A stretch of 34,347 nt of DNA, taken from contig CALJDK010000070.1 in assembly GCA_938023735.1 (NCBI GenBank), forward strand, positions 1-34,347, in the 5' to 3' direction. The stretch is from an uncultured Acidimicrobiales bacterium (lineage in GTDB: Bacteria > Actinomycetota > Acidimicrobiia > Acidimicrobiales > SHLQ01). The number at the start of each line of letters is the position of its first letter. Within the stretch, counting starts at the first letter, position 1. Position numbers and translations under genes: made by a program. Under the pieces are notes generated by a model. It did not search any database, was not told the origin of the DNA, and worked only from the letters and a program-made list of their open reading frames with translations. Positions 1 to 34,347 of the stretch are shown piece after piece.

Positions 1-483
1 CTGGAGCACGAACTTCCCTACACCCGGGGCGCCCAGAAGCTACCGAGCGAGAACATTCGGCTCACCGACACCTTCGATGCCACGCCCTTCGCCACCGAAT
101 TCGACATGGTCCTCGCTCATGGCCTTTTCCCCCAGCTGACGTTGAACCAAATTCGGCTCTGCCTGTACGAGACCGCTCGGGTTACCAGCACCGGAAGTCG
201 GTTCTACGCGAGCTTCTTTGAAGCGCCTGACACCGCCCTCCCCGCCGATGTGCTTGCGCACGGTTCGCTCAAGACCACCTCGACGTCGGCTCCGTATCAC
301 TACCGCATCGTCGACCTGCTACATGCCGCGCAGGGACTGGGTTGGAAGGTAGAGCCCATTGGCGAGTGGGGACACCCGCTTGATGAACGACTCGTCTGCT
401 TCCGCCGCCAGCCAGCGATGCTGCGCTCCCCCCGATTCCCCAATAGCGCCGTCGGCCGTATGACCCGAAAGTGGCGCCGCTAA
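1..483 (+). CDS. SAM-dependent methyltransferase, C-terminal part (5' end outside window)
   Basis: The reading frame is open from base 1 and ends at TAA 481-483, so only the last 160 residues are seen. The segment FDMVLAHGLFPQL (encoded around 97-135) looks like motif IV of class I methyltransferases: an acidic residue at the end of beta-4 followed by the helix that begins with S/H-x-L/F. The next stretch (TSTGSRFYASFFEAP) resembles the beta-5 'gG.l..s.f' region. A later strand near 'YHYRIVDLLHAAQGLGWKVEPIGEWGHP' fits the C-terminal part of this fold. The SAM-binding glycine loop lies upstream of the window, so neither substrate nor full length can be judged. An internal ATG at 106 exists, but the homologous-looking sequence continues upstream of it. 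It converges on the oxidase gene at 516, with only 32 bases between stop codons. Confidence 0.6.
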   Translation: MEHELPYTRGAQKLPSENIRLTDTFDATPFATEFDMVLAHGLFPQLTLNQIRLCLYETARVTSTGSRFYASFFEAPDTALPADVLAHGSLKTTSTSAPYHYRIVDLLHAAQGLGWKVEPIGEWGHPLDERLVCFRRQPAMLRSPRFPNSAVGRMTRKWRR

Positions 484-531
484 CGCTGCTTCCCTCGCCA
501 ACGCTGTTTCTCGCGCTAACGCTGTCCGAGC
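478..531. repeat. Degenerate 18-bp tandem repeat, three copies
   Basis: The 11-mer CGCYAACGCTG occurs at 478-488, 496-506 and 514-524, exactly 18 bases apart, with the rest of each unit diverged. The array fills the gap between two convergent genes and includes both stop codons (TAA at 481 on plus, TAG at 518-516 on minus). It has no obvious terminator U-tract. It may simply be local slippage. Confidence 0.6.
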
Positions 532-1841
532 ACGCGGTCGAGGTACGGGTTTCGAAAGGTACCGGGCGCATCAAGACGCTTGACTAGGTCGAGGAACTTG
601 TCCATCTCGGGATATGCGGGCGCAAGATCTTCGGCGTCGCGGAAATGCATCTTGCCCCAGTGAGGGCGGCCCTCGTGTCGCTTCATGATCGACTCGACGC
701 CGCGGAAGTACCGCTCGTACTCCATCCCCTTGTATTGGTGCACCGCAATGAACACGCTGTCGCGCCCTGAGGCCATCGACATTGCCGCGTCGTCGGCACC
801 GATAGCTCGAACCTCAATGGGAAAGAACACCGGCACGTCGATACCGTCGAGAAGGGCTCGGACCTCACGAAAGGCTGACTTCCACGCTTCTCTCGGCACG
901 CCGTACTCCATTTCGACGAACTTCACGCGTCGAGGTGTGGCGAACACCTCCCAGCTCGGGGCCACGTAGTCGCGCGATGAACTGCCCATCGACATAATCT
1001 TGGAAACTTTCGGGACCAGATCGGGTCGCTTGCTCCCCACCCGACACACCGCGCCAAAGGCAACGTTCTCGGTAAGTTCGGTTTCGAGCCGCCGCATGGT
1101 GCGTTTCAGGCCACCCGCCTGGCCGGGCCCCGAGTCGAGGCGTTTGTTCCGCTTGGTCAGAGCAGCTCCGGTGTTCGGCACCCAGAAGAACTCAGCGTGG
1201 TCCTCGGTCTCGCACCATTCGTCAAACACCGACACCACGTGGTCGACGCCCATGCCCTTCTCGCGGGCGTGCATCCAGAAAGCCGGCACACACTCGAGCG
1301 TGACGGTGGAGATCATGCCAGCCGCGCCAAGGCCAACTTTGCCGATGCGAAGGTCCTCTCCCTGAAGATCGTGAAGATTTCCTTCGCCATCGATAACCCG
1401 AAGACCTGCCACCGAGGCCGCGATGGCCTGGTAGCCCAAACCAGTACCGTGCGTGCCCGTGGAGATCGCGCCCGCCACCGACTGCACGTCGATATCACCC
1501 AAGTTGGGAAGCGCAAGATCGTGCGCAGCAAGGTGTTCGGCCAGAGCGTGCAATCGAATACCCGCCTGCACCGTGACGAAGTTGTCCTCGACGAGCAGCA
1601 CCTGGTCGTAGCCGGCGAGATCCACCAGGATCCCATCGGTCATCGCGATACCGGTAAAGGAGTGCCCAGCACCAACGGCCTTGACGGTGCGGCCTTTCTC
1701 GGCGGCCGCTCGCACGATGGATACCAGCTCGTCTTCGGTGGCCGGCGTCTCGAAACGCAGCGGCGTCGACATCTGGTTTCCGGCCCAGTTGGTAAAGATC
1801 TTGTCGTGGGTCTGTGCGCCGCTACTAAAGGGGTTCTTCAT
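516..1841 (-). CDS. FAD-linked aldonolactone oxidase/alditol-oxidase family protein (D-arabinono-1,4-lactone oxidase-like)
   Basis: This 441-residue protein has the two-domain plan of the vanillyl-alcohol-oxidase superfamily. An N-terminal FAD_binding_4 domain (about residues 20-180) carries VGAGHSFTGIAMTDG, whose His60 is the position that binds FAD covalently in gulonolactone and alditol oxidases. A C-terminal ALO domain follows, with the HWGK motif (PHWGKMHF near residue 395) that sits at the active site in aldonolactone oxidases. Family members oxidise sugar lactones or alditols, passing electrons to O2 or cytochrome c. Which substrate applies here cannot be told from sequence. The start is an ATG without a clear Shine-Dalgarno site. 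It is the last gene of a same-strand run behind a PLP enzyme and glcDEF, 98 bases after the preceding stop, so co-transcription is possible but not certain. Confidence 0.82.
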   Translation of the reverse strand: MKNPFSSGAQTHDKIFTNWAGNQMSTPLRFETPATEDELVSIVRAAAEKGRTVKAVGAGHSFTGIAMTDGILVDLAGYDQVLLVEDNFVTVQAGIRLHALAEHLAAHDLALPNLGDIDVQSVAGAISTGTHGTGLGYQAIAASVAGLRVIDGEGNLHDLQGEDLRIGKVGLGAAGMISTVTLECVPAFWMHAREKGMGVDHVVSVFDEWCETEDHAEFFWVPNTGAALTKRNKRLDSGPGQAGGLKRTMRRLETELTENVAFGAVCRVGSKRPDLVPKVSKIMSMGSSSRDYVAPSWEVFATPRRVKFVEMEYGVPREAWKSAFREVRALLDGIDVPVFFPIEVRAIGADDAAMSMASGRDSVFIAVHQYKGMEYERYFRGVESIMKRHEGRPHWGKMHFRDAEDLAPAYPEMDKFLDLVKRLDAPGTFRNPYLDRVLGQR

Positions 1842-1939
1842 GCTCGGGGGCTTTCGTTCGCGTTACGTCTGTGGGGGCTGAGATAGGAGGGGTGCAATGA
1901 TGGGTGAGATGGGCGACGGGCGAGATGAAGGCTGGCCGT

Positions 1940-2965
1940 CTACCAGTGCCGAAGATCGATGTCGTACACATCGATCACCCGGTCGCCGTCGACAATGTGC
2001 ATTCGTTCATGCTTGGCAACCGTGGGGTCGACGTGAGCCGGCCAAAGCCGTACGAGGTCTCCAATGGCCCAGTTCGTTCCCTCGTGGGGGATCAGCGTGG
2101 TGTGTTCGTCGCTGCAAAAGAACACCTCGGCGCCATCGACAGTGGGGTTTCCGTGATCCATCCCAAGCGACTTGAGACCGCCGTCGACCACTAGGTAGTT
2201 GCCGTTGGTGTTGATGGAGATCACCCGGCACAACACCGACAGGGCCCGACGGAACGGAAGGCCGACCTTGGCGTAGTGGGTATCCATCAGCAGGTAGGAA
2301 CCCGCTTGGATCTCGGTGGCGACATCGTTGATGTCGAAGGTTCCAGTTCCGCCAGCGGAGACGATGTCGCCACCAACCGCCCGATGAGCATTGGCCAGCA
2401 CTTCCATCGACTTGGCCACGCCAGCTCGTTGTTTGTCGCGATCGACCATCTCCATGAGGTGGCCTTCGTAGCCCATGACTCCGCGCACATCGATGCCTTT
2501 CGCCCGAGCGGCATCGGCCAAACGACCGGCGTCGTCGACATCGCAGCCGCAACGGGGCAGGCCAACGTTGACATCGATGAGCACTTCTTTGACGCCCGCT
2601 CTTGCGGCGGCGGCGAGGGTTTCGTCGGAATCGACGGCGACGGTGATTCGCGCCGTCTCGGTCAACGCACCCAGGCGAGAAGCATCGAGAACTTCGTTGG
2701 CCAGGAGAAGATCGGCGCCAAGGCCCGCGTGAGCCATTCCTTCCATCTCGGCAACGGTGGCACAGCAGAAAATATCGTGTCCCGCTTCTGCGAGTCGAGC
2801 CGCCAAGGCGGTGGACTTGAAGGCCTTGATATGGGGGCGCAGCGAATGGCCCGGCCGAGCCTCAGACATCGTTTCGATGTTGGCCTGAAGTGCGGGTTCG
2901 TCAACAAGCAACGCCGGTGTCGGCAACTGTTCAACGTCGTCGAATCGATCTGGGGCAGGGCTCAC
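1940..2965 (-). CDS. D-threonine aldolase / D-serine dehydratase-like fold-III PLP enzyme
   Basis: This 341-residue protein matches the alanine-racemase-N-terminal/DSD1 family. LPTPALLVDEPAL at the N terminus is followed by RPHIKAFK (43-50), where Lys47 is the expected PLP Schiff-base lysine (RPHxKTHK in characterised enzymes). The N-terminal half is a TIM barrel (GADLLLANEV, DSDETLAAAARAG, GYEGHLMEM). Near the C terminus, H311-V-D313 corresponds to the His-x-Asp/Cys pair that binds the divalent metal in D-threonine aldolase and D-serine dehydratase. Family reactions are D-3-hydroxyamino acid to glycine plus aldehyde, or D-serine to pyruvate plus ammonia; the two cannot be separated here. The Asp in HVD favours the aldolase type slightly. 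The start is GTG, 47 bases after the stop of glcF on the same strand, which suggests one transcript with the glycolate oxidase genes. Confidence 0.8.
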   Translation of the reverse strand: MSPAPDRFDDVEQLPTPALLVDEPALQANIETMSEARPGHSLRPHIKAFKSTALAARLAEAGHDIFCCATVAEMEGMAHAGLGADLLLANEVLDASRLGALTETARITVAVDSDETLAAAARAGVKEVLIDVNVGLPRCGCDVDDAGRLADAARAKGIDVRGVMGYEGHLMEMVDRDKQRAGVAKSMEVLANAHRAVGGDIVSAGGTGTFDINDVATEIQAGSYLLMDTHYAKVGLPFRRALSVLCRVISINTNGNYLVVDGGLKSLGMDHGNPTVDGAEVFFCSDEHTTLIPHEGTNWAIGDLVRLWPAHVDPTVAKHERMHIVDGDRVIDVYDIDLRHW

Positions 2966-3012
2966 TCAACCATCCTGCCACCAACAGCCAGAATCAGCCG
3001 GATCGACGGCGC

Positions 3013-4161
3013 CTACGTCAGTGCTCGGTCGACGATTTCCATCGGATGGATTGTCGGGACGCCGACCGCGCCGAGATGCATGCTGCATCCAGGGTTGGCA
3101 CTGGCTACCAGATCGGGTTTGACGGCGTCGATTGCCGACACCTTTCGGGCCCGGATATCGCCCGCCAGATCGGGTTGGAGAACCGAGTAGGAGCCTCCGG
3201 CCCCACAGCACAGGCCGTCGTCGTTCAGTTCGACGAGTTCGCGTACGAACGGTGCGAGAACGGTACGTGTAGCAAGGTGTACGCGCTGCACGTGGCGAAG
3301 ATGACAAGGATCCTGCACCGCTACCCGGACGTCGAGGGGCGTAACTGTCGGCAACGCATCGATGTGCTGGGCTAGGAACTCCTGGATATCGAACACCCTT
3401 CCGGTAAACGCGCGTGCCTGATCGGTGCCCAATAGGTGGCCGTAGTCCTTCATCGCTGCCCCGCAACCGGCCGAGTCGACAATGATGGGGCGATCATCGG
3501 TCGACAGGTTGGTCATCATTTTGTGTGCCAGTGATCGCGTTTCGTTAGTAAGCCCGGCGTGGGCTTGCAACGCACCGCAGCACGGCGCCAGCTCGTTGGT
3601 CGGCCGAACCCCAAAGCCAGCAGCTTCGAGCACGCGGACACCAGCCTGGTGCACGTCGCGCTGCCAGGCATCCATGACACATCCGGTAAAGAAGTACACA
3701 TCGTCGCCCGACGCCACGAGGGGTTCTTGGCGAACCGGAAGATCATCGGGCAGGCTAAGTCGTGTCGGAACAACCTTGAGCTTGTTGGCAACGGCCAACG
3801 CTGCGGAACCAGCTTGAAGAAGTTTCGGGTTGGACAGCGGTTTTAGGGCCAACCGCTGCCAGGTCGGGGTCATCAACTTTGCTTCAGCCAGGGTTTCGCG
3901 AGTCTGCTCCATCAGGTGTCCGTAGGGCACGCTGCTCGGACACGCTGGCTCGCAACCTCGACACTGCACGCACGTTTCGAACGAATGCAGCACGTCGTCG
4001 TCGACGGGCGCATCGTTGTCCTGCACCTCGCGCATTAACCGAATGCGACCGCGGGGCGACATCGATTCGTCGCCAGTCACCCGAAAGGTCGGGCAATGCG
4101 GAAGGCACAAACCACAGCTGACACAGGTGTTGAGATCGTCGGCATCAAGCTTGAGATCCAT
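3013..4161 (-). CDS. glcF: Glycolate oxidase iron-sulfur subunit GlcF
   Basis: This 382-residue protein has two ferredoxin-type motifs near the N terminus, C13xxC16xxC19xxxCP and C64xxC67xxC70xxxCP, for two 4Fe-4S clusters. Two CCG domains follow (PCCGALQAH in the middle and LCCGAGGSYSVLQPDLA near the end), as in heterodisulfide-reductase-like proteins and in GlcF and LutA-type subunits. In the GlcDEF complex this subunit takes electrons from the flavin subunits to the respiratory chain during oxidation of glycolate to glyoxylate. Its ATG overlaps the glcE stop by one base (TAATG), a sign of coupled translation. Length agrees with typical GlcF (about 400 residues). A related 2-hydroxy-acid dehydrogenase such as D-lactate dehydrogenase remains possible, since substrate range is not fixed by this subunit. 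Confidence 0.9.
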   Translation of the reverse strand: MDLKLDADDLNTCVSCGLCLPHCPTFRVTGDESMSPRGRIRLMREVQDNDAPVDDDVLHSFETCVQCRGCEPACPSSVPYGHLMEQTRETLAEAKLMTPTWQRLALKPLSNPKLLQAGSAALAVANKLKVVPTRLSLPDDLPVRQEPLVASGDDVYFFTGCVMDAWQRDVHQAGVRVLEAAGFGVRPTNELAPCCGALQAHAGLTNETRSLAHKMMTNLSTDDRPIIVDSAGCGAAMKDYGHLLGTDQARAFTGRVFDIQEFLAQHIDALPTVTPLDVRVAVQDPCHLRHVQRVHLATRTVLAPFVRELVELNDDGLCCGAGGSYSVLQPDLAGDIRARKVSAIDAVKPDLVASANPGCSMHLGAVGVPTIHPMEIVDRALT

Positions 4162-5117
4162 TACTCGGCCCCTCCCACGGTCCGGCCGGGGTTGAGTCGA
4201 CCGGTGGGATCAAACTCATGCTTCATGCGTCTCGAAATGAGCGCCACTTCCGGCGAGAGCAGTCGTGCCGGCTGAGGGTTCTCGGCCCATACGGTTCCCA
4301 TTCCGATCGAGGCGACAAAGGCCCCGGTAGCTAAGGAGTCAATGGTGCGAAGCTCCGACGGTTGCAAAGACCACCTGTTGGCGTACAGCGCGGGCGGTCG
4401 GTCGACTTCTTCAAACACCCCAATACTCCCCAAGCGCCGGCGCTCGGCAGCAACGTCGACCCCATGCCCTTCAAGCTCGACCCACGTTGAGCTCCCGTCC
4501 CACAAAATGGCTGATGGCTTGAGTACCGCGGCGGGAACCGCAAAGGGATCGGCATCGTCAGATCGCAGCCACTGCGAGACAGCCGGGATTGGATTGGTAC
4601 GAATCGTGGCCTCGGCGAGAAGCCCCAGCGTTCCGAGCGAGCCCACCATGAGCCGGGGTAGGTCGAAGCCGGTGACGTTTTTGACCGTTGGCCCTCCCCC
4701 GCTCACAACGCGACCGTCAGCCGATACGTAGCGGATTTGCAGCACGGCGGTGCGTAGCCGACCGCGACCTAGCGAGCTGACGGCATTCTCGCCGACCGAT
4801 ATTGCGCCGCCGATAGTGCCGCCCCGTTCGGGCAGCGCCGATCGCTGGCCCTTCTCGGCAAGCTGGGCGTGGAACTCGTCGACCGTGGTTCCTACCCTGA
4901 CCTGCGCAGTCATCTCCTCGGGCGAGTACGCGACCATCCCGGTTGGGGCTTGAAGGATCCGGGTGTGCTCGGCAAGCGCCCCACCGGCCAGCCATCGGGT
5001 GCGGTTACCCGACACCGAAACTTGGCCCTCAGCACCCACCGCCTCGGCAAACGCCAGCAATTTGGGGTCATCGACGGTAAGCAGCGGTGTTTCCATGACG
5101 GAATCGCTCACCCCCAA
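4161..5117 (-). CDS. glcE: Glycolate oxidase FAD-binding subunit GlcE
   Basis: This 318-residue protein consists mainly of an FAD_binding_4 (PCMH-type) domain. Visible landmarks are AYSPEEMTAQVRVGTTVDEF, then ERGGTIGGAISVGENAVSSLGRGRLRTAVL (the glycine-rich FAD loop with the GGA-IS-G motif), and TGFDLPRLMVGSLGTLGLLAEAT, the conserved helix-strand before the cap domain. The cap is short, as in E. coli GlcE (about 350 residues), so the protein is not truncated. It lies between glcD (10-base overlap upstream) and glcF (1-base overlap downstream), the classical glcDEF order. The shared overlaps argue for a single transcript and an equimolar complex. Confidence 0.88.
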   Translation of the reverse strand: MGVSDSVMETPLLTVDDPKLLAFAEAVGAEGQVSVSGNRTRWLAGGALAEHTRILQAPTGMVAYSPEEMTAQVRVGTTVDEFHAQLAEKGQRSALPERGGTIGGAISVGENAVSSLGRGRLRTAVLQIRYVSADGRVVSGGGPTVKNVTGFDLPRLMVGSLGTLGLLAEATIRTNPIPAVSQWLRSDDADPFAVPAAVLKPSAILWDGSSTWVELEGHGVDVAAERRRLGSIGVFEEVDRPPALYANRWSLQPSELRTIDSLATGAFVASIGMGTVWAENPQPARLLSPEVALISRRMKHEFDPTGRLNPGRTVGGAE

Positions 5118-6622
5118 ACCTTCTCGGGAACGCTTCGCAGCGATTGAATATCAGCACAGCTGTGGCCCATTGGCAGGACCTTGCCCGGGTTGGCTCGACA
5201 GTCGGGGTCAAACGCTCGACGAAGGCGCGCCTGGTGATCCATATCGTCGTCGGTGAACATGCGATGCATGTACGCCTGCTTCTCGACGCCGACACCATGC
5301 TCGCCCGAAAGCACACCGCCAGCGGCAACCGACGCTTCAACGATCTCGGCACCAGCGGCGTGCACTGCGTCGAGCTTGCCCGGTTCGCGAGCATCAAAGA
5401 CCAGAAGCGGATGCAGGTTGCCGTCACCGGCGTGGAACACGTTCATCACCAGCACGTCGTGACGGTCGGCGATGGCGTAGACCTCTTCAAGAACGTCGGC
5501 CAGCTTCGACCTGGGCACCACCGTGTCGTGCAGGTAGTAGTCGGGGGCAATCTGGGCGATGGCTCCGAAGGCGGTCTTGCGCCCCTTCCAAAGCAACGCT
5601 CGCTCCTGTTCGGTTTCGGCCTGCCGTACATCGGTGGCGCCGTTGGCTCGTCCGATCTCGGCAATTCGTTCAGCGTCGATGGCGATGCCATCAGGCAACC
5701 CGTCGACCTCGGCAAGCAGCACCGCACCAGCGTCGGTTGGATACCCAGCGCCAACGTAGGCTTCGACGGCTTCGGTGATGCGCTGATCCATCACCTCGAG
5801 CGCTGCAGGCACAATGCCCGCAGCGATGATGGCGCTCACGGTAGTTGCGGCGTCGCGAACGGTTTCGAAGGAGAGAAGAAGCGTGCGCACATCGGGAGCG
5901 TTGGGGGTAATTGTCACCGCGACCTTGGTGGTGAACCCGAGGGTGCCCTCGCTACCAACAAACGCACCGCGAAGGTCATAGCCCAGCGGTTCGGCATCGA
6001 TTCCTCCGAGTACGGCAACCTCGCCAGAGGGCAACACCACCTCGAGTGCAACGACGTGGGCGTTGGTGACCCCATAGGCCAGACAGTGTGGACCGCCCGA
6101 ATTGTTGGCCACATTGCCGCCGATGGTGCAGACCTGCTGGCTCGACGGATCGGGAGCAAAGTGGAAGCCGAACTGCCCGAGGTGTCGGGTGAGGTCGAGG
6201 TTGATGACGCCGGGCTCGACCCAGGCGATACGGTTCTCGACGTCGACCTCAAGAATCGACGTCATCTTCATCGCCGAAATGACCACCGGCGCACCGAGCG
6301 GAATGGCCCCGCCCGCCAACCCGGTTCCGGCTCCTCGGGGCACAACGGCCCGACCGTACTTGTCGGCGATTTTCATGATGGCGGAGACCTCGGCCGCCGA
6401 CTCTGGGTAACAGAGGGGCCCGGCGACACCACCGTCAAAGACCGATGCATCGCGCTTCATGAGCGACATGTGAGCGCCTTCGACCTGTACTCGATCCGCA
6501 GACAATGCCTCACGAAGCTCACGATGGAGCGGGTCGACCACGTTCGGCGCCGGCGTTTCGGCGCTCCCACCCTTTACGGAGGTGATCTTTGCAATCGCAT
6601 CGGTGAGTTTCTTCAGCGCCAT
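5108..6622 (-). CDS. glcD: Glycolate oxidase FAD-linked subunit GlcD
   Basis: This is a 504-residue FAD-linked 2-hydroxy-acid oxidase (GlcD/D-lactate dehydrogenase family). The FAD-binding domain shows VVPRGAGTGLAGGA, GGNVANNSGGPHCLAYGVT and GAFVGSEGTLGFTTKVAV. The C-terminal FAD-oxidase_C domain carries HAGDGNLHP (metal and substrate histidines) and GVLSGEHGVGVEKQ. The length is close to E. coli GlcD (499). I chose ATG 6622 (MALKKL); an in-frame GTG at 6643 would add seven residues and run into the start of the divergent ABC gene. No convincing Shine-Dalgarno site precedes either start, so a leaderless message is possible. The chosen start leaves only 13 bases to the opposing ATG at 6636, so each gene's promoter must lie inside the other's 5' coding region or overlap it. 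Confidence 0.9.
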   Translation of the reverse strand: MALKKLTDAIAKITSVKGGSAETPAPNVVDPLHRELREALSADRVQVEGAHMSLMKRDASVFDGGVAGPLCYPESAAEVSAIMKIADKYGRAVVPRGAGTGLAGGAIPLGAPVVISAMKMTSILEVDVENRIAWVEPGVINLDLTRHLGQFGFHFAPDPSSQQVCTIGGNVANNSGGPHCLAYGVTNAHVVALEVVLPSGEVAVLGGIDAEPLGYDLRGAFVGSEGTLGFTTKVAVTITPNAPDVRTLLLSFETVRDAATTVSAIIAAGIVPAALEVMDQRITEAVEAYVGAGYPTDAGAVLLAEVDGLPDGIAIDAERIAEIGRANGATDVRQAETEQERALLWKGRKTAFGAIAQIAPDYYLHDTVVPRSKLADVLEEVYAIADRHDVLVMNVFHAGDGNLHPLLVFDAREPGKLDAVHAAGAEIVEASVAAGGVLSGEHGVGVEKQAYMHRMFTDDDMDHQARLRRAFDPDCRANPGKVLPMGHSCADIQSLRSVPEKVWG

Positions 6623-6635
6623 AGAGACCCACACT

Positions 6636-7541
6636 ATGCTCACGACGATGGTCGAACGTCTTCGAATCAGCGGACTCAGGAAGAACTATGGCGACATCGT
6701 TGCTCTCGACGGCGTCGAACTTGCCGTCGAGGCGGGCGAGATGGTCGGCTTTCTCGGCCCAAACGGCGCAGGAAAGTCGACCACGATGCGGTCGATTCTG
6801 GGACTGGTGTCGACCGATGCCGGGACCATCAGCTGGAATGGTGAGCCGATAGGCAAAGACGCCCGTCGCCACATTGGGTACATGCCCCAGGAACGTGGCC
6901 TCTACCTCCGCATGAAGGTGCACGAACATATTGCCTACTTCGGTCGACTTGCTGGACTCGACGCCGGTGTTGCGAGCAATCGAGCCGACGAATGGATCGA
7001 GCGGGTTGGCCTTACCGACCGCCGCGACTCCGTCATACAAGAGCTCTCGGTCGGCAACCAACAACGGGTTCAGTTGGCGGTTTCACTGGTACATCAACCA
7101 GACCTCCTCGTTCTTGACGAACCATTTGCCGGACTCGACCCGGTTGCCGTCGCCACGATGTCCGACGTCATGGCCGAGCAGGTCGACTCGGGCGTGAGTG
7201 TGGTGTTTTCGAGCCACCAGCTTGAACTGGTGCAGGACCTTACCGAGCGAGTCACGATTATTGCGGCGGGGTCGACTCGAGCCACGGGTCGGGTAGCCGA
7301 CCTTCGCAACTCATCTCCTCGTCGCCTGCTTTCGGTGGCCTGGAGTGGTGAGCCTCCCGACTGGCAGCCAAGTGGCGCAACACCTATCGAAGCCCCGGCC
7401 GGTTCGTCGGCGTTTCATGTTTCCGCCGACACCGACTCAGCTGCTCTTATCGCCGAAGCTGCCCGCCACGGCTCAATTGCATCGGTGACCCACGAGCCAC
7501 CCGGCCTCGACGAAATCTTCCTCGAGTTGGTGGACGCATGA
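6636..7541 (+). CDS. ABC-2 type transporter ATP-binding protein
   Basis: This is a 301-residue single ABC domain plus a C-terminal extension (about 220-301), as in NatA-like and drug-export ATPases. Seen motifs are Walker A GPNGAGKST (41-49), Q-loop YMPQ (Gln85), signature LSVGNQQ (137-143), Walker B LLVLDEP (157-163) and the switch SSH (His194). The signature departs from LSGGQ: Val replaces the first Gly and Asn replaces the first Gln. The start is ATG 6636 or 6648 (MVERLRISGL). An in-frame GTG at 6582 would extend it antisense into glcD and is less likely, although a strong Shine-Dalgarno-like GGAGGTGATC lies at 6578-6587. The stop overlaps the permease start as ATGA, so the two products form one exporter. 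The substrate cannot be predicted. Confidence 0.88.
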   Translation: MLTTMVERLRISGLRKNYGDIVALDGVELAVEAGEMVGFLGPNGAGKSTTMRSILGLVSTDAGTISWNGEPIGKDARRHIGYMPQERGLYLRMKVHEHIAYFGRLAGLDAGVASNRADEWIERVGLTDRRDSVIQELSVGNQQRVQLAVSLVHQPDLLVLDEPFAGLDPVAVATMSDVMAEQVDSGVSVVFSSHQLELVQDLTERVTIIAAGSTRATGRVADLRNSSPRRLLSVAWSGEPPDWQPSGATPIEAPAGSSAFHVSADTDSAALIAEAARHGSIASVTHEPPGLDEIFLELVDA

Positions 7542-8734
7542 TCCTCGAAGTCGCAAAACGTGAACTGATCGTGCGGTCGCGCACCAAGTCGTTCCGGGTA
7601 ATCACTGCCATCCTGCTTCTCGCCGCAATAGCGATACCCATCGCTATCAAGGTGTGGCCGGCAAGCGACGACCTCGAAGAGATCTCGATCGGATTGGCCG
7701 AAGGTGCCCAAGTCGAGGTCGCCGGCGCCGACCTTCCGGCCGTCATCACGCTCTTTGGCACCGACCGCTACGACTTTGACTTTGTCGATCTGCAGGACGC
7801 TGGCCTGCCGATCGACGATGCGCTCACCGACGACGAGGTCGATGTCGTTATCGAGCCTGGCCCAACCATCGTCTGGAAGGACAGCACCGATCTCGAACTT
7901 GGGTTCCTCCTCGATGCCGCGCTCCAGCAACAGGCTTCGATTGACAAGGGCGCCGAGTTGGGTCTCGATTCGGCCGAGGTTGGCAGTCTGCTCCGACCAA
8001 CGCCGATCGATGTTCGGTTCGTCGACGAACCCGAGGCCGGCGATGAAAACGCCTCGCTTCTCGCGCTCGTGAGTCTGGCGACGGCGTTCATCATCCCGCA
8101 GGTGTTTGGACAGCTAGCGATGACCAGCGTTGTTGAGGAGAAGTCGACGGGCGTTGTCGAGGTCCTACTCAGCCACATCAGCCCGCGAACGTTGCTTACT
8201 GGCAAGGTAATAGGCATCGGCGTGCTTGCGCTTGCCCAAATGCTCATCATCCTTGCCGGAATGATTGCCGCGGTTCTCCTCGTAAACACCGTCGATCTGC
8301 CCGACTCAACGTGGAGCTTCATCCCCACGTTTGCCATCAGCCTCATCGGCGGCATGGCCGTATACATCACACTGTTTGCGCTGCTCGGCTCGCTGATCTC
8401 TCGCCAAGAAGACGCTGCCCAAGTCATGGCGCCGGTGTTCATTCCACTCATGGCGGGCTACATCGTTGGCCAAACCGCAGCGTTCGGCTCGGCCGACTCA
8501 CTACTCGCCAAAATCCTGACGTTCTTCCCGCTCACTACCCCCATGCTGCTTCCGGTACGGGTTGCGCGCGACGCAATCAGCGGTTGGGAAGTCGCTGTCG
8601 CCCTGGCCTGCCTCGTGGTCGGCATCCTCGTTCTGCTCCGCGTCGCCGCCCGGTTGTATGAGTTTGCACTGCTCCACAAGGGAACCCGCATCGGCTGGGC
8701 GGAAGCGGTGGCCATGTTGCGGGGCACTGCCTAG
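7538..8734 (+). CDS. ABC-2 type transporter permease (NatB-like)
   Basis: This 398-residue membrane protein has the ABC2_membrane_3 layout. One transmembrane helix lies near residues 20-40, followed by a large extracytoplasmic domain (about 41-170, rich in Asp and Glu). About five more helices follow, near 172-193, 224-250, 262-290, 296-317 and 350-372. The short segment VVEEKSTGVVEVLLSHISPRTLLTGK between helices 2 and 3 is the conserved cytoplasmic coupling region (EEK..G..E.LL..P) of NatB/YhaP-type permeases. It is translated directly after its ATPase (ATGA overlap at 7538-7541). It converges with the next gene, leaving 22 bases. Families with this plan export sodium ions, drugs or peptides; nothing here decides between them. 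Confidence 0.85.
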   Translation: MILEVAKRELIVRSRTKSFRVITAILLLAAIAIPIAIKVWPASDDLEEISIGLAEGAQVEVAGADLPAVITLFGTDRYDFDFVDLQDAGLPIDDALTDDEVDVVIEPGPTIVWKDSTDLELGFLLDAALQQQASIDKGAELGLDSAEVGSLLRPTPIDVRFVDEPEAGDENASLLALVSLATAFIIPQVFGQLAMTSVVEEKSTGVVEVLLSHISPRTLLTGKVIGIGVLALAQMLIILAGMIAAVLLVNTVDLPDSTWSFIPTFAISLIGGMAVYITLFALLGSLISRQEDAAQVMAPVFIPLMAGYIVGQTAAFGSADSLLAKILTFFPLTTPMLLPVRVARDAISGWEVAVALACLVVGILVLLRVAARLYEFALLHKGTRIGWAEAVAMLRGTA

Positions 8735-8746
8735 CTGCCTTTGACG

Positions 8747-8766
8747 AGCGATCCGGTCAGATCGCT
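8747..8766. terminator. Possible bidirectional terminator hairpin between convergent genes
   Basis: AGCGATC (8747-8753) and GATCGCT (8760-8766) form a perfect 7-bp stem with a 6-base loop. It lies between the permease stop and the SDR stop, overlapping the last SDR codons. There is no U-tract on either side, so intrinsic termination is uncertain. Confidence 0.35.
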
Positions 8767-9551
8767 GTCCAGCCGCCATCGACATCGAGGATGTGACCGG
8801 TTACGTAACTGCTGGCGTCCGATGCCAGGAACAGCAGCGCTCCGTCGAGCTCCCCCTCTTCGCCGGGGCGACGCATGGGGGTGTTGTCAGTGATGTAGTT
8901 CATCCCCCCGCTGGTGTCGAACATGTCGCTGTTCATTTCGGTACGGAACCATGCGGGGGCAATGGCGTTGACCCGGACACCCTTTCCCGCCCACTGCGAA
9001 GCGAGCTCGCGGGTCAAGTTATGAATCCCGCCCTTGCTGGCGGCATAACCGGGCGCCCTGAGCTTGCCGCCGCCACCGTGCCCGAGGATTGAACCGATGT
9101 TGATGATGACCCCACTACCCCGTTCAACCATGCCCGCTGCGGCAAGCCGACTGAGCTCATAGGGAGCAACGAGGTTGAGCTCGATCTCGTCACGAAAACT
9201 CTCCTGACCAAGCTCGAGCGCCGGAGCGACCACACTCTTTCCTGCGTTGTTGACCAGCACGTCGATCTGACCGAAGTGCCCGAGGGCGGCATCGATGAGT
9301 TGTGACGGACCATCGGGTGCGGTGATATCGACCGGTACCGCAAGAGTCCGGTCGCTACCCAACTCATCAACCAACTCCGCAAGCCGTTCCGCTCTGCGGG
9401 CCGCGACCACAACATTGGCCCCAGCACTTCGTAGCACATGGGCAAAGCGGGTTCCGAGGCCCGAGCTGGCACCGGTGACGATGCACACTTTGCCGTCGAG
9501 TCCGAAGAGCGCGTCGAGGGAGGCTGGTTGGGACGAATCGCTTGGTGACAT
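8757..9551 (-). CDS. Short-chain dehydrogenase/reductase (classical SDR)
   Basis: This is a 264-residue classical SDR. The nucleotide-binding motif TGASSGLG lies at 26-33, followed by NNAG in LVNNAGKSVVAP, a catalytic Ser in NIGSILG, and the catalytic Tyr and Lys in GYAASKGG. The C-terminal DVDGGW is typical. The family uses NAD(P)H to interconvert alcohols and ketones, and many close types act on 3-oxoacyl-CoA or acyl-carrier substrates. The substrate here is unknown. I chose ATG 9551; the longer frame to TTG 9608 adds 19 residues of non-family sequence. The ARRAER segment after beta-2 suggests NADP preference (inference). It is divergent from the amidohydrolase at 9623, with about 70 bases for both promoters. 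Confidence 0.85.
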   Translation of the reverse strand: MSPSDSSQPASLDALFGLDGKVCIVTGASSGLGTRFAHVLRSAGANVVVAARRAERLAELVDELGSDRTLAVPVDITAPDGPSQLIDAALGHFGQIDVLVNNAGKSVVAPALELGQESFRDEIELNLVAPYELSRLAAAGMVERGSGVIINIGSILGHGGGGKLRAPGYAASKGGIHNLTRELASQWAGKGVRVNAIAPAWFRTEMNSDMFDTSGGMNYITDNTPMRRPGEEGELDGALLFLASDASSYVTGHILDVDGGWTAI

Positions 9552-9622
9552 CGCCCGATCGTAGCGAGATGGGTACGGTGGACACGAACGATGGCACGCC
9601 GAACCCAAGCAGGTAGCAACTC

Positions 9623-11362
9623 ATGGCCCAACACGATCTCGTCATTCGTAACGCATTGCTGGTTGACGGCACGGGCGCAGAGCGCCGCCATGGCTCTGTT
9701 GCCGTCGATGACGGCATCATCACCGAGGTGGTCGATGCTGGTAAGGCTGACGCCGAGCAGATTGGGGCGGGGCATCAAGAGATCGATGCCGATGGCCGCC
9801 TCGTCACGCCCGGCTGGGTCGATATGCACACCCACTACGATGCGCAAGCCACGTGGGATCCGCACCTCACGCCATCGGGTTGGCATGGTGTCACCACCGT
9901 GATTATGGGCAACTGCGGTGTTGGTTTCGCCCCAGCTGCAAACGATCGCCACGATTGGTTGATCGAACTCATGGAAGGGGTCGAGGACATTCCCGGCGCC
10001 GCGATGCACGAAGGAATCCAGTGGGAGTGGGAGACCTTCCCGGAGTACCTCGACGCGCTGAGCCGTCGCAACTGGGTAGCCGATATCGGTACGCAGGTTC
10101 CCCATGGAGCACTGAGGGCCTTTGTCATGGGTGAGCGCGGCGCCGACAACGAAGACGCCACTATCGACGACATTGCCGAGATGGCCCGCCTGACCGGCGA
10201 GGGCCTTCGGGCCGGAGCTCTTGGTTTTTCGACATCTCGCACCCCTCTTCATAAGTCGATTCACGGCGAGCTGGTGCCCGGTACCCACGCTGATATTGAC
10301 GAACTCATGGGTATCGCCGATGCCATGGCCGAGGCCGGCCACGGCGTGTTCCAGGGGGCGTTCCATCACACCGATGTGCCCGACTCCTTCGACTGGTTCA
10401 AAGAGATCACCCGCCGCACCGGCAAGCCTCTCACGTTCAACTTTGTGCAGACCGATGCTGCGCCGGATCTGTGGCGCGACGTGTTGGGAATGCTCGACGA
10501 TGCTCGGGCCGAGGGCCTTCGGGTTACCGCCCAGAGCACCGGTCGTCCTATTGGCGTGTTGCAAAGCTGGCTGGGCACGGTGCATCCGTTCCTGGGCTGC
10601 CCGACCTGGAGGCGCGAGCTGGCGGGGCTGCCTGACGATGAGATCCTTCGCCGCGTAGCAACGCCCGAGGTTCGTCAAGCGCTCATCACCGAAGCCCCCG
10701 AGGGCCTCACCCGATTCCAAGAGTTCGTGTTTCGTTCCTGGGACAAGATGTGGCCGTTCGCCGGTGAGGCCGACTACGAGCCAGTCAGCAGTGAGTCGGT
10801 TGCCAACCGGGCCAAGGCCGGCGGTATCGACCCGGTCGAACTGGCCTACGACCAGCTGTTGAGCAACGGCGGTCATGGAATTTTGTACTTCCCGCTGTTC
10901 AACTACACCGGCCACACCCTCGATCCGTTGTTCGAGATGCATCAGAACCCGTCGGTGAAGATGGGGCTGGCTGACTCCGGGGCGCACTGTGCAACCATCT
11001 GCGACGGCGGTATGCCGAGTTTCATGCTGAGCTACTGGAGCCGTGATCGTAGTCGGGGCGGACGGTTGCCGCTCGAGTTGGTGGTGAAGCGTCAAACCAG
11101 CGAGACCGCACAGCACTATGACCTTCACGATCGTGGCTTGCTGGCCCCCGGGTACCGAGCCGATATCAACGTCATCGACTACGACGCGTTGACCGTCGAG
11201 GCCCCACACATGGTGGGCGATTTCCCCACCGGCGCCAAGCGCTACGTGCAAAAGGCCATCGGCTACAACGCCACCATCTGCGCCGGCCAGATCGTCAGCC
11301 AAGACGGCGAATTCACCAACGCCCTCCCCGGCAAACTCCTAAGAGGCCCCCAGCACAGCTAA
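9623..11362 (+). CDS. N-acyl-D-amino-acid deacylase family amidohydrolase
   Basis: This 579-residue metal-dependent hydrolase belongs to the amidohydrolase superfamily. The N-terminal small beta domain (LVIRNALLVDGTGAERRHG) is followed by the first metal-binding HxH (H69-T-H71 in WVDMHTHYDAQ). MGNCGVGFAP comes next, where Cys98 matches the bridging cysteine of D-aminoacylases. Later landmarks are FHHTDVPDSF, a DSGAHCATICDGG segment carrying the catalytic Asp region, and a C-terminal return to the beta domain (APGYRADINVIDYDAL). Characterised relatives remove acyl groups from N-acyl-D-amino acids, but many actinobacterial members have unknown amide or cyclic-amide substrates. An AGGT lies about 9 bases before the ATG. 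The gene stands alone between a divergent SDR and a short repeat region before the thiolase. Confidence 0.85.
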   Translation: MAQHDLVIRNALLVDGTGAERRHGSVAVDDGIITEVVDAGKADAEQIGAGHQEIDADGRLVTPGWVDMHTHYDAQATWDPHLTPSGWHGVTTVIMGNCGVGFAPAANDRHDWLIELMEGVEDIPGAAMHEGIQWEWETFPEYLDALSRRNWVADIGTQVPHGALRAFVMGERGADNEDATIDDIAEMARLTGEGLRAGALGFSTSRTPLHKSIHGELVPGTHADIDELMGIADAMAEAGHGVFQGAFHHTDVPDSFDWFKEITRRTGKPLTFNFVQTDAAPDLWRDVLGMLDDARAEGLRVTAQSTGRPIGVLQSWLGTVHPFLGCPTWRRELAGLPDDEILRRVATPEVRQALITEAPEGLTRFQEFVFRSWDKMWPFAGEADYEPVSSESVANRAKAGGIDPVELAYDQLLSNGGHGILYFPLFNYTGHTLDPLFEMHQNPSVKMGLADSGAHCATICDGGMPSFMLSYWSRDRSRGGRLPLELVVKRQTSETAQHYDLHDRGLLAPGYRADINVIDYDALTVEAPHMVGDFPTGAKRYVQKAIGYNATICAGQIVSQDGEFTNALPGKLLRGPQHS

Positions 11363-11367
11363 CCGGT

Positions 11368-11400
11368 GTCAGACGAGGGGTCAGACGAGGGGTCAGACTA
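11368..11400. repeat. 12-bp tandem repeat GTCAGACGAGGG, 2.7 copies
   Basis: GTCAGACGAGGG is present at 11368-11379 and 11380-11391, then GTCAGAC at 11392-11398. It begins six bases after the amidohydrolase stop. The GGGGTCAGAC core resembles short intergenic repeat elements I have seen in other genomes, but no palindromic partner arm is present here. Confidence 0.7.
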
Positions 11401-11443
11401 AATGACGCTATGGGTGGTTTGTTGCGCGCTGGGAGCAGTGGAA

Positions 11444-11473
11444 ATTGCGGTTGCTTGTGATTGCGGTTGCTTG
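11444..11473. repeat. 16-bp-period direct repeat ATTGCGGTTGCTTG, two copies
   Basis: The 14-mer occurs at 11444-11457 and 11460-11473, two bases apart. It lies in the 171-base non-coding stretch between the amidohydrolase and the thiolase start at 11534. This stretch is less GC-rich than its surroundings and should hold the thiolase promoter, although no convincing -35/-10 pair was found. Confidence 0.65.
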
Positions 11474-11520
11474 GGGATTTTCGTTGGCGCTAGTAAACAA
11501 GATGTACGGGTCAACTACGC

Positions 11521-11525
11521 AGGAG
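11521..11525 (+). promoter_or_regulatory. Ribosome binding site that fixes the thiolase start
   Basis: AGGAG lies 8 bases before ATG 11534. The frame is open back to ATG 11402, but that extension covers the repeat region and reads as unrelated Cys-rich sequence. The start is therefore placed at 11534. Confidence 0.7.
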
Positions 11526-11533
11526 CCTTTGGA

Positions 11534-12751
11534 ATGAGCGGATCGGTCAACATCCTTGGTGGTCACCAGAGTGACTTTGCGGTGAACCTCGACAAATCGG
11601 GCGGGTCGGTCGAATCGCTCGTGAGCGACACCGTGATGGCCACCGTGGCCGACGCGCAGGTCGACCTTTCCGACATCGACACCATTCACGTCGGCAACGC
11701 CTTTGGGCAGCTCTACACCGGTCAGGGCCACCTGGGTGCCATGCCAGCGACGGTTATCCCCGAGCTGTGGGGCGTGCCAGCCATGCGCCACGAAGCCGCC
11801 TGCGCCTCGTCGTCGATGGCCACACTTTCGGCGATGGCCGAAATCGAAGCCGGCCGCTACGACTGCGTGTTGGTGCTTGGGGTCGAGCAGGAAAAGACCA
11901 TGCCGGGCGGCGAAGCGGCCGCCGTGCAGGAAGCAGCCGCATGGGTTGGCGAAGACACCGAGGGCGCCACCTTCATCTGGCCCGAAACGTTCGACCAGCT
12001 GGCCGACGAATACGACCGCAGGTACGGACTCGACGACATGCATCTGCGAGCCATCGGCGAACTCAACCTGCGCAACGCGAAAGACAACCCCAACGCACAA
12101 ACCCGAGCCTGGGCACTTTCGGCCGAAACCACAAGCGCCGACGACGAGGTGAACCCGGTCGTTACCGGACGCCTGCGCCGCAACGACATCACTCAGATCA
12201 CCGACGGCGCCGCAGCACTCGTTTTGGTTTCCGACCGGTGGCTCGCCGAAAAGGGCCGCACCGCTCGCTCCAAGATTGCGGGCTGGGGCCACCGCACAGT
12301 CGGCCTCGGTCTTCGGCAAAAGCTCGACCGCAACAGCGACTCGACCCTCGTGATGCCCCACGTCAACCAGGCCATCACCGATGCGTTTGGCCGGGCCAAC
12401 ATCGGCGGCGTCGGCGATCTCGATGCGGTGGAAACCCACGACTGCATGACGCCGTCGGAATACATGGCTATCGACCACCTCGGCATTACCGCCCCCGGTG
12501 AAAGCTGGAAGGCCATCGAAGACGGCTCACTCGAGCGCGACGGACGGATTCCCGTAAACCCAAGTGGCGGGCTCATCGGCGGCGGCCATCCAGTAGGGGC
12601 AACCGGCGCACGCATGCTGCTCGACGCCACCAAACAGGTCTCGGGCCGGGCAGGCGATTACCAGGTCGAGGGCGCAAACCGCGTCGCCACGCTCAACATC
12701 GGCGGCAGTACGGCAACCACCGCATGTTTCGTGGTTGAAGGCAGCGAGTAG
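11534..12751 (+). CDS. SCP2-type thiolase / acetyl-CoA acetyltransferase family protein
   Basis: This 405-residue thiolase has its nucleophile Cys90 in HEAACASSS, an HDC motif (H302-D-C304 in ETHDCMTPSEY), and GGGHPVGATGAR with the catalytic His352. The HDC motif in place of the classical C-terminal CxG cysteine places it in the SCP-x/SCP2 thiolase branch. That branch cleaves or forms 3-oxoacyl-CoA bonds and is common in steroid and branched-chain catabolism of actinobacteria. Such proteins often pair with a DUF35/OB-fold partner; none is encoded next to it here. It converges with the SRPBCC gene at 12767, and both genes end in GAG TAG. The specific substrate is unknown. The start rests on the AGGAG site at 11521. 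Confidence 0.85.
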   Translation: MSGSVNILGGHQSDFAVNLDKSGGSVESLVSDTVMATVADAQVDLSDIDTIHVGNAFGQLYTGQGHLGAMPATVIPELWGVPAMRHEAACASSSMATLSAMAEIEAGRYDCVLVLGVEQEKTMPGGEAAAVQEAAAWVGEDTEGATFIWPETFDQLADEYDRRYGLDDMHLRAIGELNLRNAKDNPNAQTRAWALSAETTSADDEVNPVVTGRLRRNDITQITDGAAALVLVSDRWLAEKGRTARSKIAGWGHRTVGLGLRQKLDRNSDSTLVMPHVNQAITDAFGRANIGGVGDLDAVETHDCMTPSEYMAIDHLGITAPGESWKAIEDGSLERDGRIPVNPSGGLIGGGHPVGATGARMLLDATKQVSGRAGDYQVEGANRVATLNIGGSTATTACFVVEGSE

Positions 12752-12773
12752 ACCAAGCGCCGGTCGCTACTCG
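12745..12773. terminator. Inverted repeat across two convergent stop codons
   Basis: CGAGTAG (12745-12751) and CTACTCG (12767-12773) are inverted copies separated by 15 bases, with an inner ACC/GGT that could add three pairs. The symmetry comes partly from both genes ending GAG TAG. It might form a shared terminator hairpin, but there is no U-tract. Confidence 0.3.
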
Positions 12774-13246
12774 GCTTCGACAACGGCGCGAATCCGCTCG
12801 AGCGTGGTTGTCATGTTTGCGATGTTGGTTTTGCGGCGGAACGGGCCGAGCAACGTCCAGTAGAGACGATTCGCCAGCGAGTCTTGCAACGCAAACGACT
12901 CGGTCACATCGGTGCCGCCGTCGTCGTTGGCCGCCAGCTTGTAGGACCACGTGTTCATCCGCCTGTCGTTGAGCACGACGGTGAAGGTGAACTCGGTTTC
13001 GGGTTCGCACACGTCGACCACACACTCGGTCCAGTACATCGGCCCGCGGCCGTTTCGCTTCACGTGGCCACGAAAGCGATTGCCCTCGGCCGGACCAGTG
13101 GCACCGTTGAGCCACTCGGCCTCAAGCGTTTCAGGACTGAACTCGCCGGTGCGGGTGATATCGCTCACCAACGCCCAAACCACCTCGGGCGACGCCGCCA
13201 TCGAAACCGTTACTGACGCTCCCAGGTCACCGCTACCAAAGGTCAT
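12767..13246 (-). CDS. SRPBCC (polyketide cyclase/dehydrase-like) family protein
   Basis: This 159-residue protein has the START/SRPBCC pattern. ASVTVSMAASPEVVWALVSDI at the N terminus is the first strand and helix of the helix-grip fold. The sequence GEFSPETLEAEWLNG follows (W in the family's 'eSPe...a.W.gg' region), and then alternating strands (RFRGHVKRN, TECVVDVCEPETEFTFTV). A long C-terminal helix (TNIANMTTTLERIRAVVEAE) ends the protein. Members bind small hydrophobic molecules, and the actinobacterial type with 'W.gg..g.a.Gs.F.G.N' is of unknown function. I placed the start at ATG 13246 because upstream sequence lacks family features and would run through the paaA promoter. It is divergent from paaA with a 95-base gap. 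Confidence 0.75.
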   Translation of the reverse strand: MTFGSGDLGASVTVSMAASPEVVWALVSDITRTGEFSPETLEAEWLNGATGPAEGNRFRGHVKRNGRGPMYWTECVVDVCEPETEFTFTVVLNDRRMNTWSYKLAANDDGGTDVTESFALQDSLANRLYWTLLGPFRRKTNIANMTTTLERIRAVVEAE

Positions 13247-13295
13247 GGCGCAACCGTAGTGGCGGTGCTCGTACCGTCCACGACCGAACCCGACG

Positions 13296-13341
13296 TGATA
13301 CATCTTTGTGAGTCTCCGATGGGTATGTGTATCATGTCTGC
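13296..13341 (+). promoter_or_regulatory. Putative paaA promoter with flanking inverted repeat (operator candidate)
   Basis: TTGTGA (13306-13311), an 18-base spacer and TATCAT (13330-13335) resemble a sigma-70-type promoter. Transcription would begin about 6-7 bases downstream, at or next to the paaA ATG at 13342, which implies a leaderless mRNA; no Shine-Dalgarno is present. TGATACA (13296-13302) and TGTATCA (13328-13334) are exact inverted copies 25 bases apart, one upstream of the -35 and one over the -10. The nearby paaX product is the natural candidate to bind them. This is inference; the repeat does not match a binding consensus I can state with certainty. Confidence 0.5.
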
Positions 13342-14277
13342 ATGACGCGAACCTGGACATCGATGGACGACTTCGAGGCATTCCTTAACGACGGCGGCAT
13401 CATCGAAGCCGGCGACGACATGCCCGACGAGTACCGGACAGCGGTGTTCACCTTCATTGAAATGCACGCCAACAGCGAACTCATGGGTGGCCTCACCGAG
13501 CGCGACTGGATCCCCAAGACCCCGGGCCTGCGCCACAAAATGAGTGTGGTGGCAAAGACCCAGGACGAAATCGGCCATGGCCATCTGTTGTACATGGTGG
13601 CCGCTGATATGGGCGTGAAGACCCGCACCGAGATGCTCGAAGATCTCTTCGCTGGGCAAAGCCGGTTCCACAACGTGTTCCACTACCAGGCAGAAACGTG
13701 GGGGGATCAGGTGGCGATTGCGTTTCTCGTCGACGCCGCGGCACTCGCGAGCCAGCAAGCTGTGTTCAAAAACTGCTCGTACGGTCCGTACCGGCGAATC
13801 CTCAAACGCATCATCAGCGAAGAGGGATTCCATATGCGGCTCGGCGAAGACCGCATGATGCGCATCGCCAATGGCAGCCAGGTGCAACGCGACCTCTTCC
13901 AAGGCGCCATCGACCGCTGGTTCTGGCCTGCGCTGCAACTGTTTGGCCCCGATTCGAAACCCCACGACAAACTGCTGCGCTGGCACATCAAGTCCGAACG
14001 CAACGAAGTGCTTCGAGATGCCTGGGTGCAAAAGTTCGTACCCCTGCTCCAGAGCTACGGGTTCTCGATTCCGGCACCCGACCTGGGATTCGACGACGCC
14101 ACCCAACGATGGGATGTCGGGCCCATCGATTGGGAGCCGCTGAAGGCAACCCTGGCGCAGGGCGGCCCCGACTCGGCTCGACGAATCAGCGAAGCGCTGC
14201 ACAACTGGGAGCAGACCGCGTGGGTTCGCGATGCCCTCGACGCACCGGCGTCACCCGAGATGGCGGCTTCAGTATGA
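13342..14277 (+). CDS. paaA: Phenylacetyl-CoA 1,2-epoxidase catalytic subunit PaaA
   Basis: This 311-residue ferritin-like diiron protein is the catalytic alpha subunit of the phenylacetyl-CoA epoxygenase, which uses O2 to make ring-1,2-epoxyphenylacetyl-CoA. The iron ligands are visible: Glu46 (NSELMGG), Glu76-x-x-His79 (DEIGHGH) and Glu161-x-x-His164 (EEGFHMR), with Asp131 as a further candidate. The sequence GDQVAIAFLVDAAALASQ and KNCSYGPYRRILKRI is strongly PaaA-like, and the length matches the family (about 310). I use ATG 13342, not GTG 13327, because the predicted promoter would start transcription at this ATG. The stop overlaps the paaD start (ATGA), so the subunits are likely translated together. 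Confidence 0.93.
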   Translation: MTRTWTSMDDFEAFLNDGGIIEAGDDMPDEYRTAVFTFIEMHANSELMGGLTERDWIPKTPGLRHKMSVVAKTQDEIGHGHLLYMVAADMGVKTRTEMLEDLFAGQSRFHNVFHYQAETWGDQVAIAFLVDAAALASQQAVFKNCSYGPYRRILKRIISEEGFHMRLGEDRMMRIANGSQVQRDLFQGAIDRWFWPALQLFGPDSKPHDKLLRWHIKSERNEVLRDAWVQKFVPLLQSYGFSIPAPDLGFDDATQRWDVGPIDWEPLKATLAQGGPDSARRISEALHNWEQTAWVRDALDAPASPEMAASV

Positions 14278-14744
14278 GCACCGCGCAGCTCATCAGTATC
14301 GACACCATCCGCGCTGCGGTAGCCAGCGTCGACGACCCCGAATATCCGGGCCTGTCCATCGTCGATCTTGGCCTGGTCGAAACCTGCGACGTTAACGAGC
14401 GTGGCGAGGTCACCATCGAACTCGTGCCGACGTTTACCGGCTGCCCGGCACTCAACGTGATCGCCGACGACGTTACCCAGGCGGTCGCCGCCGTCGATGG
14501 AGTTACCAGCACCCATGTCGGGTGGCTTCTCTCCCCCACCTGGACAACCGATCGCATCAGCGACATTGGCAAAGCCATTCTGGCCGAGCGGTTCACGGTT
14601 GCGGTGCAGATCGGTCCGAAAGCATCGACGTGTCCGCGGTGCGGCGGCCCACTCACCGACGAGTCGATGTTTGGCCCGAGCCGTTGCCGTTCGGTGTCGC
14701 GGTGCAACGCCTGCGTCGAAACCATCGAAGTGATGAGGGCATAG
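14274..14744 (+). CDS. paaD: Phenylacetyl-CoA epoxygenase subunit PaaD (PaaJ)
   Basis: This 156-residue protein has an N-terminal DUF59/MIP18-like domain (about 8-110; DDPEYPGLSIVDLGLV and PTFTGCPAL with a conserved Cys). A C-terminal zinc-ribbon-like cysteine set follows: C120xxC123, then C138, C144 and C147. PaaD is needed for activity of the epoxygenase complex and is thought to help iron or iron-sulfur assembly. The longer open frame from 13698 is only antisense-free shadow within paaA; the real start is ATG 14274, overlapping the paaA stop. The order A-D-B-C differs from the enteric paaABCDE order. No paaE reductase gene follows in the window. Confidence 0.9.
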   Translation: MSTAQLISIDTIRAAVASVDDPEYPGLSIVDLGLVETCDVNERGEVTIELVPTFTGCPALNVIADDVTQAVAAVDGVTSTHVGWLLSPTWTTDRISDIGKAILAERFTVAVQIGPKASTCPRCGGPLTDESMFGPSRCRSVSRCNACVETIEVMRA

Positions 14745-14746
14745 CC

Positions 14747-15049
14747 ATGGCTACCTATGAAGTGTTTCTGAAAAAGGACGGCAAGGACGAGTTTCGCCAT
14801 GCCGGAGCGCTCGATGCGGCCAACGCCGAGCTAGCGCTGGTGATGGCTCGGGAAAGCTATGCCCGTCGGGCAGAAGGCAACCTGATGTGGGTGGTCGATC
14901 GCAACGACATCGTGGCCAGCGACGAATCGTTCCTGCAACCAAACGCCGACAAGCCGCACCGCCACCACGATGGAAAGGCAGTAGCGGCCCGTCGCAAAGA
15001 ACTCCGAGAGAAACAAGACAACAGAGACGCCCGGGAGAACCAGTCGTGA
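14747..15049 (+). CDS. paaB: Phenylacetyl-CoA epoxygenase subunit PaaB
   Basis: This small 100-residue protein matches PaaB: YEVFLKKDGKDEFRHAGALDAANAELALVMARESYARRAEGNLMWVV is the usual start, with a bridging hydrophobic core. The C-terminal tail is highly charged (about residues 63-100, many Lys, Arg, His and Asp). PaaB bridges PaaAC heterodimers in the complex. It starts two bases after the paaD stop and its last codon overlaps the GTG of paaC. Family length is about 95 residues, so it is full length. Confidence 0.92.
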   Translation: MATYEVFLKKDGKDEFRHAGALDAANAELALVMARESYARRAEGNLMWVVDRNDIVASDESFLQPNADKPHRHHDGKAVAARRKELREKQDNRDARENQS

Positions 15050-15801
15050 CCGCCCTCCGCAACTACATCCTCTCGTTTGCCGACGACGAACACCTGATGG
15101 GCCAGCAGCACATCGAATGGATTGGCGTGGCCCCGTTTCTCGAGGAGGATCTGGCGTTCTCCAGCATTGGGCAGGACGAGCTCGGCCATGCCGTCATGCT
15201 GTACGAACTGGTACTTGGAATCGACGAAACCGAACCCACCGATCAGGCGATCGATGCGCTGGCGTATCGACGTCCGGCCGACCACTATCGGTCGAGCGCC
15301 TTCGTCGAGTTTGGCACCACCAATTGGGCCGAGGCGCTAGTGCGCCACTGGATCTACGACATGGTCGAACAGCTTCGCTGGGAGCTGGTGGCGACATCGT
15401 CGTTCGAGCCGCTGGCGATTGTGGCGCAACGAGCCGACCGAGAAGAACGGTTTCACCGCCGCCACGGCGATGCGCTGCTCGACACCCTTCTTCACGAATC
15501 GAATACCGATGCCCGCACCCGCATCGTGCAAGCACTCGACAACCTTGCACCCATGCTCGGCTCATTGCTCGAGCCGCCGGCCGACGAAGCCCAGATCATC
15601 GCCGACGGAGTGGCCAGTGCATCGGTTGCGTCGCTTCACGAAGCTGCCATCGCAGCAATCGACGAGAGGTTCGGCACCAACCTCGACCCATCCACCGGCA
15701 CCCCAGGCGACGGCCAACGACTCACCCGGTCCGAGGCTTTCGCGCCGCTGATGTCGCGCATGTGTGAGGTGCTCGACCTCGACCCCCAAGCCGCCTGGTA
15801 G
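15046..15801 (+). CDS. paaC: Phenylacetyl-CoA epoxygenase structural subunit PaaC
   Basis: This 251-residue ferritin-fold subunit is the non-catalytic partner of PaaA. The diagnostic pattern DDEHLMGQQHIEWIGVAPFLEEDLA is present near the N terminus, with DELGHAVMLYELV (44-56), WAEALVRHWIYDMVE and REERFHRRHGDALL in the later helices. PaaC forms the heterodimer that positions the substrate-binding PaaA. The start is GTG 15046, overlapping the paaB stop as GTGA. The longer frame to 14887 would be nested in paaB and is not real. It ends 13 bases before the paaX start. Confidence 0.92.
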   Translation: MTALRNYILSFADDEHLMGQQHIEWIGVAPFLEEDLAFSSIGQDELGHAVMLYELVLGIDETEPTDQAIDALAYRRPADHYRSSAFVEFGTTNWAEALVRHWIYDMVEQLRWELVATSSFEPLAIVAQRADREERFHRRHGDALLDTLLHESNTDARTRIVQALDNLAPMLGSLLEPPADEAQIIADGVASASVASLHEAAIAAIDERFGTNLDPSTGTPGDGQRLTRSEAFAPLMSRMCEVLDLDPQAAW

Positions 15802-15814
15802 CCAACCGGTGGCC

Positions 15815-16708
15815 ATGAAACCAGCACCCGGCGTCATCACCGAGTGGGTTGCGCAGCCCGATATCTCGGCCCGGTCGGTCTTGGTAACGATCTTCGGCGA
15901 CACCGTGTTGCCCGTAACCTCATCGTTCCTTTTGGCCCAACTCTTCGAACTCACCAAGGTGTTCGGGTTCAGCCAGCGATTGGTGCGTACATCGATGTTC
16001 AGGCTGAGCGCCGAAGACTGGTTCACCAGTGAACGTGAAGGGCGCCAGAGTCGCTACACCGCCACCGAACTCGCAATCACCCAGTCCCGACAAGCATCCG
16101 AGCGCATCTACGGTATCGACATCCCCGTGGCCAACCGGTGGGATGACAAACCCTGGACCCTGGCACTGCTCGACCCGACCCTCTCGGCTGCCGAGTGCGA
16201 CCTTGCCGCCACCCACCTCAACCGAAACGGGTTCTTTCGTCTCGGTGCCGATCTGTTCGGCTCGCCCACCACATCGCCCGAAAACCTTCACGCGGAGCCC
16301 GGAACTATCCGCGCCACCATGGTCGCCAAGTTCGAAGACCTCGATTCGCTCCTGGCCGACGGATTCTTCACCAGCGGTTACGACACCGAAACCGCCGAGC
16401 TCGCATACAAGTCGATCGTGGCGCGCTACCAACCGCTTACTTCACAGTCGCATCGCTTTGCCAACGGATCGATCACCAGCCTCGAAGCCTTTGCCCTTCG
16501 AACCATGCTCGTGCACGATCTTCGACGCATCAAGCTGCGGTTTCCCGAGCTCCCCGCCTCGCTGCATCCGCCAGACTGGGCCGGCCAGACCGCACACCAG
16601 CTGGCAGCCGAGCTCTACCCGGCACTTAGCCAATGCGCAGCCCCAACCCTCTCCGACCTGCTACAGGTCGACTATCCCTCCGGGTTCACCCAACGATTCG
16701 TTTGTTGA
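15815..16708 (+). CDS. paaX: PaaX family transcriptional regulator
   Basis: This 297-residue protein follows the PaaX plan. An N-terminal winged-helix domain (about 15-85) includes ARSVLVTIFGDTVLPV and SQRLVRTSMFRLSAEDWFTSEREGR, with the recognition helix near RLVRTSMFRL. A central PaaX-type domain (DKPWTLALLDPTLS) and a C-terminal domain (LRTMLVHDLRRIKLRFPELPASLHPPDWAG) follow. The last stretch, with LR..L.H..R.....P.LP..L.P..W.G, is diagnostic. In studied bacteria PaaX represses paa genes until phenylacetyl-CoA binds. Its place directly behind paaC suggests it controls this operon, perhaps through the inverted repeat at 13296-13334. The start is ATG 15815; the frame is open further upstream inside paaC. 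Confidence 0.9.
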   Translation: MKPAPGVITEWVAQPDISARSVLVTIFGDTVLPVTSSFLLAQLFELTKVFGFSQRLVRTSMFRLSAEDWFTSEREGRQSRYTATELAITQSRQASERIYGIDIPVANRWDDKPWTLALLDPTLSAAECDLAATHLNRNGFFRLGADLFGSPTTSPENLHAEPGTIRATMVAKFEDLDSLLADGFFTSGYDTETAELAYKSIVARYQPLTSQSHRFANGSITSLEAFALRTMLVHDLRRIKLRFPELPASLHPPDWAGQTAHQLAAELYPALSQCAAPTLSDLLQVDYPSGFTQRFVC

Positions 16709-16745
16709 AGCCTCACGGAGCCGACGATCCTCCCGACGGGAACCC

Positions 16746-17489
16746 ATGGCCCAAGAGTCCCCGCTTCTTCACCCGAAGATTGCTAGCGCCCTAGAACCCG
16801 GCCAGCCAGGCCGCTTGGTGAAGCGACTCGCCCGCTTCATGCCCGGCGTCGGCGAAACCGGCCGCCAGATCGGTGAGTATTCGGTCTACTGGCGCAGCCA
16901 GGCAGAGGCCGCCTTTGTCTCGGACCCACAAGCACCACAGCTGGTGGCGCTGGGCGATTCGCTGGCCCAAGGCATCGGGGCGTCGCAGCCCCAGCTCGGA
17001 TACGTGGGACTGGTGCAACGTTGGCTGAGCAACCAACACGACCAACCGGTAGGCGTAGTGAATCTGTCGCGGTCGGGTGCGGTTATCGACGACGTCGTCA
17101 ACATCCAGCTACCAGCCCTGGCTGCGCTACCCGCCCGCCCGGGACCTCGGCTGGTTTTGTGCACCATTGGAAACAACGACCTCATGGCAGGCGCACGACC
17201 CAAGACGGTTGCTCGCCGATTCGGTGAGCTTGCCCCGCAACTTCCGACCTCGACGGTGGTAGCCACGCTGCCAGCAGCAGGAAGCATTGGCGTGAAGTTC
17301 TTGAACCGAGCGATCCGAGAACACTTGGCCGCTCATGAACTCGGCAACGCCGATGTCGGGTACGCGCTAAAGACCTGGCGAGGAAATACCGCGGGAGATC
17401 GGTTCCATCCCAACGACCAGGGCTACCGACTGTGGGCCGACACATTTACTTCGGCAATCGACTTGGACGCAACCAGCGCACCCAACTAG
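16746..17489 (+). CDS. SGNH/GDSL-type hydrolase
   Basis: This 247-residue protein contains all four SGNH blocks. GDS with the nucleophile Ser72 is in ALGDSLAQGIGAS, Gly111 in NLSRSGAVIDDV supplies the oxyanion hole, Asn143 is in IGNNDLM, and Asp218-x-x-His221 is in GDRFHPNDQGY. These enzymes are esterases, lipases or thioesterases. No signal peptide or membrane helix is seen, so a cytoplasmic role is likely. The residues before the GDS block (about 1-60) include SVYWRSQAEAA, which resembles actinobacterial SGNH proteins of unknown substrate. It lies 37 bases downstream of paaX on the same strand and 10 bases upstream of the next gene. Confidence 0.87.
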   Translation: MAQESPLLHPKIASALEPGQPGRLVKRLARFMPGVGETGRQIGEYSVYWRSQAEAAFVSDPQAPQLVALGDSLAQGIGASQPQLGYVGLVQRWLSNQHDQPVGVVNLSRSGAVIDDVVNIQLPALAALPARPGPRLVLCTIGNNDLMAGARPKTVARRFGELAPQLPTSTVVATLPAAGSIGVKFLNRAIREHLAAHELGNADVGYALKTWRGNTAGDRFHPNDQGYRLWADTFTSAIDLDATSAPN

Positions 17490-17499
17490 CAACGTTGCA

Positions 17500-18189
17500 A
17501 TGTCGCTGCTGCCTGTCGAAAACGAACTCGAACTAATCCACACACGTGTGTATGAGACCAAGGTGTACCGAATCGACTCGAGCACCATGCTCGCCCGAGC
17601 GGTGGTGTCTGATGTCAAACCGCCAAACCTGTACATCAGTGGCGACGACCAGAGCCTCGAGATTCACCAGATGCATCTGTTTCTGAAGGTCACCCTTCCC
17701 GAATTGCAGATCATCGACGCTGGTGTCGAACTCGAAACGTTTCCGCATACCGGCTGCCCGGCGATTGCTGTGCACTACCAAAAGCTCATCGGCCTCAACA
17801 TTGCACGCGGCTTCACCCGCAAAGTCCGTGAGCTCTTCGGCGGCCCCAGAGGTTGTGCCCACACCACCGCACTTATTCAAGCCATGGCTCCGGCAGTACT
17901 CCAGGCGATCTGGTCGATGTCACTTCTCGACGACGAATCCTCTCCATCCACCGGCGATACGGACCAGACCGGTGGTACGCGTGCAGACACCGAGGCCGCG
18001 CACCAGGCCAGGCTGGCCGGCAACGTCAACACCTGCCACGTATGGGACGAAAACGGACCCCACGTAGAGATCGTGCGTAGCGGCGGACCGGTGGAAACGA
18101 TGATCCCGGTTGCGGTTCGACTCGGCGAACTCGGCCGAAGCGAAGACGAATGGCGCGACCGCTTTCTGGACTCGAACGACAGCGCCTAG
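17500..18189 (+). CDS. DUF2889-like protein
   Basis: This is a 229-residue protein of unknown function. The N-terminal half reads as beta-rich (ELELIHTRVYETKVYRID, MLARAVVSDVKP, HQMHLFLKVTLPELQIIDAGVELETFPH). A helix with FGGPRGCAHTTALIQAMAPAVLQAIW follows at about 118-143. The FGGxRGCxHxTxL signature is what I associate with DUF2889. The region from about 150 to 175 is low-complexity and polar and looks like a linker, followed by a short C-terminal domain with TCHVWDENGPHVE. The conserved Cys and His residues could bind a metal, but that is only a guess. It sits 10 bases after the SGNH hydrolase gene and is probably the last gene of this plus-strand run. Confidence 0.7.
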   Translation: MSLLPVENELELIHTRVYETKVYRIDSSTMLARAVVSDVKPPNLYISGDDQSLEIHQMHLFLKVTLPELQIIDAGVELETFPHTGCPAIAVHYQKLIGLNIARGFTRKVRELFGGPRGCAHTTALIQAMAPAVLQAIWSMSLLDDESSPSTGDTDQTGGTRADTEAAHQARLAGNVNTCHVWDENGPHVEIVRSGGPVETMIPVAVRLGELGRSEDEWRDRFLDSNDSA

Positions 18190-18198
18190 AACACAGAA

Positions 18199-18224
18199 CT
18201 ACTTGTCGCAGATCTACTTGTCGC
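18199..18224. repeat. 11-bp direct repeat duplicating the end of the coiled-coil gene
   Basis: CTACTTGTCGC occurs at 18199-18209 and 18214-18224, 15 bases apart. On the minus strand the second copy is the last codons and stop of the coiled-coil gene (GAC AAG TAG), and the first copy puts a second in-frame DK-stop 15 bases beyond it. Confidence 0.65.
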
Positions 18225-18780
18225 CGAGCTGATCGCCAAGCGCTCGGAACAACGTTGCCAGGTCGGCGCGATCGACCTTGTCCGTCGCAATCTCGGCCCG
18301 AGTATCGGCAATAGCCTGCGCCATGGTGGCCTCGACCGTTTCGAGTGACTTCTTCACCCCGGCTTCAGCAGATTCGACCTCGGACCGAAGGTCGTTGAGC
18401 CTGGTAGCTTGCTCATCGGCAATGCTTGCCTGGGCGTCGAGCTTTTCGGTCTGCTCGGTCATTTCGCGACCAACCTTGCTACCGAGGTTGCTGACCGCAC
18501 GATCGCGGGTCTCGGCCTCGGCGGTGATGCGCGAATCGATCGCATCGAGCTTTGCCGCCGTCTCCTCGCGAAGATCAGCAATGGCGCCGAGCAGCGCGAT
18601 TTCCATCACGTTCAATCGCTCGTCGGTCTTGCGGGCGTGATCGCCAAAGAGAATGCCTTGGATGCGACCGAGGTCGTCATCGCCAAAGACAGATGCTGGC
18701 TCAGCCGGTTCAGGCGGCTCGGCCGGTTCACCAGACGAGATCTTCGTTGACGAGGTTTCAGATGATGTGTTTTCAGCCAC
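18214..18780 (-). CDS. Coiled-coil protein with N-terminal LFG motif, part of a GTPase signalling island
   Basis: This 188-residue protein has no recognised enzyme domain. Residues 1-35 are polar and Pro/Glu-rich. Residues 37-63 (starting DLGRIQGILFG) form a helix with an LFG motif at 44-46. A long, heptad-rich helix follows (about 49-165; ADLREETAAKLDAIDSRI, REMTEQTEKLDAQAS). The C terminus, DRADLATLFRALGDQLGDK, is a distinct amphipathic helix. The tail-anchored protein at 20871-21722 carries a closely similar EEVRTVLFG element, so both may bind the same partner. I set the start at GTG 18780 because AGGA lies 9 bases upstream and the open frame beyond has lower third-position GC. The gene is divergent from the histidine kinase. 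The role is inferred: scaffold or effector of the neighbouring GTPase. Confidence 0.7.
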   Translation of the reverse strand: MAENTSSETSSTKISSGEPAEPPEPAEPASVFGDDDLGRIQGILFGDHARKTDERLNVMEIALLGAIADLREETAAKLDAIDSRITAEAETRDRAVSNLGSKVGREMTEQTEKLDAQASIADEQATRLNDLRSEVESAEAGVKKSLETVEATMAQAIADTRAEIATDKVDRADLATLFRALGDQLGDK

Positions 18781-19137
18781 GGGGAAACGTCCTTTCACAC
18801 AACCTACCGGCAAACAAAGACTGAAAGAATCACCGCCGGTTGGCTCGATAACCAAAGTTAGTGTGTTTTCTCGATTCGCTTCAGCTGGGCCGTCGCCCAA
18901 GGGTACGGTCAACTCAATAACCACGTGATAACTCAGCAAAGCCCCCCTAAGCGAACGTGAAAGATCGCCCGGGTCACTAGGTCGCTTTCGAGCGGAAATG
19001 ACCCGGCATACTGTGGGCGGTAGGAGCGCGATACCCGCCATCGTCGCTACTACCGCTCACAACCTTTTTGGGTCGTTTGGTTACGAACACCCGGCTTTCG
19101 CAGCTGTAGTTTCTGAGCGTGAATGAAAGGTTCGTCC
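18781..19137. other. 357-base divergent intergenic region between coiled-coil and histidine kinase genes
   Basis: This is the longest non-coding stretch in the window and is clearly lower in GC than its flanks. It must hold promoters for both genes. I could not find a confident -35/-10 pair. AGGA at 18790-18793 (minus) and AAAGG at 19126-19130 (plus) act as ribosome binding sites. The minus-strand frame of the coiled-coil gene stays open to 19041 and part of it reads like beta strands, but its codon use is unlike neighbouring genes, so I treat it as non-coding. Confidence 0.55.
19126..19130 (+). promoter_or_regulatory. Ribosome binding site deciding the histidine kinase start
   Basis: AAAGG lies 7 bases before ATG 19138. 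The earlier in-frame ATG at 19123 has no comparable site, so the start is placed at 19138. Confidence 0.6.
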
Positions 19138-20310
19138 ATGTCGATTTCGCCCAGCGCTAGCTCTGGCTACGCATCGATGTTCGACCGCGTCGTCCGCCTC
19201 ACACGGCGAGCAGCCGGTGCCCCGTTCGCCGAATTTTGCCTCACCGATGATCCGCCGTTTCGGGTAACCGATGGCACCTACGACGATTGGCTGCTTCCCG
19301 GAGAACGGTTCTCTGTTTTTGCGCCTCTTATCGTTGCCGACGTGCAGGCAGAATCCACCGCCCCGGCATCGCTTGCCGGCCTAGCCCCCTGGGTCCGAAG
19401 CTTCGCCATCGCACCCCTAACCGGCACATCTGCCGAATCGGGCTTTGTCATTTTGGCCAGCGATCAGGCCGACGCAACCGAATCGTGGCTTAGCGACCTT
19501 GAGAACGCTGCCGGCGTCATCGAGGAGCACCTCGACCGCACTGTCGAACAACGACGCATCGATCAGATGGCCGCTCTACTGCGCCGCAACCAAGTCGATC
19601 TGAAGAGCACCCAGAGTCAGCTAGAGGTAGCAAACAAAGAGCTCGAGCAGTTCGCCTACATCGCCGCCCACGAACTCGTCGCTCCGCTTCGGGCGGTGGC
19701 GATCTATGCCGAGGTGCTTGAGGATCTCGCCAAGACCGCCGAGGACGACATCGGCACCACGGCCCACGCCTGCGCACAGTCGATCCGCGACGGCGTTGCC
19801 CTCATGAACCAGCAGGTCCAGTATTTGCTCGAGCTCTCGCAAGGCCGCGCCGATCCGGCGTCGGTCGAAGCCATCGATCTCCACGACGTTGTCAGCAATG
19901 CGCTCGACACCCTGGCCCCGGCGCTCACCGAAGCCGATGCGGTCATTAACGTTGGCGAACTCGCCATCGTCCATGGCAAGAGCGTTCCGCTGCAAAGCGT
20001 GTTCGCGAACCTGGTTTCCAACGCGGTGCGCTACCGCGATCCTGATCGCGCACTCGTGCTCGACATTCGGGCCGAAGCCGATGAAGACGATGTGGTCATC
20101 ACCGTGTCCGATACCGGAAGCGGAATCGACGAGGCCGATAGCCAACGGATCTTCCAGCTCTTCGAGCGGGCATCCACTGACCCAGCAGGCGCCGGAATCG
20201 GCTTGGCCCTCAGCCGGCGCATCGTCGAATCGTTCGGCGGCGAGATGGGCGTGCGGCCCGAACCGGTCGGCGCGACTTTCTGGGTCAAGTTTCCGAGCCT
20301 CACCAAATAG
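19138..20310 (+). CDS. Soluble sensor histidine kinase (GAF-like domain + HisKA + HATPase)
   Basis: This 390-residue kinase has no transmembrane segment. Residues 15-135 look like a GAF domain (MFDRVVRLTRRAAGAPFAEFCL, RSFAIAPLTGTSAESGFVILAS). A signalling helix follows, and then a HisKA domain with the phospho-acceptor His178 in FAYIAAHELVAPLRAV. The usual SHDL is AHEL here. The ATPase domain shows an N box (VFANLVSNAVRYRD), a G1 box (SDTGSGID), an F box (IFQLFERAS) and a G2 box (GAGIGLALSRRIVESFGG). It should phosphorylate a response regulator in the cytoplasm; the LuxR-type regulator at 21765-22388 is the obvious candidate. It is divergent from the coiled-coil gene and convergent with the GTPase gene (42-base gap). 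The signal sensed by the GAF domain is unknown. Confidence 0.85.
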   Translation: MSISPSASSGYASMFDRVVRLTRRAAGAPFAEFCLTDDPPFRVTDGTYDDWLLPGERFSVFAPLIVADVQAESTAPASLAGLAPWVRSFAIAPLTGTSAESGFVILASDQADATESWLSDLENAAGVIEEHLDRTVEQRRIDQMAALLRRNQVDLKSTQSQLEVANKELEQFAYIAAHELVAPLRAVAIYAEVLEDLAKTAEDDIGTTAHACAQSIRDGVALMNQQVQYLLELSQGRADPASVEAIDLHDVVSNALDTLAPALTEADAVINVGELAIVHGKSVPLQSVFANLVSNAVRYRDPDRALVLDIRAEADEDDVVITVSDTGSGIDEADSQRIFQLFERASTDPAGAGIGLALSRRIVESFGGEMGVRPEPVGATFWVKFPSLTK

Positions 20311-20352
20311 CTGCCGCCAGCAAGATCCGCCAGAGGCACACCAGAACGGCTG

Positions 20353-20874
20353 CTACGAGCCTGACGCAACCTCACTGGCGATCTGGCCAAACAACGACTC
20401 GACACCCGCACCAGTCTTGGCGCTCGTGCGCAACAGGCTCGTGACACCGAGGGCGGAAACCGCACCGTCGAGCGCATCCCAATCGACGTCAAGGTCGGCC
20501 TTGTTGGCCACACCCAGACGCACCGCGTTGGGAGAACCCTCGGCAATACGTTCACTCAAACTCGCTGCAGTGCTCATGGTTTCGGGACGGGAAGCGTCGA
20601 AGGTAATGATGGCGGCGGTAGTGCCGCGAAGGTACGAATCAGGAACATTGAGGCCATCGGTTTCGCCGTGGATATCCCACAGCAACATGGTGACGACACC
20701 GCCCGGAACACTCACGGTTTTGCGGTCGACCTTGACGCCCAGTGTCGAGTGATGTTCTTCCGAGAACACGCTGTGCACGAAGCGACGGACCAAGCTGGTT
20801 TTGCCGACACCCGGCGCACCAAGCATGACTACCTTTGCCCGGTACAAGGCGCCGTTCGTTTCAACTGAGGTCAT
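20353..20874 (-). CDS. Ras-like small GTPase (prokaryotic Rab/Rup-type)
   Basis: This 173-residue single-domain GTPase has P-loop GAPGVGKT (19-26), a switch I Thr44 in STLGVKVDRK, G3 D67-I-H-G70 in LLWDIHGETDG, G4 NKAD (124-127) and G5 TSAK (150-153). The WD.xG start of switch II and the pattern DSYLRGTTAAIITFDASRPET closely resemble Ras/Rab proteins. The glutamine that helps hydrolysis in Ras (WDTAGQ) is Glu here, and Ala59 is His, so turnover probably depends on a partner. There is no C-terminal lipidation cysteine; membrane recruitment would have to come from another protein. Its ATG overlaps the stop of the tail-anchored protein gene as ATGA, so the two are made together. I chose MTSVETN over the upstream extension because of this overlap. 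Confidence 0.88.
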   Translation of the reverse strand: MTSVETNGALYRAKVVMLGAPGVGKTSLVRRFVHSVFSEEHHSTLGVKVDRKTVSVPGGVVTMLLWDIHGETDGLNVPDSYLRGTTAAIITFDASRPETMSTAASLSERIAEGSPNAVRLGVANKADLDVDWDALDGAVSALGVTSLLRTSAKTGAGVESLFGQIASEVASGS

Positions 20875-21722
20875 CGAACGAGAATCACGATCAAGACGAC
20901 GATGGCTACGAGAACAATGAGAACGGCCAGCCAAACCAGCTTCGCGCGATGTTTCTGGACTGCGCTTGGTTGGCCCTTCTTGTGGAGCGTAAGCAGCTCG
21001 GCCTCGGTTGAACCAAACGGGCCGACATTGCCGGCGAACTTCTCGAGATCGTCATCGAAACGGACATGAAACTCTTCGAGGTACGTGGTGGCCTGAAGGC
21101 GATACTCTTCGGTGGGAATTCCGCTCACCACCGATGCCAAAACCGCCTCGGGACCCCACTCGACCAACACCGACGTGTCGCCGACGCGGAGATCCTGCAG
21201 GCCGTCGTGGTCGGGCTTATCAAAGGCATCCTGCACAAACATTCGCACCGCATCGAGCATGCCCGAAACGATGTCGGCCTCTTGGAGATCCTCATCGCTA
21301 CCCGCCGCTGCGGCCAGAAGAACACCCGATTCCCGGTGAATCAGCATGACCTGGTCGACCGCGAAGGTGCTTCCGGATCCGCCGGAATCGACCGAGAACA
21401 TGTTGGCGATCATCTTGCGCATGGCCGGACCCATCACCGGATACAGCGCCTCGGCAAGGATCGAACTGTCGGAGAACGCTGAATCGCGGATGGCGTACTC
21501 GACCTCGGGCCTTAGCGCGCCGCCAAGCTCTGGAGTATCTCGATTGGGCGTTCGCACCGCTTTGACCAGAACGCCGCCAACCGTCTCGGCTCGATCGGGT
21601 TGCTCGAGAAGCAACTCCTCGAGTTGGGTGACACGACGACGCAGATCGATGAGCTCATCGCGCTCGGAGCCGAACAGGACGGTCCGTACTTCTTCAAGCG
21701 GCGATTCATGCGCGTCGGTCAT
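20871..21722 (-). CDS. Tail-anchored longin/roadblock-like protein, likely GTPase partner
   Basis: This 283-residue protein has three parts. The N-terminal helix (8-37) contains LEEVRTVLFGSERDELIDLRRR, a motif shared with the coiled-coil protein at 18214. A middle domain (about 65-235) begins with a helical segment (SILAEALYPVMGPAMRKMI). It continues with the strand DQVMLIHRESGVLLAAA and the helix DIVSGMLDAVRMFVQDAF, then LRVGDTSVLVEWGPEAVLASVVSG and a final helix. That strand-strand-helix-strands-helix order, with D..SGML.A, resembles longin/roadblock folds known as GTPase regulators. The C terminus is one hydrophobic helix (262-282) with only LVR after it, a tail anchor. In other bacteria I recall the same middle domain fused to OmpA next to Rab-like GTPases (memory, unverified). 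It is coupled to the GTPase and lies 42 bases after the response regulator gene. Confidence 0.65.
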   Translation of the reverse strand: MTDAHESPLEEVRTVLFGSERDELIDLRRRVTQLEELLLEQPDRAETVGGVLVKAVRTPNRDTPELGGALRPEVEYAIRDSAFSDSSILAEALYPVMGPAMRKMIANMFSVDSGGSGSTFAVDQVMLIHRESGVLLAAAAGSDEDLQEADIVSGMLDAVRMFVQDAFDKPDHDGLQDLRVGDTSVLVEWGPEAVLASVVSGIPTEEYRLQATTYLEEFHVRFDDDLEKFAGNVGPFGSTEAELLTLHKKGQPSAVQKHRAKLVWLAVLIVLVAIVVLIVILVR

Positions 21723-21764
21723 AGCGCTGCCAATGCTAACGGCTGGACTCCAACATCAGGGGAA

Positions 21765-22388
21765 TCATGTGGGCGGCACCACTAAACCCAGGCGGGTTGC
21801 GGTAGCGATAGCCTCGAGCTGACTGGTTGCATTGAGCTTTCGCAGCAGGTGCTTGATGCGCGACCGAATCGTGTGCAGCGACAGATGCAGAATGTCGGCA
21901 ATCTGCTTTGCGTTGTGACCCTGAGCGAGCAACTCGATGACCTCAAATTCGCCGGGCGAGAGCACAACATCGGGCGGCCTATCCTCGACATCGGTGCGCA
22001 GACTCGGCTTCCCGGCCAGGGCAGCCCGCAAACCGTTCACCACATCGAGAATCGGCAAATCCTTGGAAAACACCGAAACATCGGGGATGCACTTGGCATC
22101 GCGTGTCACCTGCGGTGCGACAAAACCTGTGAGGATGGCGATTGGGGTGGTCAGGCCCTCGGATCGAAGACGGCGGGCAACCTCGACACCGGTATCTCCC
22201 TTCGGAAGCCGGTAGTCGGTCACAACCAAGTCGGGGAGCAACGACAAGCAAAGGTCGACTCCCGACGAACCGTCGGGGGCCCGGCCAGCCAGCGACAAAT
22301 CACCCGTTGTCGCCAACGCTAACCCGAAGGCTTCAGCGTAGGAAACCTGGTCGTCGATGATGACAACACGTGCCCCAGCGGTGCTCAC
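21765..22388 (-). CDS. NarL/LuxR-family response regulator
   Basis: This 207-residue two-domain regulator has a receiver domain (1-125) with acidic residues Asp12/Asp13 (IIDDQ), phospho-acceptor Asp58 (VVTDYRLP), a switch Thr87 (AILTGF) and Lys109 (FSKD). The C-terminal LuxR-type HTH (about 142-200; LSPGEFEVIELLAQGHNAKQIADIL, LHTIRSRIKHLLRKL) binds DNA. The start is GTG. It is the first gene of a minus-strand group with the tail-anchored protein (42 bases on) and the GTPase, so it may regulate its own operon. Its cognate kinase is most likely the one at 19138, which is encoded on the other strand. Confidence 0.88.
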   Translation of the reverse strand: MSTAGARVVIIDDQVSYAEAFGLALATTGDLSLAGRAPDGSSGVDLCLSLLPDLVVTDYRLPKGDTGVEVARRLRSEGLTTPIAILTGFVAPQVTRDAKCIPDVSVFSKDLPILDVVNGLRAALAGKPSLRTDVEDRPPDVVLSPGEFEVIELLAQGHNAKQIADILHLSLHTIRSRIKHLLRKLNATSQLEAIATATRLGLVVPPT

Positions 22389-22473
22389 AAAACGATGGTA
22401 ACGCCGTCCGCTTTTGGGCAGCAGCAGGTCTTCGATTGACCCCAGTTTTGGTAAATTCGGCCGCCCGTGCGGC

Positions 22474-23211
22474 TTATCTCGGCTGTTCTTCCCACGTATC
22501 GGGACCCGCCACGCCGCCGGGTCGAGGCGTCATCAGCTCGGTCGTTCCGCCCACGACGAAACGGCGTTCAGCGAGCTGCCATTCGAGTAGCGCAGGATCG
22601 GCGGTGCCGGCATCGTCGAGACCCCGAGTGGTATCGAAGTCTTTGCGAAGCTGTACCCAATTTTCGAGGTGGGTGGACCACACCACGATGACCTCGGTGG
22701 GGTTGTTGATCACTTCAAGCAACTGGGTGACCTCGATGCCCCGTTCACGCAACATGGGAACCCGCTCGGCAGCTACTGCGTCGAGATACTCGACCTGCTC
22801 ACCGGGGTTCACCTGAAGTACCTGATGCACAAAGACGGTTCCCTTTACACCCCGCTCCTGCAGCTCGGCGTCGGTTGGACTTTGGGGTACCACCGCAGCA
22901 ACCCGGTCTCGGCCCCCAGTACGAAACTCGGCCGCTTCGTCCCACCAATCGGTATAAAACTTCGCACGCCGCTTCAGGTTGAGCCGATCGAGGTTGGCCG
23001 TCCATGCATCCCAGCCGGCATCGCCGCCGTCGTACAGGTTGATCACCTGGGGCCAGCGGGCGCCCGAGGCGCCGATCACGAAGAACGTACCCCACAGCCG
23101 GAAAAGCCCTGGCATCTCATGCACCGGCTCTCGAGCAACGGTTTCCATGTACTCGTATTGCCCCTGACCAATGATGTCGAGGGTCTCGTGCAGAAAGAAA
23201 CGGCGGGCCAT
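22474..23211 (-). CDS. NIPSNAP-like/duplicated dimeric alpha-beta barrel protein
   Basis: This 245-residue protein appears to hold two ferredoxin-like halves. The first (1-110) starts RRFFLHETLDIIGQGQYEYMETVA and includes GTFFVIGASGARWPQVINLYDGG. The second (about 120-215) starts VKGTVFVHQVLQVNPGEQVEYLDAVA and includes GIEVTQLLEVINNPTEVIVVWS. This matches the layout of NIPSNAP-type proteins (strand-helix-strand with W..VI.L). A role in small-molecule or stress metabolism has been suggested for such folds, but no catalytic residues can be named here. It has no signal peptide. It is upstream of the response regulator on the same strand with an 85-base gap, and divergent from the endolysin-like gene. 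Confidence 0.6.
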   Translation of the reverse strand: MARRFFLHETLDIIGQGQYEYMETVAREPVHEMPGLFRLWGTFFVIGASGARWPQVINLYDGGDAGWDAWTANLDRLNLKRRAKFYTDWWDEAAEFRTGGRDRVAAVVPQSPTDAELQERGVKGTVFVHQVLQVNPGEQVEYLDAVAAERVPMLRERGIEVTQLLEVINNPTEVIVVWSTHLENWVQLRKDFDTTRGLDDAGTADPALLEWQLAERRFVVGGTTELMTPRPGGVAGPDTWEEQPR

Positions 23212-23292
23212 CCGGCCATCGGAGCACGATCAAAGTCGCTGCGCAACCATCAAATCCACCGCTTTGCGGGCAGACCTTGGCAAGGTTAAGCC

Positions 23293-24111
23293 ATGAGTTC
23301 CACCCCCCTCCTTCGAAAAGGCGACGGCGGCATGCGCGTCCGTCGTGTTCAACAAGCCCTGGAAGCGCACGGATTCGACCCCGGCAAGATCGACGGCGAC
23401 TTTGGTGGCCACACCGATGCAGCCGTCCGCAACTTCCAAGCCTCTGAGGGTCTTCTGGTCGACGGCATCGTCGGACCACGAACCATGACCAAACTTGGAT
23501 TGTCGAAGAAACCAAAGCAACGAAGCCTGGCAACCCTCAAGAAGACCTACACCACTACCCGAGTCGCGAAGCTCTTTCCGGCGTCGTCGAAGGCAGGCAT
23601 CAAGAAACACCTGGGCGATGTGCTCAAGGCGCTGCACGACGAAGACATCTCCGATGACCTCATGGTGCTGATGGCCCTGGCCACCATCCGGGCCGAAACC
23701 ACCGCATTCGTGCCGATCCCCGAGGGCAAGTCGAAGTACAACACCTCGCCCAAGGGTCACCCGTTCGATCGGTACGACAATCGCAAAGACCTCGGCAACA
23801 AGGGCAAACCCGACGGCGACCGATTCAAGGGTCGCGGGTTTGTGCAGCTCACCGGACGCGCCAACTACAAAGACATCGGCAAACGAATCGGCATGGGCTC
23901 AAAACTCGAGAAGGACCCCGATTTGGGCTGCGACTCAAAAGTCGCCGCCAAGATTCTCGCCTCGTTCCTTGCCACCAAAGAACGCAAAATCAAAGAAGCC
24001 CTGCTCGACGATGACCTCAAGGCAGCCCGCCGTCTGGTGAACGGCGGAAGCCACGGACTCTCGTCGTTCTCCACCACGTACAAAAAGGGCATCAAGGAAT
24101 TCATCAAATAG
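23293..24111 (+). CDS. Peptidoglycan-binding + GH19 (chitinase/endolysin-like) hydrolase
   Basis: This is a 272-residue protein. Residues 5-70 form a PG_binding_1 domain (LRKGDGGMRVRRVQQALEAHGF, DGDFGGHTDAAVRNFQ, GIVGPRTMTKLG). From about 88 to 270 comes a lysozyme-fold GH19-like domain: MALATIRAET with the candidate catalytic Glu135, then GDRFKGRGFVQLTGRANYKDIG (175-196), the best-known GH19 signature. Such enzymes cut glycan strands of chitin or peptidoglycan. There is no signal peptide, which is the usual state of phage endolysins released by holins. No holin or phage gene is nearby. An AAGG site lies 7 bases before the ATG. Confidence 0.8.
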   Translation: MSSTPLLRKGDGGMRVRRVQQALEAHGFDPGKIDGDFGGHTDAAVRNFQASEGLLVDGIVGPRTMTKLGLSKKPKQRSLATLKKTYTTTRVAKLFPASSKAGIKKHLGDVLKALHDEDISDDLMVLMALATIRAETTAFVPIPEGKSKYNTSPKGHPFDRYDNRKDLGNKGKPDGDRFKGRGFVQLTGRANYKDIGKRIGMGSKLEKDPDLGCDSKVAAKILASFLATKERKIKEALLDDDLKAARRLVNGGSHGLSSFSTTYKKGIKEFIK

Positions 24112-24192
24112 CAGCTGCCTAGCCACTTCCACCCGAGCATCCAAGAGTAGAACGCGTTATAAAAGCATGAGACGGACCCGATAAGGTTCGTA

Positions 24193-24219
24193 GATACCTC
24201 GTATCGACCGCCCGATACG
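24193..24219. promoter_or_regulatory. Overlapping GATAC/GTATC inverted repeats upstream of the copper monooxygenase-like gene
   Basis: CGTATCG (24200-24206) and CGATACG (24213-24219) form a 7-bp stem with a 6-base loop. The first arm also pairs with the upstream GATAC (24193-24197) over a CTC spacer. Three half-sites thus sit about 30-57 bases before the GTG start, suitable for a regulator or alternative RNA hairpins. Confidence 0.4.
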
Positions 24220-24249
24220 CGCGCGACTGCCTTCACTGTTGGAGTTCTT

Positions 24250-26322
24250 GTGAAAAAAGCCGGCATCATCGTTTCTGCCCTCCTCGTCCTCGGACTCGGC
24301 GCATTCTTCACCCAGGATCAATGGGCCTGGTACCTCGAAGACGACACCGTGGTCGAGGAAGCCGTCGAGGCACCCGAGCTTGACGACCAGGTTGAAGCCG
24401 GCGACCGATTGTTCCGCATCGACCCCACCCAATCGTCGGCCTCGTACGCCGTCGGCGAACGACTGGCTGGCCAAGACCGCGGCGTTGCCGTCGGCACCAC
24501 CACTGCACTTGGTGGCGACATCGTGCTCGGGGCCAACCCGGCCGACAGCCAAGTAGGCACCATCGTCATCAACGTCGAGCTCTTCAAAAGCGACAACAAC
24601 CTGCGCGACAAACGAATCCGTCATGACTTTCTCGAGTCCAGCCACTTCCGATTCGTCGAGTTCGAACCGACCGCAATCGATGGTCTCCCCGACGAAGTCG
24701 TGGAGGGAACCGACTATCGCATCGAAATCACTGGAAACCTCACGGTAAAGGAAACCACCAACGAGGAAACCTTCGCCGGAACCGTGCGCCTTATGGGCGA
24801 TGCACTCTCCGCCACCATGACCGCCAACGTGCTCATGAGCACCTACGACGTCGGGCCGATCAGCGTGATGGCACTGGTGACCACCGACGACGAGATCGAG
24901 CTCACCCTCGACCTCGTTGCCCTCGATGAGTCCACCGGCGACATGCCACGCGACCCAGCCACCAACGTGGTGGCCACCGACCAACTCGTCTCCGACACCA
25001 CCGCCAACTTCAGCACCGACGTGCTGCCGATCATCGAAGACCGCTGCGCCTCATGCCACGTGGCCGGGGGCATTGGCTGGCAAACCATGCCGCTCGAAAC
25101 GGTCGGCGATGTGGCTGCGATCGCCGATGGCATCGCCGTCGTCACCACCAGCGGCTACATGCCGCCATGGCCAGCATCCGACCAGAGCGTGCCGTTCCAG
25201 CACGACTGGTCGCTCACTCCCGACCAGGTAACAACCCTTGCCACCTGGAGCTCAGCCGGTGGGGCCATCGATATCGATGCCAGCCAGCCACTCGTGGCAA
25301 CTAGCCAGGCATTCGAGCCGCTCGACGAAGACATGGTGCTTCGCCAAGCAGAACCCTACGCCGGCGACCCCGACGTCAAAGACGACTACCGCTGCCAGAT
25401 CCTCGATCCGCAACTCACCGAAACCGCGTGGGTAAAGGGTTACCACTTTGCGCCCGAAATCGAAGAGGTCCACCACGTCATCGTCTCGAAGGGTTCCGCC
25501 GCCGCCCGCGCCCAAGCCGAAAAGCTCGACGGCGCCGACGGCAAGCCAGGCTGGACCTGCTACGGACTTACCGGAATCCGCGAAGGCGTGAGCAGCTTCG
25601 GTGGTTGGGTTCCCGGCCAGGCACCCGAGATTTACCCCGAGGGCGTGGGCCGCCGCATGGAGCCCGGCGATTTCCTCATCGTGCAAACCCACTTCCACTA
25701 CGACCACGATGCCCCGGCCGATAACTCGCCGATGATGATCGACTTTGCCGAAGAGGGCGAGACCGAAGGACTTCGCAACATCCGCGGCAACACCTCGATC
25801 ACGCCAGTCGAAATCCCCTGCTACGAGGAAGATCAGAACAACCCCGAGTACGCCGAGGCCTGTAAGCGCAGCACCGAACTGGCCCGAGTTGCCGAGGTGT
25901 TCCCGCCGATTGGGCATCTCATCCCTGACTTCGCCAACCGGGCCTGCGGTGTCACTCCGGGAGACTTTGCGCACATGAACCAAGGCGTGGCGTCGTCCTC
26001 CTGCGATCTCACCGCCGACCTGAACGGGCAGCTGTATTCGGTGCTCGGCCACATGCACGAGCTCGGCACTTCGTACCGGATGACCCTCAACCCCGACACC
26101 CCTGAAGAGCGCATTCTGCTCGACATTCCACGCTGGACTTTCGAGTGGCAGCTCAGCTACAAGCCCATCGAAGTTATCGACATCAACGCCGACGACATTA
26201 TCCGCTTCGAGTGCAGTTGGGATCGCTCGCTGCAGCCCACTTGGGAGCCGCGCTACATCCTGTGGTCCGAGGGCACACAGGACGAAATGTGCTTCTCCAC
26301 CATCGCTGTCATTCCCGAATAA
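24250..26322 (+). CDS. Exported YceI - cytochrome c-like - copper type II monooxygenase-like fusion protein
   Basis: This is a 690-residue multidomain protein. An N-terminal hydrophobic segment (about 5-20) after KK is a signal or anchor. Residues 53-225 resemble YceI lipocalin-like proteins (FRIDPTQSSASYAVGE, RIRHDFLESSHFRFVEFEPT, ITGNLTVKETT). A c-type heme motif C266-A-S-C269-H270 follows, with MPPWP (304-308) as a possible Met-ligand region. The last 300 residues resemble peptidylglycine monooxygenase/DBH: H408-H409 (EEVHHVIV), H481/H483 (QTHFHYDH), H601/H603 (GHMHELG) and Met680 (DEMCFSTI). These match both copper sites, CuH and CuM. The start is GTG with GGAG five bases upstream. Cytochrome-plus-monooxygenase pairs exist elsewhere; the added YceI domain is unusual to me. 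The substrate is unknown. Confidence 0.8.
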   Translation: MKKAGIIVSALLVLGLGAFFTQDQWAWYLEDDTVVEEAVEAPELDDQVEAGDRLFRIDPTQSSASYAVGERLAGQDRGVAVGTTTALGGDIVLGANPADSQVGTIVINVELFKSDNNLRDKRIRHDFLESSHFRFVEFEPTAIDGLPDEVVEGTDYRIEITGNLTVKETTNEETFAGTVRLMGDALSATMTANVLMSTYDVGPISVMALVTTDDEIELTLDLVALDESTGDMPRDPATNVVATDQLVSDTTANFSTDVLPIIEDRCASCHVAGGIGWQTMPLETVGDVAAIADGIAVVTTSGYMPPWPASDQSVPFQHDWSLTPDQVTTLATWSSAGGAIDIDASQPLVATSQAFEPLDEDMVLRQAEPYAGDPDVKDDYRCQILDPQLTETAWVKGYHFAPEIEEVHHVIVSKGSAAARAQAEKLDGADGKPGWTCYGLTGIREGVSSFGGWVPGQAPEIYPEGVGRRMEPGDFLIVQTHFHYDHDAPADNSPMMIDFAEEGETEGLRNIRGNTSITPVEIPCYEEDQNNPEYAEACKRSTELARVAEVFPPIGHLIPDFANRACGVTPGDFAHMNQGVASSSCDLTADLNGQLYSVLGHMHELGTSYRMTLNPDTPEERILLDIPRWTFEWQLSYKPIEVIDINADDIIRFECSWDRSLQPTWEPRYILWSEGTQDEMCFSTIAVIPE

Positions 26323-26365
26323 CCCACTTCCGCTCGTGCGCGAGGTGATCTAGGGTTCGGGGCAC

Positions 26366-27235
26366 ATGAGCAGTCCCCCAAACACCTCATCGCCTGCCTA
26401 CGCCCACGCTCTCGAACGAGTAGACAAAGCCGTCGAACAGTGTCGCAATCAGGCGCTCACCACCACCGACTTTCGTCGCGAAGTGGTCGACGCAATGCTC
26501 GAGTACCTACGCGACGAAGACCCGCGCGACGACGTCTCGACCCTGGTCGATTACATCGTTGGGTGGGCCGACGAACTCTCGTCGCTCGAAATGTTCGCCG
26601 ACCGCGTGCTGGTCGAAACTGTCGAGCAGCATCTGCGCTGGTGCCTCGACCGCAGCGAGCTCGATGTGCACCTCAGCCGGCTTCTGGGCGAGCTGCGCGA
26701 CGATCTCACCGCGCAGTTTCCCGACGCCACCCGACTTATCGAGTTGTGCGGCCAGGGCGTCGAAACCGACGAACTTCTTTTCTCCCCGATTGGCGCCGGC
26801 ACCAAGGTCATCGAGCTGGCGTATGAGTTCGAGGTGGTCGCTGCGCTCGACGCTGCGGTGCGCCCTTCGAACCCCAACGGGTTGGCGGCGCCGTATCGCG
26901 ATCACGGCAAAACCTTCACCCTCGCCCTCGACGCCCTGGCCCATATCGCCAGCAACCCTCGCGAGCAGCCCGGCCGTCACGCTCGGCAGAGCTTGGTTGA
27001 GTTGGCCGGCTTCGTCGATGTAGGAGCCTGGGCTGCACTTCGGCTTCCCGTGCACCTGCTCGACACCGAACAACGCACCGAACTGTTGCGGGCCTACGGA
27101 CAACGCCAAGAACTCGTCGCCGACAAGACGCTGCTACCCAACGACGAGTCAACCCTGCGAGAGCTCGAGGTCATCCGCACCGTCGTATGGCAAACCACCG
27201 ACGCCCAATCCTTAGCAGCCAACCCACCTACCTAA
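26366..27235 (+). CDS. Hypothetical helical protein
   Basis: I do not recognise this 289-residue protein. It has no signal peptide or membrane segment and is strongly acidic, with predicted helices throughout: YAHALERVDKAVEQCRNQ, DFRREVVDAMLEYLRDEDPRDDVSTLVDYIVGWADEL, and VDVGAWAALRLPVHLLD. The middle (SPIGAGTKVIELAYEFEVVAALDAAV) could be a helical hairpin. The codon use and third-position GC agree with neighbours, which supports a real gene, and a start ATG lies 43 bases after the previous stop. It converges with the secreted lysozyme-fold gene (10-base gap). No function is proposed. Confidence 0.65.
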   Translation: MSSPPNTSSPAYAHALERVDKAVEQCRNQALTTTDFRREVVDAMLEYLRDEDPRDDVSTLVDYIVGWADELSSLEMFADRVLVETVEQHLRWCLDRSELDVHLSRLLGELRDDLTAQFPDATRLIELCGQGVETDELLFSPIGAGTKVIELAYEFEVVAALDAAVRPSNPNGLAAPYRDHGKTFTLALDALAHIASNPREQPGRHARQSLVELAGFVDVGAWAALRLPVHLLDTEQRTELLRAYGQRQELVADKTLLPNDESTLRELEVIRTVVWQTTDAQSLAANPPT

Positions 27236-27245
27236 AGCCGGCCGG

Positions 27246-28013
27246 TTAGGTCCAGTTGTCGAAATCGGCTCGGCGCCAGATCTTTAGGCGGGCGTGGCCG
27301 CGGACATCGCCGACGTAGTTGGTGGCTCCCTCGTCGTGCCAGCCGCCCGAGAACCAGTGGCCGACGCAACCCCAGATATCGCCGGGGCCATAGGAGTCGA
27401 ACTGGCGGCCGAGCCAATCGATGTAGCCCTCGTAGCAGGCTCGGATGTAACCAAGCGCATAGTCGACATTGAACGCGGTCGACTTCTGACTGGCCGGCGC
27501 CGTGCCGGGATGGAACGCCGCTTTCACCTGCAGGATCCCGTAGCTCGGCGTGCCCTTGTCGAGGTCGCCCACTTTCGACATCCGCCACGCGCTTTCCGCC
27601 ACCGCCATCGCTCGCACAACGTTGTGTTTGAAGCCCCACTTGCAGGCCCCCCACAGCAGGATCTCGTCGGTCGTGCCGGCGAAGTTGCCATCGATCCGTT
27701 GCCGAAACGCATCGGCTTCATCGTCTATTCCGAAGGTATCGAGCGTCCACGGGATGAGGTTGTAGTCCTGCTCCTTCACGGGAATGTAGGAGTTTTCGTC
27801 CTCGTTGTCGGGTCGAATCTCGGGACGTGACGGCACCGACTCGGCACAGGTGTCGCCAGTGGGCAACGCCTTACCGGGCCGGACGAGACGAGACCGACGA
27901 CGTGCTGCGTCAGCCGCAGGTGCACCATCGTCGATAGGAAGAAGCCCACCGATACTGCCAATGACGAGCAGCGCCACCAGCGCTGATCGGAACATACGCC
28001 GAAAATTTTTCAC
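27246..28013 (-). CDS. Secreted lysozyme-fold (transglycosylase SLT-like) protein
   Basis: This 255-residue protein begins with a signal peptide (KNFRRMFRSALVALLVIGSIGGLL, with cleavage likely near ADA-A). A Pro/Arg linker follows, and then a lysozyme-like domain from about 110. The stretch VVRAMAVAESAWRMSKVGDLDKGTPSYGILQV has the E-S...(S)YG(I/L)xQ signature of SLT-type transglycosylases; the Glu in AVAES is the candidate acid. The remainder (YIRACYEGYIDWLG, GDIWGCVGHWFSGGW) contains two Cys that could form a disulfide, with an N-terminal Cys in GDTCAES. The start is GTG with AGGA about 8 bases upstream. It probably acts on cell-wall peptidoglycan outside the membrane. Confidence 0.7.
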   Translation of the reverse strand: MKNFRRMFRSALVALLVIGSIGGLLPIDDGAPAADAARRRSRLVRPGKALPTGDTCAESVPSRPEIRPDNEDENSYIPVKEQDYNLIPWTLDTFGIDDEADAFRQRIDGNFAGTTDEILLWGACKWGFKHNVVRAMAVAESAWRMSKVGDLDKGTPSYGILQVKAAFHPGTAPASQKSTAFNVDYALGYIRACYEGYIDWLGRQFDSYGPGDIWGCVGHWFSGGWHDEGATNYVGDVRGHARLKIWRRADFDNWT

Positions 28014-28048
28014 GCCCGATTCCTACCACAACTGAGCGAGTACGCTTT

Positions 28049-28825
28049 TCAGCCCGGGTGTGCGGCGCCGCCATCGATAGGAACGGTCATGCCCGTGAGG
28101 TACCGAGCATCGTCGGATGCAAGGAACACGGCCACCTTGCCGATATCGGTTTCGGGGTCGCCAAAACGCGCCATAGGGATGTCGGCGATAACCCGGGCGT
28201 AGGCCTCGGGGTCGGCAGCTTCAAAGTCAATGAGCGCAGGCGAGGTGGCCAACGGCAACAACGCAAACGTTCGGATGCCGTCGGGCGCCCACTCCCACGC
28301 GGCGGTGCGGGTAAGAACCCGAATCGACTCCTTCACCGACGCGTACGGGCCACAGTGGATCGGGTCGGACTTCACGCCCGAGCGGCTGCCAAGGTTCATC
28401 ACGACTCCCCCGCCTTCCGCCGTGCTGGCCTTGAGGTGCGGATGACAGAGCTGCATGAAACGCAGCGAGGCCAACGGACCCGACTCCCAGCTGACCGCCA
28501 TGTCATCGTCGGTGACCTCGAGCAATGGGCCTCGCACCACCTGCTGTGCGTTGTTCACGAGTATGTCGATGCCGCCAAACGTGTCGGCGGTCTGCTGCAC
28601 ACATGCTTCGATGTCGGCGCGGTCTTTGACATCGCATCGCACCGCAAGCGCGTGGCCGTTGCGTTCGGTGATCTCGGCAGCCACCGCCTCACACTTTGCG
28701 AGCGTGCGACCGGCCAACACCACCCTGGCTCCGGCGTCGGCCATCGCCAACGCAATACCTCGACCAACGCCCTGCCCGGCGCCGGTAATGAGCGCGATCC
28801 GTCCGTCGAGCACCGGCGCGGTCAT
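28049..28825 (-). CDS. Short-chain dehydrogenase/reductase (operon third gene)
   Basis: This is a 258-residue classical SDR. The dinucleotide loop TGAGQGVG lies at 14-21, and NNAQ stands in place of NNAG. The catalytic Ser is in NLGSRSGV and Tyr/Lys are in YASVKES. The C terminus has YLTGMTVPIDGG. It probably oxidises or reduces a hydroxyl or oxo intermediate with NAD(P). Its ATG overlaps the stop of the LLM oxidoreductase gene by four bases (ATGA at 28825-28822), so it is the third gene of a coupled SDR-LLM-SDR operon. The segment DFEAADPEAYARVIADIPMARFGDPETDIG resembles actinobacterial steroid/lipid SDRs. Confidence 0.86.
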   Translation of the reverse strand: MTAPVLDGRIALITGAGQGVGRGIALAMADAGARVVLAGRTLAKCEAVAAEITERNGHALAVRCDVKDRADIEACVQQTADTFGGIDILVNNAQQVVRGPLLEVTDDDMAVSWESGPLASLRFMQLCHPHLKASTAEGGGVVMNLGSRSGVKSDPIHCGPYASVKESIRVLTRTAAWEWAPDGIRTFALLPLATSPALIDFEAADPEAYARVIADIPMARFGDPETDIGKVAVFLASDDARYLTGMTVPIDGGAAHPG

Positions 28826-29802
28826 CGGGCCTCGATTGCGTCGATGGCGTCGCGGAAGAGCGCCAGATTCTGACCGTACATATCGAGTTGTCCTTCTACT
28901 TGCTGCGGGCTGAGTCCTTTGACGTGAACCCTGATGTTGATGGTGTCGCAGTTGGAGGCCGCCATCACCTCGGCGAGACGACTTGCCGCTTCCTCGGCCG
29001 TCTGACCGATGATCAGTTGATCGCCAGCCCCCCAGTTGGATTGGGCTTTGTCGCTTGCGTAGCTCCGGTAGTGCGCCATCTGGGCCGCCATCTCGTCGGT
29101 TGGTGCGTCGCCTACCCAGACCCGGCGAATCAGAATTTTGGCGTTGGTGCCGCCCGCTTCGTCGTAGGTATCGGAGAGTTTCTTGGAAACCTCGGACCCT
29201 TGAATCGAGTCGTACAGAACGGCCAGATCGTGCTTGGCCGCCCGGCGTACCGCAGCTCCGCTTTGGGTCCCCACCGCCATCGGCAGAGGCTCGGCGGCGA
29301 GCATTCGGACCGCCCGGTCGTTCCCGAGGGGCGTTGGGTCACTGCCTCGAAGAGCCGAAACGGTGGGCGGAAGCGCATCTTTGAACCGCTGGATAATTTC
29401 GTCGAACGGCACCTCGGCCAACTCGAAGTCCACCGGCAATGCGCCAGCAGCGAACCCCGCACCAACCCGGCCCGGGTACGCGGCCGCCATCCATGCCAGG
29501 TCTTCGACGATGAGCGCGTAGGGCTTCATGGGTAGCAGCAGCGGACATGGCGCCGCCCAGCCTCGGGGCATCGCGTCGAGCAGAAACCCGGCCAACTGAA
29601 TCGGGTTGGGCAAGTATCCGGGGAAGTCTGCGTGGTGCTCGGAAACCATCACGCCATCGAACCCAGCCTCGGCGGCATGGCGGGCTTGCTCACGAAGCAG
29701 ACGAACCTGCTCGGCAGCCGGCAGATCGTGCGGATACAACCGCAGCGAAATCGACCTAGCCGCAAGCGGTGTGGGTGATTCAGACTCAGGTGCATCAATC
29801 AT
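28822..29802 (-). CDS. LLM class flavin-dependent oxidoreductase
   Basis: This 326-residue luciferase-like monooxygenase family protein has ARHAAEAGFDGVMVSEHHADFPGYLPNP near the N terminus (the usual SEHH element). LLLPMKPYALIVEDLAWMAAAYPGRVGAGFAAG follows, which is the flavin-binding barrel core. The C terminus is helical. These TIM-barrel enzymes use FMNH2 or F420H2, and actinobacterial members often act in steroid, hydrocarbon or coenzyme F420 reactions; which cofactor applies here is not visible. It overlaps both neighbours by four bases, so the three proteins are probably made in equal amounts and act on one pathway. Confidence 0.85.
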   Translation of the reverse strand: MIDAPESESPTPLAARSISLRLYPHDLPAAEQVRLLREQARHAAEAGFDGVMVSEHHADFPGYLPNPIQLAGFLLDAMPRGWAAPCPLLLPMKPYALIVEDLAWMAAAYPGRVGAGFAAGALPVDFELAEVPFDEIIQRFKDALPPTVSALRGSDPTPLGNDRAVRMLAAEPLPMAVGTQSGAAVRRAAKHDLAVLYDSIQGSEVSKKLSDTYDEAGGTNAKILIRRVWVGDAPTDEMAAQMAHYRSYASDKAQSNWGAGDQLIIGQTAEEAASRLAEVMAASNCDTINIRVHVKGLSPQQVEGQLDMYGQNLALFRDAIDAIEAR

Positions 29803-30626
29803 TCAAAGCGCTCCCGAATAGCGGGGTTGGTGACAAACACCGGCAGGCCGCTCGGCGCCAGACCTGCTCGGCTTGGTCCACCATCGACATCGATGGTCTG
29901 CCCGGAAATATAGGAAGCCATGTCGGAGAGGAGAAAGAGGACCGCATCGGCGATGTCGTCGGGTGTGCCTCGGCGACCCAGGGCAATGGCCTTGCTGGCC
30001 TCATCGATATCTCCAGGTTTGCGACCCGAGCGGGGCGTGTTGATCGTTCCGGGGGCCACTCCGTTAACTCGAATGCCATAGCGACCCCACTCACTGGCCA
30101 TCGCCCGGCCCAGCGAGTCGAGTCCGGCCTTTGCTGCGCCATATCCCGAAAGCAGCGGTTGGCCCTTGCTGGCAATCGACGAAATGTTCACCATCGAACC
30201 CGGCCGGCCCGCCTCGATGAGGCCCTTTGCCACCTGCTGGCACGACACGAGGGCGTACCGCAGATTCACGGTGAGCAGATGATCGAGCGACTCCATCGGG
30301 TAGTCCTCGAGTCGGTGCCAGTACTGCGGCGTGGCGCCGCCTACCACGTTCACTACCCCATCGATTATCCCCAGCGCCCCAGCGCCAGCATCGATCGCGG
30401 CGCGCAAGGCTTCGGTGTCGGCCACATCGACAACTTCGGCATGAACCCATTGTCCGCGCTCGGTCACCTCGGCGGCCACGGTGTCGAGATGCTCGGCATC
30501 GTTTCCGACCGCAACCACGTCGGCGCCCGCCTCGGCCAGGCGGTGGCATACCGAGCTACCGATACCGCCGCCACCTGCGCCCACGACCAGAACCACTCGG
30601 TCGTTCAGAGAAAGAGTCACCGTCAT
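29799..30626 (-). CDS. Short-chain dehydrogenase/reductase (operon first gene)
   Basis: This is a 275-residue SDR with start ATG 30626 (MTVTLSLND); the longer open frame runs into the opposing promoter. The dinucleotide loop is VGAGGGGIG (15-23), a Gly-rich variant of TGxxxGIG. NVVGG stands in the NNAG position, then the catalytic Ser in NISSIASK and Tyr/Lys in GYGAAKAG. The C-terminal tail after DVDGG is longer than usual (about 20 residues). It is the first gene of the minus-strand SDR-LLM-SDR operon and shares a 142-base regulatory region with the divergent amidohydrolase. Confidence 0.85.
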   Translation of the reverse strand: MTVTLSLNDRVVLVVGAGGGGIGSSVCHRLAEAGADVVAVGNDAEHLDTVAAEVTERGQWVHAEVVDVADTEALRAAIDAGAGALGIIDGVVNVVGGATPQYWHRLEDYPMESLDHLLTVNLRYALVSCQQVAKGLIEAGRPGSMVNISSIASKGQPLLSGYGAAKAGLDSLGRAMASEWGRYGIRVNGVAPGTINTPRSGRKPGDIDEASKAIALGRRGTPDDIADAVLFLLSDMASYISGQTIDVDGGPSRAGLAPSGLPVFVTNPAIRERFE

Positions 30627-30731
30627 CGCGCCGACGATAACCCACGCTGATCGAGCGATCGAAGAAACAACGGTGCAGGAAAAGGCCCGCGAAAGGTGCG
30701 CACGTCGCAGTTGAGGTGAGAAGGTAGCAAC

Positions 30732-30745
30732 CAGAACGTGTTCTA
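30732..30745. promoter_or_regulatory. KstR-like TetR operator in a divergent promoter region
   Basis: CAGAACGTGTTCTA matches the mycobacterial KstR consensus TNNAACNNGTTNNA at every fixed position but the first (C for T), with AGAAC/GTTCT inverted arms. It lies 24 bases before the ATG of the amidohydrolase at 30769 and about 105 bases before the divergent SDR start. Other TetR proteins use similar sites, so the regulator's identity is inferred. Confidence 0.5.
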
Positions 30746-30768
30746 GTACCGCGACAAGAGAGCAAACC

Positions 30769-32043
30769 ATGAGCGACATCACCTCGCCTACCGATCCCTA
30801 CATCGTCGTTTCGAGCGATACCCACGCTGGCCTCAACTGCGAGGAATATCGCCCCTACCTCGACTCCTCGCTGCACGAAGAGTTCGATCAATACGTCGCC
30901 GAACGCCACGAGCACCGACGCATCGCCGAAGAGGTCAACGCCGACTTCATCCAGCAGTGGGAGGGCGACAACGCCGAAGGTCTTCGCGGCGCCTACGACC
31001 CTGAGGTTCGCGACAAAGAACTCGACGCCGACGGCATCTCCGGCGAGGTCATCTTCGCCGACGGCGATGCGGTAACCGGCCAGGAGTCGCCACCATTCGG
31101 CGCTGGTTTGGCCGCTGGCCAGATCACCGACCCGAAGAAGGCATTCGGTGGCGCCCGAGCCCACAACCGTTGGCTCGAAGAGTTCTGCGCCACCAACCCC
31201 GCTCGCCGAGCCGGCGTGGCCCTGGTACCGATCACTCATGGCGTCGAAGAGTCGGTGAAAGAAATCGAAGCCCTCGCCGGCAAGCCCGGCATCAAGGGAA
31301 TCATGGTGCCAACAATGTGGCACGGGTTCCCCGCCTACGGCAGCGGCCACTACGACAAGGTGTGGGCCGCCTGCGCCGAAGCCGGCCTGGTCGTGCACAC
31401 CCACTCGGGCGAAGCCGACTTCGAGAGCTACGGCGACAACGTTGCCATGTACATCCGCGAAGTCCCGTTCTGGACCCACCGCATCCTTTGGCAGCTGCTG
31501 TTCTCGGGCAAGTTCGACCAGTTCCCCAACCTCAAATACGCGGTGGTCGAGTGCGGCTCGTTCTGGGTGGGCGACATCCTCTGGAAGGCCGACGTCAACT
31601 TCGGCGCCAGCAACAAGATCAAGAAAATGGGCTCGCGCATGAAGGGTCTCATCAGCCGCCTGCCGTCGGAGTACTTCGGCAGCAACGTGTTCATCGGCGC
31701 ATCCACCATGAGCAAAGAAGAGATCCGCCGCCGCCAGGTCAACGGCATCGACGCCCTCATGTGGGGCACCGACTATCCGCACCCCGAGGGTTCGTGGCCT
31801 CACACCCGCGAGCGTCTCGAGAACGACTTCCGCGACGTATCGATCGAAGACACCCGCCGACTTCTTGGCCTCAACGCCGTCGAGTGTTACGACCTCGATC
31901 TGGCCGGCCTCACCGAAATCGCCGCCAAGATCGGACCCACCCCCGAGTCGCTTCACCAGGACCCGAACTTGCGCACCGAACCCGAGGCGCAGCGCAAGGC
32001 CCGCTGGTGGCTCGACGAGTACGGCTGCGAAATGCAGTACTAG
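30769..32043 (+). CDS. Amidohydrolase-2 (PF04909/ACMSD-like) family protein, copy 1
   Basis: This 424-residue TIM-barrel metal hydrolase begins with YIVVSSDTHAG, where D17-T-H19 stands for the usual HxH metal pair. VVHTHSGE supplies a later metal-binding His, and MWGTDYPHPEG carries the conserved catalytic or metal Asp. The same plan occurs in 2-amino-3-carboxymuconate semialdehyde decarboxylase and many actinobacterial catabolic hydrolases. Substrate is not predictable, but its operator and neighbours suggest a lipid or steroid-like breakdown path. It is followed after 31 bases by a second copy. A probable AAGAG site lies about 9 bases before the ATG. Confidence 0.82.
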   Translation: MSDITSPTDPYIVVSSDTHAGLNCEEYRPYLDSSLHEEFDQYVAERHEHRRIAEEVNADFIQQWEGDNAEGLRGAYDPEVRDKELDADGISGEVIFADGDAVTGQESPPFGAGLAAGQITDPKKAFGGARAHNRWLEEFCATNPARRAGVALVPITHGVEESVKEIEALAGKPGIKGIMVPTMWHGFPAYGSGHYDKVWAACAEAGLVVHTHSGEADFESYGDNVAMYIREVPFWTHRILWQLLFSGKFDQFPNLKYAVVECGSFWVGDILWKADVNFGASNKIKKMGSRMKGLISRLPSEYFGSNVFIGASTMSKEEIRRRQVNGIDALMWGTDYPHPEGSWPHTRERLENDFRDVSIEDTRRLLGLNAVECYDLDLAGLTEIAAKIGPTPESLHQDPNLRTEPEAQRKARWWLDEYGCEMQY

Positions 32044-32074
32044 CCCGGCGCTTCGGATTTCACAGGACTAAGCC

Positions 32075-33376
32075 ATGCAACTTCCAGAGACCGACCATCA
32101 CATCGTCATCTCAGCCGACTCGCACTGCGGCGCCGACCTACGCGATTACAAGCCGTACCTCGAGTCGAAATATCACGCCGATTTCGACGAGTGGGCCAAC
32201 TTCATGGATGAGGCGGCCGAGAAGCAGACCGCCATGTTCAAGAAGGCGGGTCGAGCACCTCGCAACGTTGGCATCGACGGCGATCCGGCGGTCGACGCCA
32301 ACAAGAACTACTCGAGCGAACGTCGCCTGCGCGAGCAATCCGAAGACGGCGTTGTGGCCACCGTGTTGTTCCCCAACACCCAACCGCCGTTCGCTCCTCC
32401 GGCAGCAACCCAGTTCGAGGCGCCGCCTTATAGCGACGACATGGAAAAGCGTTGGGCCGGACTCAAGGCTCACAACCGCTGGCTGCTCGACTTCGTGAAC
32501 GAAGCGCCCGAGCGTCGCGCCGGTGTGATGCAGATCTTCCTCGGCGACGTCGAGGGGTCGGTGAAAGAGATCGAATGGGCGGCCGAGAACGGTCTTCGAG
32601 GCGGCGTGCTTGTTCCGGGCGCTCCACCCGACTCTCCTTTCGAGCCGCTGTACTCGGCCGCTTACGAACCCATCTGGGCCGCTGCCGAAGCCAACAACAT
32701 GACCCTCAACCACCATGCCGGTGGCGCAACGCCAAACTTCGGCAACCACTTCCCGGCCTCGCTGGCTGTGTTCATGCTCGAGGTCACCTGGTGGTCGCAG
32801 CGGGCCCTGTGGCACCTCATGTTCAGCGGTGTGTTCGAGCGCTACCCCACCCTGCGTTGGGTCAACACTGAAACCGGCACAGCGTGGGTGCCCGAAACCC
32901 TCGACCGGCTCGACAGCTTCTACCACCGCATGAAATACAGCCAGTACGGATCCGAGTCGATCTTCGGTGGCATGGCCGTTGCGGGCATGTCGCTCAAGCC
33001 CAGCGAGTACTGGCAGCGTCAGTGCTACGTAGGCGCCAGCTTCCTTCGTCCAACCGAAGCACCGATCTGCCGCGAAATCGGCATCGACAATGTCATGTGG
33101 GGATCCGACTACCCCCACATCGAGGGTTCGCATCCGTTCACCAAGGATCATCTGCGGCTCACGTTTGGCGATCTTCCCGTTGAGGAGACCACCAAGCTGC
33201 TCACCACCAACGCCTGCAAGGTCTACGGGTTCGACCCCGAAGCGCTCCTCCCGCTGGCCGAGCAGTTCTGCCCCACCAAAGAGCAGGTGGCCACCCCAAT
33301 CAGCTACTCAGAGATCGCTGAAGAGGCAAAAGGCTGCCCCGGCATGAACCCTCTCAACCAGGTTCAAGCGGTCTAG
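32075..33376 (+). CDS. Amidohydrolase-2 (PF04909/ACMSD-like) family protein, copy 2
   Basis: This 433-residue paralogue of the preceding gene shows the same landmarks in the same order: HHIVISADSHCGADLRDYKPYLE (D15-S-H17 for the metal pair), MTLNHHAGGATP and MWGSDYPHIEG. Residues 60-120 differ most, which suggests a different substrate. An AGGA lies 8 bases before the ATG. It probably arose by tandem duplication, then divergence, and is co-transcribed with copy 1. Two such hydrolases in one operon may form a heteromeric pair or act on successive intermediates (inference). Confidence 0.82.
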   Translation: MQLPETDHHIVISADSHCGADLRDYKPYLESKYHADFDEWANFMDEAAEKQTAMFKKAGRAPRNVGIDGDPAVDANKNYSSERRLREQSEDGVVATVLFPNTQPPFAPPAATQFEAPPYSDDMEKRWAGLKAHNRWLLDFVNEAPERRAGVMQIFLGDVEGSVKEIEWAAENGLRGGVLVPGAPPDSPFEPLYSAAYEPIWAAAEANNMTLNHHAGGATPNFGNHFPASLAVFMLEVTWWSQRALWHLMFSGVFERYPTLRWVNTETGTAWVPETLDRLDSFYHRMKYSQYGSESIFGGMAVAGMSLKPSEYWQRQCYVGASFLRPTEAPICREIGIDNVMWGSDYPHIEGSHPFTKDHLRLTFGDLPVEETTKLLTTNACKVYGFDPEALLPLAEQFCPTKEQVATPISYSEIAEEAKGCPGMNPLNQVQAV

Positions 33377-33403
33377 GCCGATCGCGTTCCTGGCTTCGAA
33401 ATG

Positions 33404-33416
33404 TTGACCTGGTCAA
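33404..33416. promoter_or_regulatory. Palindrome TTGACC-T-GGTCAA between convergent genes
   Basis: Perfect 6-base arms with a single central base lie in the 58-base gap between amidohydrolase copy 2 and the next SDR. The loop is too tight for an RNA hairpin, so a protein site is conceivable, but its place downstream of both genes argues against an operator. Chance is possible. Confidence 0.25.
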
Positions 33417-33434
33417 AGGTTCCAGCCTCTGCAC

Positions 33435-34214
33435 CTACGCGTCGATTGCTCCGCCGTCGACAGCGAGGTCAGCGCCGTTGATGTGCCAGGCCGGTTCGCT
33501 TGCGACAAAGACCACAACGTTGCCAATGTCGACTGGTGTGGCGATGCGTTCGTTGAGGTTGGCGTACACGTTTTCGAGGCCCCATTTCTCGACCTCGTCC
33601 CACGACTCCCCCACGCCAGCTCGAGCAGCTCGTCCGGTGAGGCCGTCGCGGACTTCGCTCGTTGCGATCATGGCCGGGCTCACCAGGTTCGCCGTGACAC
33701 CGGTGCCTCGCAGTTCCATTGCCAGCGTGCGCACCAATGCGTGGAGACCCGCCTTCGCTGCGTAGTAGCCGGGATTTTTCACACCTGGTCGCCTGGATCC
33801 TACCGTTCCGAGAAAGACGATTCGGCCCCAGCCACGCTCGCGCATGCCAGGCGTGCACAGCTGGGCCACTCGTACTCCGGCCATCACATTGCGGTTCCAC
33901 TCGTCGGCCCAATTGTCCATCGACTCCCAGCCGGACTTCATGGGCGTGCCGTAGTTGTTAATCAACACGTCGACGTTGGTTGCAGAATCGGCAAGCGCCG
34001 CCGCACCCTCGTCGGTGGCGATATCGGCAACGACCGCCACAGCTTTGCCACCGGTTGCGACAATGCGGTCAACGACCTCGTCGGGCTGACCCGGTTCGAA
34101 GCCGTGGACCAAAACGGTCGCCCCTTCTTCAGCGAACACCTCGGCAATGCCCGCGCCGGTGCCACGGTAGGAGCCGGTGATGAGAACGGTCTTGCCAGAA
34201 AGTTGCAGATCCAT
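33435..34214 (-). CDS. Short-chain dehydrogenase/reductase
   Basis: This is a 259-residue SDR with TGSYRGTG (13-20), NNYG in place of NNAG, a catalytic Ser/Thr region FLGTVGSR and Tyr/Lys in YYAAKAG. The insertion after the active site (about 190-225, GLTGRAARAGVGESWDEVEKWGLENVYANLNERIA) is longer than usual and would shape the substrate pocket. It is convergent with the amidohydrolase pair and divergent from the lipoprotein gene at 34274, with 59 bases between. It probably serves the same catabolic theme as the other SDRs here, but that is only context. Confidence 0.84.
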   Translation of the reverse strand: MDLQLSGKTVLITGSYRGTGAGIAEVFAEEGATVLVHGFEPGQPDEVVDRIVATGGKAVAVVADIATDEGAAALADSATNVDVLINNYGTPMKSGWESMDNWADEWNRNVMAGVRVAQLCTPGMRERGWGRIVFLGTVGSRRPGVKNPGYYAAKAGLHALVRTLAMELRGTGVTANLVSPAMIATSEVRDGLTGRAARAGVGESWDEVEKWGLENVYANLNERIATPVDIGNVVVFVASEPAWHINGADLAVDGGAIDA

Positions 34215-34273
34215 CAGCCCATCATGTTCGAACTCGTTTCATTGTCCAAGAAGACCTCGGTTAGCGTTTGTCT

Positions 34274-34347
34274 ATGACACGAATCTGTCGAACTCCGCAC
34301 CGCCTGTTGTCGATACTGCTCGCAACTGCACTGCTCCTTGCGGCCTG
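34274..34347 (+). CDS. Lipoprotein, N-terminal fragment (3' end outside window)
   Basis: Only 24 complete codons are present. ATG ACA CGA starts MTRICRTPHRLL, followed by SILLATALLLAA. The next codon starts TG and is cut by the window end, as expected for Cys. Positive residues, a hydrophobic core and L-L-A-A-(C) make a lipobox-type signal peptide, so the product is probably an exported lipoprotein. Nothing can be said about function. No Shine-Dalgarno site is clear upstream. Confidence 0.55.
   Translation, partial: MTRICRTPHRLLSILLATALLLAA

Follow-up and report, generated by a model that had tools for sequence, protein, structure and literature searches.

The window, a 34,347-nucleotide stretch of DNA from an uncultured Acidimicrobiales bacterium, contains on the forward strand at 24250..26322 a reading frame with a GTG start, exact at both ends, that encodes a 690-amino-acid fusion of YceI, heme c and PHM/DBH-like dicopper parts. 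From the N terminus, a membrane anchor is followed by a YceI barrel, a mono-heme c domain and a dicopper module of PHM/DBH type. This three-domain architecture had been proposed in a sequence-only reading of the same DNA and proved right: the YceI match lies above its cut-off, and the copper and heme motifs are conserved. With E values up to 10, Pfam matched four families in total in the window protein.

To place the fusion among its relatives, we used genome contigs, the scan of which returned 34 related loci, together with a sample of the window's class (395 genomes). The resulting alignment of 57 rows comprises 33 fusions including that of the window, 19 heme-copper proteins without YceI and 5 copper-only proteins, and stands without the core proteins L013 and L034 and the copper-only L016. 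Three relatives keep the frame of the fusion at 87, 77 and 66% identity; together with its recurrence in the 33 fusions, this rules out a chance frame or frame artefact.

Residues 2-20 (24253..24309, + strand) form a hydrophobic helix by hydropathy and in the AlphaFold model, followed by DQWxW, and are probably an uncleaved membrane anchor. An N-terminal hydrophobic stretch is present in all 33 fusions, with QWxW next to it in several, and a pattern search of the N termini found a lipobox in none of them (0/33). The same pattern was found in 14 of the 19 unfused heme-copper proteins and in all 5 copper-only proteins. Because the fusions have a helix and most of the YceI-less proteins a lipobox, most forms of the family seem to be tethered to the outer side of the membrane, though not all in the same way.

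The YceI barrel

The lipocalin-like YceI barrel occupies residues 55-224 (24412..24921, + strand) and was recovered by Pfam, Foldseek and VIA. Pfam matched YceI (PF04264) over these residues with an E value of 1.3e-15 and a score of 58.5 bits (cut-off 23.7), so that the assignment, which could have fallen away in profile searches, held. Pfam YceI was matched at E≤0.001 in 33 of the 57 aligned family members, and residues S62, S114, D115, R119, D120, G202, P203 and I204 are invariant in the 33 fusions. In structural alignments with VIA-align, the barrel matched BcnB (5ixg, Z 17.7), TT1927b (1wub, Z 17.4), BcnA (5ixh, Z 17.4) and the Saccharophagus X158 domain (Z 15.8). Foldseek likewise returned 1wub (E 1.9e-9) and, further, BcnA and 2x32/2x34. 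YceI structures contain ubiquinone-8 or octaprenyl compounds, according to the available text of PMC9113575.

The heme c domain

Between the barrel and the copper module lies a mono-heme c-type cytochrome domain (about residues 250-345; 24997..25284, + strand), identified by Cytochrome_CBB3 and by profile matches in the PDB. The heme attachment motif C266-A-S-C269-H270 (CASCH; 25045..25059, +) had been correctly pointed out before, and C266, C269 and H270 are conserved in 52/52 heme-bearing rows. Beyond that earlier account, all 52 rows also conserve Met304 in a YMPPW motif (25159..25161, +), the probable distal heme ligand. Both hallmarks of class I c-type cytochromes, CxxCH and a distal Met, are thus found in every heme-bearing row, and both the CxxCH His and the distal Met are absent from the five copper-only rows. 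In class I cytochromes c, a Met distal ligand goes with electron transfer and not with O2 binding, and Met304 therefore points to electron transfer as the role of this heme.

In the whole window protein, Cytochrome_CBB3 matched residues 263-310 at E 0.024, under the Pfam cut-off; when the domain was scanned alone, 51 of 52 members matched at E≤0.01. A profile of the cytochrome domain found in the PDB the alpha subunit of hydrazine synthase (9.8e-8) and cytochrome c 8yts (7.6e-4). Modelled alone, the domain reached a pLDDT of 82.2, and a Foldseek search with this model gave no match at E≤0.001. The VIA fold search was weak, with five chains at Z≥2 and a best Z of 4.9; the four entries among the VIA matches listed for the domain are all c-type heme proteins.

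One fusion departs from this pattern. Locus L093:1423-3348 (− strand; genome G632) encodes a YceI-copper fusion in which an in-frame gap of about 65 amino acids takes away the CxxCH half. This protein (L093/P0002), from a metagenome-assembled genome (MAG) of the Gemmatimonadota class, keeps YceI and all copper motifs despite the missing CxxCH. It reflects either a true loss or an assembly fault and, if real, counts against an obligatory heme.

The dicopper module

The C-terminal half consists of a first copper domain resembling the N-terminal domain of PHM (about residues 359-512; 25324..25785, + strand) and a second resembling its C-terminal domain (about residues 513-690; 25786..26319, +), both placed by fold and by profile alignment to PHM. 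The CuH ligands are H408 and H409 (25471..25476, +) and H481 (25690..25692, +), which we take to be H107, H108 and H172 of PHM; the CuM ligands are H601 and H603 in HMH (26050..26058, +) and M680 in T-x-DEMC (26287..26289, +). All six had been numbered exactly in the sequence-only reading, align with PHM and are conserved in 57/57 rows.

Taken alone, the copper module appears to be a weak match because its Pfam scores in the window protein are below threshold: Cu2_monooxygen on residues 374-483 (E 0.051) and Cu2_monoox_C on 594-683 (E 0.086) both fall under the cut-off. A phmmer search of the PDB with the single window protein also gave no match at E≤1. The profile of the 57 relatives matched PHM (1opm, 9.1e-11) and DBH (4zel, 3.4e-9) in the PDB, as well as E. 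coli YceI (1.8e-7), TT1927b (2.5e-6) and, at a CxxCH stretch, the hydrazine synthase alpha subunit (1.7e-5). In the profile alignment, the VHH, QxH, HxH and T-DEMC motifs fall on the copper-ligand motifs of PHM. Cu2_monoox_C was found at E≤0.001 in 34 of the 57 members, and over the cut-off in P0002 and L089.

An AlphaFold model of the window protein built on the 57-row alignment (pLDDT 89.8, pTM 0.80) returned DBH first in Foldseek (9.9e-15), PHM next (3.0e-12) and then YceI proteins. VIA-align superposed it on PHM (6ala) with a Z of 21.6 over 256 residues at 2.7 Å and ~17% identity, and on DBH (4zel) with a Z of 21.4 over 302 residues at 3.4 Å. The copper ligands, which might have failed to converge in a predicted structure, lie in a module that superposes on PHM, and the PHM-type two-domain beta fold, the three-His CuH site and the two-His-one-Met CuM site are all present. 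The PHM/DBH-type copper module is real despite its sub-threshold Pfam scores.

Besides the ligands, Y380, C382, C437, Q479, C655 and C681 are conserved in all 57 rows, and Gln479 and Tyr380 align with residues adjoining the ligand motifs of PHM. Eight cysteines in addition to the heme pair are invariant in the 33 fusions; cysteines 524, 538, 566 and 585, present in 33/33 fusions, occur in 9/19 unfused heme-copper rows.

The substrate pocket differs from that of PHM, in which R240, N316 and Y318 presumably anchor the peptide carboxylate. At the aligned positions, the window protein has L599 (with neighbours V598 and G600), F682 and T684. Among the six commonest residues per group, Arg is absent from positions 598-600 and Asn from 682, and Tyr at 684 occurs only in 3 of the 19 unfused rows; in the 33 fusions, position 682 is always F, Y or L, and T, S, P or A occupies 684. 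The absence of the carboxylate anchors rules out peptide amidation, that is, a PHM proper. As these anchors have no counterparts, the alignment indicates that the protein most likely combines metal sites of the PHM/DBH superfamily with a different substrate.

Distribution and history of the family

Of the 395 class genomes sampled, at least 30 have the fusion: in 27, a single match spans most of the query, and in three (G036, G142, G162) one frame is matched in two pieces. It also occurs in a few MAGs of Gemmatimonadota, Rhodothermota and Acidobacteriota. Its occurrence in these class genomes and in other phyla rules out an assembly chimera. At E≤1e-40, the class to which the Gemmatimonadetes MAG belongs gave matches in 4/246 genomes, with a heme-less protein in one of them, that of the Rhodothermales MAG in 1/244 and that of genome G397 in 1/148. 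In the sample of the window's phylum, 11/396 genomes had matches at this threshold; these include unfused proteins and all come from the order of the window.

Heme-copper cores without YceI include a paralogue in the window genome (L002) and relatives in Myxococcota and Acidobacteriota. Expansion of the core was seen in Nannocystis pusilla (L017, G399; 19 matched pieces) and in a Vicinamibacteraceae MAG (L036, G397; 25 pieces), which correspond to fewer genes as some pieces share one gene. In G397, a second copy of the fusion (L036:162-1750) is split into several frames and is apparently decayed or badly assembled. The copper-only lipoproteins of Nonomuraea and Thermoactinospora (L018, L022, L024, L025, L026) have full dicopper ligands and no heme motif.

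In a 63-row tree built from the heme-copper core without the YceI columns, unfused Acidimicrobiales lipoproteins nest inside the fused group. A single clade of all 37 fused rows was rejected (p-AU 0.0009) in a 'quick' tree of 61 rows from which the long-branch rows L031 and L019 had been dropped, the nesting having been observed before the test. In a tree of the YceI domain, a branch (support 86, not starred) separates all 38 fused domains from 19 stand-alone ones; usable domains came from 19 of the 22 stand-alone loci, L003, L004 and L114 being unmatched at 1e-3. Taken together, the two trees lead us to favour a single old fusion with later loss of YceI in the lipoprotein paralogues; repeated gain of YceI is the less favoured alternative. 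The pairing of YceI with heme and copper thus looks old and kept.

Six non-actinobacterial fusions, from the Vicinamibacteraceae, Rhodothermales and Gemmatimonadetes MAGs and G397, G551 and G764, form one group in the core tree with a support of 100. As this group spans different phyla, it suggests horizontal transfer of the non-actinobacterial fusions.

Gene neighbourhood

Open reading frames around the fusions were called by a rule based on GC content at codon positions, as calling the longest frame in these GC-rich genomes produced antisense frames. A peptidoglycan-binding/GH19-like protein is encoded by the gene preceding the fusion in the window and in three close relatives. Of 20 neighbourhoods retrieved, 5 have a cytochrome c maturation (Ccm) cluster immediately before the fusion on the same strand, with a gap of -17 to 82 bp; CcmF, CcmH and the thioredoxin-like CcmG were matched in these clusters, CcmE was recognized by eye and a TPR protein was also present. 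Two other genomes (G305, G271) of the same family, f7, have CcmF no more than 10 kb away from the fusion; the adjacency is confined to this family. In the window genome, CcmF is on another contig.

Presence of CcmF does not discriminate as a test of heme attachment, as the gene is near-universal with or without the fusion. It was found in 56/58 genomes overall: in 29/30 with the fusion, 11/11 with unfused heme-copper proteins, 12/13 with copper-only proteins and 4/4 with neither. In a separate set of genomes reached through other loci, 8/9 had it. Given this near-universal presence, the Ccm genes only permit heme attachment to the fusion. The neighbours gave no clue to the substrate; beyond the close relatives, what the neighbourhoods have in common is mainly the Ccm cluster of f7. 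At three non-actinobacterial loci (L009:5405-5932, L010:4993-5787, L039:5149-5802), a small charged protein without a Pfam match, probably secreted, is encoded 24-99 bp upstream of the fusion.

Proposed electron supply and substrate

We put at about even odds (a probability of roughly 0.5) a model where the fusion is a dicopper hydroxylase of the PHM/DBH superfamily that is anchored in the membrane, works outside the cytoplasm and is supplied with electrons internally, from quinol in YceI through the heme to copper. The YceI barrel would pick up an isoprenoid redox carrier from the membrane, either a quinol, presumably menaquinol in these Actinobacteria, or a different one. Single electrons would pass from the heme to CuH, and CuM would activate O2 and hydroxylate a C–H bond of a molecule other than a peptide with a C-terminal glycine. 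The animal PHM and DBH enzymes use ascorbate (vitamin C) as reductant, in the place of which quinol and heme would act here. More tentatively, and at somewhat short of even odds, the family may represent an ascorbate-independent bacterial branch of PHM/DBH in which menaquinol in YceI, heme c and the dicopper site follow one another on one polypeptide. Delivery of electrons from heme to copper, already considered in the sequence-only reading, is plausible by analogy with Cbp2D, one cytochrome domain of which reduces the copper of a lytic polysaccharide monooxygenase (LPMO), as stated in the available text of PMC8981238.

Several observations stand against such a hydroxylase with a built-in electron supply. 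The YceI-less paralogues and copper-only relatives imply that neither YceI nor heme is needed everywhere, the fusion L093/P0002 lacks the heme, and the fold search with the cytochrome domain remained weak (best Z 4.9). For YceI, the earlier suggestion had been a holder of either a substrate or an electron carrier. The evidence leans towards electron carrier or membrane coupling over substrate holder, as related heme-copper cores occur without YceI and the unfused paralogues inside the fused clade keep all heme and copper ligands. To call the enzyme a self-contained oxygenase, as had been done, was overstated, because the quinone or lipid needs reloading from the membrane.

The main rival to an oxygenase wired in this way is that the isoprenoid bound by YceI is itself the substrate: the copper site would hydroxylate a polyprenyl lipid, carotenoid or quinone, and the heme alone would be the point of electron entry. 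Replacement of the polar peptide anchors of PHM by apolar or small residues (F, Y or L at 682 in 33/33) suits an apolar substrate, and YceI proteins carry octaprenyl compounds, as the accessible part of PMC9113575 reports. However, same-order paralogues that lack YceI and are nested in the fused clade keep all heme-copper ligands, and the apolar replacements are seen in unfused and copper-only members too. We therefore regard YceI cargo as an unlikely substrate.

It is quite unlikely that the fusion serves envelope protection, with YceI carrying an antioxidant isoprenoid as proposed for BcnA and the heme-copper part detoxifying lipid peroxides or other oxidants. In the accessible part of PMC9113575, BcnA/LcoA, a YceI lipocalin with a cytochrome b561, is reported to detoxify lipid peroxyl radicals; the full dicopper monooxygenase site, strictly kept in 57/57 rows, speaks for O2 chemistry. 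Equally improbable is a role of YceI as a mere membrane-side spacer or lipid tether, with the heme fed by ordinary c-type cytochromes or the bc1 complex: a lipobox in 14/19 unfused proteins against 0/33 fusions might mean that YceI plus helix and a lipid anchor are interchangeable, yet a full barrel with eight invariant residues (33/33) exceeds the needs of a tether.

Relation to known systems

PHM (1phm/1opm/6ala) shares with the fusion the two-domain fold and the aligned CuH and CuM ligand motifs, but identity is ~17% and the fusion lacks the carboxylate anchors and has the extra heme c and YceI domains. DBH (4zel), the best Foldseek match, likewise has an extra N-terminal module before its copper domains. 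In DBH this module is a DOMON domain, whereas the fusion has YceI and heme c at this place, and DOMON is absent from the Pfam matches of the window protein at E values up to 10. The YceI-less heme-copper cores have identical heme c and dicopper residues (19/19) and differ from the fusion in lacking YceI and in being mostly lipoproteins (14/19).

Cbp2D of Cellvibrio contains a quinone-binding YceI-like domain and c-type cytochromes in one protein; reduction of LPMO copper by one of its cytochrome domains starts cellulose oxidation, and YceI-cytochrome proteins have been proposed as LPMO electron donors (PMC8981238, available text). Its physiological role is still debated, according to the accessible part of PMC12542752. 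Among Cbp2D/Cbp2E and the Saccharophagus X158 domain (2x32, 2x34), X158 matches the barrel of the fusion by fold, and Cbp2D resembles the fusion as an exported YceI-cytochrome c protein. As far as the available text describes it, Cbp2D also has CBM2 and FN3, and its partner would be a separate LPMO with a single copper. In contrast, the oxygenase of the window fusion is on the same chain and of the dicopper PHM/DBH type, and the Pfam matches (E up to 10) include no carbohydrate-binding module. BcnA and other YceI lipocalins with cytochrome b561 (LcoA) also pair a YceI barrel with a cytochrome, but from separate genes, with a b-type cytochrome and with no copper module in the accessible part of PMC9113575.

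Among the papers listed by searches of the open-licence literature, we found neither the combination of YceI, heme c and copper monooxygenase nor a description of the YceI-less heme-copper cores. The individual parts are known.

DBH converts dopamine to noradrenaline and PHM takes part in the finishing of hormones in humans. Standing questions for these enzymes are how electrons pass over the ~11 Å between the two coppers and which reductant serves PHM/DBH-type enzymes in organisms without ascorbate. If the ascorbate-independent reading is true, the fusion would to our knowledge be the first wired member of the superfamily and would place on a single chain the quinol-cytochrome route that has been proposed for LPMOs. 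A natural enzyme of this superfamily whose covalent heme is visible by spectroscopy would offer a direct handle on electron entry. It would also test YceI proteins as quinone carriers for extracytoplasmic oxygenases, an idea that has so far rested on Cbp2D and LPMOs. The substrate of the heme-copper family would represent new chemistry in the envelope of bacteria that are mostly uncultured.

Two further gene arrangements were seen in the window genome. On contig C61 (L003:1489-2983), two tandem YceI-like genes in overlapping frames are distant from the fused YceI. In the window itself, on the minus strand at 28049-30782, a luciferase-like monooxygenase gene lies between two short-chain dehydrogenase genes, probably as one operon.
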